Of a stretch of 64,000 bases of DNA, positions 1 to 64,000 are shown piece by piece. The DNA lies in NCBI GenBank assembly GCA_004124475.1, contig SCKK01000001.1, forward strand, positions 62,001-126,000, written 5' to 3'. Source of the DNA: Fidelibacterota bacterium (GTDB lineage: Bacteria > Fidelibacterota > Marinisomatia > Marinisomatales > SCKK01). Made by a program: the position numbers and the translations under genes. The notes under the pieces are model-generated. The model was not told the origin of the DNA, ran no database searches, and saw nothing but the letters and a program-made list of their open reading frames with translations. Each line of letters opens with the position of its first letter. The first letter of the stretch is position 1.

Positions 1-328
1 CGAACAGCATGCATATTCCTATGAAATATTTGGATTTGATCGAAAAGATGAATTAGAAATCGGACCCCTTTCTAAAGGTCAGGGAAAAGAAGCAAGGAAT
101 TCCTATGTCAAAGGCATAGCGGTATCTTTAAGAAATTGTAAAAAATATCTTCAAAAAGATTATGACATCTTTTTAGTAGCCAATGACAAATTTAATCTTT
201 ATCCAGATATTGCACAGTTATCAGATATGAAAATTGTTAATCAATTTAAGCGGCCTGTGTTGAATAGAGTGGAAAAAGATAGGTCTAATGCCTATGCAGA
301 AATAATATTTCATCTAAAGGAGAGATAA
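1..328 (+). CDS. C-terminal part of a DNA methyltransferase (restriction-modification)
   Basis: The frame starting at base 2 is open from the window edge to TAA at 326-328 and encodes the last 108 residues of a protein. The tail contains FLVANDKFNLYP and ends FKRPVLNRVEKDRSNAYAEI, a pattern I recognise from C-termini of site-specific amino-DNA methyltransferases. The AdoMet-binding and catalytic motifs must lie left of the window, so the modified base cannot be read. It stops one base before the start of the restriction endonuclease gene at 330, so the two genes very likely form one transcription unit. Its role would be to protect the host's own sites. The family call is a recollection and is supported by the neighbour. 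Confidence 0.7.
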   Translation, partial: EQHAYSYEIFGFDRKDELEIGPLSKGQGKEARNSYVKGIAVSLRNCKKYLQKDYDIFLVANDKFNLYPDIAQLSDMKIVNQFKRPVLNRVEKDRSNAYAEIIFHLKER

Positions 329-329
329 A

Positions 330-1106
330 ATGTCGCTTATAAAGGAACAAATAAAATTAATCGAGAATACTATCAAAGATAGCCTACGGAAAAAGTTTAA
401 GACATATAAGCCAGAAACGAGTCATATGCCTTTTCATTATCGCTTACTCGGTCGTGATAGAATGGCATTATTTTCCTTTATCCACTCATTAAACACGACT
501 TTTGGTACATCTATTTTTGAACCTGTTGCTGTAACTTTGGCAAGTTTGAACTTTGAATTTGCACAAAAACAGTATGTCGTCGGTGATACTATCAGTGAAC
601 AAGCCCAATCTGAAATTCAACGTATTATGAATGAACTCACAATTGGAAAAAATCCGCATAAAGCGGAAGAAATCGAAAGGATAAGAAAAGTTTGCAACAA
701 GGGTACAATGAACAAATTAAAAACTGTAAAAGTAGATTTATTTGTTCAGAGTACTAGTGGAACAGTCCATTTGTTTGACTTAAAAACAGCAAAACCAAAT
801 ATCAGCAATTTTAAAGATTTCAAAAGGACATTGTTAGAATGGATAGCAATTTATTTGGCAAAAAATCCAAGTGCAAAGGTAGAGTCATATATTGCTATCC
901 CCTACAATCCATACGAACCAAGACCTTATGAAAGATGGACATTGAAAGGTATGTTAGATTTGGATAATGAGTTAAAAGTTGCAGAAGAATTGTGGGACTT
1001 TCTTGGGAATGATGGTGCCTATGAAGAATTATTAAATTGTTTTGAAAGAGTAGGTATAGAATTAAGACCGGAAATTGATGCATATTTTGCAAGATTTAGA
1101 AAATAA
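330..1106 (+). CDS. TdeIII-family type II restriction endonuclease
   Basis: This 258-residue protein matches the TdeIII-type restriction endonuclease family as I remember it. It has an N-terminal helical part with PFHYRLLGRDRMALFSFIHS and, at about residues 134-155, a PD-(D/E)xK-like core: KVDLFVQS, a short turn, then HLFDLKTAKPN. The D of VDLF and the D-x-K of FDLK are the likely catalytic residues. Length fits a complete enzyme. It starts at an ATG after a GGAGA ribosome site that overlaps the end of the upstream methyltransferase gene, the usual tight R-M arrangement. Members of this family are, from memory, linked to GGNCC-type sites, but the specificity here is not provable from sequence. 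The gene would cut unmodified foreign DNA. Confidence 0.75.
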   Translation: MSLIKEQIKLIENTIKDSLRKKFKTYKPETSHMPFHYRLLGRDRMALFSFIHSLNTTFGTSIFEPVAVTLASLNFEFAQKQYVVGDTISEQAQSEIQRIMNELTIGKNPHKAEEIERIRKVCNKGTMNKLKTVKVDLFVQSTSGTVHLFDLKTAKPNISNFKDFKRTLLEWIAIYLAKNPSAKVESYIAIPYNPYEPRPYERWTLKGMLDLDNELKVAEELWDFLGNDGAYEELLNCFERVGIELRPEIDAYFARFRK

Positions 1107-1416
1107 CCATTGCATTTGCAATCACATTTCCAATTTGTTCAAGCCAACACACGAGCCAATAATTGCAAAAGAGCTTGAAAAGCCAACCCGAACAAAAAAG
1201 AAAAATTAAAAAAGCACGAACACGCAACAAAAAATAAAACGCATTGAAACGTTCTTTATTTAAACAGTTGGACTAAACCTTCGGTAGTAAATTTTTCTCC
1301 TATAATGAACCTGTATTCTCTCTCACCTTTGCCGATACCTGTTTTTCCGGTTTCATGACCTTCCCATTTCCCAAGGGAAAAATGGAAGGGTTCCTATGGA
1401 AGTGAACTGTCCGTAG
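1107..1416. other. AT-rich intergenic spacer with a possible gene remnant
   Basis: No complete gene is visible. The left half (1107-1255) is A-rich and low in complexity. The right half carries an open minus-strand reading frame of 45 codons, described separately at 1256-1393. Confidence 0.5.
1256..1393 (-). pseudogene. Possible C-terminal remnant of an unknown gene
   Basis: On the minus strand, the frame between a TAG at 1394-1396 and a TAA at 1256-1258 reads as a protein-like tail, with FHFSLGKWEGHETGKTG followed by EYRFIIGEKFTTEGLVQLFK. It has no start codon. It lies just downstream of the unrecognised gene at 1417-2241 and could be a detached 3' end or chance. No family was recognised. 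Confidence 0.25.
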
Positions 1417-2241
1417 CTACTCTTCTCCCATCTTGCTACTCAACCGCTTCACGTCCTCGATACTCCGAATGGTAATGTTTTTCAGATTCTCCAGATGAAT
1501 GGACTTAAAAGCGAACTTAATTTGGAGATTATCGATGTAATTCCTCAGGTCAATGGGAAAATGATGCGTTTTAACAGCAATGGCTTTGAGGGGATAATCG
1601 GGATAAGTTTTGTCTAAGGTATGCAGTGTCAGGTTTTGAGATTCGATATCTTTTCGTACTTCCCGAATATGGTTCATCAGGATATTTTCTGAGAATTCCC
1701 AAGGAGCAGTATCATCCTTTATGTTGGAAAGGAACCGGTAACCCTTATCAAAAGTAGTCAGGAAATATCTGCTGTACTTTTTTCCGCTCAGCGTGTCTTC
1801 TAAAAACATTTGGATTTGTGTTTTTCGGTCTTCAACAAACTTCATCCAAATCCGGAAATAGGGTCTGAAAAGAAAATAGCCAAACGGTGTTTTAAATGAA
1901 TTCTGCCGATTGAAAAAGCTCTTTATATCGTAGGTTAGCCGTCTCATTTGGTGACGTATCTCTTTTGGAAACAGGTGATAAACAGGTGAAACCAGATTGT
2001 CTGAGCCGTTCTTTAGAAAATCGTTGGGGATCTCCAATTCAAAAATATGGACAGAATAGGATTTATCCACACCGTGAATAGTAACCGAAACAAAAGCCCC
2101 TAAATCGCTCATCTTGATAAGATTGTCCATAGCTCGATCAAATTCCGGGAGAGTGGAGATGGAAGGAATCGTAGGCGTCCTGGAAAGTTCAGGGAACAGT
2201 GCAAGCTGTGTTGAAGTGAAAGAGTCTGTCATGATAACCAA
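1417..2241 (-). CDS. Hypothetical protein, 274 residues
   Basis: This is a soluble protein with no signal peptide and no membrane segment visible. The middle (about residues 95-150) is rich in aromatic and basic residues, for example FGYFLFRPYFRIWMKF, followed by a helical stretch. I did not recognise a family. The layout, with a conserved aromatic centre followed by a charged helix, loosely recalls DUF3150-type proteins, but that is weak. It is transcribed towards the R-M operon and shares a 190-bp divergent spacer with korA. The start could be either ATG of MVIMTDSF. A function cannot be assigned. Confidence 0.6.
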   Translation of the reverse strand: MVIMTDSFTSTQLALFPELSRTPTIPSISTLPEFDRAMDNLIKMSDLGAFVSVTIHGVDKSYSVHIFELEIPNDFLKNGSDNLVSPVYHLFPKEIRHQMRRLTYDIKSFFNRQNSFKTPFGYFLFRPYFRIWMKFVEDRKTQIQMFLEDTLSGKKYSRYFLTTFDKGYRFLSNIKDDTAPWEFSENILMNHIREVRKDIESQNLTLHTLDKTYPDYPLKAIAVKTHHFPIDLRNYIDNLQIKFAFKSIHLENLKNITIRSIEDVKRLSSKMGEE

Positions 2242-2430
2242 AGGTTACTCTTGGGTTGGAAAATAAGCAATAATCCTTAATTGAAACCACGTTTTTAATC
2301 GTTTTGAAATCAAGGATATTTTTTACAAAAGTAACAGGGAAATAGCCGTTTATTCATTGTTAATTAGCTATGATAAATAGTAAATTGGTTAGAAGAATAA
2401 AAAATATCTTGGTTTATATACCCACAAATA

Positions 2431-4287
2431 ATGATGAAAAATCAAAAAATCAAAAACAAAGAAATAATTAATGTTGAAAGCGTGGTTATTCGCTTTGCCG
2501 GTGATTCGGGAGACGGTATACAGTTGGCAGGCAGTCGATTCACCAGTGCAACTGCGATTGTAGGGAATGATTTAGGCACGTATCCTGATTATCCGGCAGA
2601 GATACGTGCACCTGCCGGAACGCTAGCTGGAGTCAGTGCATATCAGATACAGTTCAGCAGTAAAGATATTTACACTCCTGGCGATATGGTGGATGTTCTG
2701 GTTGTGATGAATCCGGCAGCTTTAAAGGTTCATCTCTCCGACCTTAAGCCCGGTGGAACTATAATTGCAAACAAATCGAACTTCAAATCGAGAAACTTGA
2801 AAATGGCAGGCTGGGAAAGTGATCCACTCGAGGATGATTCATTATCAAATTATAAAGTTTATGACATTGAAATCAGTCGCCTCGTATCCTCTGCTTTGGA
2901 AGATATGAATCTACCCTCGAAGACAGTAGAAAGAACAAAGAACATGTTTGCCTTAGGACTAATGTTCTGGATTTACACACGTCCTTTGGAACCGACTATC
3001 AAATGGCTTAAGGTAAAATTCAAATCAAGACCGGAATTGGTGGAAGGTAATATCCGGGCATTGAAAGCTGGATACAATTTTGGAGATATCACGGAGATAT
3101 TCCCGGTGAGCTATCAGGTGGGTCCGGCACCTCTGAAAAAGGGTACCTATCGAAATATCACAGGGAATTATGCCATTGGGTTGGGTCTTTTGGCAGCAAG
3201 TCAGAAATCGGGGCTTCCGCTCTTTTTCGGTGGATATCCCATTACCCCTGCCAGTGATATCCTACACCAGCTATCCCACTACAGAAATTTTGGAGTGAAA
3301 ACATTTCAAGCTGAGGATGAAATTGCCAGTATTGGTTCGGTTATTGGGGCAGCGTTCGCCGGAAACCTTGCTGTTACCGCTTCATCAGGACCTGGGATTG
3401 CTCTAAAAGGCGAAGCACTCGGATTGGCAATTATGACGGAGTTACCCATGGTAATTATCAACGTGCAGAGAGTCGGTCCCAGTACCGGAATGCCAACCAA
3501 AACTGAGCAGGCAGATTTATTCCAAGCATTATGGGGAAGAAATAGTGAATCTCCCATGCCCGTGATCGCTCCTATATCACCGGGTGACTGCTTTTACGCT
3601 ACTTATGAAGCGTGCAGAATCGCCCTGAAATATATGACCCCCGTGTTCATACTATCCGATGCTCTTTTGGCAAACGGCTCGGAACCGTGGTTAATTCCGG
3701 AGATCAAGCAGTTATCCCCAATAGATGTGAAGTTTGCTGTGGACCCTGGGGAAGATAGCGTTTTTCACCCCTATGAACGGGACAAGGAAACCCTGGCAAG
3801 AAAATGGGCGCTCCCCGGCACGGCCGGAGTTGAACATCGAATTGGCGGATTGGAAAAAGAAAATATCACGGGGAATGTTAACTACAATCCGGATAATCAT
3901 CAACTGATGGTCAACTTGCGAGCACAAAAAGTGGAATCTATTGCCAGGGAATTCCCAGCCATGGATATCTACGGGGACACTACGGGTGATCTATTGGTAC
4001 TTGGATGGGGAAGTACATTCGGAGCCATCCGGGCTGCAGTTGAAAAGATCAGAGATGAAGGGATGTATGTCTCCCATGCACAATTGAGATGGGTGAATCC
4101 ATTCCCTTCCGATTTGGGAGAAATTCTTGTCAAATTTCAAAAAATTCTTATTCCTGAATTAAACACTGGACAGTTGATAAAACTAATTCGATCTGAGTTT
4201 CTGATTGATGCCGTTGGAGTGAATATTTCGACAGGAAAACCCTTTACAAAATCCCAAATTATTGAAAAAATTCAGTCAATTATGTGA
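2431..4287 (+). CDS. korA: 2-oxoacid:acceptor oxidoreductase, fused gamma-alpha subunit (KorA type), copy 1
   Basis: KorA, with KorB, oxidatively decarboxylates a 2-oxoacid (typically 2-oxoglutarate) to acyl-CoA and passes electrons to ferredoxin. The 618 residues show the gamma domain first (about 15-200), with the glycine-rich stretch FAGDSGDGIQLAGS, and then the alpha (pyrimidine-binding) domain (about 235-600) with GGYPITPASDIL, QAEDEIASIGSVIGAA and GPSTGMPTKTEQADL. This is the normal length for the fused subunit. The korB start lies 7 bases beyond its stop, so the two are co-transcribed. A second, diverged korAB pair lies at 46.1-48.9 kb. The substrate is inferred from the family; pyruvate or branched-chain 2-oxoacids are possible. 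Confidence 0.9.
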   Translation: MMKNQKIKNKEIINVESVVIRFAGDSGDGIQLAGSRFTSATAIVGNDLGTYPDYPAEIRAPAGTLAGVSAYQIQFSSKDIYTPGDMVDVLVVMNPAALKVHLSDLKPGGTIIANKSNFKSRNLKMAGWESDPLEDDSLSNYKVYDIEISRLVSSALEDMNLPSKTVERTKNMFALGLMFWIYTRPLEPTIKWLKVKFKSRPELVEGNIRALKAGYNFGDITEIFPVSYQVGPAPLKKGTYRNITGNYAIGLGLLAASQKSGLPLFFGGYPITPASDILHQLSHYRNFGVKTFQAEDEIASIGSVIGAAFAGNLAVTASSGPGIALKGEALGLAIMTELPMVIINVQRVGPSTGMPTKTEQADLFQALWGRNSESPMPVIAPISPGDCFYATYEACRIALKYMTPVFILSDALLANGSEPWLIPEIKQLSPIDVKFAVDPGEDSVFHPYERDKETLARKWALPGTAGVEHRIGGLEKENITGNVNYNPDNHQLMVNLRAQKVESIAREFPAMDIYGDTTGDLLVLGWGSTFGAIRAAVEKIRDEGMYVSHAQLRWVNPFPSDLGEILVKFQKILIPELNTGQLIKLIRSEFLIDAVGVNISTGKPFTKSQIIEKIQSIM

Positions 4288-4294
4288 GGATATT

Positions 4295-5314
4295 ATGGTT
4301 GAGTCAATCACAAGTAAACCGTTAACCAGAAAGGATTTTATCTCCGATCAGGACGTGAGATGGTGCCCTGGTTGTGGGGACTATTCTATTTTAGCTCAGG
4401 TACAAAAAACATTTCCTGAACTTGGAATTCCTAAAGAGAAAATTGTGTTTATTTCCGGTATTGGATGTTCAAGCCGGTTCCCATACTATATGAAGACCTT
4501 TGGTTTTCATACGATTCACGGCAGGGCTCCCACCATTGCCTCTGGGGTAAAGTTGGCTAATCCGGACCTCTCCGTTTGGGTCATTACCGGTGATGGAGAT
4601 TCCCTGAGTATTGGGGGAAATCATTTCATCCATCTCATGAGGCGGAATTTCGATATTAATGTGATAATGTTTAATAACGAAATTTATGGGTTAACGAAAG
4701 GACAATATTCACCCACCTCTGAATTGGGGAAAGTTACAAAATCCACCCCCTTCGGCTCCTTGGATCGACCTTTTAATCCACCCCTGTTGGCACTGGGCGC
4801 TGCATCTACATTTGTTGCAAGGTCTATCGATAAAATGACGCACCACCTCCAAGACATGCTCAAACGAACACACCAACACAAAGGGACGTCCTTCTTAGAG
4901 ATTTACCAGAACTGCAACATTTTTAATGACGGGGCTTTCAAAAACCTTACCGACAAAGAAGTAAAAGACGATAATTTGCTTATTCTGGAGAACGGGAAAC
5001 CGATGATATTCGGAAGCAAGAAAAATAAGGGAATCCATCTTGATGGTTTTAAACCCGAGGTAGTAAAGCTTAACGGCAAATTTTCAGTTAATGATCTTGT
5101 AGTCCATGAAGAATCGGATAGAAATCTGGGAGGGATATTATCCAATTTTACTCACAGCGAAAAATTCCCAACACCCATTGGGGTTCTCTATTGTGAAGAA
5201 AAACCAACATATGAAGATCTCTTGTATGATCAGATTAAATCAGCCAAAAAGAGGCTGGGTGAGGGGGATCTGGAAGCACTTCTACATTCGGGTGACACAT
5301 GGATCATTAAATAA
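4295..5314 (+). CDS. korB: 2-oxoacid:ferredoxin oxidoreductase beta subunit (KorB type), copy 1
   Basis: This beta subunit binds thiamine diphosphate and an Fe-S cluster. The 339 residues contain WCPGCGDYSIL, GIGCSSRFPYY, the TPP motif GDGDSLSIGGNHFIHLMRRN ending in NN, and YGLTKGQYSPTSE. I chose the ATG at 4295 because a GAGGA ribosome site lies just before it; the frame is open further upstream to a TTG at 4262, but that would overlap korA. The C-terminus (after about residue 250) is longer than in copy 2 and has an extra region with EESDRNLGGILSNF. It forms an operon with korA. Confidence 0.9.
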   Translation: MVESITSKPLTRKDFISDQDVRWCPGCGDYSILAQVQKTFPELGIPKEKIVFISGIGCSSRFPYYMKTFGFHTIHGRAPTIASGVKLANPDLSVWVITGDGDSLSIGGNHFIHLMRRNFDINVIMFNNEIYGLTKGQYSPTSELGKVTKSTPFGSLDRPFNPPLLALGAASTFVARSIDKMTHHLQDMLKRTHQHKGTSFLEIYQNCNIFNDGAFKNLTDKEVKDDNLLILENGKPMIFGSKKNKGIHLDGFKPEVVKLNGKFSVNDLVVHEESDRNLGGILSNFTHSEKFPTPIGVLYCEEKPTYEDLLYDQIKSAKKRLGEGDLEALLHSGDTWIIK

Positions 5315-5388
5315 TTTTTTCAATCTAAAAACAATCCAAAAACACTTCTTGATTAACACTACTTTTTAATTTAGAATGATAAATAGAC

Positions 5389-6789
5389 ATGTCTTTCCGT
5401 ATTGAAAAAGATACCATGGGTGAGATGAAGGTTCCCGAGGATAAATACTGGGGTGCCCAAACCCAGAGGTCATTGGAAAATTTTAAAATTGGAAATGAGC
5501 ATTTCCCGCGAGAATTCATTCGAGCATACGGAATCATCAAGCAGGTAGCGGCGGAAGTGAATGTGGAGCTTGGAATTTTAGATAAAAAACTATCCAGTCT
5601 GATCGCGGAGGCAGCACAGGAAGTGATTGATGGCATACATGATGACCAATTTCCACTGGTGGTCTGGCAGACGGGGAGCGGTACACAAACCAACATGAAT
5701 TTTAACGAAGTAATTGCCAACCGGGCAATTGAATTGGCAGGGGGAAAGCTAGGGAGCAAAACCCCTGTCCATCCCAATGATCACGTCAATAAATCCCAAT
5801 CGACAAACGACACCTTCCCTACAGCTATCAATGTTGCAGCAGCCACCGAGGTGAATGAGCAACTCCTGCCAAAGTTAAAAGGTTTGTCTGCTGCCTTGGC
5901 AGAAAAGTCCGATGAATTTCAAACCATTATAAAATTGGGTCGTACACATCTCATGGATGCCACACCACTGACATTGGGTCAGGAATTTTCCGGCTATGCT
6001 TCCCAGCTTGACCACGGTTTAAAAACTATTGAAAACACTTTGCCTCACGTGTTTGAGTTGGCAATGGGTGGCACAGCGGTGGGAACGGGAATCAACTCTC
6101 CGGAAGGATTTGCTGAAATGGCAGCCGAAAAAATTGCTGAAAAAACGGGTCTTTCTTTCCGTACCGCTGAAAATAAATTTGAGGCCCTGGGTGCTCACGA
6201 TTCCGCAGTTGAAATGTCGGCGGCTCTCTCCACGCTTGCTGTGTCGTTGAATAAAATTGCCAATGACATCCGGTGGCTGGGGAGTGGACCCAGAGCAGGG
6301 ATCGGTGAAATTGTACTTCCGTCCAATGAACCGGGATCATCTATCATGCCCGGAAAGGTAAACCCAACTCAATGTGAAGCAGTAACTATGGTGGTGGCTC
6401 AGGTCATCGGGAATGACGCCACTCTTAAAATGGCCTGTGCATCCGGCAACTTTGAACTCAACGTCTATCGACCTGTAATTGCATTCAATCTCCTTCAGTC
6501 AATTAAACTCCTTGGGGATGTTTGTGACTCTTTTAATCACAACTGTGTGGCAGGAATTAAACCTAATTTAGATCGAATCGACAAGAATTTGAGAAATTCC
6601 CTTATGCTGGTGACTGCCCTCGCACCACATATCGGATACGATAAGGCAGCAAAGGTGGCAAAAAAAGCCCATGCGGAAAACACCTCACTCCGGGAAGCCA
6701 TCATCGAATTAGGATATATGACAGGCATCGAATTCGACGAAAGGGTCAAGCCGGAAGAGATGGTTTTTCCAACCTCTCGACAGCAGTGA
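5389..6789 (+). CDS. fumC: Class II fumarate hydratase
   Basis: This enzyme interconverts fumarate and malate in the TCA cycle. The 466-residue protein has all class II hallmarks: [48 protein letters not shown] and the signature [13 protein letters not shown] near residue 320, whose serine region forms the catalytic loop. Length is typical. It follows korAB on the same strand after a 74-bp gap, consistent with a shared carbon-metabolism theme. The call against aspartase or argininosuccinate lyase rests on the overall FumC pattern. Confidence 0.93.
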
Positions 6790-6848
6790 ACCTTTCGATT
6801 TTATCCACGTTAAATCCACAAATTCCATACCGTTAAGTATACCAGAAT

Positions 6849-9029
6849 ATGACCACAAAAAAGGAAATATCAAGAAATACAAGTTGGACTCGAATCGCAT
6901 TCAGAGTTTTAGTTTTTTCATTGATCTGTGGTGCTGGAGGTGTCACATACCTGAAGTTCCTGTCACGGGATCTTCCGTCCCTGGAACAGCTTGAAAATTT
7001 TGATCCCGATCTGGTCACGAGAATTTACTCTGCGGATGGTGTTCTCTTAAAAGAACTCTACACGCAAAGACGGGTATTTGTGGATTTGGACAGAATTCCC
7101 AAACAGATGGTGGATGCTGTCATCGCTTCAGAAGATCACCGGTTCCGGTCGCATTGGGGTATTTCTCTCCGTGATGTGGCGAGAGCGGTAGTCATTAATA
7201 CACTCACCCTCAGCTATCGACAGGGATTCAGCTCCATTACACAGCAACTTGCCAGAAATCTCTATGACACTATTGGCTTTAAAAAGACCATAACAAGAAA
7301 GATCAAGGAAATCATCACCGCTATTCAGATTGAGAAAACTTATACAAAAGATGAAATCCTGGAGATGTACTTGAATTCCATCCACTTTGGTCACGGGACG
7401 TATGGGGTTCAGGCAGCATCGAAACGCTATTTTCAGAAGGATGCCTTGGACATTACTTTGGATGAAAGCGCTCTTCTTGCCGGATTATTGCCGGCGCCTG
7501 CCCACTACAGTCCCATTAACTATCCGGAGGAAGCTATCCGCCGCCGGAATACAGTTCTCCGACTCATGAATGAGCATGGACTTATTATGCAGTCTGCCTA
7601 CCTGGAAGCAAAGGCGCTGCCTCTGGAGGTGAGCCAGGACAGCAATAATCTTGGTCTCGCACCCTATTTCTCCGAGCACATTAGACGCCTTTTGGAACGA
7701 GAGGATAAGGAACTGGACATCGATATTTATCGTGATGGTCTCGAAATATACACTACCCTTGACAGCCGGATACAATCTGCTGCTGAGGAAGCTGTTTTAA
7801 AATCGGTGAAAAGAAACCAAGCGATTTTAAATAAACGCCTTTATAGTGACCGGGAGGAATTTGAGCAGTTGGCTTATCTGGGCATTTATCCTGAAGACTC
7901 TGTTCGCATGATGTTGAATGGGGAAATGGCACTATACGAGGGAATTCGGACACAACTTCTGGTTCAGACTGCCTTTATCGCTATTGATCCCACGAACGGG
8001 TATATTAAAGCGATGATCGGTGGACGTCCGGATTATCACGATCAATTTAACCGGGCAGTTCAGGCAAAGCGACAACCGGGATCTGTGTTTAAACCTTTTA
8101 TCTACACCGCCGCTATCGACAACGGCTATCCGGTAACCCGTCAGTTGCTGAATCAACCGGTTGTATTGAATGTACAGAACGCCGATGGATTGTGGGAGAA
8201 ATGGATGCCAAAAAATTATGACCTATCAACAGGTGGACTCACTACCCTCAGAGAGGGACTCAGAAGATCTCTGAATCTTATCTCCGTTCGATTAGTCCAA
8301 GAGTTAGTACCTCCGGAAGTGGTAGTACAGACTGCCAAACGAATGCACATCACTACGCCTCTCCGGGCTGTGGATGCAATTGCACTGGGCACTTCCGAGG
8401 TTATTCCTCTTGAAATAACATCTGCCTATGCTACATTTGCCAACAAGGGGGTATGGTGCGCTCCTATAGCGATCACAAAAATTGTAGACCGTTTTGGTGT
8501 CACCATAAAGGAATACCATCCCAAGCGGGAAGAAGTGCTAAGCGAGGAGACGGCTTTTATCATGACCGACCTCCTGCGTACAGTTGTGGATCGAGGAACT
8601 GGGGGAAGCATCCGCTGGAAATACAGATTCAACAAGCCGGCAGGGGGCAAAACGGGTACCACACAAGGATGGACAGACGCCTGGTTTGTAGGATTTACGC
8701 CCCATCTGGCTGCAGGCGTATGGATGGGAATAGACGATCCCAGCGTCAGTCTCGGGAAGAAGCAGGATGGTGGCCGAGCAGCTTTACCTGCCTGGGCTAA
8801 TTTTATGAATGCTGTCTACGATACTATGGGGTGGGAACGTAAAGATTTTGAAGTACCAGAGGGTGTATCAAAGATCAAAATCTGCCAGGTTACCAAAGAT
8901 TTACCCACCAAATATTGTCCCACTGAGAAGGAATGGTTCATCGATAAATATGCTCCGTTCAAAACATGCCTGGTGCATACGGAAGCCTCCACCCGACGCA
9001 GTCGTGATAGGGGAATAGACGATTTATAA
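6849..9029 (+). CDS. Class A penicillin-binding protein 1A (transglycosylase/transpeptidase)
   Basis: This bifunctional enzyme polymerises and cross-links peptidoglycan at the outer face of the inner membrane. A single N-terminal membrane anchor lies at about residues 16-35. The GT51 glycosyltransferase domain follows, with EDHRFRSHWGIS (catalytic Glu) and GFSSITQQLARNLY. The transpeptidase domain has the S-x-x-K motif SVFK at about residue 412, SLN at about 474 and KTGTT at about 601. At 726 residues it is complete. A short Cys-containing tail (CQVTKDLPTKYCP, then CLVH) follows the transpeptidase domain. Its 3' end overlaps the convergent phosphorylase gene by 6 bp. Confidence 0.92.
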   Translation: MTTKKEISRNTSWTRIAFRVLVFSLICGAGGVTYLKFLSRDLPSLEQLENFDPDLVTRIYSADGVLLKELYTQRRVFVDLDRIPKQMVDAVIASEDHRFRSHWGISLRDVARAVVINTLTLSYRQGFSSITQQLARNLYDTIGFKKTITRKIKEIITAIQIEKTYTKDEILEMYLNSIHFGHGTYGVQAASKRYFQKDALDITLDESALLAGLLPAPAHYSPINYPEEAIRRRNTVLRLMNEHGLIMQSAYLEAKALPLEVSQDSNNLGLAPYFSEHIRRLLEREDKELDIDIYRDGLEIYTTLDSRIQSAAEEAVLKSVKRNQAILNKRLYSDREEFEQLAYLGIYPEDSVRMMLNGEMALYEGIRTQLLVQTAFIAIDPTNGYIKAMIGGRPDYHDQFNRAVQAKRQPGSVFKPFIYTAAIDNGYPVTRQLLNQPVVLNVQNADGLWEKWMPKNYDLSTGGLTTLREGLRRSLNLISVRLVQELVPPEVVVQTAKRMHITTPLRAVDAIALGTSEVIPLEITSAYATFANKGVWCAPIAITKIVDRFGVTIKEYHPKREEVLSEETAFIMTDLLRTVVDRGTGGSIRWKYRFNKPAGGKTGTTQGWTDAWFVGFTPHLAAGVWMGIDDPSVSLGKKQDGGRAALPAWANFMNAVYDTMGWERKDFEVPEGVSKIKICQVTKDLPTKYCPTEKEWFIDKYAPFKTCLVHTEASTRRSRDRGIDDL

Positions 9030-10313
9030 TTCTGTATAAATGATATTTAAGGTAGGAGGAGCATTTTTACCAATTTTAATATATTTCAAAAGATTCTTCG
9101 CAGCTATCGATACGGTATCTTGACTTTCTCCTTGACATAAGGCAAGCATATCACCCTTTTTTACCGACGCCCCTATTTTTTTACAAAACTTAACACCTCC
9201 TTGAGGAATCGTAAGCCTTTTACTACTTGAGTACTGGATGGTAAGCTCGTTGATTATTTCTCCTAAAGCTCTCGTATCCATTCCGGTAACATACCCCGAG
9301 CGCTTAGCGACAACCTCAACAACATTTTTGGGAGATTCAAATTTTTCTGGAATCTCAAGATAAGAAATATCTCCTCCATGAGCTTCCACCATTTTTAGAA
9401 ATTTTTCATAGGCACTGCCATCTTCAATCTGTTTTTTCAGTACCGTTTTCGCTTTTTCCCTTGTGTCGGCTTTCTTCGCCTGGACCAATAGAACGCTCCC
9501 TAACTCAAACACCACTTCCATAAGGTCTTGTGGTCCATGGCTTTTAAGGCTTCGAATGACTTCTTCTATTTCGTTCCAGAGTCCGGCTTCATGACCAAGT
9601 GGCTGGTTCATATCGGAATAAATTACATCTGTGCTTACCCCAAACTGTTCCCCAATCATCGCCAGTTTTTGTCCCAATTCTTTGGCATCGTTCAAGGATG
9701 ACATAAAGGCGCCGTTCCCCACTTTCACATCTATGACCAGTCCCTGAATGCCTTCGGCAATTTTCTTACTCATAATGCTACCACAGATGAGGGGGATCGA
9801 TTTCACCGTATTGGTTCTGTCCCGAAGTGCATAAATCTTTTTGTCTGCCGGGCAGATTTCATCGGTCTGCCCCACGATACTGACACCCACCGTTCCCACT
9901 ACTTTAGCGAATTCTTCCAGGGACAGGTCAACTCGATACCCGGGAATGGCTTCTAACTTATCCAGGGTGCCGCCGGTGTGTCCCAGGCTCCGCCCGGTAA
10001 TCATAGGAATTACTAAACCTGAAGCTGCCATCAGGGGTCCGAGAATAAGAGAAACTTTGTCACCCACACCACCTGTGGAATGTTTGTCAGCCACATAGGT
10101 ACCAAGGTGAGAAAAATCCATAGTGGCTCCTGAGGAAATCATGGCATCAACCAGTAAAATTGTTTCGTCATCAGTCAGACCTTTGACGTAAACCATCTTG
10201 AGCCAATCGGTCATCTCCTTATCAAAGATCGCTCCCTGGGAATAACCGTGAATGATCGATATGATTGATAGAGGTAGATTGTCCGCGAGATCCTGTGGGG
10301 AGTTTTTCTTCAC
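9024..10313 (-). CDS. pdp: Pyrimidine-nucleoside (thymidine) phosphorylase
   Basis: This enzyme splits thymidine or uridine with phosphate into the base and (deoxy)ribose-1-phosphate. The 429 residues carry the family signature around residue 110 (TGRSLGHTGGTLDKLEAI), the phosphate-binding KHSTGGVGDKVS and the C-terminal domain with VVAKRSGYVTGMDTRALG. The start is a GTG at 10313: no in-frame ATG lies between the upstream gene and the conserved region. The usual DIIxKKRDG opening of the family is missing, so the N-terminus looks short or diverged. It is transcribed just downstream of the LptF/G gene (32 bp) and converges on the PBP gene. deoA is an alternative symbol. Confidence 0.88.
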   Translation of the reverse strand: MKKNSPQDLADNLPLSIISIIHGYSQGAIFDKEMTDWLKMVYVKGLTDDETILLVDAMISSGATMDFSHLGTYVADKHSTGGVGDKVSLILGPLMAASGLVIPMITGRSLGHTGGTLDKLEAIPGYRVDLSLEEFAKVVGTVGVSIVGQTDEICPADKKIYALRDRTNTVKSIPLICGSIMSKKIAEGIQGLVIDVKVGNGAFMSSLNDAKELGQKLAMIGEQFGVSTDVIYSDMNQPLGHEAGLWNEIEEVIRSLKSHGPQDLMEVVFELGSVLLVQAKKADTREKAKTVLKKQIEDGSAYEKFLKMVEAHGGDISYLEIPEKFESPKNVVEVVAKRSGYVTGMDTRALGEIINELTIQYSSSKRLTIPQGGVKFCKKIGASVKKGDMLALCQGESQDTVSIAAKNLLKYIKIGKNAPPTLNIIYTEL

Positions 10314-10345
10314 AGTTGCTTGATCAACTTTATTCGTTCTAAAAA

Positions 10346-11713
10346 CTATTGATCCTTTTTACGAAAAATGAATCTTAAAAAATTAAACAAATCCTTCTGT
10401 TCGGTGGAAGCTTTCCCTGCGAAATACAGACCTAGTAAAGCAAATAACACATTCGGACTCCACATACCAAAAGCAGGTGTGATAAGATTGCGATCAGCCA
10501 ACCCCTCTCCAGCGATGAGAAAAATCCAATAAACTACGAAAAAACCGAAACTGAATATCACAGCGGTAGCTAATCCACCTTTTTTCGCCATCACACCCAA
10601 GGGGGCTCCTAATAGCACAAATACAATGCATGCTACCGGTATGGAGAATTTTTTATGGATTTCCACTTTATACCGGTTGATGCTCCTTCCGTATCCATCG
10701 ATCATCTGGTAGTCTGCTTTCAACCTTCGAATGGCAGATTGAATAGTTCGATTTTTCTTTATTAGTTCTTTTTCCGTAAGTGATGAGTCTGCCTTAAAGC
10801 TTTCTCCAACTTTTTTAAGAAAAGCGGAGGCAATATCAAACGATTTAGGTGGTTCTGCATCAGGGATTACTTTTTTCATCTGTCCTTTAATTCTCTCAAA
10901 AACCGTTGCTATTTTCCCTTCATAGTCTGACACCTTTTCTGACATCATTTCTACGGTCATTTCCCTGTCGGTTCGTGAGGAGCTGTCCCTCCTTTCCAAG
11001 CTTAGGTCATCTGCATGGATAGTGATCTGGTGCTTTTCAAAAATAATTCGCCGGTAATTCTGGAATTCTTTCGTATCCAATTCATGGATTTCTCCATCGA
11101 AAAGAGTCACAAGAATGGCGTCCTGAATTGTGGTAAATGTCGCTTCACGGGCATAGATAGTCGTTTGAGTCACTGCCCTGTCTTTGCTAAAAATCCGTAC
11201 ATCCTGGAAGCGCTTCCCCTTTCTCCCTTTAACGATCAAGCTGTATTGGGGCAGATCATCGATGAAATAGCCCGGCTCGATATTTATATCAGGTCGCTTT
11301 CGATAGATATCCCGAGAAAGTAGTCTGGCTTTGTGATTCATCTCCGGGAGGACAGCGTTATTGAAGTAGGTTAAAGGTCCTGCCACCAAAATGCTGAAGA
11401 TGAGAGCTGGCCATAATATTTGGGGAAAGCTGACCCCTGATGAACGTAGAGCGGTGATTTCGTTGTCTTCTGAAAACCGCCCAAATGCCATCAGTGTTGC
11501 CAGCAGAACTGCCATAGGTGCCGCCAGGGCAAGAATGTGTGCTGTGTTCAATAGCAGGTACTCCAATATTACAGAGAGTTCCAATCCTTTTCCCAGGATG
11601 CGGTCAACTGCTCGTAATAGGAAGTTAGTAAAAAGAAGAAAGAACACCATGAGCAGCGACAGGAAAAATGGCAGTAAGTGCTCTTTGAATATATAACGTG
11701 TCAGGATTTGCAT
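10346..11713 (-). CDS. LptF/LptG-family (YjgP/YjgQ) permease
   Basis: This is an inner-membrane subunit of the lipopolysaccharide export ABC transporter, which extracts LPS towards the Lpt bridge. The 455 residues have the family layout. Three transmembrane helices lie at about 15-125, with MQILTRYIFKEHLLPFF at the start and FGRFSEDNEITALRSSGVS in the cytosolic loop. A large periplasmic domain spans about 130-350, and three C-terminal helices follow with VACIVFVLLGAPLGVMAKKGG. The sequence does not clearly separate LptF from LptG. Only one member is in the window; the ATPase LptB is not here. Confidence 0.88.
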   Translation of the reverse strand: MQILTRYIFKEHLLPFFLSLLMVFFLLFTNFLLRAVDRILGKGLELSVILEYLLLNTAHILALAAPMAVLLATLMAFGRFSEDNEITALRSSGVSFPQILWPALIFSILVAGPLTYFNNAVLPEMNHKARLLSRDIYRKRPDINIEPGYFIDDLPQYSLIVKGRKGKRFQDVRIFSKDRAVTQTTIYAREATFTTIQDAILVTLFDGEIHELDTKEFQNYRRIIFEKHQITIHADDLSLERRDSSSRTDREMTVEMMSEKVSDYEGKIATVFERIKGQMKKVIPDAEPPKSFDIASAFLKKVGESFKADSSLTEKELIKKNRTIQSAIRRLKADYQMIDGYGRSINRYKVEIHKKFSIPVACIVFVLLGAPLGVMAKKGGLATAVIFSFGFFVVYWIFLIAGEGLADRNLITPAFGMWSPNVLFALLGLYFAGKASTEQKDLFNFLRFIFRKKDQ

Positions 11714-12394
11714 GGCTTTATTTGACCTTATTAAAATACGTAGAAATCAGGGATTGCACCAACCATTGTCCAATATCCCAAATTCTAACATGGGATTTAT
11801 CTCAAATAATGCCGTTGGGATAAACTTTCCTTGTTTCCTTATGTCATTTATGTCAATTTGACAGTGGAATTTAGCTTCAATTAGTCTCCTTTTTAGTTAC
11901 CAAACATACACTAATCCCTAAAATTGAGGAGTGGTGTCAATTTATCACCTTCTGAGCCTCACTCTGTAGTCTTATCATAGTAATTTTGTTTCACTTTTTT
12001 CTACTCCTTTTGTTAAGAATAATTGCCTTGTCAAGGGGAGTGTTTTCTTTTACTTACAAATCGATGTCAATAGATTATTTTATCCTAAATTGAGCGATTT
12101 TATGCCAATTATTAAAGAACATGTGTATACTTATTAGGTTGTTATCATTACTAAAGATATTACGTCTCGTTACGAGGACAATTTGACAACTTATCCTACA
12201 CAAATCACTCAATTTAGGTTTATATCAACTGCACGATTTGGGTTAATCTTTATTTTTATATCAGGAGTTCCGTAATATAGTATCTGAGGTATTACACTGA
12301 CTACCATATTAGTGACAGGGCATCTTTCCCTTGAATCTCCACAGAAGCCACCCTAACTTCACTGCCTAAAATCTGAAAAATATTTAAAGCAATT
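11714..12394. other. 681-bp intergenic region with no gene
   Basis: No convincing open reading frame is present on either strand. The stretch lies between the divergent LptF/G permease and ferredoxin genes, so it must hold promoters for both. It contains one copy of a 99-bp dispersed repeat at 12084-12182. The rest is AT-rich and I see no further structure. Confidence 0.6.
12084..12182 (+). repeat. 99-bp dispersed repeat, copy A
   Basis: This segment matches 43428-43526 at about 91 of 99 positions by eye. It contains the shared blocks GTTGTTATCATTACTAAAG and ATATTACGTCTCG. Read in the + frame it starts ATG CCA and is interrupted by TAG after 11 codons in this copy, while copy B stays open, so it may derive from a small coding sequence. 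Confidence 0.8.
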
Positions 12395-12721
12395 ATGGTA
12401 AAATTAAAGGCACACTACAAAGGCATCCCTGAACTCAGTGAGGAACCTGGGATTAAGAAAAAGAAACCAAAATTGATGGCGGTGGTCGATGAAGACAATT
12501 GCACCGGCTGTCAAGTGTGTGTTCCTTTCTGCCCGGTAGATTGCATTGAAACTGTTCCCACTGAAAAATATGACATCCCCATACCCCCGGTTCAAATCCG
12601 ATTTGATGAATGTATCGGTTGTCAGATTTGTGCCCGTGTCTGTACCAAGTTGACCTGGGATGCTATTCGAATGATTCCTACAGCAGAATTCGAAGAAACA
12701 TACAACATCCTAATTTCTTAA
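12395..12721 (+). CDS. 2x[4Fe-4S] ferredoxin-type protein
   Basis: This small electron carrier has two classical cluster motifs, CTGCQVCVPFCP (about residues 38-49) and CIGCQICARVCTKLTW (about 74-89). A basic, lysine-rich 28-residue N-terminal extension precedes them. In the second motif the last Cys is followed by T-K rather than P, which is somewhat unusual. It is a stand-alone gene with a long spacer upstream. A natural partner would be the two KorAB oxidoreductases in this window, but that is inference. It could also serve another ferredoxin-dependent enzyme. Confidence 0.85.
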   Translation: MVKLKAHYKGIPELSEEPGIKKKKPKLMAVVDEDNCTGCQVCVPFCPVDCIETVPTEKYDIPIPPVQIRFDECIGCQICARVCTKLTWDAIRMIPTAEFEETYNILIS

Positions 12722-12850
12722 CCCTGTTTAAATTCATCCCTCTTCATCTATCCACTTTCGTGATAGTAGTTGGTTACCTCAATACGATTAACTTCACAAA
12801 CGGAGAGTGATTACCCCTACAAATGGCGCTTTAGTGGTAAAATCCCCCAA

Positions 12851-12866
12851 CCCCGACTAATCGGGG
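12851..12866. repeat. CCCCGA-CTAA-TCGGGG palindrome
   Basis: A 6-bp arm hairpin with a 4-base loop sits in the leader of the FGGY kinase gene. It is one member of the CCCGA/TCGGG palindrome family found at several other intergenic places in this window. Confidence 0.6.
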
Positions 12867-12910
12867 GGAGAAATTCCTTACCTGGAAGCAGGCAGACAAT
12901 ACAGTATATT

Positions 12911-14359
12911 ATGAATAAACCTGTCATTCTGGTAATCGATCAAGGGACGTCCTCCACCAAGGCATTCCTTTTTGACAAAAATCTGAATCCTTTATGGAAC
13001 AGTAAAATCCGCCACACTGTAGTCAGGAAGCAATCGGGATGGGCAGAGTGTGATGCTGAAGAAATATGGAGTGTAGTTCTATCTCTGATGAATACTGCTT
13101 CAGATATTTGTCATTCCCAATCGTTGACTATTACTGCTATGGGAACGGCATTTCAACGGTCTACCTTCCTATTTTGGAATAAAGAGTCAAAGAGAGCCAT
13201 CACCCAGGCAATGAGCTGGCAAGACAACAGGGCGAAAGAAGTAACAGAGGAATTAGTTGATAAGTCCGACTGGATTCACCAAACTACCGGGACACCTCTA
13301 AGTCCCCACTTCGGAGGACCTAAGTTTCTCTTTTCCATTAAGCAAAACAGTGAACTCAAGAAAAAAGTCCTCAATGGTGAGGTTTATTTCGGCACCCTGA
13401 GTGCATTCATCACGCACCGGTTGACTGGTCAAGCTGTTATGGATGAATCAATCGCAAGCCGCTCCCTCTTATTTAATCTTGACAATTTAACATGGGACCA
13501 GGATTTATTGAAATTATTTGAAGTCCCACTCAATTGTCTTCCTGATATTGTCCATACTTGCAGAGACTTTGGTACAGTATCAATTGGTACAATATCCATT
13601 CCCCTGTTATGTGTCATTGGAGATCAACAGGCATCTCTCCTGGGACAGAATCGATGGGAAGCGGGAGAAACCGCTATCAATTTCGGGACTTCCGGCTCAT
13701 TACTTGTAAACGGCGGCATATCTCCTGTGAAAATTTCAAACCTGGTAAGCAGCATCCTCTTTTCAACTGACAGTGAGCATCTCTATCTTCTTGAAGGTAC
13801 CGTCAATAGCGTCAGCGTTCTCTTTAAATGGTTAGAGGTGTTTCTGGGTATTTCCCACGAAGAAATGAATTGGGGAGAGAGATGCCACAGGGAAACGGAT
13901 GGGATTTTGATCCCGGGTATGAATGGAATTTCCGCTCCATACTGGACGGGGGAATTTGACACCGCATTTTTCTATTTCCCGGAAAATTGTCATCCCAATG
14001 AATATGTCCGCGCCGGCATGGAATCCATTGGTTTTCTCATTTATGATATATATAACATTATTCAAGAAAAGACTGCCATAAAAGTCCACGACATCACCGC
14101 TTCGGGAGGTGCATCAAAACCAGAACTGCTTCAATTTATATCTGATTTATTGGGCACCTCCATCTGGAGTTCAGCAGGAAAAGATATGACAGCTTTAGGT
14201 GTAGCACGCCTTGTAGCTGAACAAGTGTGGGACAGAACTTACCGACAGGGTGAAATCAAGAGGGTTAAAAAGTTTGTCCCGACAATGACAGAAAATAAAC
14301 GGCGACAAAAAATAAAACGATGGAAGAATGCCCTTCGCCAATTAAACATCATAACATAG
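12911..14359 (+). CDS. FGGY-family carbohydrate kinase, glycerol-kinase-like
   Basis: This is an ATP-dependent sugar or polyol kinase. The 482 residues begin VILVIDQGTSSTKAFLFD, the FGGY phosphate-1 motif. They continue with MSWQDNRAKEV, which corresponds to the glycerol kinase substrate region WQDxR, and LLCVIGDQQASLLGQ. The C-terminal half has the FGGY ATPase domain with NFGTSGSLLV and ASGGASKPELLQ. Start at the ATG at 12911: upstream in-frame codons lie in repeat-like leader sequence. The HD gene follows after 8 bp, suggesting an operon. Glycerol is the best guess for substrate, but several canonical GlpK stretches are diverged, so another polyol is possible. Confidence 0.82.
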   Translation: MNKPVILVIDQGTSSTKAFLFDKNLNPLWNSKIRHTVVRKQSGWAECDAEEIWSVVLSLMNTASDICHSQSLTITAMGTAFQRSTFLFWNKESKRAITQAMSWQDNRAKEVTEELVDKSDWIHQTTGTPLSPHFGGPKFLFSIKQNSELKKKVLNGEVYFGTLSAFITHRLTGQAVMDESIASRSLLFNLDNLTWDQDLLKLFEVPLNCLPDIVHTCRDFGTVSIGTISIPLLCVIGDQQASLLGQNRWEAGETAINFGTSGSLLVNGGISPVKISNLVSSILFSTDSEHLYLLEGTVNSVSVLFKWLEVFLGISHEEMNWGERCHRETDGILIPGMNGISAPYWTGEFDTAFFYFPENCHPNEYVRAGMESIGFLIYDIYNIIQEKTAIKVHDITASGGASKPELLQFISDLLGTSIWSSAGKDMTALGVARLVAEQVWDRTYRQGEIKRVKKFVPTMTENKRRQKIKRWKNALRQLNIIT

Positions 14360-14367
14360 GAGCCAAC

Positions 14368-14970
14368 ATGTCGAATTATAAAAAATTGCGGATAAACAGC
14401 CCCACAAGAATGGATGCCTGGAATTTACTGTGTAAATATACAAAATCAGAAGCCCTCAGACGGCATGCCCTGGCAGTAGAACAGGTAATGCGTAATCTCG
14501 CCATCAAATATGGTGAAGATCCTCATGTCTGGGGAATGACAGGACTCCTCCATGACTTCGATTATGAACAATATCCCACAAAAGAGGAACATCCGTATAT
14601 GGGAAACAAAATATTAGAAGAGTTGGGATATCCGGAAGATATTCGTCTTGCTATCATGGGACATGCATCTTATACCGGTGTACCGAGAGATAGCCTAATG
14701 GCAAAAGCTCTCTTTTCTTGCGACGAAATTACCGGTTTGATTTTCGCAGTCACCTTCGTTCGACCATCAAAATCAATCCACGAAGTGAAGGTCAAGTCAG
14801 TCAAGAAAAAGTTGAAACAGAAAAGCTTTGCCGCCAGTGTGAACAGGGAGGAGGTGGAACAGGGAATCATAGAATTGGGAGTGGATAGAAATGAACACAT
14901 TCAATTCATTATTGACGCATTGAAGGAAAGAGCAGAGGAACTTGGATTGGCAGGTAATTATCAGAAATAA
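14368..14970 (+). CDS. HD-domain (HDIG-type) phosphohydrolase-like protein
   Basis: The 200-residue protein has an HD-domain pattern: RHALAVEQVM (first His), GLLHDFDYEQYP (the HD pair), EEHPYMG and IMGHASYTG. These metal ligands suggest phosphatase or nucleotidase activity. The start is the ATG at 14368, preceded by AGGAG. The C-terminal third is helical and charged (KVKSVKKKLKQKSFAA). It sits 8 bp behind the FGGY kinase and probably shares its transcript. The substrate is unknown. Length and pattern fit the small bacterial HDIG-domain family rather than a cyclic-di-GMP enzyme. Confidence 0.82.
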   Translation: MSNYKKLRINSPTRMDAWNLLCKYTKSEALRRHALAVEQVMRNLAIKYGEDPHVWGMTGLLHDFDYEQYPTKEEHPYMGNKILEELGYPEDIRLAIMGHASYTGVPRDSLMAKALFSCDEITGLIFAVTFVRPSKSIHEVKVKSVKKKLKQKSFAASVNREEVEQGIIELGVDRNEHIQFIIDALKERAEELGLAGNYQK

Positions 14971-15019
14971 TTAATGACCACAGATATCACAAAGTTTTTG
15001 AACATAGTGCAAACTTCTC

Positions 15020-15032
15020 CCGATTGAATCGG
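15020..15032. repeat. CCGATT-G-AATCGG palindrome
   Basis: A 13-base perfect hairpin lies in the 254-bp spacer between the converging HD and LON-domain genes. It resembles the CCCGA/TCGGG family. The same spacer has a weak CCTGC-rich segment around 15133-15175 that resembles 16736-16800. Confidence 0.45.
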
Positions 15033-15224
15033 CACGGATGTTTGGTCTCCAACAAATCATTTGCTTAATTTTGCAATGATCTTTCGTTGTTTGTCTTGCC
15101 ATTTCGTCAAGACTCTTTTAAAAGTGAAAATTCCTACTCGCCTGCTTCAGAAGAATGAGGACCGGCATGTACAATTAAATTTTAGAAAAAAATTACAACT
15201 TAGCGATTTTAGTGGCTATAAATT

Positions 15225-15962
15225 CTAATTCATCCTGAGGTCACCATGAATAATATCACCGAAATCCACCAAATCACGAAACTCCGTATCCATAAACTGT
15301 AATAAAACCTGGGCACGAATTGAAAGGTCATCCAACTCAAGAAGCTTTTGTTTTTCTTCTGCCTCCACCAGAATTTGTGTCGCAATCATATTCACAGTCA
15401 TTTCAAAATCGAATCCATCCTGAATATAATCTGCGATTGATAAAAATCTGGAATCCTCCAATAAATGGCCAAACTGTCTGAATATTTTCCTTTTGAGAGA
15501 CTGGATATTCCCTTCACCCCTTTTCTCTTCAATAAATGTCAGATTTCCCATCCGATACGGAGTTTCAGTTTCCACTTCCTGAATAAGGACTTTAGTCAAT
15601 CCTAATAATAAAATATCAAAGGTGCCATCCGCATATTTTTTTAAAGCCTCCATATAACATAATGTACCTACAGAATGGATTGGAGGAGTTGCTTCATACT
15701 TTTTGTCAACATCTGATTGATCTTTGTGTTGACAAGATGGGCGAGTGGGTACTTCCGGTCTCAATAGTGTCACACAAACCAACCGGGGTCCACTCTCCAC
15801 ATCTTTTATCATGGTTTTATCCCGTTCTTCGGAGATGTAAAAGGAGAGTAAGGTCCCCGGGAATAACACATCATCCTGAAGGCAGAATAAAGGCGTTGTA
15901 CCGGAAAAATCTTTTTTAACATTCCGTATCTTATCATCCAGGCCACTTAATGTAAATTCCAT
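15225..15962 (-). CDS. LON substrate-binding-domain protein
   Basis: The 245-residue protein corresponds to the N-terminal (substrate-binding) domain of Lon protease, without the AAA+ and protease parts. TPLFCLQDDVLFPGTLLSFYI is the typical first strand region, and the C-terminal half is the helical part (IATQILVEAEEKQKLLELDD). Its role is unproven in most bacteria; binding of proteins or small ligands is assumed. A GGAGG site lies just ahead of the ATG at 15962. The gene overlaps the upstream Rieske gene by 29 bp, so translation is probably coupled. Confidence 0.85.
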   Translation of the reverse strand: MEFTLSGLDDKIRNVKKDFSGTTPLFCLQDDVLFPGTLLSFYISEERDKTMIKDVESGPRLVCVTLLRPEVPTRPSCQHKDQSDVDKKYEATPPIHSVGTLCYMEALKKYADGTFDILLLGLTKVLIQEVETETPYRMGNLTFIEEKRGEGNIQSLKRKIFRQFGHLLEDSRFLSIADYIQDGFDFEMTVNMIATQILVEAEEKQKLLELDDLSIRAQVLLQFMDTEFRDLVDFGDIIHGDLRMN

Positions 15963-16272
15963 CTTCCCTCCTTTCTATGTGGTATAGTTTAACTCTAAAT
16001 GAAGGATTTTCCACCGAAATACCTGTTCGACAATTAAATACCCATCCATGCCAGGGGCAGGTCACATTTTCACCTTCTATCTCACCAAATCCCAGAGATC
16101 CTCCACGGTGGGGGCAAGTGTTATCCATGGCAAGATATTCCCCCTCAATATTGAACAGAGCTATGGGGTGATCATCAATAAAAATCACTTTGCCCGTCCC
16201 AAGTTCTAATTCATCCCGTCTGGCAACCCGCCTAAGAGTGACAGATGCTGATATCTCTGTGATCGCTTCCAT
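15934..16272 (-). CDS. Rieske [2Fe-2S] ferredoxin-like protein
   Basis: The 112-residue electron-transfer protein has the two Rieske cluster motifs, CPHRGGSLGFG (about residues 54-64) and CPWHGW (about 74-79), spaced as in small Rieske ferredoxins and NirD-like proteins. There is no signal peptide or membrane anchor, so it is likely cytosolic. It overlaps the LON-domain gene by 29 bp. No oxygenase or nitrite reductase is next to it, so the partner is unknown. Confidence 0.88.
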   Translation of the reverse strand: MEAITEISASVTLRRVARRDELELGTGKVIFIDDHPIALFNIEGEYLAMDNTCPHRGGSLGFGEIEGENVTCPWHGWVFNCRTGISVENPSFRVKLYHIERREDGIYIKWPG

Positions 16273-16327
16273 CTTTACATTCGTACCTATTCAGATAATC
16301 CCTATTTAAAAATTCGGTCCAAGGTGT

Positions 16328-16626
16328 TTAATCAACTGCGCTCGACGGTTCCACAATGAGTGCCAGTACCTCGTGAACCAGTCTTTCGATACCATCTGCA
16401 GCTTCAGATATTTTGTTTGCCAGCATGTATGCGGGTGTAGACACCACTTTATTTTCCTTGTCCACCACAAATTCTCTAACCGGACAGGAAATGTGACTTT
16501 CCCCCATATTCTTAATAGCTGCTGCAGTCTCCTCATCCGTTCCAATAGTGAGACCGACACTTTTCCCCGAATTTTCCATCACTTTTGCCATGAGCGTATG
16601 AGCAAGACAACACTAACTTTTGGCAT
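16328..16626 (-). pseudogene. elbB: elbB remnant: N-terminus joined out of frame to C-terminus
   Basis: ElbB is a DJ-1/PfpI-type glyoxalase-like protein linked to isoprenoid metabolism, normally about 217 residues. Here a good ribosome site (AAAGGAGG, 8 bases before ATG at 16626) starts MPKVSVVL, the expected N-terminus. The sequence then jumps directly to the C-terminal part, readable in another frame as CLAHTLMAKVMENSG, then GLTIGTDEETAAA, CPVREFVVD and TPAYMLA. About 125 central residues, including the usual nucleophile region, are missing, and frame 1 stops after 15 codons. An ORF starting at 16591 could still make an 87-residue C-terminal piece. The family assignment is firm from the C-terminal motifs. 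Deletion in the genome or in the assembly are both possible. Confidence 0.8.
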
Positions 16627-16752
16627 AGTTTCCGCCTCCTTTTTCCTGATCATAGCTGAACGTAGCGCAAGACGATCTCTTGTGAACCACCTTAGGAAAT
16701 AACTCCATAATACCTAATTATCTAAACAAATAAAATAAAAATTCCTACCCGC

Positions 16753-16794
16753 CTGCTCCCCAGCCTGCCCAACTACGTGGGTGGCGGGCAGGTA
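16753..16794. repeat. CCTGCCC...GGCGGGCAGG hairpin repeat
   Basis: The spacer between sppA and the elbB remnant holds a GC-rich hairpin, with CAGCCTGCCC on one side and GGCGGGCAGG on the other. Similar CCTGCC/GGCAGG words recur at 34936-35005, 54636-54652 and 54782-54822. The flanking words AAATTCCTAC and GTACAAT also occur around 15130-15175, so the two spacers probably share an ancestral element. Confidence 0.5.
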
Positions 16795-16853
16795 CAATGA
16801 ACTTATTACGTGATTTGTTTCCTATCAATCGGCAAAGATGCCTGTCCAACGAT

Positions 16854-19277
16854 TTAGTCCTCAATAAAGAATTCCCCATCCATCAAATATAAAAATTTCT
16901 CATCGTGAATCAATTTTGCCCTGTCCAAAAGTCGCGCCACTGGGATGTCATCCTCAAACATGTCCAGGAATGTCATCAGATCAGATTTTGACTTAACTTC
17001 AAACTGGAACTTCGGTTTTTCAACGCCTGTGTGAATCTGAAGATAATATTTATCTTTCTCAAGACCAGCTTTTTCCCGGGCAATTTCTAATGCTTTATCA
17101 AGTCCTCCTAACGCGTCAACCAATCCCAGCTCTTTCGCATCCACACCTGTCCAAATTCTCCCCTGAGCAACCTTATCTACTTCATCTCGGGTCATGTCTC
17201 TTCCCTCTGAAACTCGCCGGAGGAACTGTTCATAATAACTATCTACGATAGCTTGCATTCTCTCACCCTCTTCCTCTGTGAATAATCGGTGCGATCCAAA
17301 CATCTCAGCGTGGGATTTTTCTTTCACTACATCCACATTGTATCCGATCTTCTCAAATAGACCTCCCAGGGAAAGCTTGCCGGACAGGACTCCTATGGAG
17401 CCGGTGATACAATTAGAATCTGCCACAATAGTATCAGCAGCACAAGAAATGTAGTAACCTCCTGATGCTGCCACATTCCCCATGGAAATGATAAACGGTT
17501 TACGGTTTTCTTGATCGGAAGAATCGGGATGGGTGGTTCGATGGACTTCGCGCCAGATATCTTCGGATGCAAGAATAGATCCACCGGGACTGTTTACTCT
17601 CATGACGATGGCTTTTACCGATTTATCTTCCCGGGCTTTACGGATGGCTTTTGCTGTGGTTTCTGAGCCAATAATCTTATCCCCCCCAAATGGTGAAGGG
17701 ACACTTCTCCCGGGAACGATTGGTCCCTCCGCATAAATTAATGCAATCTTTGAAGCTGCAAATGATTCCCAGTCGTAGTCCCACAAGTCCGGCAGTTTAT
17801 GCGCTTTCACAATCTTTGCCTCATCTCCCGCTATTGCCTTTATTTTTTTCTCAATTTGGTCAGGATGATAGATCCCATCGATCAAGCCGGCTTTGAGCGC
17901 CATCTCAGGGGTGAATAAGGCTGTGGCATAAATTTCTTCCAACTGTGCTTCAGTGAATCCTCTCCCCTTTCGGATCATTTGAGAAAAGGTTTCCTGAAAA
18001 TCCGCAAGCACTGCTTCATAAGCCTCCCGACTTGTTTCTGTAAGTTTTTCTTCCGTCAATGTTTCCGCAGCAGTTTTATAATCGCCTCTGCGATAGATTT
18101 GCGCTCCAATCCCAATCTTGTCGAACAAGTTTTTAAAGAATCCCACGGTAAATGCCACACCGTCCACGTTGATAAAACCCCCACTGTTCAAAAAAATTGA
18201 ATCAGCGACACAGGCAAAAACATATTGACTCTCCCCCGTCGAATTGATAAAAGCCAAGATTTTCTTCCCCTTTTTCTTAAACCGGTGTAAAGCCTGAGTA
18301 ACTTCTTCCATTATGCCAAGTCCGGAGACATAATTATCCGGTTTTAGGATGATGCCATCCACATCGGTTCGTTCAGCCATTTCATCGATATCATCTATCA
18401 ATTCTTTTAACGTGATGGTTTTGGGACCAAAAAATGCTCGTGGTGTGGGGGAATCCGTAATTCGGCGTTCAAAAGAAAGTTCAATATAAGTGGGGGTCTT
18501 ATTTTCAAATAAGACTCTCCGAATTTCTTCAGAGACTTGAATACCAAAGAGACTATTCGTGTAATCCCCATTTTTATCCATGTTGTGAAATGATTCAACG
18601 CTAACAGTCCCCAAACCGACGCTAAGACCCAATTGAATTCCTTTCATCTGAGTATCATAGTTAGCAAACAGTTTTAATCCATCCACAAATTCCATATGTA
18701 TTTGGATGTTTCCTCCAAGGTCAGTATTGTTTTTAAAAGATCCTGCCTCAAATAAAAATCTGTGGTCATAAGCTATTGTGACTCGATTCCCCAACGGTCT
18801 TACAGCCAGGCCGAGATTCACGATTTGATCCGCACGCTGACCTCCTCGCTGCCGAGACCACAAGTTCTTCCAGTTCAATCCGGCGGAAAGCCAAGAGTAA
18901 CCACGATACAATAGTCCTATGTCTACCGCTTCATAACCATCGGAGGAAAAGTGGGAAGTTGACCCCATATAAAACCCCTTCCACAAATGTTCTCCACTTC
19001 CCAGATGGAGAAGATCGATTCCATTCTCCAAATGAGTAAACCCAAAGCCCGATCTTTTCATCTGCATAAATATGGAAAAATCATTCTGTACAGAATCGAG
19101 TTTAGAGAAATTCAACGGCTTTAAAAGATACATATTGAAATCCCGTGATATTCCCAAACCTCCGGGATTATTCGCCAAGCTAATTCCATCATCGGTGGTA
19201 GCAGTAGAGTACATGGGAGCAAATTGACCAAAAACAACTCCGAATGAAATAAATAATATTGTCATGATTTTCTTCAT
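16854..19277 (-). CDS. sppA: SppA-type S49 protease fused to an N-terminal outer-membrane-like domain
   Basis: The last two thirds (about 260-807) are a tandem S49 peptidase like signal peptide peptidase SppA. The first repeat supplies the likely general base Lys, in RRGDYKTAAE near residue 401, and the second supplies the nucleophile Ser, in NVAASGGYYIS near residue 605. Ahead of this is a signal peptide (residues 1-17, ending VVFGQ) and about 240 residues of strand-rich sequence (GFYMGSTSHFSS, GLLYRGYSWLSAGLNWKNLW) resembling a PorV-type or other outer-membrane barrel start. Ordinary SppA has a single inner-membrane anchor instead. The gene overlaps queG by 1 bp (TAATG) and so is translationally coupled. 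Exact barrel topology is inferred. Confidence 0.85.
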   Translation of the reverse strand: MKKIMTILFISFGVVFGQFAPMYSTATTDDGISLANNPGGLGISRDFNMYLLKPLNFSKLDSVQNDFSIFMQMKRSGFGFTHLENGIDLLHLGSGEHLWKGFYMGSTSHFSSDGYEAVDIGLLYRGYSWLSAGLNWKNLWSRQRGGQRADQIVNLGLAVRPLGNRVTIAYDHRFLFEAGSFKNNTDLGGNIQIHMEFVDGLKLFANYDTQMKGIQLGLSVGLGTVSVESFHNMDKNGDYTNSLFGIQVSEEIRRVLFENKTPTYIELSFERRITDSPTPRAFFGPKTITLKELIDDIDEMAERTDVDGIILKPDNYVSGLGIMEEVTQALHRFKKKGKKILAFINSTGESQYVFACVADSIFLNSGGFINVDGVAFTVGFFKNLFDKIGIGAQIYRRGDYKTAAETLTEEKLTETSREAYEAVLADFQETFSQMIRKGRGFTEAQLEEIYATALFTPEMALKAGLIDGIYHPDQIEKKIKAIAGDEAKIVKAHKLPDLWDYDWESFAASKIALIYAEGPIVPGRSVPSPFGGDKIIGSETTAKAIRKAREDKSVKAIVMRVNSPGGSILASEDIWREVHRTTHPDSSDQENRKPFIISMGNVAASGGYYISCAADTIVADSNCITGSIGVLSGKLSLGGLFEKIGYNVDVVKEKSHAEMFGSHRLFTEEEGERMQAIVDSYYEQFLRRVSEGRDMTRDEVDKVAQGRIWTGVDAKELGLVDALGGLDKALEIAREKAGLEKDKYYLQIHTGVEKPKFQFEVKSKSDLMTFLDMFEDDIPVARLLDRAKLIHDEKFLYLMDGEFFIED

Positions 19278-20224
19278 TAGATTTCCCTTCTGCCCAAAAA
19301 ATTGGCACTTATATTTCGCTTTATCCCTTCAAATTTAGCCCGTTTTATGGCACTCTTCCTAAAAATTCGTTTGTATTCTTCCTCAGTTAAAGATTCCCAT
19401 TCCTCAACAGTCTTTTTTACAATGTCACTTCGGGGAGAAAAGGCTACTTCCTCACTTCTCCTTCCGAATTTTATATTCCACGGACATACCTCCTGACAAA
19501 TATCACACCCGTAAATCCAATCGTGCAACTGATCAGCCATTTCCTCCGGGAGTTCTCCCCTGTGCTCGATGGTCAGGTACGAGATGCATTTGTTTGCGTC
19601 CACAATGTAGTCATCCACAACGGCGCCAGTGGGACAGGCATCAATACAGGCAGTGCAGCTTCCGCACAAGTCCTCCTCGAAGGGTGAGTCATGTTCCAGC
19701 TCACAATCGAGAATAAGTTCCCCCAAAAACAGCCACGACCCATAATCCCGGGAAATCAAGTTGGTATGTTTCCCGATCCATCCAATCCCTCCCCTTTGTG
19801 CCCAAACTTTCTCCATAACAGGCGAGGTATCTACACAAGCAATCCCTTTAACGCCAGGATAGCGTTCTTGAATATCTTTCAATAGTTGAATCAGGCGTTT
19901 TTTCAAAACCACATGATAATCATCACCCCAGGCATAGTTGGATATTTTTAGCTTTTCTTTTGCGGTACCGTGAAAATAATTCATGGCGACAGAAACAACC
20001 GATTTGGCTTCCGGGAAGTATCGATGAACATCCCTTCGTTCATTTACCCTGGATAGCATCCAATTCATCGTCGCATGGTATCCACGATCAAGCCACTGGC
20101 GGAGGCGTGATCCCTCCTCATCCAATGGACCAGCAGGGGCAATCCCCACCTTGTCAAATCCTAACTCGTGAGCCTTTTTCTTGATGAAGTGGGTGATAGA
20201 TTGGATTTTTTCAATTTCACTCAT
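19277..20224 (-). CDS. queG: Epoxyqueuosine reductase QueG
   Basis: QueG is a cobalamin- and Fe-S-dependent enzyme that reduces epoxyqueuosine to queuosine in tRNA. The 315 residues contain GIAPAGPLDEE near the start, then two [4Fe-4S] motifs, CGSCTACIDACPTGA and CDICQEVCPWN, with the intervening GCD. Start at the ATG at 20224; a TTG five codons upstream is also in frame. QueA, which makes the epoxyqueuosine precursor, is encoded far away at 61.7 kb. The gene overlaps sppA by one base. Confidence 0.92.
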   Translation of the reverse strand: MSEIEKIQSITHFIKKKAHELGFDKVGIAPAGPLDEEGSRLRQWLDRGYHATMNWMLSRVNERRDVHRYFPEAKSVVSVAMNYFHGTAKEKLKISNYAWGDDYHVVLKKRLIQLLKDIQERYPGVKGIACVDTSPVMEKVWAQRGGIGWIGKHTNLISRDYGSWLFLGELILDCELEHDSPFEEDLCGSCTACIDACPTGAVVDDYIVDANKCISYLTIEHRGELPEEMADQLHDWIYGCDICQEVCPWNIKFGRRSEEVAFSPRSDIVKKTVEEWESLTEEEYKRIFRKSAIKRAKFEGIKRNISANFLGRREI

Positions 20225-20348
20225 TTTATTAGAAATCAATTATGATGAAATGATACTACTTTTTACATATTGGAAGTCTAATCTCCAATCAGTATAGAAT
20301 TTGATACTTAAAAATTTTATTCTTTAAAATTAATGTCAGATTGGATAA

Positions 20349-20891
20349 TTATTTCTGGAATAACAGTTTTTCCGCCCAAAACAACCCTATGATTGTTTTC
20401 ACATCAGTGATCTTGCCAGTCTGTACCCATTCCATACATTGGGATAATTCCGTGGGAAGCAGTTCAATAAATTCATCTCCATCCGTATTGGTATTGGTCT
20501 TTGTAAGGTTTTCCACCAGGTAAATCCACATGCGCTCATCGCTATAACCGATGCAGGGGTGGATTTCCGTCAATTTTGTAATTTTACCAGCTCGATATCC
20601 CGTCTCTTCCTCAAGCTCCCGATGGACAGTCTCTTCAAGAGACTCCCCCGGATCGATCTTCCCCGCGGGCAGTTCAATTTCAACTCCTCCGATGGGGTAG
20701 CGGAATTGGCGGATAAGGAGAATTTTGCCATCAGGTAGAACAGGGATCATGGCTACAGCGCCGGGATGTTTAATATACTCCCGAACAGACGATCTACCAT
20801 CAGGAAGTTCAACCTCATCAGTCCAGACATCCAAAAGTCTGCCTTTGAAAATGTGAGTAGAGTTTAGTTGTTTTTCGGTGAGGTCTTTCAT
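20349..20891 (-). CDS. Nudix hydrolase, ADP-ribose pyrophosphatase-like
   Basis: This 180-residue protein hydrolyses a nucleoside diphosphate linked to another moiety, most likely ADP-ribose. The Nudix box is intact: GKIDPGESLEETVHRELEEE then TGY, with all metal-binding Glu residues present. Upstream is the strand region IRQFRYPIGGVEIELPAG, typical of the ADPRase subgroup (NudF-like). It lies in the same orientation as queG and sppA with a 124-bp gap. The substrate is inferred from subgroup features. Confidence 0.88.
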   Translation of the reverse strand: MKDLTEKQLNSTHIFKGRLLDVWTDEVELPDGRSSVREYIKHPGAVAMIPVLPDGKILLIRQFRYPIGGVEIELPAGKIDPGESLEETVHRELEEETGYRAGKITKLTEIHPCIGYSDERMWIYLVENLTKTNTNTDGDEFIELLPTELSQCMEWVQTGKITDVKTIIGLFWAEKLLFQK

Positions 20892-20906
20892 CTATTTAAA
20901 GATGCT

Positions 20907-21041
20907 ATCCGTCAGCTGACGAATGTCTTTTATATTTCTATATCGTCTGCTTGCTACCGGATTGGGAATTTCTCCTCCATAGGAGACCCTTTGGGTCATA
21001 GGTTACAGACTCCTACGGAGAGTCCCCGAAGTTTCGGGACT
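20907..21041. repeat. Cluster of short palindromes
   Basis: The spacer between the Nudix and TPR genes contains ATCCGTCAGCTGACGAAT (20907-20924), CTCCTCCATAGGAG (about 20971), GACCCTTTGGGTC (about 20985), CTCCTACGGAG (21010-21020) and AGTCCCCGAAGTTTCGGGAC (21021-21040). Each can fold into a hairpin. The first resembles two palindromes at 55324-55370. Confidence 0.6.
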
Positions 21042-21105
21042 CATTCGCTAATTGTTGAACGGTTACGAAGCCTCACAACATATCAGGGGGACATAGCTAT
21101 TTACC

Positions 21106-21861
21106 TCAAAGGTCATCCAAAAGCTCTCCGGCTTCCTTTTGAAGGATGCGGTCACTTTCAGTGGTGACTGGGATATTTAAAGCTTGTTTAAACGCCTCTC
21201 CTGCACCTTCCTTATCATCAAGTTCGATGAGTGTTTTGCCCAACCAGAGATAATTTCTAATTTCGTCAGGTGTTTTTTCGAAAGCTTGTTTAAAATAGTC
21301 CCGCGCTTCTTCAAAGCTTGCTTCAGGGGGCGTGGCATAAACCCAACTTGCTATTTTCCGTTCAATCCAGCTTAAATCTGCCAGTGTGTAATGCCACCGT
21401 CCCATTACGTGGTAATTCCCGCCATCTTCAGGGTCTAATTCAATTGCTATAAGTGTATGTTCAGCCACTTTGTAGGAATTTTTGATTTTCTGTTCTGTCC
21501 CTTCAATTTCTCCTACGCGACCAATAAGAATACCGTACCACTTGTGGGATTTAGGATGAGTGTTATCTTTTTCAAGCGCTCGTTTTGCATATTCAAATCC
21601 CGTATAAATATTTACCTCAATCACAGATTCTTCATCCGTATTATCAGAAAAATCAAAGTGCGCTCGTGCCAACCGCCAAATTACTTCGATATTTTCAGGA
21701 TCCCTTTTTTCTACTTCCTTTAATAAATCAAAATTTCCCTGGAAATTATCGGCATCATATTTGCCATTAGCTTTCGCTAACAGGTCTGATACACTCTGGG
21801 ATAGAACAATAGACACAAATACAAACATAATTAGAATCATCATGAAGTAAATCAGTCGCAT
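21106..21861 (-). CDS. Exported TPR protein, RMD-like
   Basis: The 251-residue protein has an N-terminal signal peptide (about residues 1-21, ending SIVLSQS) followed by tetratricopeptide repeats. WRLARAHFDFSDN and YATPPEASFEEARDYFKQAF, with NYLWLGKTLIELDDKEGA, follow the pattern of the regulator-of-microtubule-dynamics (RMDN-like) TPR family that occurs in bacteria with unknown function. It probably acts as a periplasmic scaffold. It heads the minus-strand run towards the Nudix hydrolase, queG and sppA. Confidence 0.8.
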   Translation of the reverse strand: MRLIYFMMILIMFVFVSIVLSQSVSDLLAKANGKYDADNFQGNFDLLKEVEKRDPENIEVIWRLARAHFDFSDNTDEESVIEVNIYTGFEYAKRALEKDNTHPKSHKWYGILIGRVGEIEGTEQKIKNSYKVAEHTLIAIELDPEDGGNYHVMGRWHYTLADLSWIERKIASWVYATPPEASFEEARDYFKQAFEKTPDEIRNYLWLGKTLIELDDKEGAGEAFKQALNIPVTTESDRILQKEAGELLDDL

Positions 21862-21995
21862 ATTTTCCTTAAAATCAATAAACCACGATCTTCAACAGCG
21901 GTTTAAGATTACTACTCGATCACCGACTCACCAACCGCCGGGTTCGGCGACGAGTATCAGTGTTGAACTAACTCGATTTTTCAACCGGCAGAACT

Positions 21996-22187
21996 CTAGT
22001 CTTTTAACACCATCTTTTTGGATGAGGACACTTTTTTCAAGAATGTACTTAAAATCGGATTTTGCGCAATTCTTTTCTTTTGAATTCTATTTGACTCTTC
22101 ATCAGGGATACCAGCAAACTCATTATCAATTTGTCGTTGAATGTCCCATTTCATTTTTACACAATCAAACTCTTTGAATTTTTTCAT
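21996..22187 (-). CDS. Small antitoxin-like partner of the PIN protein
   Basis: This 63-residue protein begins MKKFKEFDCVKMKWDIQRQI, an opening I recognise from small proteins encoded directly after PIN-domain genes. Its start overlaps the PIN stop by 4 bp (ATGA), so it is translated from the same message. By context it is the antitoxin or regulator of the PIN nuclease. The order is reversed relative to the usual antitoxin-first arrangement. No DNA-binding motif is visible in the 63 residues. Confidence 0.65.
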   Translation of the reverse strand: MKKFKEFDCVKMKWDIQRQIDNEFAGIPDEESNRIQKKRIAQNPILSTFLKKVSSSKKMVLKD

Positions 22188-22642
22188 AGATCAACTACCT
22201 CTCTTGGAGAATAGATATTAATGGTTCTATAGCCATTTAACATGTTCACGGCTTGATAGCCGCTTATCCTTTCAAAATGAACAATGTGCTTGAAATTCCA
22301 ACTTACTACAAAATCAGCCTCTGCGACTGAAGCATATGCAATGTGCTCCGCATCAGACTTGGCTTGAGATCCGACAACTCCAGCTTCTAAGTATGCATCC
22401 CGAAGTAAACGAATTTCATCTGCATATTCAACTATTTCTATAGATTCTGCTGGAAGATCAACCAAAACACGTTGGACATGTTCAGGCGCTCTATCAAGCT
22501 CACGCAAAAGGATCGTAGAGATTACAAGAATAAACCTACCGCTTTTTATGTCATCAAAAAACGCATTACTTTCTATTGCAAATTCATCATCAAAACAACC
22601 TCCGAACACTGATGTATCAGCATAAACTCGTAACTGCTTCAT
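22184..22642 (-). CDS. PIN-domain protein (VapC-like toxin)
   Basis: PIN domains are Mg2+-dependent ribonucleases, often toxins. The 152 residues show RVYADTSVFGG (first Asp) near the start, a central Glu region (TILLRELDRAPE), AKSDAEHIAYA (the D-A-E-H block) and ADFVVSWNFKHIVH. I chose the ATG at 22642 because AAAGGG lies directly before it; a TTG four codons upstream is also in frame. The downstream 63-residue gene overlaps by 4 bp. The toxin role is inferred from domain and context. Confidence 0.82.
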   Translation of the reverse strand: MKQLRVYADTSVFGGCFDDEFAIESNAFFDDIKSGRFILVISTILLRELDRAPEHVQRVLVDLPAESIEIVEYADEIRLLRDAYLEAGVVGSQAKSDAEHIAYASVAEADFVVSWNFKHIVHFERISGYQAVNMLNGYRTINIYSPREVVDL

Positions 22643-22725
22643 ACCCTTTGTCAAATTGATGAAAGCTTATCATAATGATAAATTATGGTATTAAATATGG
22701 GATGATTTTTCTATATGAGACTCAC

Positions 22726-23535
22726 TTAAAAATACTCTATATACGTAATCTTCAACTCTCGGTTAAAATAGTTTACATTGTTCTCGTCAAACAGCAGATT
22801 ATTGAAATCGAGCTCAATGTGAAGGTGTTCCACAAAGGTCCACCGGATAGCTGCATTCAAATACCCTCCTTTATTCAGAGCTATCGTCTTTGCCGTCATA
22901 TCGTTTTCATTTAGAGCCGCATTATATTCTAAAAGAAAAGACAACTCAGGATTGATTTCAATATCAAATCCCGCAAAACCGCTCACATCTTCATCTCCAT
23001 CAGATTGCTCAGAAAAATTATAATTTACTCCCAAATGAAGACCTGCGTTTCCTAAAGGTGAACGCCAATTTTTGCTGGCTACAAGGTATATCCCATACGC
23101 TTTGGTAGCATATCGTTTTAACGAGTCAGCATTATAATAGACACCAAATCCCTGTGTATCAACTCCGAGAGAAATTCCAGGTACGGCTTCGCTTTCGTCT
23201 ATCAGGCGATACTTCAAATTGACTTCGGGACGAGGATACCATTGTAAGCTATCATCCCCAATCAGGTTACTGGCACCAAAATAGACACCAAACATAAACC
23301 TATCCGTTAGCCCTGCCGAAAGTCCAAAAATAAGACCCCCACTTTTTTGAATCCTTGCATCAACAGAAAAACTCCCCCGAACAAGGCCACCAGCAGTGGG
23401 AACGGTAATAAGAGTGGAAGGAGGTGGGTATTCCGTCTGCCCCCAAATGATGGTGACAAGTAAAATAATAACGATTGCCTTTCCCTTCATAACGGAGTCA
23501 ATATACTTTCGGGTCAGTCTAAAATCAAGTATCAT
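22726..23535 (-). CDS. Exported outer-membrane protein, family not assigned
   Basis: The 269-residue product (254 if the ATG at 23490 is used) has a signal peptide, KAIVIILLVTIIWGQTEY, and alternating hydrophobic strands ending in an aromatic residue (TYIEYF), typical of an outer-membrane beta-barrel. Motifs such as GGLIFGLSAGLTDRFMFGVYF fit this. The ATG at 23535 directly follows the stop of the upstream gene (TGAATG), so the two are coupled. No transport substrate can be proposed. Confidence 0.72.
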   Translation of the reverse strand: MILDFRLTRKYIDSVMKGKAIVIILLVTIIWGQTEYPPPSTLITVPTAGGLVRGSFSVDARIQKSGGLIFGLSAGLTDRFMFGVYFGASNLIGDDSLQWYPRPEVNLKYRLIDESEAVPGISLGVDTQGFGVYYNADSLKRYATKAYGIYLVASKNWRSPLGNAGLHLGVNYNFSEQSDGDEDVSGFAGFDIEINPELSFLLEYNAALNENDMTAKTIALNKGGYLNAAIRWTFVEHLHIELDFNNLLFDENNVNYFNRELKITYIEYF

Positions 23536-24564
23536 TCATTTAAAATTTGGATAAATAATGGGATAAAGGATTTCACCATCTCTCCGTTCAATCTCACCTA
23601 CGGTTGTTATAGGCAAGTGTAGAATCGCCTCTTCACCTTTCAGCTTAAATCGAACATACTCTTTGGTAATATCCACCAGGATAACTTTCAGCACATCCCC
23701 GTTTTTCAAATAAATTACATCCGGAGAATCTTTTACTGTCTCCCACAAAACAATACCTGGCCGATCACCAAATTCGACTCTTTCCCTTTTCTGTCTTCGA
23801 ATATCTTCTAAGATTTCTGAAACTTCCTCTAATACATTTCCTGAAAAATTTTCCTGACCATAATCTTCTTTATCAAACATTACAGTCTCGCCTCCAAACA
23901 GATCGGTAGATTCTACAGGTAGTATCACCCCAACATGGCTGATTTCCGTCCCCGTGGAATCATACTCAAACAGTTCATACTGATGCGTCATTGGCTGATG
24001 TTCGTAGCGAAAAAGTCGTATTGTTTTCGTCTCAGGTAAAGTAACCCATCGTTCTTCTGATACCAATCCCGATGGGTCATATTGGTAATTAACACCGCCA
24101 AACTCGGTATTGTCCACGCTAAAAAATCGATAGGCTTCAATTTCTCTATTTTCCCCAAATTCGTATACGGTTTTGCGACCATTGAATTCCTTTAGATTTC
24201 GATGAGGAAAAGCATATTGGATAAATACTTTAGACATCTCCTCATGATCATCATAAACCTCAAGTCTGTGTATATTCCCTTTCCCATCATGAAATGCCCG
24301 CTTCCACAGGGAGCCATCTTCCGTATATTCGTATGACTCCTCCTTTTCAATTTCCCCAGTCTTGTCGAACCACTCTTTCCATAACATTTGATCCCTTTCA
24401 TTAAAAGCAACTCGGATATGTGCTTGATTAAATCGTTCTGTGGCAAGAAGAGTTCGACCCTTTAAAAAATCTGTATTATTCCTGTAATATTTAACATACA
24501 TAGGTTCTTGTGCATATGCCAATAACATCATAATGAATAGAGAGATTAAATATCGATGCATCAA
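23536..24564 (-). CDS. Exported protein of unknown function
   Basis: The 342-residue protein has a signal peptide (residues 1-19, ending LLAYAQE). The middle contains repeated antiparallel-looking units such as YEYTEDGSLWKRAFHDGKGN and NYQYDPSGLVSEERW, similar to MORN- or YD-like strand-turn repeats. The C-terminal 70 residues include DVIYLKNGDVLKVILVDITK and GEIERRDGEILYPI, a small strand-rich module. It is immediately upstream of, and probably co-translated with, the outer-membrane protein gene. I do not recognise a named family. Confidence 0.7.
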   Translation of the reverse strand: MMHRYLISLFIMMLLAYAQEPMYVKYYRNNTDFLKGRTLLATERFNQAHIRVAFNERDQMLWKEWFDKTGEIEKEESYEYTEDGSLWKRAFHDGKGNIHRLEVYDDHEEMSKVFIQYAFPHRNLKEFNGRKTVYEFGENREIEAYRFFSVDNTEFGGVNYQYDPSGLVSEERWVTLPETKTIRLFRYEHQPMTHQYELFEYDSTGTEISHVGVILPVESTDLFGGETVMFDKEDYGQENFSGNVLEEVSEILEDIRRQKRERVEFGDRPGIVLWETVKDSPDVIYLKNGDVLKVILVDITKEYVRFKLKGEEAILHLPITTVGEIERRDGEILYPIIYPNFK

Positions 24565-24715
24565 TGGAAATTACAAAAAAGAGGACTAACCTTCAAAGAT
24601 AGAAAACTGACATTTCAGACCAACGGTCTATTGACATCACTTGTGACTTTTGGTAACTTAGACTGCTGATATAAGAGATAGTCCGGGAAATAGTTCTTTT
24701 TTTACACATATCAAT

Positions 24716-25251
24716 ATGCAGATTAAAACAAAATTACTACGTTTTGTTTGTTTAGGGAAAAAACATATTATCAAAACAATCATAACCATTTTTCTATTAT
24801 TTCTACTTACCTCCAATAGTACAGGTCAAACCCGAACAATCCCAATACTTCCCAAAACGGTGGCAGAGGATGTGTTTGATAAATTTACATCAGTAGGTCA
24901 ACTTGGTGTAACCATAACCAATTTTGGAGTTCTTGGGAATGGTTGGAACGAAATCAACGGAAAAATTCTCCCTTCTTGCCAATACAAGCAGCACACGGAA
25001 ATTTTGAGGGAGCAGGTAGAACATTTCTCCTTTTCCGGACTGTAGACACAACCCTTCTGATCATAGATGACACAGATACGGTTGCGGTAGACACCTTTTT
25101 AACCATTGAAATTAAGGGGTTTCTGTCTTCTCCCAGATCAATTACAGTGGATGCTCGGGATGTTATTTATATCTGTGACACACCCAATTCTCACATAGTC
25201 AGATACCGTCTCTCAAACACCCTGGATGAAAATGTGACAGAGGAGAAGTAA
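24716..25251 (+). pseudogene. Chimeric pseudogene: exported-protein N-terminus joined to an NHL-propeller tail
   Basis: From 24716 a frame encodes a signal peptide (IITIFLLFLLTSNSTGQ) and then VGQLGVTITNFGVLGNGWNE and QYKQHTEILREQVEHFSFSG. These fit the opening of a large exported protein family common in this kind of genome. The frame stops at TAG 25043-25045. Without a break, a different frame continues with GFLSSPRSITVDARDVIYIC and HIVRYRLSNTLDENVTEEK to TAA at 25249-25251, which is the tail of an NHL-type beta-propeller. Two unrelated partial genes appear joined. A short peptide could still be made from the first part. Confidence 0.65.
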
Positions 25252-25320
25252 GCATTATTCTCCGTTTGGCTTCTGGTAGATTCTTTATATTTCCCCTATC
25301 CTAACTGAAAATAGATAACA

Positions 25321-27078
25321 CTATTTCAGAAGAAGTAGCTTACGGGATAGTGTGTATTCCCCTGCTGAAATTTTGTACAAGTAAATTCCTGAACAAACGT
25401 TACTTGCATTCCACTTTATCATATAAGTTCCTGGAGATTGCTGGGCATGGACGAGTCTTTCTACCAACTGCCCCTGAATATTGTAAACCACCAAATCTAC
25501 AAAAGATGAATTGGGTAACTGGTATTCTATCGTAGTTACGGGATTGAAAGGATTGGGGTAATTCTGATAAAGCCTAAAAGCTCCCGGAATAACCGGTTCC
25601 TCAACAACTGACACATCATAATTTGCCTCTCCCGGCGTCCCAAAATCCCCATCTCCAAAGGGTACGGTTGATTCTACCCAGTTTGCACCAACATTATTGT
25701 CTGCGTTTACATCCATCAACGCCATAGAGAAGCCAGTGGGATCGGGAAACTCAGGACCGCCATCGTATTCCACGCGATCTACTTCCGCGCCGTCCTCATC
25801 CAGCAGGATGATTTCGTCGTCACCGTTGCTCAGCAAGAAGCCGGAGTAGTTGTAGTCCGCTTCCACTCCACCGTTGAGGCTGGTGTCGTCATTTCTCGCC
25901 AGAACGAGGTAGTCTCCCGTTTCAATCATAATCGGATCAACTGCGGTGATCACGTGGTTGTCACTATCGTTATCCCGAATGGTCCAATTCCGTAAGTCGA
26001 TGGACTCAGTGCCGGCATTGTAAATCTCAAACCACTCACCGTACGTATCGCTTACCACTGCCGGATTTTGCATGATTTCGGTGATTACCACTTGGTAGGA
26101 ACTTTCTGTCACACCCATAAATTGCAATTCCATGTACACAGGAATATGATCTGATGCTGCTACAAGGGCATCCGCCATATTATCGGGAACCACATAGTTA
26201 TTTCCCACATTGATTGCCTGGTTGAGATGCTCACCATCATTCCCAAAAGCTACGTAGCTGTCATCAACATAGTTAAGCTCCGTAAAATTTATAACAGCAA
26301 AGGATGCCAGGATAAAATCAAAACGGTCATCCATACCACCATAATTTTTATTTTGATAATAATCCCTCGAAGATTGTGTATGGACATCTGCAAATGAAGA
26401 ATTATCGTGCCAGTTTCCAATTCGATCAATGGGGTCAAAAAGTTGACCATCATTGTCACCTTGTGATTCAGTCAACCTGTGGAATCCTCCCTCGTCGGAG
26501 TTGTAAAAATTGAAATCCCCAAAAACCAGGAAGTGAGTATTGGGATCTAATGAGTTGAGATATTCTCGTAGATTATTTGCTTCTGATTCCCTCTCTGTTT
26601 CGAAATCAGTGCCCGCCTTTAGATGCACCCCAAAAAGCCTGAATTCAATTCCTGTAGTTTCATGTACTAAAACACATTCCAGAGCGTCCCTGTACCCATA
26701 TTGGGAAGTAATATCAATAGTGGTCGTGCTAACTACATCAAAGAAATCAGGTTTATAATAAAGAGCAATATCTATATCAGGTGTGGGTTGATCAATAAAC
26801 GCACCCTCATAGAGCCCTGGCTCATCGTAGTTTAACACGTCACTTAAAAAATGGTTAAAACCGGCTGTATTATGTACTTCTTCCGCCATCAAAATATCCG
26901 GGCTGACATAATGGATAACCGTTCGCATATCTGATTCCCGGCCGTCGTCATCCTCATAGTCCAGAATATTATACGTCATGATTGTGTGGTCATAACTTGT
27001 TTGTCCCCACAATAATCCGAATACACACGAAATAACAGAATATTTAACTGTAACCCACATATTCATATAATCGTTCAT
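25321..27078 (-). CDS. Secreted endonuclease/exonuclease/phosphatase with lamin-tail and T9SS sorting domains
   Basis: After a signal peptide (TVKYSVISCVFGLLWGQ) comes an endonuclease/exonuclease/phosphatase fold, with TYNILDYEDDDG, PDILMAEEV, HLKAGTD, FGDFNFYN and ASDHIPV near its end. A lamin-tail domain follows, with VVITEIMQNPAVVS, EWFEIYN, WTIRDNDSD and LLDEDGAEVDRVEYDG. The C-terminus is a T9SS type A sorting domain, FRLYQNYPNPFNPVTTIEYQ to KISAGEYTLSRKLLL. It is thus likely a surface or secreted nuclease or phosphodiesterase using the SprA translocon encoded nearby. The start is uncertain: ATGs at 27135, 27078, 27066 and 27060 are in frame. I used 27078, which gives 585 residues. Confidence 0.85.
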   Translation of the reverse strand: MNDYMNMWVTVKYSVISCVFGLLWGQTSYDHTIMTYNILDYEDDDGRESDMRTVIHYVSPDILMAEEVHNTAGFNHFLSDVLNYDEPGLYEGAFIDQPTPDIDIALYYKPDFFDVVSTTTIDITSQYGYRDALECVLVHETTGIEFRLFGVHLKAGTDFETERESEANNLREYLNSLDPNTHFLVFGDFNFYNSDEGGFHRLTESQGDNDGQLFDPIDRIGNWHDNSSFADVHTQSSRDYYQNKNYGGMDDRFDFILASFAVINFTELNYVDDSYVAFGNDGEHLNQAINVGNNYVVPDNMADALVAASDHIPVYMELQFMGVTESSYQVVITEIMQNPAVVSDTYGEWFEIYNAGTESIDLRNWTIRDNDSDNHVITAVDPIMIETGDYLVLARNDDTSLNGGVEADYNYSGFLLSNGDDEIILLDEDGAEVDRVEYDGGPEFPDPTGFSMALMDVNADNNVGANWVESTVPFGDGDFGTPGEANYDVSVVEEPVIPGAFRLYQNYPNPFNPVTTIEYQLPNSSFVDLVVYNIQGQLVERLVHAQQSPGTYMIKWNASNVCSGIYLYKISAGEYTLSRKLLLLK

Positions 27079-27312
27079 ATCTTCAATTAAATACCAAATC
27101 CATTTAATTAATCTGCCAGAAAAAAGCAAAAACACATAGTCATTAATTCTATGTAAATGTTGAATGGTTAAGTCAATACCTATCCATTATTAAAGGTTAA
27201 AATTTACATTCCATTAAATAATTAATGCTCTATCAGTTTTAGTGTTTCTGTTCCTTTGTGACTATTAATCCAAGTTAAGCAACATTAAAAATTATTCCCT
27301 CTTTTTTATTTA

Positions 27313-28392
27313 TTAATGTACCGACTCTGACGCAAAAATAAACTTGAATCCCTGGCTATTTAAAATAGGAACTTCTTCCCTCAATACTTCTAATGTATTT
27401 TTGCGAGGATGAGCGATGCCAATGGCGATTCCATTTTTTCTCGCTTTTTCTGAAAGCAATTTAAGTTGTTCACGAACGACATCCTCAATGTCTTTATAAT
27501 CGATAAATACTGTGCGTACCGCAACGGGGACACCTGCTCGCTCCATCTCCTCAACGCTAACAGTCTTAGCTGATGTTTTACTGTCTATAAAAAATTTACC
27601 TTCCGAGCGCAAAACCTCCGCCACAATCCGCATCACATTTTTATTTTCGGTAGCATCCGATCCCTGGTGATTGTTCATCCCCTTAGCTTGCGGCAATTCC
27701 AACAGCGCACTTCTCAATCGTGAACGAATCTCACCCTTTCTCATCCCCCGCTTGATTAGGAATTCATCCTCTCCGGATCTGTGATCCTTGCTATCCATAG
27801 GCATGTGTACAATTACTTCAAATCCCTCTTTATCTATTAGTGTAGCAATTCGTTTAGAGTATGCATGACCGGGAAGGACCGCAAAGGTCAGGGGAATATC
27901 CAAGTTCAGAAAATTTTTCACCACATCGTTGATGTTATAACCCATATCATCAATAATGATACAAATCTTCCCGGCATAGGTTGACATATCCGGTGTTAAG
28001 ATGATTTCTGAGAATACAGTTTCACCGAGAACAATATCAATAATTATATCACCGAAGTTCTTACCTATTCTTACTTTACCAATCTCTAATCCATAATTTT
28101 TAAGAATAGTAGTAGACCTGCTAATAATTTCTTCAACCCTGTTTTTCCTTGAATAGAGGAATTCGTATGCGTTTCTTTCTTTCAACCCGATTTTCCTTAC
28201 AAAAGATAATCCTGTCCCTTTCTCCAACAGCTTCTCTTCGATGACATGAACCAAAAGATTTTCAGCCGGCGTACTCTTTTTTTTAAAATAATCCCATTGA
28301 TCCTTATAGGTAAATAACAGAACAGCCAACAAGATAATACCAAAAACAGCAAACAGAAATGATAAGTTTCGATGTCTAGTATATCGTTTCAT
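27313..28392 (-). CDS. Divergent polysaccharide deacetylase family protein
   Basis: The 359-residue protein has a single N-terminal membrane anchor (FLFAVFGIILLAVLLFTY). From about residue 140 it carries the divergent polysaccharide deacetylase (DUF610) domain: KICIIIDDMGYNINDVV, LTFAVLPGHAYSKRIA, VIVHMPMD, NNHQGSDATEN and IAIGIAHPRKNTLEVL. The aspartates and histidines of these stretches are the likely metal ligands. It probably acts on an envelope glycan, but family members are poorly characterised. It is a single gene in its own spacer. Confidence 0.85.
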   Translation of the reverse strand: MKRYTRHRNLSFLFAVFGIILLAVLLFTYKDQWDYFKKKSTPAENLLVHVIEEKLLEKGTGLSFVRKIGLKERNAYEFLYSRKNRVEEIISRSTTILKNYGLEIGKVRIGKNFGDIIIDIVLGETVFSEIILTPDMSTYAGKICIIIDDMGYNINDVVKNFLNLDIPLTFAVLPGHAYSKRIATLIDKEGFEVIVHMPMDSKDHRSGEDEFLIKRGMRKGEIRSRLRSALLELPQAKGMNNHQGSDATENKNVMRIVAEVLRSEGKFFIDSKTSAKTVSVEEMERAGVPVAVRTVFIDYKDIEDVVREQLKLLSEKARKNGIAIGIAHPRKNTLEVLREEVPILNSQGFKFIFASESVH

Positions 28393-28579
28393 TAAAATCT
28401 CTGCAACTCCACATGATAGTGTTCAATTTTTTCCCTCCAAGGGAGACACTTCAGGTCAAAGGGAAAACTCAAACACGTGAACGCTTAGTCTTATCTTTAG
28501 TAAACATTTTTAAGATACGCAGGACTATTTTGAACTGCTATCTAATTGGATTTTTTCTGGTTAAGAGTGATAATAGGCA

Positions 28580-29488
28580 TCAAGGTAGTGTGACACCAAA
28601 CTGGAAAAGATGAGGAATATCGATCTGGTGGGAGCTGATTTCCAGACCATAACTGAGTTGAAAACGACGCCAGTTAATTCCTAACCCAATTCCTACCCCC
28701 ATGACTTCATTTGATAATTTCGTTCCCAGTGTAAAACGAACAGGATTGTAAAATAATTCCCCGGACATTCTAACCACCCAGCCATGAGCCTTTGAATATT
28801 CACCAACTATTGATGTATAAGTGTCATATTTTTTACTGCTCAGTCCGAATAATGGATGAGTCTTAACTGTAATACCAGCTATGATCGAGGTTGGAAGCTC
28901 CGGAACCTCCTTCTTAAAAGAATTCATCTTCCCAACATTCAGTAAGGCTGCTCCCATGGTTATTTTATTTTTCAGAAATGACCACCCGAAACCAAAGTCA
29001 GCAGAAAATCCTGTGGATACATGGATATACGATTCTATTCGAATCCACCGAAGGGAAGCACCCAGATATGCACGATTCAGTTTCTTACCCCATGTACCTT
29101 CCAAGGTTGTCCCTGATGCAGAAAAAAGGGAAAGATAGTCATCTGTGGGTGTTGTCGTTCTCAACTCAAGGTTGGAAAGAGAAATTTGACGGAGTCCAAT
29201 TCCCAATGTCCCTCCATAGACAGGATTTGTGACCAATAGTGACATCCCTTTCGTATCCGCTAACCAGATATTATATCCAAAGAAAACAGTAGATGCGGAT
29301 GGATAATCTACAATCAAAGCTGGGTTGCCATGATAAAGAGATGGATCTCCCATAATAGAAGGATTTAACCCACCCAGCGCAAGTTCTCTTGGGTATATTG
29401 GCACGGTAAGAAATGAGGTGCCAATTGCGCCTACATGATAAAATAACTGCGTAGTAATCAGTAAAATCTTGAAAAATTTATATAACAT
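28580..29488 (-). CDS. PorV/PorQ-like outer-membrane barrel protein 2
   Basis: The 302-residue exported protein has a short signal peptide followed by FLTVPIYPRELALGG and NPSIMGDPSLYHGNPALI, the typical opening of PorV/PorQ-type barrels that assist the type IX secretion system. Many alternating strands follow (GIGLGINWRRFQLSYGLEIS). Its start lies 5 bp after the stop of the related barrel gene upstream, so the two are co-transcribed. It probably sits in the outer membrane. A PorQ-type or generic UPF0164-type role cannot be separated by eye. Confidence 0.78.
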   Translation of the reverse strand: MLYKFFKILLITTQLFYHVGAIGTSFLTVPIYPRELALGGLNPSIMGDPSLYHGNPALIVDYPSASTVFFGYNIWLADTKGMSLLVTNPVYGGTLGIGLRQISLSNLELRTTTPTDDYLSLFSASGTTLEGTWGKKLNRAYLGASLRWIRIESYIHVSTGFSADFGFGWSFLKNKITMGAALLNVGKMNSFKKEVPELPTSIIAGITVKTHPLFGLSSKKYDTYTSIVGEYSKAHGWVVRMSGELFYNPVRFTLGTKLSNEVMGVGIGLGINWRRFQLSYGLEISSHQIDIPHLFQFGVTLP

Positions 29489-29493
29489 ACTTA

Positions 29494-30489
29494 TTAAAAG
29501 GTAAAGACATACGTAAAAATATGAGATAGTCCTTCACCAGCCCTCCCAAGTCGGAGAGCATAATCCACATAAGTATCATCCCGTTGCAGGAGAGAATAAT
29601 TGAGTCCTCCGCCTATGGCCGGTAGAAAATTATCAATACCCGCCCTGATAGCGACCTTTTTCATAATTTGATATTCACCGCCTGCACGGAGTCGCTGAGA
29701 AATCACCACATCTCCATTATAAAAAAAAGTATAATCTCCGTTCACCTCAAAAATCCCAGGATGGTAGGAAAATCCTAATCGGATTTGCATAGGGAACTTC
29801 TCCTCGTAATCCCCGCCCTTCTCCTCATATAACTTTGAAGTTTTCCAGGCATATTTTGCATTGAAATCCTGCAGTACAGCGCCTAAATCTAATTTCTCGA
29901 ATCTGTGAATTAACAATCCAACATCAATTCCAGTCCCCTTACCCGTTATGGTTTCTCCTGCAGCCAGAGTATGATAAAGGACCTTGACATTAATCCCGAT
30001 GGATATTCCCGGGATCAGTTCGTTGGCAAAACTGATATAGGCGGCATATTCTGAGGTAGACAACGTTTTTGTGTGTTGACCCGAGCCATCCCGACCATCG
30101 ATATTGTCCACACCCGCTCCAATCAAAGCCAATCCAACTCCAGCAGAGGGGGGCAAATGGGTAGCAAACGATGACGAAACAAAAAATCGATCCATGGGGA
30201 GAAAGTGGTGCAGTACCGTCACGCGACGTTTTACTATGAATGCCAGAGAAGCAGGGTTGTTGTTTGCCGCAAACCCATTATCAATCGCTGCAGTTAGACC
30301 ACCTCCCATAGCCAATGACCGGGCTGTAGTACCTATCCGTAAAAACCCTCCGGCATACCCGCCTATGTTATCCGCAGACACAAGTGAAAACATCAGTAAA
30401 AGAATTAGCCACAAAGTCTTCTGGTTAATGGTAAGTGCCTGCCCTGATAGGAGCTTATGACTATTCGGGGGTCTATGGTAAACTGTCAC
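29494..30489 (-). CDS. PorV-like (UPF0164-type) outer-membrane barrel protein 1
   Basis: The mature part begins GGYAGGFLRIGTTARSLAMG and continues with NNNPASLAFI, the classical PorV/UPF0164 opening, and ends with the strand IFTYVFTF. PorV shuttles T9SS cargo at the cell surface. The only plausible start is a GTG at 30489, which gives a 24-residue leader before the hydrophobic signal segment (LWLILLLMFSLVSAD). No ATG is in frame before it, so the true start is uncertain and a TTG at 30414 is an alternative. The leader DNA resembles intergenic repeat sequence. Co-transcribed with the following barrel gene. Confidence 0.78.
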   Translation of the reverse strand: MTVYHRPPNSHKLLSGQALTINQKTLWLILLLMFSLVSADNIGGYAGGFLRIGTTARSLAMGGGLTAAIDNGFAANNNPASLAFIVKRRVTVLHHFLPMDRFFVSSSFATHLPPSAGVGLALIGAGVDNIDGRDGSGQHTKTLSTSEYAAYISFANELIPGISIGINVKVLYHTLAAGETITGKGTGIDVGLLIHRFEKLDLGAVLQDFNAKYAWKTSKLYEEKGGDYEEKFPMQIRLGFSYHPGIFEVNGDYTFFYNGDVVISQRLRAGGEYQIMKKVAIRAGIDNFLPAIGGGLNYSLLQRDDTYVDYALRLGRAGEGLSHIFTYVFTF

Positions 30490-30556
30490 GATTCTATTCG
30501 TTTCCTCACTTTGATATTCTAGAAATGACCAATAGATCGACTCCTAAGTCCTAATC

Positions 30557-30590
30557 CCCCTTAAAAAAGGGGGACAAAGGGGGTTGTCTT
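30557..30590. repeat. Left arm of inverted repeat around the DUF559 gene
   Basis: The arm CCCCTTAAAAAAGGGGG, extended to GGGGTTGTCTT, matches the reverse complement of 30995-31025 with a few mismatches and a 3-base gap. The arm also contains its own small palindrome (CCCCTT...AAGGGG). Confidence 0.75.
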
Positions 30591-30604
30591 CAAAGACCAC
30601 TCTT

Positions 30605-30967
30605 CTATCCTTTCTCATTTTCTAAGATCCAATTCTCAATTGCAGTTAACACTCCCTCAAGATTTTTCTTTACATCTAAATCATCAAATCTCAAAACTGT
30701 CAAATTCCATGATTCCAATTTTCGTTGTCTGATTTTATCTACAATCTCTTTGTTGTGGTGACTTCCACCATCAATTTCAATGACCATTCTGAGCTTGCTA
30801 CAGAAGAAATCTACGATGTAATCACCAATAGGCTTTTGTCGCATAAACTGGTATCCCCACATCTGCCTTCCTTTCAAGTGATTCCAGAGAATTACTTCCG
30901 ATAAGGTGCTTTTGTTACGAATATTTCTTGCTAACTGCTTCAATATTGGGTTGTAGTAGATTTTCAT
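30605..30967 (-). CDS. Orphan DUF559 (Vsr-like) endonuclease
   Basis: The 120-residue protein is a DUF559 domain, a PD-(D/E)xK relative of the very-short-patch-repair nuclease. It shows LARNIRNKSTLSEVILWNHL, then GYQFMRQKPIGDYIVDFFC (catalytic Asp), MVIEIDGGSHH (Glu-x-Asp) and VLRFDDLDVKKN. No methyltransferase or repair gene is adjacent, so a Vsr role is not supported by context. The gene and little else lie between inverted repeats at 30557-30590 and 30995-31025, which suggests that it travels as a cassette. Confidence 0.85.
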   Translation of the reverse strand: MKIYYNPILKQLARNIRNKSTLSEVILWNHLKGRQMWGYQFMRQKPIGDYIVDFFCSKLRMVIEIDGGSHHNKEIVDKIRQRKLESWNLTVLRFDDLDVKKNLEGVLTAIENWILENEKG

Positions 30968-30994
30968 CTCTTTTGACCAAGACTCCTGTATTCT

Positions 30995-31025
30995 AAGACA
31001 ACCCCAAACCCCCTTTGCTAAGGGG
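30995..31025. repeat. Right arm of inverted repeat around the DUF559 gene
   Basis: The sequence AAGACAACCCCAAACCCCC, then TTTGCTAAGGGG, is the inverted partner of 30557-30590. The two arms bracket the DUF559 gene with 4 to 28 bases to spare. Confidence 0.75.
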
Positions 31026-31174
31026 AAATAGATAGGAAGAACAATACAAAAAATCTATCAACAGCCTGGGTGTCAGAAACATTAAGATCATAAAAAACTG
31101 TCCGCTTGACCACCAGAACGATATCTGGGCAGAATGACATAGTCGGACGGGAAGCAATAACCCTAAAATAGTCA

Positions 31175-32779
31175 TCATTTCACAACCATCAACTTTATCC
31201 AATGATCATCATCGTCATACAGCACATTACAAAAATAAACGCCATTTGCCACCAGACTTCCCCCGCTATCCTTTCCATCCCATTTGAGAGTACCGTTGCC
31301 ACTTCCTAACCTGTGATCAATGATACGAACCTCTTCCATAGCAAAATTGTAAATGGAAACCTTAATCAAGTTTGACTTTCTTAACCTGTTTAATCCGGTT
31401 GTGGGAATATGAAATCTGATGTATCCATCTCCATCCAACTGATTATGAACCCTGGGTGAAAATGGATTGGGATATGCATAAATCTTTTTGGGGCTTATAT
31501 TGGTTCGGTATATCGTCCAGATAGATTCATTACTTCCCGGATCCGGCGTTCTGGCAAGTCCATCCCCCGTCCCCACCCAGAGTGTACCGTCCCAGTAAGG
31601 CCTTTTGTCATGCACAACAGCAAACACATTGTTGTCTAAAATTTGATCGTTGTTTGCTGCATCAATGGCTGGACGGTATAGAGCAAAATTGATTCCATCC
31701 TCCGATCTCCAAAGGCCATTTTCTGTCGCAATATAAACGAGATTACCGGTAGAGAAAATATTGTATCCCCTTTCATTCTGCAGAATTTGTACCGACAACC
31801 ACGTTAACCCATCATCCGGGGTATAACTGATACCATGGATTTCACCGGGTTGGTCAGCCCTGAGTGTAACCGCCCAAATGATCCTCTTTCCGTTAACTAC
31901 CTGTTTTGCCATTCCTACAACCCAGTTTCCTGTAATCCCATTCAATGGATAAGTATAATGTTGCCAATCGATACAGCCGGAATCATCCAGGATACCCCTG
32001 TTAATTCCATTGGCAGTCCCTACCCAAACGGTATCTCCGTAAGCCAAAACAGAAAAGCCTTTATGATTGTGATTTCCCTGAGGTGGATCTCTTGGGTTCA
32101 ATTGGTAATTTTCAATTTCATCTCCACAGTTCATTTCGCTCATTTCATCCATGGGGAGAGGCACCCGTTCCCACTCAGATTCACTTACGCCCCGATTCAG
32201 ACGACGGAGTCCTCCAGCCCAACTGACTATCCAATAATAATCATTACTAATGGCAATATCAAAGGTGACATTCTGTTGGGGGACAGTAATAGGTAATGCT
32301 TTCAGTGTATCACCCCCCCAAACTAAAGAACTATCCCCTGAACTATCTACTGGTTGACTGAAGTACACCCAGTTCACTCCAGTCGTATCCTGACTGTTTG
32401 TAGAAAGTGTAAGACCTCCACCGGTGGTAACTCCCTTTACACTGGTTGCAATCGCCACAAGAACAGTATCACTACTTCCAACTCCAATTGCCGAAACTCC
32501 ACCTTCCGGTAAAAACAACGATTCCACATGATGTGTAAGGCTAGTCGATGAATAAAATGTGCGTGAAGTTGTACTATCCCGTAAGACAGTCAAACCCCGT
32601 CCCGTTCCCAACCATACAAATTTATCACCCTGAGCACGGATTTCAACAATGACGTTACTCTGAAGTCCGGATACTGTAGAATCTCCTAAAGCTGTTTCAT
32701 TCAACACCAAGTTTTTGGGAACGAAGTTTTGTGCGATAACCCAACCAAATAGAATAAGTGATACAACCAATGTTCTCAT
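31175..32779 (-). CDS. Exported beta-propeller-type protein with FlgD/T9SS-like C-terminal domain
   Basis: A signal peptide (residues 1-16) is followed by several propeller-like blades with WLGTGRGLTVLRD, VWVGTANGINRG, IATENGLWRSEDG and LWVGTGDGLAR. These resemble the sensor propellers of two-component systems, but without a kinase. The C-terminal 100 residues have IYAYPNPFSP and GTLKWDGKDSGGSLVANGVY, a FlgD-Ig-like or sorting-type domain. At 534 residues it is likely a secreted or surface protein. The start overlaps the upstream lipoprotein stop by 4 bp (ATGA), so the pair is coupled. Confidence 0.8.
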   Translation of the reverse strand: MRTLVVSLILFGWVIAQNFVPKNLVLNETALGDSTVSGLQSNVIVEIRAQGDKFVWLGTGRGLTVLRDSTTSRTFYSSTSLTHHVESLFLPEGGVSAIGVGSSDTVLVAIATSVKGVTTGGGLTLSTNSQDTTGVNWVYFSQPVDSSGDSSLVWGGDTLKALPITVPQQNVTFDIAISNDYYWIVSWAGGLRRLNRGVSESEWERVPLPMDEMSEMNCGDEIENYQLNPRDPPQGNHNHKGFSVLAYGDTVWVGTANGINRGILDDSGCIDWQHYTYPLNGITGNWVVGMAKQVVNGKRIIWAVTLRADQPGEIHGISYTPDDGLTWLSVQILQNERGYNIFSTGNLVYIATENGLWRSEDGINFALYRPAIDAANNDQILDNNVFAVVHDKRPYWDGTLWVGTGDGLARTPDPGSNESIWTIYRTNISPKKIYAYPNPFSPRVHNQLDGDGYIRFHIPTTGLNRLRKSNLIKVSIYNFAMEEVRIIDHRLGSGNGTLKWDGKDSGGSLVANGVYFCNVLYDDDDHWIKLMVVK

Positions 32780-33645
32780 TGCACAATCACCGTATGCTCA
32801 ACAGGAGTACTATATGCATAACTCAAATCCTGAGCATAAAAAGTCCACACATAAGTTCCCACTGGTGTATCGGAAGCTAAAAGAAGGATATACGAGTATA
32901 TTCCATCCCCAGCAATTATATCTCCACTTGTAAGCGTAATAAGGTCTGATTGAAAGATTATCTCCTCCCCTCCATCATCATAGAGAAATATAAGATTGCC
33001 GTTATTGGCATAAGTGCCGTTGGGTTTCAACGACTTATATGCTGCCCAACGAATGTCTTTGACACCATTTGCATCGGTTACCGTAATACTGAGTGTATCC
33101 AGAGTAAAACCGGAATTGGGGAGGAATAGTGTATCGGGAGCATCAATGGATACTATCTGCGGGATGATATTTCCCAAGCTCAATGAATCTGATAAATTGT
33201 ATAAAGAATCGTTTTTATACTGTGCGATAATTTTCAGGTATACAGTACCTGTATCTTCATATACAAGGCTATTCGTTGAATCCAAATCGATAATATTAAT
33301 TTTCCGGGAATATGTATCGTCACCTTTTAAAATATCGCCAAAATCACCATTATCATTCAGAAACATAGAGTCAGGTGTGCTATGCTCAAAACCGTTTTTC
33401 CCATACCATACCCATGTTACAAAATCCAATCCGACTCCATTAAATGGATCTTTGAGTCTCGCCGCTACAAAGATGCTCTGATCTTCCTGCAGATAGGTGA
33501 ATTGAATATTTTCGATGGAGTCTGTCTCATCAACAGACTGAACAGGAGGTTCGCAAGAAAGGATGAACAGTCCAAGAAAAAAAAGAGGGAAAACCTTTTG
33601 TGTGCGAATCATTTGGCCGAGAATATAGAAGTATTGTCTTCTCAT
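32776..33645 (-). CDS. Lipoprotein of unknown function
   Basis: A lipoprotein signal is visible: VFPLFFLGLFILSC, with the lipidated Cys followed by EPP. The rest (about 260 residues) is strand-rich with Ig-like segments, such as ITVTDANGVKDIRWAAYK and AGDGIYSYILLLASDTPVGT. I placed the start at the ATG at 33645, 11 bases after GGAGG. The frame is open to 33750, but that part is made of repeat-like sequence, and the ATG at 33612 would also give a lipoprotein. It is coupled to the propeller protein gene downstream. Confidence 0.72.
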   Translation of the reverse strand: MRRQYFYILGQMIRTQKVFPLFFLGLFILSCEPPVQSVDETDSIENIQFTYLQEDQSIFVAARLKDPFNGVGLDFVTWVWYGKNGFEHSTPDSMFLNDNGDFGDILKGDDTYSRKINIIDLDSTNSLVYEDTGTVYLKIIAQYKNDSLYNLSDSLSLGNIIPQIVSIDAPDTLFLPNSGFTLDTLSITVTDANGVKDIRWAAYKSLKPNGTYANNGNLIFLYDDGGEEIIFQSDLITLTSGDIIAGDGIYSYILLLASDTPVGTYVWTFYAQDLSYAYSTPVEHTVIVQ

Positions 33646-33671
33646 ATCAATCATTTCCTCCGTCTGGTGGT

Positions 33672-33790
33672 GTGTGAAACGTGAAAAGTGATTCATTATG
33701 TGTGATGTTCCGAAGCTTCGGGATGAGGTGTAAAACGTGATATGAGACACATGATTTTCCCGGCATAAGGTCGTCCCGATTTTATCGGGA
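33672..33790. repeat. GTGAAAC-word repeats and two CCGA/TCGG palindromes
   Basis: This stretch contains GTGTGAAACGTGAAAAGTG, the palindrome CCGAAGCTTCGG (33710-33721) and TCCCGAT-TTT-ATCGGGA (33774-33790, 7-bp arms). The words recur around the four-helix-bundle gene at 34.8-35.6 kb. The following 33791-33932 has low-complexity words such as AATAGTAAATAGTAAATTG. Confidence 0.6.
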
Positions 33791-33932
33791 GCTTCGCTCC
33801 AATTGGCATTTGGCTATTTTATCTTGGTGATTTGTCATTTATCAATCTTTATTCTTCAATATTCATTTGTCATTCTTCATTCGACGTTAGTCAATCGTCA
33901 ATAGTAAATAGTAAATTGTCCATCTCGTCTCT

Positions 33933-34826
33933 TCATTCTATCCTATAAATATGATACAACAGCAAAGTCCCAACGATCTCCAGACTTTCAGCGCTGCATT
34001 TGTCAGGAGTGTCTTCTGTTGTATGCCAATAATTGATGGTTGTATTCGGATAATCAAAATCAATGATAACAACTGCAGGAATCCCACCTTCCTCAAAGAG
34101 AATAACATGATCATCCTCAATTGTATGCTTCACTACATTTTGAAACGATGCCAACCCCAAATCCTCTGCTTCCTGCCACAACTGATTCACCAGATGGGGA
34201 GCTTGCACAACAGAATAACCTTCTTTCGGTATTTCCAAATCTGCATCTCCCACCATATCAATCAGAATGCAGTATTCGGGAAACTCGGTGGGAATATTTT
34301 TTGCAATGTACCGGGAGCCGATAAAAAAATTCCTCAAATCTCCCCTCTTACCCAAATCTTCGCCATCCAAAAAAACAAGATCCACGCCAACATTGGGATA
34401 GATTTGTGATAAATGATAAGCCAACTCAAGCAGAACAGCCACACCGCTGGCACCATCATTAGCCCCGAGGATCGGTTGTTTTCTCTTTTTCCGATCCCTA
34501 TCCCGATCAGCCCAGGGCCTTGTGTCCCAGTGGGCAGCTATCCAAATTCGCTTTTTCATCGCGGGGTTGAATTGGGCAATGACATTGGTCAACGTCAGCA
34601 TCTCTCCTGAATAAGGATCAATGTGTATAAACTGTTGTTGGATAACGCTATCTGCTAAAGGGACAACTGTTTTCAATATGAATTGAAGCCCTTGCCGGTG
34701 CCCACTCGACCCCGGATTTCTTGGGCCCAATTCACATTGCTGTTCCAAAAAATTAAATGCTCTTTCGGAATTGAACACGGGGATATCCTGAGCTAACAGC
34801 AGGACAGGGAGAAAGATGGTGATGAA
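33933..34826 (-). CDS. M28-family metallopeptidase (glutaminyl-cyclase-like), start codon missing
   Basis: The frame shows a signal-like segment (FITIFLPVLLLAQD) followed by an M28 zinc-peptidase domain: AAHWDTRPWAD, GANDGASGVAVLLELA, LVFLDGEDLG, LIDMVGDADL and DDHVILFEEGG supply the expected His, Asp, Glu, Asp and His ligands. The pattern is closest to the glutaminyl-peptide cyclotransferase branch. The frame stays open to an ATG at 35084, but the 86 codons before 34826 are repeat DNA. No start codon lies directly ahead of the signal segment. The nearest ATG (minus strand, 34849-34851) is out of frame by one heptamer repeat unit. The gene may be off, phase-variable or 5'-truncated. Confidence 0.8.
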   Translation of the reverse strand, partial: FITIFLPVLLLAQDIPVFNSERAFNFLEQQCELGPRNPGSSGHRQGLQFILKTVVPLADSVIQQQFIHIDPYSGEMLTLTNVIAQFNPAMKKRIWIAAHWDTRPWADRDRDRKKRKQPILGANDGASGVAVLLELAYHLSQIYPNVGVDLVFLDGEDLGKRGDLRNFFIGSRYIAKNIPTEFPEYCILIDMVGDADLEIPKEGYSVVQAPHLVNQLWQEAEDLGLASFQNVVKHTIEDDHVILFEEGGIPAVVIIDFDYPNTTINYWHTTEDTPDKCSAESLEIVGTLLLYHIYRIE

Positions 34827-34845
34827 ACGTGAAACGTGAAACGTG
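34825..34845. repeat. Three tandem AAACGTG heptamers
   Basis: Three exact units of AAACGTG (CACGTTT on the minus strand) sit between a minus-strand ATG at 34849-34851 and the signal-peptide codons of the M28 gene. Two or five units would put that ATG in frame with the gene; three do not. Confidence 0.85.
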
Positions 34846-35098
34846 AAGCATGAAGCGTGTCGGAGCGCAGCGGAGATCCCGACTGAAGCGTAGCGAATGT
34901 CGGGGGAACCTGTCCGCAGAACTCTGCGAGAAACGTGCCTACCCCGCCCGCCTGCCTGTCCGTCTTCTTTGTGGCGGGAATGGATTTGTCGGGCAGGTAG
35001 GGAGCTTGTCTGCTCTATAGTGAAGTATGAGCGTATTGGGGCTATCATACGGGGAAATATGAAGCAGCAAGCATTAAATTTCATACCAGATTTGGAAT

Positions 35099-35569
35099 TT
35101 ATTTTGGTATGGGAACGTCTTCGAGAAGTTCCTGTTTATTTGTGAAATATTTCTCTTCAGGTTCCCCTATCCGATAAGACCGTTGGTGTGGTATCATTGT
35201 TAATAGCAAACGTACAATCTGTGTTAAAAAACGTATTCTGTGTTCTGCGACTAGTTCTCCCAAGCCATGTCGTCCTTTGAAATACCAATCACAAGCCTCT
35301 CTTGCCGATCCTAAAGAATACTCATAAAAACGAGCCCTGTCCCTACCAGTACCACGAGAGTATCCCTCAGCCAGGTTTGCACTTATAGAACCCAAGGATC
35401 TATACAATTGGTCAGATAAACCCAAAGTGCGCTTATCACTCATTAGCTTAGTAACATCGTACCATCCCGGATCAGAAAGAAAAAGAGATAGACGATATGC
35501 TTCCATGTTCCACAACGAATCATTCCTAATCTCAACCGGAACGGACTTTACCCACTCGTCATAATCCAT
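35099..35569 (-). CDS. Four-helix-bundle protein (23S rRNA intervening-sequence/S23 type)
   Basis: The 156-residue protein matches the S23-type four-helix-bundle family known from rRNA intervening sequences and from orphan genes of unknown function. LYRSLGSISANLAEGYSRGTGRDRARFYEY, in two parts around residues 65-95, is the recognisable core, followed by SAREACDWYFKGRHGLGEL. Start at the ATG at 35569, seven bases after AGGAGG. It lies alone within an inverted-repeat cassette between the M28 gene and sprA. No enzymatic motif is present. Confidence 0.85.
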   Translation of the reverse strand: MDYDEWVKSVPVEIRNDSLWNMEAYRLSLFLSDPGWYDVTKLMSDKRTLGLSDQLYRSLGSISANLAEGYSRGTGRDRARFYEYSLGSAREACDWYFKGRHGLGELVAEHRIRFLTQIVRLLLTMIPHQRSYRIGEPEEKYFTNKQELLEDVPIPK

Positions 35570-35631
35570 TTTCATTCCTCCTTCTACATTCACCTTTCAT
35601 TCATCACGCCTCACGTTTTACGTTTCACGCT

Positions 35632-38600
35632 TTATCCTTGAATTGCAATATTGACCTCAAAACCAAAATCTCTGTCAATCTTTTTTCCGATTACCTTGGA
35701 TTTGCTTTCACGGTATTCATACCATATTCCACCTGTAACTCGCCGAGTGAAGGAATAGGATATCCGAGGAGAAATTTTCCAACTTTTCTGCTCACCGGTG
35801 GTTGTGAGTTTTACCCCTTCTTTATTTCTTTCTTTGGTTTTGGAATCGGAAAAGTCTAGGGAGAGTGTAAAATTGATTGTGTTTTCAAGGTTAAAATCTC
35901 TGAAGAAAACTATGGGGATTCTCAAGCCGCCACGATGCGTATAGTTTGTGCTTGCTGTAAATGTACGATCTTTTTTTAATCGAGTACTGTTGATCCCGCC
36001 GAACCTGTTATCCACACTATTCACAATAGAATATCGAGTAGACAGTGAGATATTTTTTACCAGGGTCATAGAAAATCCCGCTAAGGGTGAATAGGAAGAA
36101 GTATATTTAGAGGATTGTATTGAATTATTTTGCCAGGATCGAGATTCTTTACCCACAAACGCATGTTCAAAGGTAGCAGACTTTGACAACAAATTAATGA
36201 GTGGCCACTTTTCTACACCTGTGATTCTCACATTCCACCCTGCAATTGGGAATCCTTTGTCTCCTTTCACCCCCTTTGGGAAATAGTCACGGGTCTCTGA
36301 TTTTGTCCGGATATTATTACCATCGATTGAAAGTGAGCGATTATTTGAAAAGTTAAAATTTGTGCTAACCTGTTTAATGAGTTTGAGACCTGATCTGATA
36401 GAAAAATCATACTGAAAATTCTTTGAACCGCGGTTCACTCCTGCGTCTTCACTATGATCCAAACCTAATTCATCGCTAAACCCAAAACGATAGGTAAGAT
36501 CAGGACTTCCAAGAACCTGATAAGCATTTTGTGACTGATTCTCAGAGTATGTAATATTGATGGGGTTTACGCGACTAACTGCTGCATAAATTCCCTTTAA
36601 AATGGTTTTAATTCCCTCATTAGGTGGTTTTTTCTTCTTCTTTTCCTGCTCATCGGGGACACGGGTCTTACCGCGCCTTCGTGTTGTTCGACTTTTCCTG
36701 GGGGGAGTATAAACTGTCTCAATAATGGATTTTAGTGTTAACGTGATGGACGATGAAAATCTTCGCTGGGACTGTATGGTTGCTCCTTCCTGAGTACTAT
36801 CTTTTGGCTTAGACCACCGATAATTTGAACTATAATTCAGCGACGGTTTTAACCAGGATAAGATTGTAGGGTTAAAGGTTGTTGACAAATTCTCCGTCGC
36901 ATCCGATACAATACCAGGCTTCAAGTTTTTCACCGCATCCAGATGCCTGGCACGAAACTGATTCATATCACTCTTGATATTTTTGTTGTAATTGGTTTTC
37001 AGGTTTTCCAAAATAGTATAATTGACTTTAAAATTCCTTGAGAGTCCCATGTTATAAATTTCTTTGTAGTCACCAACGCGCGGAGTTGTTTCAGTGAATG
37101 TTTCACTCACATTTGCCGATAAATCAATTGAGGAAGGCGTATAATAAAGATGCGTATTCCCCACCTTCTTACCTAACCAGGGGATACTTTTCAGGAATTT
37201 CAAAGGTGAGACATAGTTATCCCTGCCGAAAGGGAGGTTGTAACTGGTACCACCGTTGTAATTCCTCGTGAATCTACGAGCTGTCTGTTCATTTGATTCC
37301 AATCCACGACTGCCGGAAAAATTTAATTTAATCCTATCGATAGAATAACGTGTATACCAATGGTCAGATTTCGTGGATTTAGATAAAGAAGTGGTTAACG
37401 ACATTTGTTTACTCGTTGTAAGCATTTCCTCCAAGACTGAGTCAGGTATTGCGTCCTCGTTCAATCGGATATCCGACCCGGGGATATACTTGGGTGTAGT
37501 TACATTATTTGTAAATCCCATACTCAATGGTAACTTTAATCCCCACCGCTGAGGAAACAGCTTATCAATACTGATTCGACTATCTATCCGAAACTTTTCG
37601 GATGACCTGCCTGATCCCAACCGCTTTTGGAGGACATGGAAATCAGCATCTTTACGATTGTAGCTCACTGTCACATTCCCAACATCCGCCAATTGAAGTT
37701 TTGATTGGACGCGGAAAGCAGTACCCACATCTTTTCTGACACCGGATAGACGAAGTTCATCTATCCACACTTCCCCGCTGATGGAAGAGTCCGGGTGTGT
37801 GTTTTTTACCCCCACAATAAAATATTGCAATCTGGAAAGTGAGGGGGCTCCTTGGATGTAATATCGTTTTAATGTGTCTACACCATCTTCAGAAGTGATT
37901 ATGTATTCTCTTGTGGTATCAGATGAGGTAAATATGTGATTGGGTGGTAATTCATTTTCAGGGTTCAGCACTTTTATTTCTGTTAGAAAATCCAAATCAA
38001 TTTCTATAAAGTTTCTCTTCAGTTTTGAATCCCACCCACTATACACCGGTTGACGAAGTTCATAGTAATCATCGGCTCGACCAAACCTGATAAAAAATTC
38101 CACATCAGAGGTATTTTCATCACTATGATTACTGGCTCCGTACGTGAACAATTTCAATTTCTTATAGGTAAGATAGCTTTGCGCCTTGTCTCCTCGAAGT
38201 TCAAATAGGTTCTTTTGAGCAGCACCTTCCTCTCCCGGTCCCAAATCAGTAAACTTTAAAACGAGGGACTGCTCTTTCAAACGAACCTCATTCAATCGAT
38301 CGTATTCTCCCTGAACTCCGATTTCCTCCACACTCTGAGCATATTCCAAGTTATCGTCCGTATTCACCACAGTAATGGCAAAAACCGAATCATCAATAAC
38401 GTAATCTTCCGCTAAATTTGCTCTTACTCCTAACTCCTGCCATTCATTACCCACCATTTCTAATTTGGCTATCCAGACTTCCGAGCTGTCTTCGATTCCA
38501 CTCACAACCAACCTCATGAACTTGATAGTGTCCCAGGCGATGTCACCCCCATCACGTGCTTTATTGAATGCCACCAAGGGAATTCGATACAGTCGCCACC

Positions 38601-41600
38601 CTGTTTCCGTCAATCCACCCTGGTAATTGAACCAATCATCACTCGTTTCGCTCAGATCAAATGTAAACGTAAAATAATCGTCTCGTACATCAAATGTCCC
38701 GTTTCGATTGATGTCCTCCGTATCAGGATACAAGGCGCCTTGCAGGGGGTTTAATCCTGCCGGCGGATATCCATTTCTTTCGGTGCCGTTTACAAAGCGG
38801 TATTTTCTGGGTCGTTCAACATCATTTTGATTATAAGACCAATTGTCACTGTTTGGATCATCTGGGTCACTTCCAGAATATTTTAAGGAATCTGGAGCAT
38901 CTTCGTAAGTATATCCATTTGGCAAACATCCGCCATATCCATCTTCATACTGATCTTCACAGCCGTCCAGACCAATATCCTCTTCCTCCTCTAAAAGCGT
39001 GTTGCCGATAAAAAGCCCCGCTTCCGGTTTATCTTCAGTATCGAAATCGTTATTGTTATTTTGATCCTCACTTATGAATCCCAAATCGACTGTTATTTTT
39101 CCTTCATCACCAAACAGCCATATTTCAAAGAACTTGCTACCTGTTTGATTGTAATCGCTGGTATAAAAACTTGACGTAATCCCTGCCCAGGATGAATCCT
39201 GAAGTACTCCATCACGACGTTTATAATTAAGTCGGAGAATATCCGTCAATTCATTGCCCGCACGAATTCCTGTGTCCAAGTTGGGCCAAATATCTCTTGT
39301 CCTGTATTGCGTAAATGGATTGTACCAAAAAAACTGAGCACGATGCGTCGGGTCCATACCGACCGGCACTGAGGATCGGTTCCAGAAACGCTGGTTAATC
39401 GACGGACTGGTTGTCCTTTTGGCTCCCTCAAAGTCATCAATGTAAGCCACGCCATTGCGATCCCCAGTAGATTCATTATTAATAGGATTGGGATTGGGTA
39501 GCACTTGAGCGTATTCTCCTTCAATCGTAAAAAGGGAAGGTTTTGTAGTCTCTATCAGCGGCAGTTTATCAATTGCCTGAGTTAATAAGTTTATTTCTGA
39601 TTCATACCTGCCATTTATATCCCATATAAAGTTTTTTGTGGGCTCATAACCAACTTCTATTTTCTCGTTGATGACAGATTGATTGTAAAAAAGAGCCGTC
39701 ATCCCAATAAAGGACTTCTTTCCAAGGTCCATTTGAGCCCGCGCACCAACAATAGTTTTTTTATCAAAAGAAACCAATTCATGTTTTTCATACAATATTT
39801 CAAGATCAGCAGACGGATCGTTAATGGCATCCGTTAAAAATGTGAGGGTGCCTGAAAAATAATCAATAACATAGTCTTTATCCTTTTGAAGCAAAACGTT
39901 GTTCAATCTGACCTCTTCACTCCCTTCCACCAGCATAAATCCACCCAGATTGATTGTGGAACTTGTGTTTGTATATGTCACTCTGATGTCAAATTTTGAC
40001 TCGTTGCGTATCTGTTGATCAACAGTCCCCCGATACATGAGCGCGGAATCGGGAAGGATTTGCTTTAACGCTGTATTCAGATTCCCTTCCCCCCTATAAA
40101 GCGGGTCATCAGGTGTTGGATTGTCCATCACAAAGACTAACGAATCCATCTCAAAGGGATGGAGCAGGGGGAAGATCAGCTCCCCGCTAATAAGACTAAG
40201 GATGTTGGGATTGCCAAGGTCCATAAGGTCATCCGGATTTAAAGCGCCATTTTCATCAAAATTATCCAACCCAAATAAGTTGAGAAACGTGTTTCCGTTT
40301 TCATCATAAATATCATCCCCTAAAACCCCATTTTTATAAATAATCTCCAAGGTAAATCCCTCTTTATTAATATTTGACGTCCCTAAATAGTAGACATTTT
40401 TAAATGCCAAGGGCCATGTGGGATGAGAGGGTCTTGGATCATCGGGTTTTATAAGTTTCAGGTGAATGGTGTCACCTTCTTCTATGTCGAAAGTAAGCTC
40501 ACCCACTTCTTTTATGTTTACTGTGGGATCTTGCTCCGCTACCTTACGTTCGGACAGTTGGTAAGAGACAGCGATTTTTTCAATTTGCGCTGGTGTGGTA
40601 AGTCGTATAAATCCCAAATCTTCGCTGACAAAATAATCCACATTCCGGACCAATCTCCGGAAGAAGCCATTATTCGTTGTATCTGCATTTTCCGGGTCTC
40701 TGTCCTTCCACCTGCCATTTTTGAAAACGGGGTCTACATATGTCAAACCATAAAATGTCCCCGAACCTGCGGCAGCGCCCACTCCTTTAAACACTTCTAT
40801 TTCTGATACAACTACATTTCCCAATAGATGTCTCCCCAATTCGTCAAGAGGGTAAAAACTAGGCATATCTAATAGTGCATCCGGATTCTGACTATGAAAT
40901 TGGACAATCCCATCATTATCCAATACCGATCCTCCATCGCGAAACACCTGATCTATAAAGAAATATTGGTTCTTTCGGTACCTGTAGTCAAGAATCGCTT
41001 GACCTTGAGATTCCGTTCCTCCCTTAAATTTCTTTTTTTCTTTCCTTGTCTGCTCAATGGACATAATGGAAGTGATGTCCACCGGTCCTAATTTCATGAT
41101 GGACTTGATTCCAAATAACCCTTTACTGCTACCGGAAAAGCTGACAAACTGGGTGGAAGGGAGAGAAAGGGAGATATTCCCCGCTTCAATTTTTTGAATA
41201 ATTTCATCCTCCTTTCCGAAGTAGTGAATTCGAATATTGTTCTCCCAGTCAAAATCTCGCTCACTGTCCCAGTCCAGAAATACGGAAACCCGGTCACCAA
41301 TTTTACCTTCGCTACGTAGTTGTTGACGTTCATCAAATTCAAAATGAGTGGTTTGAGCTTCCCGGAAACTTGATCGTGCCAATTCCTGATCCTGGAAAAC
41401 CATTTTCCCTGTGATTGTGATATTTCCACTAATATTTAATGATACTCTCCCAGCGCCGGTGTCCAGACCAAAGACCTCTATTTTCTGTCTTCGTTGCTTC
41501 TTTTTCTCTTTACTTTCTCTCATCATAACCTCATAAAAATTGGCATAGCGATTTTGAATAATCCGCTGTTGAAAATACCAATCCATGGGAGCAGCAAAAG

Positions 41601-41994
41601 GAATCTTATACAGCAATCCTTCGTGCGCTTCATAAATGACAATCACAGACCAATCGTATGAAACTTCAGCCCATCTTTCAAATCCATCATAACGAACATC
41701 AAAGACACCCCGCAGTGAGGAAACAGAATCCATTCCGAATAAAGGTTGAGGAATCTGATCAAATGGATTCACGATCCATTCTGAGGTATGAGTATAGAGA
41801 TTAGAATGTAATGGGGCGGAGACATAACCGTCTGAGGTAGTCACAAGATCAATGTAGTCAGGGCGCAGACCATCACCCTGTTCCTGAGCCCATAAAAATG
41901 CCCATAGAAACAGACAGATAAACACTGCTCCTGCACTCCATCTTTTTCGGCACAGAACATCCGAAAAAGAAGATATTCGTTTCTTCTTCTGCAC
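35632..41994 (-). CDS. sprA: SprA, giant outer-membrane translocon of the type IX secretion system
   Basis: SprA forms the very large single-chain beta-barrel through which T9SS cargo crosses the outer membrane. This 2120-residue protein has an N-terminal signal segment (about residues 18-36, FICLFLWAFLWAQ), the conserved DDFEGAKRTTSPSINQRFW near residue 850, and long strand-rich parts to the end (FGFEVNIAIQG). Mid-protein there are discoidin-like modules with repeated WIAKLEMVGNEW and EVWIDELRLSG stretches. The length is slightly below that of Bacteroidota SprA (about 2,300-2,500 as I recall). A low-complexity KKKKKPP stretch lies near residue 1790. The gene is transcribed alone, and rdgB precedes it by about 70 bp. 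Confidence 0.92.
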   Translation of the reverse strand: MQKKKRISSFSDVLCRKRWSAGAVFICLFLWAFLWAQEQGDGLRPDYIDLVTTSDGYVSAPLHSNLYTHTSEWIVNPFDQIPQPLFGMDSVSSLRGVFDVRYDGFERWAEVSYDWSVIVIYEAHEGLLYKIPFAAPMDWYFQQRIIQNRYANFYEVMMRESKEKKKQRRQKIEVFGLDTGAGRVSLNISGNITITGKMVFQDQELARSSFREAQTTHFEFDERQQLRSEGKIGDRVSVFLDWDSERDFDWENNIRIHYFGKEDEIIQKIEAGNISLSLPSTQFVSFSGSSKGLFGIKSIMKLGPVDITSIMSIEQTRKEKKKFKGGTESQGQAILDYRYRKNQYFFIDQVFRDGGSVLDNDGIVQFHSQNPDALLDMPSFYPLDELGRHLLGNVVVSEIEVFKGVGAAAGSGTFYGLTYVDPVFKNGRWKDRDPENADTTNNGFFRRLVRNVDYFVSEDLGFIRLTTPAQIEKIAVSYQLSERKVAEQDPTVNIKEVGELTFDIEEGDTIHLKLIKPDDPRPSHPTWPLAFKNVYYLGTSNINKEGFTLEIIYKNGVLGDDIYDENGNTFLNLFGLDNFDENGALNPDDLMDLGNPNILSLISGELIFPLLHPFEMDSLVFVMDNPTPDDPLYRGEGNLNTALKQILPDSALMYRGTVDQQIRNESKFDIRVTYTNTSSTINLGGFMLVEGSEEVRLNNVLLQKDKDYVIDYFSGTLTFLTDAINDPSADLEILYEKHELVSFDKKTIVGARAQMDLGKKSFIGMTALFYNQSVINEKIEVGYEPTKNFIWDINGRYESEINLLTQAIDKLPLIETTKPSLFTIEGEYAQVLPNPNPINNESTGDRNGVAYIDDFEGAKRTTSPSINQRFWNRSSVPVGMDPTHRAQFFWYNPFTQYRTRDIWPNLDTGIRAGNELTDILRLNYKRRDGVLQDSSWAGITSSFYTSDYNQTGSKFFEIWLFGDEGKITVDLGFISEDQNNNNDFDTEDKPEAGLFIGNTLLEEEEDIGLDGCEDQYEDGYGGCLPNGYTYEDAPDSLKYSGSDPDDPNSDNWSYNQNDVERPRKYRFVNGTERNGYPPAGLNPLQGALYPDTEDINRNGTFDVRDDYFTFTFDLSETSDDWFNYQGGLTETGWRLYRIPLVAFNKARDGGDIAWDTIKFMRLVVSGIEDSSEVWIAKLEMVGNEWQELGVRANLAEDYVIDDSVFAITVVNTDDNLEYAQSVEEIGVQGEYDRLNEVRLKEQSLVLKFTDLGPGEEGAAQKNLFELRGDKAQSYLTYKKLKLFTYGASNHSDENTSDVEFFIRFGRADDYYELRQPVYSGWDSKLKRNFIEIDLDFLTEIKVLNPENELPPNHIFTSSDTTREYIITSEDGVDTLKRYYIQGAPSLSRLQYFIVGVKNTHPDSSISGEVWIDELRLSGVRKDVGTAFRVQSKLQLADVGNVTVSYNRKDADFHVLQKRLGSGRSSEKFRIDSRISIDKLFPQRWGLKLPLSMGFTNNVTTPKYIPGSDIRLNEDAIPDSVLEEMLTTSKQMSLTTSLSKSTKSDHWYTRYSIDRIKLNFSGSRGLESNEQTARRFTRNYNGGTSYNLPFGRDNYVSPLKFLKSIPWLGKKVGNTHLYYTPSSIDLSANVSETFTETTPRVGDYKEIYNMGLSRNFKVNYTILENLKTNYNKNIKSDMNQFRARHLDAVKNLKPGIVSDATENLSTTFNPTILSWLKPSLNYSSNYRWSKPKDSTQEGATIQSQRRFSSSITLTLKSIIETVYTPPRKSRTTRRRGKTRVPDEQEKKKKKPPNEGIKTILKGIYAAVSRVNPINITYSENQSQNAYQVLGSPDLTYRFGFSDELGLDHSEDAGVNRGSKNFQYDFSIRSGLKLIKQVSTNFNFSNNRSLSIDGNNIRTKSETRDYFPKGVKGDKGFPIAGWNVRITGVEKWPLINLLSKSATFEHAFVGKESRSWQNNSIQSSKYTSSYSPLAGFSMTLVKNISLSTRYSIVNSVDNRFGGINSTRLKKDRTFTASTNYTHRGGLRIPIVFFRDFNLENTINFTLSLDFSDSKTKERNKEGVKLTTTGEQKSWKISPRISYSFTRRVTGGIWYEYRESKSKVIGKKIDRDFGFEVNIAIQG

Positions 41995-42060
41995 TAAGTA
42001 CCGTCTGGTTTTGATCCCTGGTTAATTCCAAGAAATCATGCAGGTAGCAGTTAGTCTATA

Positions 42061-42720
42061 TTAGTTCCTATTACCAGGGATTTTAGAAAATATTAATGAA
42101 TCTGTGGATGATTCAAAATTAGAGATAATTTTATCAGGAAAACATTGAATTAAATTCGACATAGCTTTACTTCGATGACTTATTTGATTTTTTTCCTCTT
42201 CAGTAAGTTGTGCAAATGTTTTACCTAATTCCGGCAGATAAAAGATAGGATCATAACCAAATCCCTTAGACCCGCGTGGTGCTTCTGAAATATACCCTTC
42301 TACGATACCTTCGCAAGAGAGTTCCGTTTTTCCATCAATGAAACATGCAACCGTTCTAAATCTTGCTGATCGTTTGTCTGCAGAAACCCCCTCCAAATTT
42401 TCCAGCAACTTATTTACATTATCCTCATAAGAACATCCTTCACCGGCATATCTTGCCGAATAAATACCAGGTGCTCCATTTAGAGCATCCACCTCGAGTC
42501 CAGTATCGTCAGCAATTGTTGATATACCTGTCAACGAAAACACGGTACGAGCCTTGATAAATGCATTTTCCCTCAATGTATTGCCTACCTCTTCTATTTC
42601 CGGAATAGTATTTCCTTTATCCCATTCATCGAGGGATAGACTTTCCATCCCATTCAATTCAAGAATATGTTTCAACTCTCTAACTTTATTTTTATTTCGA
42701 GTAGCTATCAATACTTTCAA
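42061..42720 (-). CDS. rdgB: XTP/dITP diphosphatase (RdgB/HAM1)
   Basis: This house-cleaning pyrophosphatase removes deaminated purine nucleotides. The 219 residues show ATRNKNKVRELKHIL at the start, IADDTGLEVDALNGAPGIYSARYAG, EGIVEGYISEAPRGSKGFGYDPIF (in two blocks) and ISHRSKAM near the C-terminus, all family hallmarks. The last 20 residues extend slightly beyond the usual end. It lies upstream of sprA in the same orientation and faces away from tRNA-Phe. Confidence 0.92.
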   Translation of the reverse strand: MKVLIATRNKNKVRELKHILELNGMESLSLDEWDKGNTIPEIEEVGNTLRENAFIKARTVFSLTGISTIADDTGLEVDALNGAPGIYSARYAGEGCSYEDNVNKLLENLEGVSADKRSARFRTVACFIDGKTELSCEGIVEGYISEAPRGSKGFGYDPIFYLPELGKTFAQLTEEEKNQISHRSKAMSNLIQCFPDKIISNFESSTDSLIFSKIPGNRN

Positions 42721-42895
42721 TTTATCAATTCCTGGTTAATCTCTCACTTTACCACAAAAGGTGACGGCAAACATAGACATTCTTGAAAAGGCTGTCAAGT
42801 GAAATCTACATATCATTTCACGAAGAGAAATTGACTTATTTAGCGGTTGTTTTTCCACGAGAACGCCATTAATTTCGGCACGCTTCAAGCTCGTT

Positions 42896-42930
42896 AGCTC
42901 CCCAACTTTGTCGGGACAAGCAGTCTCCTC
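42896..42930. repeat. 35-bp direct repeat left of tRNA-Phe
   Basis: CTCCCCAACTTTGTCGGGAC and the following CAGTCTCCTC match 43341-43375 at about 28 of 35 positions in the same orientation. The pair brackets tRNA-Phe and its partial duplicate. Confidence 0.55.
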
Positions 42931-43001
42931 CTTCCAGCCCAAATGATTAAGGCAGGCGGGAGCTACCGATTAAAGTAGGGAGGCAATCGGTTATTTGATA
43001 T

Positions 43002-43074
<73 letters not shown>

Positions 43075-43235
43075 CACTTTAAACTTAGTGAATATCAACA
43101 ATATACATGTGTTTTTCTTTAATTCCTAAATTATACAAAATACCCTTAAAAAGGACAAATTTGGACACTCTGGGACATTCATGGTCACCAAACGGTCACT
43201 AACGCCTGTAAGTGCACAAATATAAGGGGGAACAT

Positions 43236-43291
43236 AGGACTGAAAATCCTTGTGTCGCTGGTTTCCCGATTCCATCGGGAGCCCGAGCCAC
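43236..43291 (+). pseudogene. Partial duplicate of the tRNA-Phe 3' half
   Basis: AGGACTGAAAATCCTTGTGT and CGCTGGTT repeat the tRNA from the anticodon arm on, and GCCCGAGCCAC repeats its 3' end. The T-loop region is replaced by the palindrome TCCCGAT-TCC-ATCGGGA (43264-43280). The 5' half of the tRNA is missing. This is the layout expected of an attachment-site scar at a tRNA 3' end. Confidence 0.85.
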
Positions 43292-43292
43292 G

Positions 43293-43325
43293 ATACCCTC
43301 CAATATAATGTGGTGGGTATTTTTT
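43293..43325 (+). terminator. Rho-independent terminator
   Basis: ATACCC-T-CC pairs with GG-T-GGGTAT around an AT-rich loop and is followed by a run of T. It directly follows the partial tRNA duplicate and most likely was the original terminator of tRNA-Phe. Confidence 0.75.
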
Positions 43326-43340
43326 CCCCCAATAGTCAGT

Positions 43341-43375
43341 AACTCCCCGACTTTGTAGAGACGGACAGTCTCCTC
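43341..43375. repeat. 35-bp direct repeat right of tRNA-Phe
   Basis: This is the partner of 42896-42930. It lies just beyond the tRNA-duplicate terminator. Confidence 0.55.
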
Positions 43376-43427
43376 GTTAATGAAGAAATACTACAACCTG
43401 AAAGAGAACATCCACTATATACTAAGA

Positions 43428-43526
43428 CCTAAATTGTGCGATTTTATGCCAAATATTAAAGAACATATGCATATTTATTGGGTTGTTATCATTACTAAAG
43501 ATATTACGTCTCGACACGAGGACAAT
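43428..43526 (+). repeat. 99-bp dispersed repeat, copy B
   Basis: The partner of 12084-12182 (about 91 of 99 identical by eye). It is followed at once by the perfect palindrome ATCCCGAA-GT-TTCGGGAT (43525-43542) and a second one, CCCGAA-AC-TTCGGG (43552-43565). Copy A has other sequence at these points but shares TTATCCTAC between them, so the palindromes look inserted. The surrounding open frame (43380-43622) is probably not a gene. Confidence 0.75.
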
Positions 43527-43655
43527 CCCGAAGTTTCGGGATTATCCTACCCCCGAAACTTCGGGATAAATTGCGAAAAACTTACGAACACAAACAGGCT
43601 GTTAGTGCTACTCGTGGGTTAGTACAATTATCTAAATCTGAAACCAATAGTTTAA

Positions 43656-46061
43656 CTAAATCAACAGCGCATTCGAATTCGATCTGTCCCAGATATCATC
43701 TTCAGCTGAAAAGAAATTAGAGTTATTTAAGTTATATACCACAAATAATGTACTTCCTGGTAAATACTCCCATCGAATAACAAACGTACCTACAGTATTA
43801 TTAATCTTGAAATCAGGATCATCCACATAGTCATACGGTTCAAAGTCTAATGTTCTGGGGGCTTGAAGGCTTTTGAAATGACGATAGTCCATATTGACTC
43901 GGAAGGGTTGAACCCACATCTGAAATGACAGCTCAGGTGAAAATGTCCAGTTCATCCGTAGTTGAATATCATTAATTTGTTGCTTGGAATCACTGTATAC
44001 TATTTGAACACCGCTTGTATCACTTTCAACCCCCACCCACTCAACCTTATTATTATATAAAGACTTAGTTGCATCAACTGAAAAAGTAAGATAATCGGTG
44101 GGATTAACGGTAACAACTAATTTTGCCATATAACCTCCCCCTCCTAAATTATCCTCTCCGAAACCATAAATTGGATTGACGACAATTCGCTTTCTATTGT
44201 CGCTTCTTAACCAAGCCCATCGTGCCCATGAACTGGGCGACCTGATTTCCCACGCCAAATTATCTTTAAATGTATCATCATCACTGAAGGATGGAAAGTT
44301 AATCTCTGTTCCAAAACCAAAAGCCCAATAATTTTTCATAATATTTTCTTGTTCAAAATTCAGGCTTTTTGAAAGAAGTAACCCATCGATCCTTGATTTA
44401 TAAAAGAATCTAAATCTCAAATTATTCCGTAGGAAAGTACCCCAAGAATCTTGTTGTCGGATTCCGCCAAACGTTCCTAAAGTCCATGTCCCATTCCGGT
44501 CTAAAAATCCTAACTCATTGATCTCAAAGGAGTCGTCGAACCAAGATCCAACTATTCTCAAATCCCACCATACCGGATCACTGTATTCCAGGTAGAATCT
44601 TCCTGCAGACCCATACTTCTTTTCAGATTGAGAACCTGTGACTTGACCTGAAAATGAAAATCGATTATCAAATAATTTAAACCTCCAATCCAAACCCGCT
44701 GTGGATGCTGACATTCCCTTATATCTCCTTATATCCGTAGCCAGAAATCCCACGGAAGAAAGCTCATTAAAGACCGGAGTTTTGACCCGTCCAACAAAGT
44801 AATTAGTATAAGGTTCTAACAATATACCATCTCTAACAGTGTCTCCGTCCACGGTATGTTCCCAAATACCATACTCTCGATCCGTAACACTTTCAATGAC
44901 ACCAAATTCGATTCCAGAAGCTGATCTTCCCATAAGTTTTGCAGCGGCAAGTATTGTTGTAGCTTCGGGACTTTCTACAATATTACCATCTTCCGGTGTA
45001 AAATACCCAGGCTTTTTTCCAATTCTCCTGGAGTGAAATAATTGGATTCGGGTTTTAAAAAAGGAGCCTCCTTCAATAAAAAATATTCTCTTCTCCTCAA
45101 AGAATGTTTCAAAAGCGGTGAGATTCAGTACTGAAGGATCGGCCTCCACCTGCCCGAAATCCGGATTAACAGTGAGGTTAAGGGTTGTGTTACTGGCAAG
45201 CCTATACTTTGTATCGAATCCTATATTGCGGGTTAATTCGTTCTTATTTCCAGTACGATTCCCGCCTAAAACATACGGTAATATTTCGAATTGGTGAGGT
45301 GTCGGAATGTCCTTGATACCTTTAAGTATCCCAAATCTGGAAACAATGCCCTCTACTCCTCTTTTCTTGGCTGGCCATTCATGGAATTCCTGTTTGCGAT
45401 AAATTGCCCGATTTAGTTCTAATCCCCATGTCTGTTCGAGTTCATCACTGAACCAGAAAAGGTAAAATGGTATCCGATATTCCACAGTCCAACCAAGAGA
45501 ATCTACTTTTACCTTCGCATCCCAAACTCCATTCCAACTGATATCATAATCATCATCATTATAAATATAGGCGTCGAGTTCAACGCCAGCAGCGTTAACC
45601 ATAAATGAATAACCTGTTCGATTATCATTTCTGCTGTCAAAGGCAATGCTGACCCAGTCAGCATTATTAGCGGCTGCCTCCATCCACATGTCACGGCGAG
45701 CAAGTCTTCTCATAATTTTATCCGGTTCTGAATCAAAGTTTCGAAAGCTAACATACAGGTTTTTATCGTCATAAAGAATTCGCACCTCTGTTAGCTTTGT
45801 AGGAGGCATTAAATTATCCGGTTCAACTTGAAGTAAATCGGTGATGGGTATTCCCTCTCTCCATACTGAATCACTTAAGTCGCCATCAATAACAGGCGGT
45901 GATGATATTCTGACCGCATAGGCAACTTTCAGATGTAAGGTTGCAGGATCAAAATTTGAGGCGTCCACAGGATTATTTTTAAACCCGAAAACCAGACCGC
46001 TACAAATAATCATAAATATGGAGTATTCCGTAACTGTTTTATTCAATTTTATTGCGCTCAT
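43656..46061 (-). CDS. DUF5916 outer-membrane protein with N-terminal CBM9-like domain
   Basis: A signal-like segment (residues 13-27) is followed by a CBM9-like domain at about 45-240 (PPVIDGDLSDSVWREG, VRILYDDKNLYVSFRNFDSE, GWTVEYRIPF). A long DUF5916 barrel region follows, with NPDFGQVEADPSVLNLTAFE and FFEEKRIFFIEGG, the characteristic motif, and strands to the end. The 801 residues are typical. The family is a suspected outer-membrane sugar or peptide-related protein; its substrate is unknown. It is divergent from korA copy 2 with about 100 bp between. Confidence 0.88.
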   Translation of the reverse strand: MSAIKLNKTVTEYSIFMIICSGLVFGFKNNPVDASNFDPATLHLKVAYAVRISSPPVIDGDLSDSVWREGIPITDLLQVEPDNLMPPTKLTEVRILYDDKNLYVSFRNFDSEPDKIMRRLARRDMWMEAAANNADWVSIAFDSRNDNRTGYSFMVNAAGVELDAYIYNDDDYDISWNGVWDAKVKVDSLGWTVEYRIPFYLFWFSDELEQTWGLELNRAIYRKQEFHEWPAKKRGVEGIVSRFGILKGIKDIPTPHQFEILPYVLGGNRTGNKNELTRNIGFDTKYRLASNTTLNLTVNPDFGQVEADPSVLNLTAFETFFEEKRIFFIEGGSFFKTRIQLFHSRRIGKKPGYFTPEDGNIVESPEATTILAAAKLMGRSASGIEFGVIESVTDREYGIWEHTVDGDTVRDGILLEPYTNYFVGRVKTPVFNELSSVGFLATDIRRYKGMSASTAGLDWRFKLFDNRFSFSGQVTGSQSEKKYGSAGRFYLEYSDPVWWDLRIVGSWFDDSFEINELGFLDRNGTWTLGTFGGIRQQDSWGTFLRNNLRFRFFYKSRIDGLLLSKSLNFEQENIMKNYWAFGFGTEINFPSFSDDDTFKDNLAWEIRSPSSWARWAWLRSDNRKRIVVNPIYGFGEDNLGGGGYMAKLVVTVNPTDYLTFSVDATKSLYNNKVEWVGVESDTSGVQIVYSDSKQQINDIQLRMNWTFSPELSFQMWVQPFRVNMDYRHFKSLQAPRTLDFEPYDYVDDPDFKINNTVGTFVIRWEYLPGSTLFVVYNLNNSNFFSAEDDIWDRSNSNALLI

Positions 46062-46164
46062 TTATTGTTGTATAATAGTTTCTATAATAAATCATTAAGA
46101 GGTAAATTTACCAAACTAATTGAATATTTTTCTAAAAAAATACGGAAAAGGAGAGCTATTGAGT

Positions 46165-47940
46165 GTGAGTAATTTTGATTTTACCTTAGCCATTGGGGGT
46201 GCAGCAGGTCAAGGCGTTGCCACTCCCGGGAATATTTTAACAAGAATATTTACCCGTCGGGGGCTCCATTTTTACGCCTATAATGCATACCAGTCCATCA
46301 TCCGAGGCGGACACAGTCTTCTCACCTTTCGTGTGGGAAGTGAACAGGTTAAAACACACGGTGATAAGTTTGATTTACTCATTGCCTTAAATCAAGACAC
46401 CATGGACCGACACCTTGTCCATATGAAACCAGGCACCTGGGTGCTTTTTAACAGTGATACCATACAGCCAGGAGAAATCACAGAAGGTGTTCATTTCTGT
46501 CCAATACCTGTAAATGAACTGTCCAATAATAACCGAAATAAACTAATCCAAAACACAGCTGCCATTGCGGCTGTTTTATCAATTTTAAATTTAGATATAA
46601 CAGAATTTGAGAAAATTCTTGTTAACATGTTTACTCGAAAAGGTGAAGAAGTTGTAGAATTAAATGTAAGCGTTGGAAGGGCATCGTACGAATACGCAAA
46701 AAAGAATTTTACGGTTAATTCCCAAAACGTACCCAGGGGCTCCAAACCGCTCGGTGTTTGGGGTGGCAATGAAGCCATGGCTATGGGTGCTGCTGCTGCG
46801 GGTGTTAAATTCTACAGCGCTTATCCTATGAGTCCTTCCACTGGAATTTTACATTGGATGGCGCGAAACTCACAAGAATTAGGTATCATGGTTAGACAAG
46901 TGGAAGACGAGATCAGTGTAATCAATATGGTGATAGGTGCAAGCCATGCCGGTTGCCGTTCCATGTGTGCTACTTCCGGAGGTGGTTTTGCTTTGATGAC
47001 AGAGGCGATTGGCGCTGCCGGCATGATGGAAATACCCCTCGTCATCGTCAATGTCCAGAGGAGTGGACCCTCCACGGGGGTTCCGACAAAAACAGAGCAA
47101 GGAGATTTGTGGCAGGCATTGGGTGCAAGTCAAGGAGATTTCCCGCGTATAATTGTTGCACCTTTAGACGCCCTTGATGGTTTTAATACGATTCCGGAAT
47201 TATTTAACCTGACAGATAAATACCAATGTCCGGCGATTGTCCTTTCTGATCAATTAATTGCCGAGGGAACTTTCTCATTTGATCCGGATGACATCGATTT
47301 ACATCCCAAAATCGATAGAGGTGAACTTATTACAAAGTCCACTCAAACTGACGGTTACAAACGGTACAAATTTACAGATAGTGGTGTCTCTCCCCGGGCT
47401 CTTCCCGGGATTGAGGGATATGTCCATGTAGTTGCTACTGATGAGCATGATGAATACGGAGTGCTGATCAGTGACGAGTATACTCACCCACATAAGCGTC
47501 AGGCAATGCTTGAAAAACGCCAGCGAAAGTTGATCGGAATCGAAAAAGAAATTGATCCACCCAAGTTAGAGGGATCTGAATCCGCTGAAGTGACACTTAT
47601 CGGATGGGGAACTACATACGGTGTTATAAATGAAGCTGTTCAGCAACTAAATAATAAAGGAATTTCTGCCAACCATCTTCATGTCAAATGGATCGTTCCA
47701 TTTCATGGTGAAGTAATAACGGATATCCTGTCAAAAAGTAACAAAACAATAATTGTGGAAAATAATTATTCCGGACTTTTCTACCGGTATATGCGAAGTG
47801 AAACCGGGCTTGATGTGGATGCACACATTCGCAAATATGACGGAGAACCTTTTATGCCACACCATGTAACTGATGGGGTTAAAGAGATATTGGCGAATAA
47901 AACCAAACTTTATGTTCCTGTTCACGAAATTATTGTATAA
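46165..47940 (+). CDS. korA: 2-oxoacid:acceptor oxidoreductase, fused gamma-alpha subunit (KorA type), copy 2
   Basis: The same family as the gene at 2431 but clearly diverged. The gamma domain opens FDFTLAIGGAAGQGVATPGN, and the alpha domain has YPMSPSTGILHWMA, QVEDEISVINMVIGA and GPSTGVPTKTEQGDLWQA. No ATG is available near the start. I used the GTG at 46165 (591 residues), with TTG at 46159 or 46120 as alternatives; GGAGAG lies just upstream. korB copy 2 follows after 12 bp. The two copies probably differ in 2-oxoacid substrate, which the sequence does not settle. Confidence 0.88.
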   Translation: MSNFDFTLAIGGAAGQGVATPGNILTRIFTRRGLHFYAYNAYQSIIRGGHSLLTFRVGSEQVKTHGDKFDLLIALNQDTMDRHLVHMKPGTWVLFNSDTIQPGEITEGVHFCPIPVNELSNNNRNKLIQNTAAIAAVLSILNLDITEFEKILVNMFTRKGEEVVELNVSVGRASYEYAKKNFTVNSQNVPRGSKPLGVWGGNEAMAMGAAAAGVKFYSAYPMSPSTGILHWMARNSQELGIMVRQVEDEISVINMVIGASHAGCRSMCATSGGGFALMTEAIGAAGMMEIPLVIVNVQRSGPSTGVPTKTEQGDLWQALGASQGDFPRIIVAPLDALDGFNTIPELFNLTDKYQCPAIVLSDQLIAEGTFSFDPDDIDLHPKIDRGELITKSTQTDGYKRYKFTDSGVSPRALPGIEGYVHVVATDEHDEYGVLISDEYTHPHKRQAMLEKRQRKLIGIEKEIDPPKLEGSESAEVTLIGWGTTYGVINEAVQQLNNKGISANHLHVKWIVPFHGEVITDILSKSNKTIIVENNYSGLFYRYMRSETGLDVDAHIRKYDGEPFMPHHVTDGVKEILANKTKLYVPVHEIIV

Positions 47941-47952
47941 GGAGAAAAATCG

Positions 47953-48876
47953 ATGAGTGAAGTACTAACATCAATTAAAAAGAAATCCAACGGTGAAGTT
48001 ATTACCAAGCTATCACCGAAAGAATACAAAGGAAAGGTTGACCCCGATTGGTGCCCTGGGTGTGGGGATTTTGGTCTTCTCAACGCTGTTCGCAAGGCTT
48101 GCGCTGAACTCGGGATACTACCCCATAAATTATTAATCACAAGTGGCATCGGCTGCTCATCAAATTTCCCGGGATACTTCAATGCTTATGGTATGCATAC
48201 ACTCCACGGACGTCCATTGCCGGTAGCTACCGGAGTCAAGCTCGCAAACCATGAACTCACTGTGATTGCTATTGGAGGTGACGGCGATGGTTATGGAATT
48301 GGTGGGAATCATTTTTTGCATACGGCTCGAAGAAATATCAACATCAAATACTTCGTTATGAATAACCAGATTTATGGTTTAACCACAGGACAAAATTCTC
48401 CAACCAGCAGCTTCGGTATGATAACCAAGAGCACCCCTTTTGGAAATATAGAATTACCGATAAATCCGATTACCACTGCCATCATGGCAGGAGCCACATT
48501 TGTAGCACGAGCTTTTACGGGCGATAGTAAACATATGGTAGAAATCATTAAACAGGCTATACTCCACAAGGGTTTTTCCCACGTTGATGTATTTAGTCCG
48601 TGTGTCACTTACAATAAAATCAATACTCACAAATTTTTCAAAGAACGTACGGTTCATCTCGAAGATGTGGATCATGACCCCACTGATTGGAAAGCCGCAT
48701 GTGAGAAAGCTATGGTTTGGGGCGATGAAATCTACATAGGACTATTCTGGCAAAATAAAGAGAGGAAAACTTTGGATGATTTGGACCCCGTCCTGGATGA
48801 AGGAGGACCCATGGCATTTCGAAGTCTTGGATTAAGTAAGGATAAAACACAAAAACTTATTCAAAAAATGATGTAA
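47953..48876 (+). CDS. korB: 2-oxoacid:ferredoxin oxidoreductase beta subunit (KorB type), copy 2
   Basis: This TPP-binding subunit of 307 residues has WCPGCGDFGLLNAV, GIGCSSNFPGY, MHTLHGRPLPVATG, GDGDGYGIGGNHFLHTARRN and YGLTTGQNSPTS. A ribosome site (AAGGAGA) precedes ATG 47953. Compared with copy 1 it lacks the C-terminal extension of about 30 residues. It forms a two-gene operon with korA copy 2. Confidence 0.92.
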   Translation: MSEVLTSIKKKSNGEVITKLSPKEYKGKVDPDWCPGCGDFGLLNAVRKACAELGILPHKLLITSGIGCSSNFPGYFNAYGMHTLHGRPLPVATGVKLANHELTVIAIGGDGDGYGIGGNHFLHTARRNINIKYFVMNNQIYGLTTGQNSPTSSFGMITKSTPFGNIELPINPITTAIMAGATFVARAFTGDSKHMVEIIKQAILHKGFSHVDVFSPCVTYNKINTHKFFKERTVHLEDVDHDPTDWKAACEKAMVWGDEIYIGLFWQNKERKTLDDLDPVLDEGGPMAFRSLGLSKDKTQKLIQKMM

Positions 48877-49530
48877 TCCAAGTTCATCTACGCTTTTCCA
48901 AGCATTTGTCCGGCATAAGAAAATCATACAAATAGAATATGAGGAATTATACTAATATTATTGATAGCTTGCTCCTCGTAACGTAGAGTAGAGATGTACC
49001 CCGGGCGAGATTCCCCGCCTACCATCGGGGAGGGAACTCCCATCTTCACTCGCATTACGGCGGACAGGGAATTACTTCGACCTATCCTATTTATCAGGTA
49101 CTTACTAGTTTTAGTGACCATACTTTTTCAAATTGTTCAATGCTGTAAAAAAAGAGCAGTGAACTCATAATACATTTTAGATCGTCGATAAAATATCGGC
49201 AGGGTAGTGAGAGGACGGTGTTTAACTTTTGTAGCGTCTTGGCGAATATTTTTAAAAGTGTGATATTTTTTTTATTGTGGATTGGTGAGTAAGTTATAAC
49301 AATATTTGGCCTATCATATTTCCATAATATTCATTTTATTCCAATATAATTGCACTCATTATTTTATTATGCTTAAATAAAACATAAATAATAAATATTA
49401 TTATATAGATATAGACAAATATTACTGATTTATAATCATATTATTAATCATTATATAAAATATTTTGTTGCATTATTCGATATTATTTTCTACATTTTGC
49501 TCAAATTAAAACGAGTAATAGGAGAAATTA
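48877..49530. other. AT-rich intergenic region, left edge of the accessory island
   Basis: No gene is visible. A CCCCG...CGGGG palindrome lies at 49013-49030. From about 49250 to 49510 the sequence is extremely AT-rich, with many TATTA/TAATA runs. This is a likely promoter and regulatory leader for the operon that starts at 49531. Confidence 0.6.
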
Positions 49531-49746
49531 ATGAAAGAGACAAAAGAAGAACGATTTACGAGAGTGGCTGAAAAACGAATTAATCGTGTTCTTGAAAGCT
49601 TAAGAGTTTTGTCAAATTGTTCAAATCGTAGAATGTACAGTTGGTCGGATGAGCAATTGAAAAAAATATGGTCTACAATTGATAGAGAATTAAGATCATG
49701 TAAACAAAGCTTTGAGAATAAAAAACCAAATAAATTTAGTTTTTAA
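49531..49746 (+). CDS. Small helical protein, first gene of the GHKL-ATPase operon
   Basis: This 71-residue protein is highly charged and predicted to be helical: KEERFTRVAEKRINRVLESL, SNCSNRRMYSWSDEQLKKIW and ELRSCKQSF. It starts 9 bases after TAGGAG. I recall similar small proteins with a KEERFxRLAExR opening near mobile or defence genes, but with no assigned function. It lies 34 bp upstream of the winged-helix-like gene. It could be a regulator or a subunit of the ATPase module. No catalytic motif is present. Confidence 0.65.
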   Translation: MKETKEERFTRVAEKRINRVLESLRVLSNCSNRRMYSWSDEQLKKIWSTIDRELRSCKQSFENKKPNKFSF

Positions 49747-49780
49747 TGAGTTAGATGCAATAAGGACATAAAAAAATAAT

Positions 49781-50425
49781 ATGAAAGATAAATCTAAAAA
49801 TTTGAGTAATATGGACATAGTCATTTATGCACTTTATATTTTAGGGGGTTGGCAAAAACGCATCCAAACTGAAGATATCGCATTGGAATGTTTCAAAATC
49901 GCCCCTAGAAAATTCTCATGGGTAAAATATTCACAGTACCCTGATATGCTTCCATCCTTGTTTGCATTGGAGGCTGCAAAAAAAAAGCAATACGGAGAAT
50001 TAGTTATTGGAGAAACTGAAAGAAAAAAGACAGTTAAAATTATTGGAGGATGGATGCTTACTGTCAATGGTGTTAAGTGGATTAAGGAAAACTTATCCAG
50101 AATTGAACAAAGTTTAAATAAAAATAAAATTGGGGGTAAAAGACTACAAATTGATAGAAAATTGGAAGAGTTATATAGAAGTATAGCTTTTAAAAAGTTC
50201 CTTATTGAAAGTGAAAATACTGAATTCTCTCACGCTGAGTTTGCCGAATCACTAATCTGTACTATAAATACACGATCAGAAAAATTAAATGATCGTTTGA
50301 ATCAGCTTTCATCTATTGCAGAAGAATTGAATAAGGAAGAGGTTAAAAATTATATAGATTTTTGTCGAAAAAAGTTTAGTTCAATACTGGAGTTAAAAAG
50401 AAGTGATTTTAATGCAGAAAAATAA
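49781..50425 (+). CDS. Winged-helix-like protein, second gene of the GHKL-ATPase operon
   Basis: The 214-residue protein starts with a segment that reads like a helix-turn-helix or winged-helix domain: NMDIVIYALYILGGWQKRIQ, EDIALECFKIAP and WMLTVNGVKWIKEN. The second half is coiled and charged (about residues 110-214). The last 14 bases overlap the start of the ATPase gene, indicating translational coupling and probably a joint complex. A DNA- or RNA-binding partner role is inferred. I do not recognise a named family. Confidence 0.65.
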   Translation: MKDKSKNLSNMDIVIYALYILGGWQKRIQTEDIALECFKIAPRKFSWVKYSQYPDMLPSLFALEAAKKKQYGELVIGETERKKTVKIIGGWMLTVNGVKWIKENLSRIEQSLNKNKIGGKRLQIDRKLEELYRSIAFKKFLIESENTEFSHAEFAESLICTINTRSEKLNDRLNQLSSIAEELNKEEVKNYIDFCRKKFSSILELKRSDFNAEK

Positions 50426-52676
50426 AATACCAAATGAGTGGGATCTTGGTGCTCATAGGCGCTATAAGCGTCAGAATATGGAAAGAGCAATGAGGGGGAA
50501 AATCGAGCGTGGGCTTGTGGAACTAATCACAAATACAGATGATAGCTATCGTAGTTTAGAGGAGGAAAGAATACAAGTTTCAGGGAAAATTTTAATTGAG
50601 ATTAGAAGAAAAAAAGGAAGTCCAACTATCGTTAGGGTTCGAGATAGAGCTGAAGGAATGAGTAGATTTGAAATGTATAATAAACTTGGTGAATTGGGTA
50701 AGAGAACTTCAGGGTTCGAAAAAGGGAAGCTACGTAGGGGTCTACATGGTAGAGGTGCAAGAGATGTTGCAGCTTTCGGAACTGTTCATTTTGAAAGTAT
50801 CAAAGATGGATATTATAATCATTTGATAATTCCACCTTCACTAAAATGTAAGTTTGAAAACACACGCCAAAAGAAAGTCAATGATGACATTCGTAAGAAA
50901 CTTGGTATAATGAGGGGCAATGGTACAGTAGTTACGATCCATGTAGAAGGCCGATTTAAAGTTCCTCTGCATGAAAGATTAATTAAAGAATTTTCCAGGT
51001 ATTATCCCTTACGTGATATATTTTCTAATACTAATAGAGAAGTGATACTTTTAGACCTTAATAAAAAACGAAAGGACAAACTTTTTTATAAATATCCTAC
51101 TGGTGAAATTGTACTAGAAAGTGATTTCACAATTCCACATTATTCACAGGCAAAATTTCATTTTATTCTTCGTAAACATAGCTCTCCTTTTGAGCAAGAA
51201 AGCTCTCTTTATAGAGAGGGTATTTTGGTAAAAAGTAATGTTACAATACATGATTGTACGTATTTTGGACTTGCATCCGAACCGTCGGTATGGAGATTTA
51301 CTGGCGAAGTTACCTGTGAATATATTGATGATTTGGTGCGCGAATATGATGACCGTGAAGAATCAGATCCTGATTACCCTGCTCACCCTAAATATAATCC
51401 CCAAAGATTATTAGACCCATTCCGAGAAGGCTTATTTATAGAACACCCTTTTTCACGGGCATTGTATGATAAGTGTAAAGAAATTTTACGACCATTTATT
51501 GAAGAACTAAAGACTGCAGAGGAATCGTCCAAGCGAAACGTTACAAATAAAAAACTCGAGAGTAAATTAAATAGTCTTTCAAAGAAGATCTCAAAAGTTT
51601 TCGAGAGAAAATTAAAGGAATTAGAAGACAGAATACCACCTGGCACAATTGATAAAGGTGCTATTGATAATCTATCCATAGGTTTGCATATTATTCCTCC
51701 GAACGAACAGACAATTATAGTAAATATACCTAAAACATTTTCAATTATAGTCAAGCATTATGAAGCATTAAATAAATCATTGCCTATTAGTATTATTAGT
51801 AGTGATCCTGAGGATGTTAAAATTTCTCCACCATATGTATTTTTGAAGAAACTTTCAGATTACGGAAGAATCGGAAAATCAACGTTCAAAGTAGAAAGCT
51901 CTAAAATTGGTGCTGAAGCTTACATTGAAGCACGATCTAATGGATATGATGCCTCGGTGCTTGTAAAAGTTATTGATCAACCACCGCCTCTTGAATTACC
52001 TGAAGGGCTTTCTTTTGAAAAACTAAAATATCACTTACAAATTAACAAACCAAAAAAGATAGCAATCTGGTTAAAAACCAGCGATAGAATAGAAATACCA
52101 TTAAGAGCACAGATTATTTCTCATTATACTGAAATTATTGTAAAAGGTGGTGGAAGTTGTCGATTTCTAGGAACTGATATACCGGGAGTATATTCTGGAC
52201 ACTGCACCATAGAAGGAAGGCAATTAAAGGCAAAAACAAGAATAACTGCCCATATTAAAGGTTTTGCAATTGCAGAAACTTCTGTTGTTGTAGAGGAACG
52301 TAAACCACCGAGTAGTATAAAGTTAAAGTTTAAACCAGTTGAAGAGGATTTTGGGTCAGTTCGGTATAAATGGGATATTGATGATCCATATTTGTTGTTA
52401 GTTGGGGCTAAACATCCCTCTATTAGGAAATATCTGGGCGAACCAAGTGAAGAGAAGTATCCTGGAATAAACTTTCCAGTATATCACACGATTCTTGCTG
52501 AAGTTATTTCGGAAGCATTAGCGTTTCGAATATTGGAAAAGGAATTCAAGAAAGAAGGAGATGACGGTATGTTAGATTATGAATCTACCGATCTTTATTA
52601 TCACAAGGAATTCTCCGAATTCCTTACAATTGCTCATACGTTTCTAGTCACAGAATCTGTTTCTGAATTAAAATAA
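50412..52676 (+). CDS. GHKL (HSP90/MORC-type) ATPase of unknown system
   Basis: The 754-residue protein has an N-terminal ATP-binding fold of the GHKL type. The N-box is GLVELITNTDDSYRS (Glu and Asn positions conserved, about residues 32-46). The G1-like motif is VRDRAEGMS (about 74-83) and the G2-like motif is GLHGRGARDVAAFG (about 108-121). A transducer-like part, a coiled-coil stretch (about 375-410, KLESKLNSLSKKISKVFERK), several Ig-like strand segments and a C-terminal helical domain with GAKHPSIRKYLGEPSEEKY follow. Start at ATG 50412. There is no nuclease or protease motif. Such ATPases with a small and a winged-helix partner are often found in defence islands. The function is unproven. 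Confidence 0.75.
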   Translation: MQKNKIPNEWDLGAHRRYKRQNMERAMRGKIERGLVELITNTDDSYRSLEEERIQVSGKILIEIRRKKGSPTIVRVRDRAEGMSRFEMYNKLGELGKRTSGFEKGKLRRGLHGRGARDVAAFGTVHFESIKDGYYNHLIIPPSLKCKFENTRQKKVNDDIRKKLGIMRGNGTVVTIHVEGRFKVPLHERLIKEFSRYYPLRDIFSNTNREVILLDLNKKRKDKLFYKYPTGEIVLESDFTIPHYSQAKFHFILRKHSSPFEQESSLYREGILVKSNVTIHDCTYFGLASEPSVWRFTGEVTCEYIDDLVREYDDREESDPDYPAHPKYNPQRLLDPFREGLFIEHPFSRALYDKCKEILRPFIEELKTAEESSKRNVTNKKLESKLNSLSKKISKVFERKLKELEDRIPPGTIDKGAIDNLSIGLHIIPPNEQTIIVNIPKTFSIIVKHYEALNKSLPISIISSDPEDVKISPPYVFLKKLSDYGRIGKSTFKVESSKIGAEAYIEARSNGYDASVLVKVIDQPPPLELPEGLSFEKLKYHLQINKPKKIAIWLKTSDRIEIPLRAQIISHYTEIIVKGGGSCRFLGTDIPGVYSGHCTIEGRQLKAKTRITAHIKGFAIAETSVVVEERKPPSSIKLKFKPVEEDFGSVRYKWDIDDPYLLLVGAKHPSIRKYLGEPSEEKYPGINFPVYHTILAEVISEALAFRILEKEFKKEGDDGMLDYESTDLYYHKEFSEFLTIAHTFLVTESVSELK

Positions 52677-53077
52677 GTCGATATAACTCCATCGTAATTA
52701 AATAAAGATTTTTTATGATAAGTTTGATTGGTCAACTATGAAAAGAAATATCCTAACCTTCGAACTAATTATTTATGGATTCTCCTAAAATAAAGGATAC
52801 ATTAAATTCTATAGTAATATTCATTTTCCATATATTGACATATTCCTTATATGAACCCGTCACAAAAACCATCCTTTTTAAGACAAACTAAAATAATCTG
52901 AAAAACCCATCCCAAAACAGCCTTTTCTGTCTCATAACCTATATCAAAACTCATCCCAAAATCAAAGTCTAACAGGCAATGGAGAGTGCCTGTTAAATGA
53001 GGCTGGTTTTCAACTCCTCTTTGTTTCATGGATTTTTTATTACATTTGACCAATAGGATTTCAATATCGTTTATTGA
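52677..53077. other. Intergenic region holding direct repeat 1
   Basis: The stretch between the convergent ATPase and antitoxin genes has no credible gene. An AT-rich first half is followed by the 140-bp repeat at 52901-53040. Confidence 0.6.
52901..53040 (+). repeat. 140-bp direct repeat, copy 1
   Basis: This matches 54925-55064, same length and orientation, with about 13 mismatches by eye. It includes 50 identical bases from AAAACCCATCCCAAAACAGC on. Each copy contains a hairpin: TAACAGGCA-N8-TGCCTGTTA here. On the minus strand both copies keep an open peptide beginning MSFDIGYETEKAVLGWVF. Confidence 0.85.
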
Positions 53078-53911
53078 TTAAATCTCTGATAACAGTACTG
53101 AATCCGTATAAGGGATTGGCATTCCAATTGCTTTTTGTTTCCAGACCATTTCATTATGAGCAGCACGATACACATCATATTTATTGGGAAATTTTATTGC
53201 GATTCTTTGAATGATTTTTAACTCATCATTTGTTAATGCTTTGGCGTCTGATACATTTGCATGAATAATTTCGTCAATTAAGTCGCTATAATTGTTGAGT
53301 TGGGGACCATAAGGTAGAGCGGCGTAGCTACTGCCTGTTATGCTTTTTCCCAGTTCTCTGAACGATAGCATATCAGCATACCACAAATACTTAGCTGTAA
53401 ATAGTAATTTATCATTTTTAATAAGTAACTTTTTCCCAAGGTACTTTTCAAACTCGAGGATTACTTTTTTCACCCTTGGTATTGAAAATAATTGATTTCC
53501 GGAATGGTCATTTCCTGGTTTCACAGCATTTAATATATTTCGCAGGGACTTGTCCATTGAAACATTCTGAATAGATCCTGTTTCCCATCGTTTAACACTT
53601 GCTATACCAACGCCTAATGATTCTGCAAGAGCTTTTTGACTTAGATTTAATTTAGATCTTAACCTTCTAATTTGTTCTCCGGATAGTAGTCCGACTTTCT
53701 CACGGTATGCATCACATAATTTCCGTTTTATTATGGTTGTCTGTTCAGGAGTACCCGCTTCAAATCCGCAGATTTCACATAAATACTCCTCAACTTTTAC
53801 ACTTACAGGAATATCACGTAATACCGCTTTTTTTCTCATTTCTTTACGTATCATTTTTCCGTGGTTATTCGGACAAATCATTGTTTTATTTTCTCTCATA
53901 TTTAGTGTCAT
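53078..53911 (-). CDS. panA: Panacea-domain antitoxin with MqsA-like zinc/HTH N-terminus (PanA)
   Basis: The 277 residues show a zinc-ribbon-like N-terminus (CPNNH near residue 13, CEICG near 45). A Cro/XRE helix-turn-helix follows (RSKLNLSQKALAESLGVGIA, then SVKRWETGS, about 85-113). The C-terminal DUF4065/Panacea domain has KYLWYADMLSFRELGKSITG, YAALPYGPQL and LTNDELKIIQ. Panacea domains neutralise diverse toxins; the HTH would bind the promoter. The start is one base after the toxin stop. The likely operator is a perfect palindrome at 54270-54289. Confidence 0.85.
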   Translation of the reverse strand: MTLNMRENKTMICPNNHGKMIRKEMRKKAVLRDIPVSVKVEEYLCEICGFEAGTPEQTTIIKRKLCDAYREKVGLLSGEQIRRLRSKLNLSQKALAESLGVGIASVKRWETGSIQNVSMDKSLRNILNAVKPGNDHSGNQLFSIPRVKKVILEFEKYLGKKLLIKNDKLLFTAKYLWYADMLSFRELGKSITGSSYAALPYGPQLNNYSDLIDEIIHANVSDAKALTNDELKIIQRIAIKFPNKYDVYRAAHNEMVWKQKAIGMPIPYTDSVLLSEI

Positions 53912-53912
53912 G

Positions 53913-54263
53913 TTATTTCTTATCTTTATGTAACGAGACCAACCATAGAGTATCGTTTATTATTGCAAATTTGAAGTATGCCTTGCATTTCAAACATCTA
54001 CTTTCCCAAGCAAAGGCAAAAAGATCACTGCCCTTAATTTTACTTTTATAGGATTTTTGAGGAGGTCGCGATCCAACGTAATCATTTGGTGTAATTTCGT
54101 CTAAAATGGTTGATATTGTTTCCTGATCTGCATCACAGTCCAATTCAATAAGATCCAATGCAAAGGGTACGGGATCTACTATATCAAACTGATTATTTTT
54201 GACAAATTTTTTAGCAAGATTGATTTTCCCATTTAGCTCTTTATATGTTGGTCTGTTTATCAT
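53913..54263 (-). CDS. Putative toxin paired with the Panacea antitoxin (PanT)
   Basis: This 116-residue protein is encoded directly upstream of the Panacea antitoxin in the same transcript, with 1 bp between them. Its C-terminal half has the pattern RPPQKSYKSKIKGSDLFAFA, WESRCLKCKAYFKFAI and NDTLWLVSLH, which resembles small toxins found with MqsA/HTH-type antitoxins. The toxic mechanism cannot be read; an MqsR-like RNase fold is possible. The toxin-first order matches the MqsRA arrangement. Confidence 0.7.
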   Translation of the reverse strand: MINRPTYKELNGKINLAKKFVKNNQFDIVDPVPFALDLIELDCDADQETISTILDEITPNDYVGSRPPQKSYKSKIKGSDLFAFAWESRCLKCKAYFKFAIINDTLWLVSLHKDKK

Positions 54264-54269
54264 AATTTA

Positions 54270-54289
54270 ATGGTATCATATGATACCAT
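54270..54289. promoter_or_regulatory. Perfect 20-bp palindrome, likely toxin-antitoxin operator
   Basis: ATGGTATCATATGATACCAT is a perfect inverted repeat, 7 to 26 bases upstream of the toxin start codon at 54263. This is the expected place for autorepression by the antitoxin HTH domain. Confidence 0.8.
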
Positions 54290-54566
54290 GCAACAGTAAT
54301 TTGTAATGGACTATTAAAATATTTACTAACATTTCTCACTTCATATTAATAATACAACTGTAATATGATCTGCATGTAACGACATAGATAATTCAAAATA
54401 AGCTAAAATATGGTTAAACTAAAAAATGACCATTTTAAAAATGGCGTTAAGAAATTCTACGAAAAGACCGTTAAGAAAAATAAACTGTTTGAACGAAGTG
54501 AGTTTTTATTTTTTAGGCATTTTCATTGAATTTTAGCAACATTTTTAAACCGGTCTTGATTTTTTG

Positions 54567-54592
54567 GTACTTTTGTATCAAGACAAAAGTAC
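54567..54592. repeat. GTACTTTTGT-N6-ACAAAAGTAC hairpin
   Basis: Perfect 10-bp arms with a 6-base loop, preceded by GATTTTTTG. There is no T-run directly behind the stem on either strand, so it is not a standard terminator. The surrounding segment is of a kind I have seen repeated in Bacteroidota-like genomes. Confidence 0.7.
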
Positions 54593-54924
54593 AAAGAGGT
54601 TGTTTTAGGAGATATCAACGGTTATTGAGAAACTGCCTGCCTGTCGGCAGACAGAAAAGAATTCATTTTGAAAAAATATTAGTGATTTATACTTCACCCT
54701 TTTCCGCAGGATACTGTGCACAGGATTTACCTTTTTCCCGAATACAAAGTGTTGAGAGGATTACCTGCTTACCATAGTGCCAGCACCTGCCTACGCACAG
54801 CGTGCAGGTAGACAGGCAGGATGGAGGATTTACAAACCGGCGGAGGTTTTCAAATCACGTTTTGAAGTGAGAAATGTTAAATATTTAGTTAACTATACTT
54901 CTTTAAACAATCCAAAATTATCTC

Positions 54925-55064
54925 AAAAACCCATCCCAAAACAGCCTTTTCTGTCTCATAACCTATATCAAAACTCATCTCAAAATCAAAGCCTCACAGG
55001 CAGGGGAGTCTGCCTGTTAAATGTAGCCGGTTTTCAACTCCTCTTTGTTACAAGGATTTTTTAC
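54925..55064 (+). repeat. 140-bp direct repeat, copy 2
   Basis: The partner of 52901-53040. The hairpin arms are kept (ACAGGCA/TGCCTGT) while the 8-base loop differs (GGGGAGTC against ATGGAGAG). The two copies bracket the Panacea toxin-antitoxin pair. Confidence 0.85.
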
Positions 55065-55267
55065 TTTTAACTGATATCTATATTGAACGATTCAACCCCT
55101 ATTTTCGATGAGGAGGTAATAATCAATTGAGTGATGTAATCCGCCAGTTGGCAGACATTCGGATCAACCGATGAACACAAACCCGCCCTGTGGAATAATC
55201 ACTCAAATTTCGCATATACTAAGTAGTTGATTATTTAGTTGATTACATAGGTATTATGTCAGAATGA

Positions 55268-55444
55268 GGTATAGGGTATAAGGTATATGGTAGGGACCCA
55301 TGACTAGACTATTGAGACATCCTATCCGTTAGCTAACGGATTCATGTTATGTGTCCGTAAGCTGACGGATTGTCCGAAGGATCCTGCGGAGGGGCTAAGT
55401 ATAACAGTTTCAATTAGAACCACTTTCCCCTTATACCCTATACC
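55268..55444. mobile_element. MITE-like element with 16-bp terminal inverted repeats and nested palindromes
   Basis: GGTATAGGGTATAAGG (55268-55283) is perfectly inverted at 55429-55444. Inside are the perfect palindrome ATCCGTTAGCTAACGGAT (55324-55341), the imperfect GTCCGTAAGCTGACGGAT (55353-55370) and TCCGAAGGATCCTGCGGA (55373-55390). No protein is encoded. The mobile nature is inferred. Confidence 0.5.
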
Positions 55445-55660
55445 TTATACCCTTCAACATAGAAATCGTAACGAAATGTACCTGCGAAACATGAGTAATC
55501 AGCTCTTGTGTCTGAGGAATATCGATGATGAATTTATTCCACGGGGTGAACCTTAGCCTTGTTCTACCAAATAGGCTGAACAGTTACCAATTAAGAGCGA
55601 AAATTCCAAATTCTGATTTGAATGTCCGTGATAATTGTGTAATTTCCAAGCTGCTTGAAA

Positions 55661-58549
55661 ATGAACAAAAAGAACGACAAAATCATCGTTAGAGGCGCCA
55701 GGGAACACAACCTGAAAAATATCAATGTTGAGATCCCCAGGAATAAGTTTGTAGTTATTACCGGGCTCTCCGGTTCAGGAAAGTCATCTCTTGCATTCGA
55801 TACCATTTATGCCGAGGGTCAGCGCCGGTATGTGGAATCTCTTTCCGCCTACGCCCGCCAATTCCTTAGCCTCATGGAAAAACCCGATGTGGATTACATT
55901 GAGGGGTTGTCCCCTGCCATATCCATCGAGCAAAAATCCTCCTCCCGAAACCCCCGTTCAACGGTTGGGACTGTCACGGAAATTCACGATTATCTTCGCC
56001 TGCTTTTTGCCCGGGTCGGAACACCCTACTGCTGGGAATGTGGAGATCCTATTCAACGCCAGACAGTACAACAGATCGTGGATACGGTTCTTAAGTTTCC
56101 TGTTGGGACCAAACTACAAGTATTGTCACCCGTGGTTCGAGGACGGAAAGGTCAGTTTAAAAATGTCTTTAAGGAAATTGCCCGGGAAGGATTTCTTCGA
56201 GTACGTGTCGATGGAAAAATTCGAGGGGTGAACGAAAAAATAATCCTCTATAAGAACAAGAAACACAATATAGAGGTAGTGGTAGATCGGATTGTATTAG
56301 AGGATGATAATAATGGATCTTACGGTAAGGAACGTCTCACCGAATCGGTAGAACTTGCATTAAATATCGGCTCAGGGTTGGTCATTATCAATAGGTTGCC
56401 AAAGGAAGAGCATATATTCAGCGAAAAATTTGCCTGTCCCAAATGTGAAGTCAGTATGGAGGAACTGAGCCCCAGAATGTTTTCTTTTAATTCGCCATAT
56501 GGGGCTTGCAAAACGTGTGACGGTTTGGGGTCCCGTATGGAAATTAATCCTGACCTGGTGGTTCCGGATAAAAGGAAATCGCTAATTCAGGGCGCCATAG
56601 CTCCACTGGGGGAGCAGCCACGTGGAAGTTGGTACAGCGCCATATTGAAAAGCCTTGCCAGGCATTACAATTTCAATTTTACGACTCCATGGTATAAGCT
56701 GTCACGGGAAGCGAGGAGTGCTCTGTTGTGGGGAACTGAGGGTGAGAGGATTATAATGCAGTACCGGTCAAAACGGTTTAGCGGGGAATATTCAGGAGGT
56801 TTCGAGGGGGTTATTCACAATCTTGAAAGGCGGTATCATCAAACGAAATCAGGGGGTGTTCGCCAGTGGATAGAGCAATATATGAGCATGCAGCCGTGTC
56901 CGGAGTGCAACGGCGCCCGCCTTCGAAAGGAGAGTCTGGCGGTCAGAATAGGGGATATGACTATTGGAGATCTATCCAAATTATCGATAAAAGACATTGA
57001 ACAATTTTTTGGCGAATTAAATCTCAATAAAACTGAGCAGGAAATTGCCAAGCAGATTCTTAAAGAAGTGAAAGAAAGATTTCGATTTTTAATTAACGTT
57101 GGATTGGAATACCTGACGCTTGATCGGACAGCTTCATCTCTATCCGGGGGTGAAGCTCAAAGAATCCGTCTGGCTACGCAGATTGGGGCTCAATTAGTGG
57201 GTGTCCTTTACATTTTGGATGAACCTTCCATCGGTCTCCATCAACGGGATAACAAGAGACTCATTGCTACATTAAGAAAGCTTAGGGACCTGGGAAATAC
57301 CGTGTTGGTTGTGGAACATGATCGGGAAACCATCGAAAGTGCGGATCACATCGTGGATCTAGGACCTGGTGCCGGGGAAAATGGCGGGAAGGTTGTGTTT
57401 GAGGGAACACCTGATAAAATCAAAAATGCCACTGATTCCATAACTGGGCTCTATTTAGCAAATAAACGAAAAATTGAATTTCGGGATAAGCGTCGAAGCG
57501 GATCGGGAAAGGTGATAAAACTTCATGGTGCCAAGGGGAATAACCTTAAAGCCATAGACGTGGAGTTTCCGTTAGGGAAATTTATTTGTGTCACGGGTGT
57601 TTCGGGTTCAGGGAAAAGTACATTAGTCAACGAGACATTATATCTTGTACTTGCCAGGGAACTTTATTCAGCCAGGAAATATCCATTACCCCACGATAGA
57701 GTTGACGGGTTGGTTTTTTTCGATAAGGTGATTGATATTGATCAGTCTCCTATTGGCAGAACACCCCGGTCAAACCCCGCTACTTATACTGGAGTCTTTA
57801 CCCATATTCGGGACCTTTTCGCACAGCTTCCCGAATCGAAAATCCGTGGATACAAACCGGGACGATTCTCTTTTAATGTGAAAGGGGGGCGCTGCGAGGC
57901 GTGCAGGGGAGATGGGATTATTAAAATCGAAATGCACTTTTTGCCTGATGTTTATGTCCAATGTGAAGTGTGTAAAGGATCTCGTTATAACCGGGAAACA
58001 TTGGAAATCTCTTATAAAGGAAAAACAATTGCAGAAGTTCTGGGTATGACGGTATCTGAAGCGCTGGAATTTTTTACCAACATCCCTCAAATAAAGAGAA
58101 AACTCAAAACACTTCAGGAAGTGGGGTTGGGTTATATTCGCATGGGTCAGCAAGCGACGACACTTTCCGGTGGAGAAGCACAGAGAGTAAAACTTTCCAC
58201 GGAATTATCCAAAATCGGAACGGGACGCACCATTTATATTCTCGATGAACCGACCACAGGTCTCCACTTTGAAGACGTGCGTATGCTTTTGGATGTCCTC
58301 AACAGGTTGGTGGACAAAGGGAATACCATAATTGTTATAGAGCACAATTTAGATGTGATCAAGACAGCGGATTGGATCATAGACTTAGGTCCGGAGGGAG
58401 GGGATGATGGGGGCACCATTGTTGCCGAAGGAACCCCGGAAGATGTGGCAAAGGTAAAACAATCTTACACTGGACAGTTTCTGAAAACGATTTTGTCTAA
58501 AGGGTCCGGTGGAAAGGCATTGACGAATGGAAAAAGAAAGTCTCGATAA
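55661..58549 (+). CDS. uvrA: Excinuclease ABC subunit A
   Basis: UvrA recognises DNA damage in nucleotide excision repair. The 962 residues carry two ABC ATPase modules: Walker [15 protein letters not shown] near the start and [14 protein letters not shown] near residue 650, with the signatures [12 protein letters not shown] and [12 protein letters not shown]. Zinc motifs are CWECG, CPKCE...CKTC and CEACRGDG...CEVCKG. Start at ATG 55661; a TTG two codons upstream is also in frame. It overlaps tkt by 23 bp. Confidence 0.95.
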
Positions 58550-60536
58550 TCTTTGTGTCAACACCCTTCGTTTTTTAGCGGTAGATGCCGTCGAAGCGGC
58601 GAATTCTGGCCATCCAGGGATGCCTCTGGGAAGCGCTGCCATGGGGTATATCCTATGGGACAGGTTTTTAAAGCACGACCCTAAAAATCCGAAGTGGTTC
58701 AATCGTGACCGGTTTGTCCTTTCTCCAGGGCACGGATCAATGTTACTCTATAGTCTCCTGCATCTGACCGGGTATGACCTTTCTTTAGAGGACATAAAAA
58801 ACTTCAGGCAGTGGGGTAGCAAAACCCCTGGACATCCTGAATTTGTATTGACTCCAGGCGTAGAATGTACGACGGGTCCTTTGGGACAGGGATTTGCCAT
58901 GGGCATCGGAATGGCGATGGCTGAAAAATATTTATCTGCACAATTTAATAAACCAGACTTCCCTGTATTAGATCACTACACTTACGCCATTGTTTCAGAT
59001 GGTGATTTAATGGAAGGAGTTTCCTCAGAGGCGGCATCTTTGGCGGGTCATCTGGGACTCGGGAAAGTGATCTATCTGTATGACGACAATTCCATTACCA
59101 TAGATGGATCAACCGATTTGACATTCACTGAAGATACAGCACAGAGATTTAAAGCGTACGGTTGGCACATAGGGCGGGTGGACGATGGAAATGACCTTCA
59201 CGCAATCACTATGGCAATTAAATCAGCTCAGGCGGAGACCCACCGACCTTCCTTGCTAATGATTAAAACCCATATTGGGTATGGCAGTCCAAAGCAGGAC
59301 ACCTCTTCAGTTCATGGGGAACCTCTCGGACCTGATTCAACAAGACAGACCAAGGAAAATCTGAGCTGGCCAATCGATGAAAAGTTTTTTATTCCGGATC
59401 ATGTGGTTGATCATTTTCAAAAAGCAATAGAAAGAGGTAGCGAGGCTCTTAGCAATTGGGGGAATTTGATGGAAACCTACCGAATGGAATATCCCCGATT
59501 GGCAAAGGAATTTGAACAGGTCATGTCAGGGAAATTGCCAGAGGGATGGGAGCAAGGTATTCCACGATTTTCACCTGGGGATGGGTTCCTGGCCACACGA
59601 GATGCATCGGGTAAAATTTTGAATGCTATCGCCTCAAAAGTGGGAAATCTTGTGGGTGGCTCAGCCGATCTGGCTACATCCAACAAAACATTTCAGACTG
59701 GGAAGTCTATGTTTGGATTGAATGAGAAATGGGGTCCCAATATTCACTTCGGAACCAGAGAACATGCCATGGGCGCCATATCGAATGGGATGGCTCTTCA
59801 TGTCGGCATTCTACCCTACACGGGGACATTCCTCATATTTTCAGATTACATGCGACCTGCGCTGCGTCTCTCAGCCATAATGAATGCCCACATCATTTTT
59901 ATCTTTACTCATGACAGCATTCAACTTGGCGAGGATGGTCCCACCCATCAACCGGTGGAGCAACTGATGTCTCTAAGGATCATCCCAAATTTCAGGGTCA
60001 TCAGACCTGCGGACGCCAACGAAACTGCCATTGCCTGGGAACTGGCTATTAAATTAGATGGACCCACAGCACTGATTTTAACTCGGCAGAAACTCCCCAT
60101 TTTAGATGTAGATATGCTCTCAATCGAAAAGGGTGTATCAAATGGGGCATATATTTTATCTGACCCGCCTGAAGGAAATCCTGACGTCATATTAATTGCT
60201 ACAGGGTCTGAGGTACATCTGGCGACTACAGCCAAGGAGGAGCTGACCGAACGAGGGATTAATGTAAGGGTTATCTCCATGCCGTGCTGGGAGTTGTTCG
60301 AGGAGAGTTCCGAAGATTACCAAAAACTAATTTTACCGCCAGACATCCCCAAACTTGCCATAGAAGCCGGTTCAACTTTAGGATGGAGGAAATATGTGGG
60401 TAATACGGGTGATATCATCGGTCTTGACAGGTTTGGCGCCTCAGCCCCAGGATCGGTGGTATACGAAAAATTAGGGTTTAATGTCTTAAATGTTGTGGAG
60501 CGGGTATTATCAATTTGTTTGCCCTCCAATAAATAA
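58527..60536 (+). CDS. tkt: Transketolase
   Basis: This TPP enzyme of the pentose phosphate pathway is 669 residues long, the normal length. It shows [29 protein letters not shown], the TPP motif GDGDLMEG...N in [20 protein letters not shown] and [25 protein letters not shown] and [20 protein letters not shown]. The second signature is complete. Its start lies within the uvrA 3' end (23-bp overlap), suggesting co-transcription with uvrA. Confidence 0.95.
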
Positions 60537-60714
60537 CACGGTAACCGCTCAAGCCTTTAAAAAATAATGCCGTGAGTGGCGTGGGATTAATATTTCAAGT
60601 TTGGAATCGCTTCGATCTAATATTACATTTAAGGTTGTTTTTAACTATATCCAGAACCGATTTGTTGTCACATCACTTTAAAGTGGTGAGCCCACCGGGC
60701 AAGAATATTCATTG

Positions 60715-61734
60715 ATGACCGAACCTCAAATTATCAGTCCAGCCCCACAGGAAGAAGACTTAGCAGTAGAGCAAAGTCTCAGACCTGGCACCTTTGATGA
60801 ATTCATAGGTCAGAAAGAGATTGTAGATAATTTAAAACTATATATCCAAGCCTCCCGCAAGAGAAATGAAGCTCTCGATCATGTCCTTCTATTTGGTCCC
60901 CCAGGTCTGGGGAAAACAACATTGGCTTATATTATTTCAAAGGAGTTGGGTGTCAATTTGAAGCAGACTTCGGGACCTGTTTTAGAGAGAGCGGCGGACT
61001 TGGCAGGACTTTTGACCAATTTGCGACATAGGGATGTTATCTTTATCGATGAGATTCACAGGCTCAGCAGCGTGGTGGAAGAATATCTTTATTCGGCTAT
61101 GGAAGACTATCGGATTGATATCATGATAGACAGGGGACCCAGCGCTCGAAGTATTCAACTAAATTTAGAACCATTTACACTAACCGGCGCTACGACTCGA
61201 TTGGGGAATCTGACCTCACCCCTTCGAGACAGATTTGGGGTGGTAATGAGGGTGGATTTTTATGAACCTGAAGATATATTAGAAATTATACAGCGGTCAG
61301 CTAAAATTCTGGATGTGAAGATTGATGACGATGGCGCTTATGAATTGGCACGTCGGTCTCGCGGAACGCCCCGAGTCGCAAATCGAATATTACGGAGAAC
61401 ACGTGATTATGCGGAAGTTAAGGCTGATGGAATCATTACAATAGATGTGGCAAGGGAATCATTAAATAAACTGGGTATTGATGACCGGGGATTGGATGAT
61501 ATGGACAGGAGAATATTAAGCGTGTTGGTTGAACAATTTCAGGGAGGTCCTGTGGGGATCAATTCCCTAAGTGTTGCCTTGGGAGAAGATGCACAAACTA
61601 TCGAGGATGTTTTTGAACCTTTTCTCATTAAACAAGGGTTTATTCAACGGACGGCAAGAGGACGGATTGCTCAAGACCTGACTTTTAAATATCTTGGATT
61701 GGGAATCCCACAGAAACAACAATCGTTATTTTAA
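60715..61734 (+). CDS. ruvB: Holliday junction branch-migration ATPase RuvB
   Basis: RuvB drives branch migration with RuvA. The 339 residues show [19 protein letters not shown], Walker [10 protein letters not shown], Walker [38 protein letters not shown] with the arginine finger, and the C-terminal winged helix ([10 protein letters not shown]). Start at ATG 60715; a TTG just upstream is also in frame. queA follows after 13 bp. ruvA and ruvC are not in the window. Confidence 0.95.
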
Positions 61735-61747
61735 AAAGGAGTATAAA

Positions 61748-62806
61748 GTGACACTATTTCAAAAGCGAATCAAACTGCGGTTAACTGATTTTGATTACTT
61801 TTTACCCAGTACAAGGATACCCGAATATCCATCCAAGCGGCGAGACTATTCTAAGTTAATGGTGTTGCATCGGAAGACTAAAACGATCGAACACAAGCGA
61901 TTTTACAATATTGTTGACTACATGAAAAGGAACGATTTGTTGATTTTAAATAAGACCAAAGTGTTCCCGGCTCGACTGTTCGCAGTGAAAGATCGTACCG
62001 ATGCAATAGTAGAGGTATTTCTTCTGAGAGAACTTGAAAACGACCTGTGGGAAGTGCTTGTAAGGCCAGCCCGGAAGGTTAGAATTGGTAATAAACTTCA
62101 TTTCACTACAAAAGTACATTGTGATGTAATTGATAATACTGTGTCAGGTGGTCGTGTGGTACGCTTTGAATATGATGATGAGGATTTTTACAAAATCATT
62201 GACAGGATAGGTCATTCACCCCTGCCGCCCTATATCAAGCGGGAAGCCGAACCGAAAGACAAAGAGCGGTACCAGACTGTATTTGCAGAAAAACGGGGGG
62301 CTGTAGCCGCTCCAACCGCTGGGCTTCATTTTACAGAAACATTACTGAAGAAAATAAAGGAAAAAGGTGTGAAGATTGTGTTTATTGTACTTCACATCGG
62401 ACTGGGAACATTTCGCCCCGTTCAAGTTGAGGACTTAACACGTCATCAGATGGATTCAGAATATTTCGAAGTACCACCGGAAACTGCTATTGCCATTAAT
62501 GAAGCAAGGGAAAAAGATAAACGTATTTTTGCTGTGGGGACATCCACGGTTAGGGCTCTTGAAACTGTTATAGTTTCAGGATTCCAAGTTACTCCAAAGC
62601 GAGGTTGGACGGATAAATTTATACACTCTCCTTATGAATTTAAAATGACGGATGCTCTGGTGACGAACTTCCATCAGCCAAAATCAACTTTGTTAATGAT
62701 GGTGAGCGCCTTTGCAGGTCGCAAATTTGTTCTGAGAGCCTATCAGGAAGCTAAGCGGGAAAAGTATGGTTTCTTGAGTTATGGCGACGCCATGCTTGTT
62801 GTATAA
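61748..62806 (+). CDS. queA: S-adenosylmethionine:tRNA ribosyltransferase-isomerase QueA
   Basis: QueA transfers and isomerises the ribosyl group of AdoMet onto preQ1 in tRNA, giving epoxyqueuosine, the QueG substrate. The 352 residues include NDLLILNKTKVFPARL, VRPARKVRIGNKL, LPPYIKREAEPKDKERYQTV, GAVAAPTAGLHFTE and the C-terminal LVTNFHQPKSTLLMMVSAFAG. The start is GTG at 61748, after AAAGGAG. It follows ruvB closely and probably shares its transcript. Confidence 0.93.
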   Translation: MTLFQKRIKLRLTDFDYFLPSTRIPEYPSKRRDYSKLMVLHRKTKTIEHKRFYNIVDYMKRNDLLILNKTKVFPARLFAVKDRTDAIVEVFLLRELENDLWEVLVRPARKVRIGNKLHFTTKVHCDVIDNTVSGGRVVRFEYDDEDFYKIIDRIGHSPLPPYIKREAEPKDKERYQTVFAEKRGAVAAPTAGLHFTETLLKKIKEKGVKIVFIVLHIGLGTFRPVQVEDLTRHQMDSEYFEVPPETAIAINEAREKDKRIFAVGTSTVRALETVIVSGFQVTPKRGWTDKFIHSPYEFKMTDALVTNFHQPKSTLLMMVSAFAGRKFVLRAYQEAKREKYGFLSYGDAMLVV

Positions 62807-62848
62807 TTTATTTGAATATTCAGGTGCGTCGCACCTCTAATTTGACCG

Positions 62849-63568
62849 ATGAAAGTTGCAGCTGTCATTCCAGGCGCCGGACAGGGATTGCGATTCTCCG
62901 GAGATTCGTCCGGTTTAAACAGACACGTTAAAAAAAAACAGTTTCGTCAGTTTGGCGACAAGTCATTAATTTTTACTACCCTTGAACCATTCCTGCAATC
63001 TACAATTATCACTTCAGTAATTGTTGTTGTTCCGGAGGATAGGATCGATTGGATTAATAATCAGGTGAAAACAGGGTTATTCAATAAACCTGTATTTGTG
63101 GTCTTGGGGGGCGATACTCGACAGAGGAGTGTAAGAAATGGAGTAGAAGTGGCGGCATCTCAACATGATGTGGTTGTGGTACATGATGCTGTGAGACCGT
63201 TTTTGAAAGAGGTGTGGATATCAGAAACGGTGAATCTGTGTGAGAAATTTGATGGCGCCATTGTTGCAATAAAGGCAAAAGATACACTCAAAAAAGTGAA
63301 TGACGGTGTGGTGAATAGTACTATGGAAAGGGAGGGAATTTGGCAGGCACAGACACCTCAGACATTCAAAACTGATGTCTTGTTAGCTGCGATTGAAAGT
63401 GCAGATGAAAAAGGAATTATTGGTACGGATGAAGCGCAGCTCGTTGAAATGAATGGTGGACGTGTCGCCATCGTGGAGGGAAGCGCTCTTAACATTAAGA
63501 TTACCACTCAAGAGGATTGGGAATTGGCAAAGGCGATCTGGAAGGAAAGATTAAAATATGAAGATTGA
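62849..63568 (+). CDS. ispD: 2-C-methyl-D-erythritol 4-phosphate cytidylyltransferase IspD
   Basis: This MEP-pathway enzyme couples MEP with CTP. The 239-residue protein shows PGAGQGLRF at the nucleotide loop, KKQFRQFGDKSLI, VLGGDTRQRSVRNG, VVVHDAVRPF, AIKAKDTLKKV and IWQAQTPQTFKTDVL. The loop region carries a short extra segment (SGDSSGLNRHVK) compared with typical IspD. ispF follows after 30 bp. Confidence 0.92.
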   Translation: MKVAAVIPGAGQGLRFSGDSSGLNRHVKKKQFRQFGDKSLIFTTLEPFLQSTIITSVIVVVPEDRIDWINNQVKTGLFNKPVFVVLGGDTRQRSVRNGVEVAASQHDVVVVHDAVRPFLKEVWISETVNLCEKFDGAIVAIKAKDTLKKVNDGVVNSTMEREGIWQAQTPQTFKTDVLLAAIESADEKGIIGTDEAQLVEMNGGRVAIVEGSALNIKITTQEDWELAKAIWKERLKYED

Positions 63569-63598
63569 ATATTGTCTATCGAAGATTTGGGCTTTACC

Positions 63599-64000
63599 AT
63601 GATTCGAGTTGGGATTGGGTATGATGTCCATCGATTGGAGGTGGGTGAAAAGCTTGTATTAGGTGGGGTGGAAATTCCCTTTGAGAAGGGGTCGGTGGGT
63701 CATTCGGATGGCGATGTGCTGTGCCATGCAATTGTGGATGCCTTGTTGGGTGCAGCAAACTTAGGTGATATCGGGCAGTACTTTCCTAGTGAAGATGACA
63801 CGTGGAGAGGGGTATCAAGTTTGATCTTTTTGAGGAAAGCTGCCGAGGAAATCAGGAAAAAGGGATTTGAGATTGTGCATATCGACTGCACGGTGGTTCT
63901 CCAAGAGCCAAAAATAAGGTCATACATTTCTGATATAAAATCTAAAATGGGTGAAGCTCTGGAAATTGAGAATAATTGTATTTCCGTGAAAGCCACGACA
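63599..64000 (+). CDS. ispF: 2-C-methyl-D-erythritol 2,4-cyclodiphosphate synthase IspF (3' end outside the window)
   Basis: The next MEP-pathway gene is open from ATG 63599 to the window end, 134 codons out of the usual 155-160. It shows RVGIGYDVHRLE (metal Asp and His), HSDGDVLCHAIVDALLGAA (metal His), LGDIGQYFPSED and a conserved EPKIRSYISDI stretch. It lies directly behind ispD, the usual order. Confidence 0.95.
   Translation, partial: MIRVGIGYDVHRLEVGEKLVLGGVEIPFEKGSVGHSDGDVLCHAIVDALLGAANLGDIGQYFPSEDDTWRGVSSLIFLRKAAEEIRKKGFEIVHIDCTVVLQEPKIRSYISDIKSKMGEALEIENNCISVKATT

Follow-up and report, generated by a model that had tools for sequence, protein, structure and literature searches.

ATPases with the GHKL-S5 fold, such as GyrB, MutL and HSP90, close as dimers around DNA or a client protein on binding ATP, and the tie between GHKL ATPases and restriction systems has been recognised since 2008. 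Prokaryotic MORC and paraMORC1-5 are the GHKL ATPases of restriction-modification systems (Iyer, Abhiman and Aravind 2008, PMC2292703), and VcSduA (paraMORC3) is a GHKL-Shedu protein that carries a fused nuclease in the same chain (PMC12137116). Other immune operons are preceded by regulators: CapK-CapS, CapW/BrxR and CapH-CapP lie upstream of operons of diverse kinds (PMC13373217, PMC9122601), and CapK-CapS are STAS-domain proteins (PMC13373217). Here we analyzed an operon in a 64,000-nucleotide stretch of DNA (the window) from a Fidelibacterota bacterium (Table 1). We propose, with a probability of about 0.58, that it is a horizontally moving defence core, in which an ATP-closed clamp is loaded by P0002, and P0001 serves as an exchangeable regulator.

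Table 1. Features of the operon and its surroundings in the window, and features of related loci (L numbers).
Feature	Location	Strand	Description
P0001	49531-49746	+	71 aa; optional, exchangeable front gene, common to other GHKL operons
P0002	49781-50425	+	214 aa; predicted winged helix and helical C-terminal domain; constant partner of the GHKL ATPase
P0003	50412-52676	+	754 aa; predicted GHKL+S5 ATPase; beta-rich and C-terminal helical domains present, nuclease domain absent
Operon leader	49224-49530	+	AT-rich; Shine-Dalgarno-like AGGAG directly 5' of the P0001 ATG
Direct repeat	52867-53039 and 54891-55063		173 nt, copies 88% identical; flanks the toxin-antitoxin-like pair
Toxin-antitoxin-like pair	53078-54263	-	MqsA-type (TIGR03830) antitoxin fused to a Panacea domain; 116-aa protein with no assigned family upstream
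Pair on viral contig	L002 7215-10393		Winged-helix gene, GHKL gene and 92-aa gene on a 129-kb viral contig
Transcription-type proteins beside the pair	L233 5605-8316; L230 4112-5596; L019; L024		Proteins with RNA polymerase alpha-CTD and/or sigma-70 region 4-like domains, adjoining the pair
P0001 region in phage ORFs	L099 3497-4231; L101 3252-4100; L102 2712-3521		C-terminal part of longer metallopeptidase-like (HExxH-like) ORFs
27-member sister clade	L044, L046-L050, L052, L054-L056, L060-L062, L065-L071, L073, L076, L077, L079-L082		GHKL ATPases of about 633 aa without a winged-helix partner

The tight packing noticed in the first-pass annotation was borne out: three + strand reading frames are separated by a gap of 34 bp (P0001 to P0002) and an overlap of 14 bp (P0002 with P0003, read from its ATG at 50412). 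The AT-rich island that it placed between other genes is also real, with a GC content of 31-35% over approximately 49000-54500 compared to roughly 40-46% in the flanking genes. Relatives of all three proteins occur elsewhere in the same gene order, and the arrangement is therefore not due to chance. Promoter-like matches in the leader were no more frequent than expected by chance, and an Rfam search of the island returned no family. The toxin-antitoxin-like pair lies beside the operon and is about 98% identical in a genome of the same genus, which also has a copy of the direct repeat.

P0003 contains the GHKL motifs as first described, comprising an N-box (E37, N41, D44), G1 (D78, G82) and G2 (G110, G113, G115), and alignment with 44 relatives demonstrated that E37, N41, D44, D78, G82 and G115 are invariant. 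Its AlphaFold2 model (mean pLDDT 87.7) has a GHKL fold and then an S5/transducer domain, followed by a two-helix linker (residues 346-406), beta-rich domains (424-627) and a helical C-terminus. Pfam returned only a sub-threshold match to HATPase_c_3, NCBIfam had no match for P0001, P0002 or P0003, and PDB sequence searches with the operon proteins gave nothing useful. In agreement with the first reading, no nuclease domain was detected in P0003 by the profiles of Pfam, PADLOC-DB and NCBIfam. By sequence, P0003 qualifies as a GHKL+S5 ATPase whose ATP-site motifs are intact and which has no nuclease, and it is predicted to hydrolyze ATP. Foldseek related the model to GyrB/ParE, topoisomerase VI-B and HSP90 (E about 1e-11 to 1e-13), a likeness that would fit clamp, chaperone and topoisomerase-like activity alike.

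P0002 was modeled by AlphaFold2 (pLDDT 89.2) as an H-H-H-E-E winged helix followed by helices, which favors the winged-helix character initially suggested for it, although Foldseek gave only weak matches to PadR/MarR (E>0.1). Pfam had no credible family for this protein. The counterpart of P0002 in L230, which lies beside a distant ATPase of the L088 type, is 27% identical to it (E=3e-9). Topoisomerase VI subunit A also starts with a winged helix and Foldseek aligns P0003 to topoisomerase VI-B, so that P0003 and P0002 might be the B subunit and a reduced A subunit, respectively, of a degenerate type IIB topoisomerase. However, the best-conserved tyrosine of P0002 is present in just 30 of 47 relatives and a Toprim domain is lacking, and we consider such an origin very improbable.

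Single-sequence scans with P0003, and a pseudo-alignment based on other motifs, found no relatives. Relatives were recovered with a pseudo-alignment of invented rows in which only the N-box and G2 motifs were kept; these rows were used as a pattern only, and each match was confirmed by tblastn with P0003 itself. This motif-guided scan of GTDB genomes identified 125 relatives of P0003, of which 80 were kept, and one more on the 129-kb viral contig. The relatives of the operon span about 20 phyla, and those nearest to P0003 (58–72% identity) are in Nitrospinota, Nitrospirota and Chloroflexota. Co-occurrence, which the first-pass annotation had proposed to test for all three genes, was found for two of them: a P0002 homologue lies directly beside the ATPase in 47 of the 81 related loci, the window's included. 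It is downstream of the ATPase in L037, L042 and L059 and upstream in the other loci, and the start/stop distances between the two genes range from -89 to +45 bp. Because this set had been found via the ATPase, the search was repeated from P0002 alone, with positive results in 19 of 400 Chloroflexota and 4 of 246 Nitrospirota genomes. A GHKL gene adjoined the P0002 homologue in all 23 (one link being split over two contigs), and in three of these it was of the distant type first met on an Ensifer plasmid (L088). By this measure of gene linkage, the conserved unit is a pair of genes, winged helix (wH) and GHKL, that crosses phyla, and P0002 is a predicted winged-helix protein genetically inseparable from its GHKL ATPase family.

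In the P0003 tree, the wH-linked clades mix phyla. Within the window's own phylum P0003 was found in one of 245 genomes, its own, and was absent from the other 244 searched. The same-genus genome (about 93% complete) is without P0003; its contig is 96–98% identical through uvrA and the toxin-antitoxin pair and ends at about position 53417 of the window, inside the pair and before the operon. On the strength of the mixed clades and of these two absences, we read the operon as a probable horizontal acquisition in the window's lineage. The same distribution bears on the possibility that the pair has a housekeeping role in DNA repair, chromosome maintenance or protein folding, similar to HSP90, MutL or a topoisomerase, and is unrelated to defence. 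The fold matches are to housekeeping GHKL enzymes, and the sister clade without the winged-helix partner clusters largely by phylum, as an ordinary gene would; its members are probably single genes with a different role. Single housekeeping genes without conserved partners, which the first-pass annotation had set against its own proposal, are thus what the sister clade resembles and not what is seen in the wH-linked clade. The patchy, phylum-crossing spread of the pair, its absence from the rest of the phylum and from the same-genus genome, and restriction and toxin-type neighbors where recA has housekeeping ones make a housekeeping role rather doubtful.

The pair could instead be the cargo of mobile elements or a counter-defence, serving a plasmid or phage and not host immunity. 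It occurs on one viral contig (L002) and is therefore not confined to host immunity; solitary P0001 genes are carried by Synechococcus phages and further viral contigs, those of phages S-H34 and S-CRES3 among them, and P0001 is also found on plasmids; and a serine recombinase lies near the pair in L013, with ORF6N proteins among the neighbors elsewhere. However, tblastn with P0003 found no match in 72,556 plasmids or 50,697 phage records, nor did a central relative match any of the plasmids. Most occurrences of the pair are chromosomal, and the stretches read around them show no clear hallmark genes of phages or plasmids. A host defence that travels on mobile elements would have a similar appearance, and we give the cargo explanation only an outside chance.

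To characterize the setting of the pair, up to two of the nearest genes of at least 100 aa were taken on each side in about 42 modules (140 proteins), the same procedure was applied around recA in the same genomes as a control (120 proteins), and the 25 commonest families were compared in each set. The commonest Pfam families beside the pair were N6_N4_Mtase (7), ORF6N (4) and Fic (4), with two each of N6_Mtase, Mrr_N, ResIII, UvrD, PDDEXK_1, PIN and recombinase, and type II methylases were the commonest PADLOC models. The recA neighbors were RecX, LigT, RNase Y, CinA and other housekeeping genes, and no defence family was among the 25 commonest families of the 120 proteins, although low counts are possible below that rank. 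Defence-type neighbors thus accompany the pair, in the 140 proteins set against the 120 beside recA, as an association only. In one locus (L013), a Shedu SduA_C nuclease is encoded 43 bp downstream of P0001-wH-GHKL. Elsewhere, a methylase-HNH protein (L032), methylases (L025, L009), a GIY-YIG-type protein (L019), an Mrr nuclease (L038) and a pPIWI-associated nuclease (L031) lie near the pair, and in L003, the closest full-length relative, a DUF559 protein is found 3 bp upstream. Many other loci have ordinary neighbors such as DnaG, DNA polymerase X and Mfd, and no effector is constant across the loci. Proteins related to the transcription machinery adjoin the pair in four loci (Table 1).

A further explanation makes the pair a stress-responsive regulator like CapK-CapS or VapK-VapS-VapC, in which P0003, as a GHKL kinase, phosphorylates or remodels the winged-helix repressor P0002 and thereby controls nearby genes. 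A GHKL protein does adjoin a wHTH protein, PIN (VapC-like) genes are directly upstream in L026, L051 and L057, and immune operons of various kinds have such regulators in front of them (PMC13373217). We nevertheless find regulation of this type unlikely, given that P0003 carries the S5/transducer domain of GyrB/TopoVI/HSP90-type ATPases, that Pfam matched no STAS domain in the operon proteins, P0002 included, and that the pair usually forms a separate operon, after which no particular gene recurs as a target. A defence role for the operon is probable. The candidate defence module put forward in the first-pass annotation is supported in its conserved partners, horizontal spread and defence-type neighbors, but its three-gene core was wrong, since the core consists of the winged-helix and GHKL genes. 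No system catalogued in PADLOC-DB 2.0.0 (2023) corresponds to the operon, the matches being weak and biologically incoherent (best E 1.6e-4).

P0001 has no credible Pfam family, and no WYL, HTH or kinase match was found in Pfam or NCBIfam; a PDB sequence match to influenza HA2 looks like helical noise. Within the wH-GHKL family it is present in the window and in about ten other loci, and is by its distribution optional, where the first-pass annotation had a module of three genes. These copies are part of a larger protein family. When plasmids were searched with one copy of P0001, 14 records were returned, and a GHKL ATPase directly followed P0001 in eight of the nine contexts read (L092 being the exception). 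Five of these eight ATPases are DUF6339/Dcm/Vsr-linked, two precede an OLD-like ATPase and UvrD, and one is of the L088 type with a winged-helix gene. Among sampled genomes, P0001 was found in 2 of 400 Chloroflexota, 7 of 182 Patescibacteria, 3 of 189 Actinomycetota and none of 190 Bacillota. A GHKL gene was in the operon of P0001 in 10 of 11 new genome contexts, for which the chance probability is about 1e-16 at an assumed background of 2%, the contexts being not fully independent; in the exception, L232, P0001 precedes a GIY-YIG-like gene and a type III restriction system. Overall, P0001 precedes a GHKL ATPase in 18 of 20 plasmid and chromosome contexts that were found without reference to GHKL, and none of 369 genes near recA matched the P0001-linked GHKL ATPases.

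By phmmer, at least seven sequence groups can be told apart among the ATPases linked to P0001, and similarity between the groups is slight or absent. Between L220 and L234, the P0001 copies share 83% of their amino acids and, over 202 bp that span the small gene only, 84% of their nucleotides, yet the GHKL types after them are unrelated to each other, suggesting that the small gene has been shuffled between operons. P0001 averages about 42% identity across the GHKL groups, and the ATPases of those groups mostly cannot be aligned. Conservation of P0001 while the ATPases diverge suggests that its conserved surface faces something constant, probably a host factor, DNA or a phage product and not the ATPase only; a regulator or sensor would be its likeliest role. 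The occurrence of P0001 without GHKL in phages rules out a GHKL-only protein, and in some phages the region forms part of longer ORFs (Table 1). The phage copies suggest counter-defence. It is conceivable, as a tentative extension that we do not favor, that P0001 serves as a common subunit or switch of at least seven unrelated GHKL immune systems (wH-GHKL, DUF6339/Dcm/Vsr-linked, OLD+UvrD-linked, SIR2-linked and others) by binding a constant cellular or phage cue, and that the solo phage copies are decoys or inhibitors.

Several of the operons reached through P0001 have distinct compositions. P0001, a GHKL protein of 620-650 aa, a protein of about 280 aa and DUF6339 occur together in L085, L086, L087, L090, L084, L096 and L098; these operons adjoin Dcm, Vsr and type II nucleases and are apparently undescribed. 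In a plasmid operon (L089, L091), P0001 and a 621-aa GHKL protein are joined to an OLD-like ATPase and a UvrD helicase, which form a Gabija-like pair. Another type of GHKL protein, of about 780 aa, follows P0001 in L228, L219 and L235, with a SIR2_2 protein next in L228. Several of the GHKL proteins found in this way have no Pfam match; P0001 is a marker for GHKL operons missed by profile libraries, and could therefore be used to find and group new systems.

In the defence core that we propose, P0003 would form an ATP-closed dimeric clamp like GyrB, topoisomerase VI-B, MutL or MORC. P0002 would bring this clamp to DNA, recognizing some feature of foreign DNA as it enters or replicates, and closure of the clamp would block that DNA. 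Closure may also license a neighboring effector in some relatives, such as a Shedu or Mrr nuclease, a methylase-HNH protein or a GIY-YIG protein. No effector gene is present in the operon in the window, so that here either clamping alone or a nuclease elsewhere would act. P0001 may act as a regulator or adaptor common to GHKL systems, holding them inactive or tying them to one cellular signal, and it moves from operon to operon. A clamp that closes on foreign or abnormal DNA, and for which a neighboring gene provides the effector in some genomes, is the most economical reading, because it accommodates the winged-helix partner, the nuclease and methylase neighbors and the dimer closure of GHKL-S5 ATPases. 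The clamp idea could be tested directly on a nuclease-less wH-GHKL core whose neighboring nucleases differ by genome.

In searches of the open literature we found no report of the wH-GHKL pair, of DUF6339 or of the association of the small protein with GHKL operons, and we read the two-gene core as unreported. P0001 is genomically similar to CapK-CapS, CapW/BrxR and CapH-CapP as a small front gene common to otherwise unrelated operons, but its association is with operons that contain a GHKL ATPase, and a transcriptional role is only putative. The GHKL plus transducer fold of P0003 is that of topoisomerase VI-B, GyrB and HSP90, whereas the operon has no Toprim or catalytic-tyrosine partner and sequence similarity to these enzymes is negligible. 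Closer parallels are found in MORC and paraMORC, which share the GHKL+S5 architecture, a sporadic spread across phyla, and neighboring DNA methylases and restriction nucleases (PMC2292703). P0003 is not a MORC, as the S5-domain motif GhXhhpXXRhl was found in none of 44 sequences by regular expression, and its family lacks the constant SFII helicase partner, having a winged-helix gene as constant partner instead. Unlike in paraMORC, no fused RE-fold or TIR domain was matched in P0003 by Pfam; paraMORC1, 2, 4 and 5, compared by description, have their own C-terminal extensions or motifs (ExxxH, TIR, HxH), of which TIR had no Pfam match here. Assignment to paraMORC3/GHKL-Shedu was also rejected, as P0003 has no DUF4263/SduA_C nuclease and its modeled C-terminus is beta-rich and helical. 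GHKL-Shedu nevertheless offers a functional likeness, since there a GHKL ATPase is joined to Shedu, and in L013 an SduA_C gene stands beside P0001-wH-GHKL.
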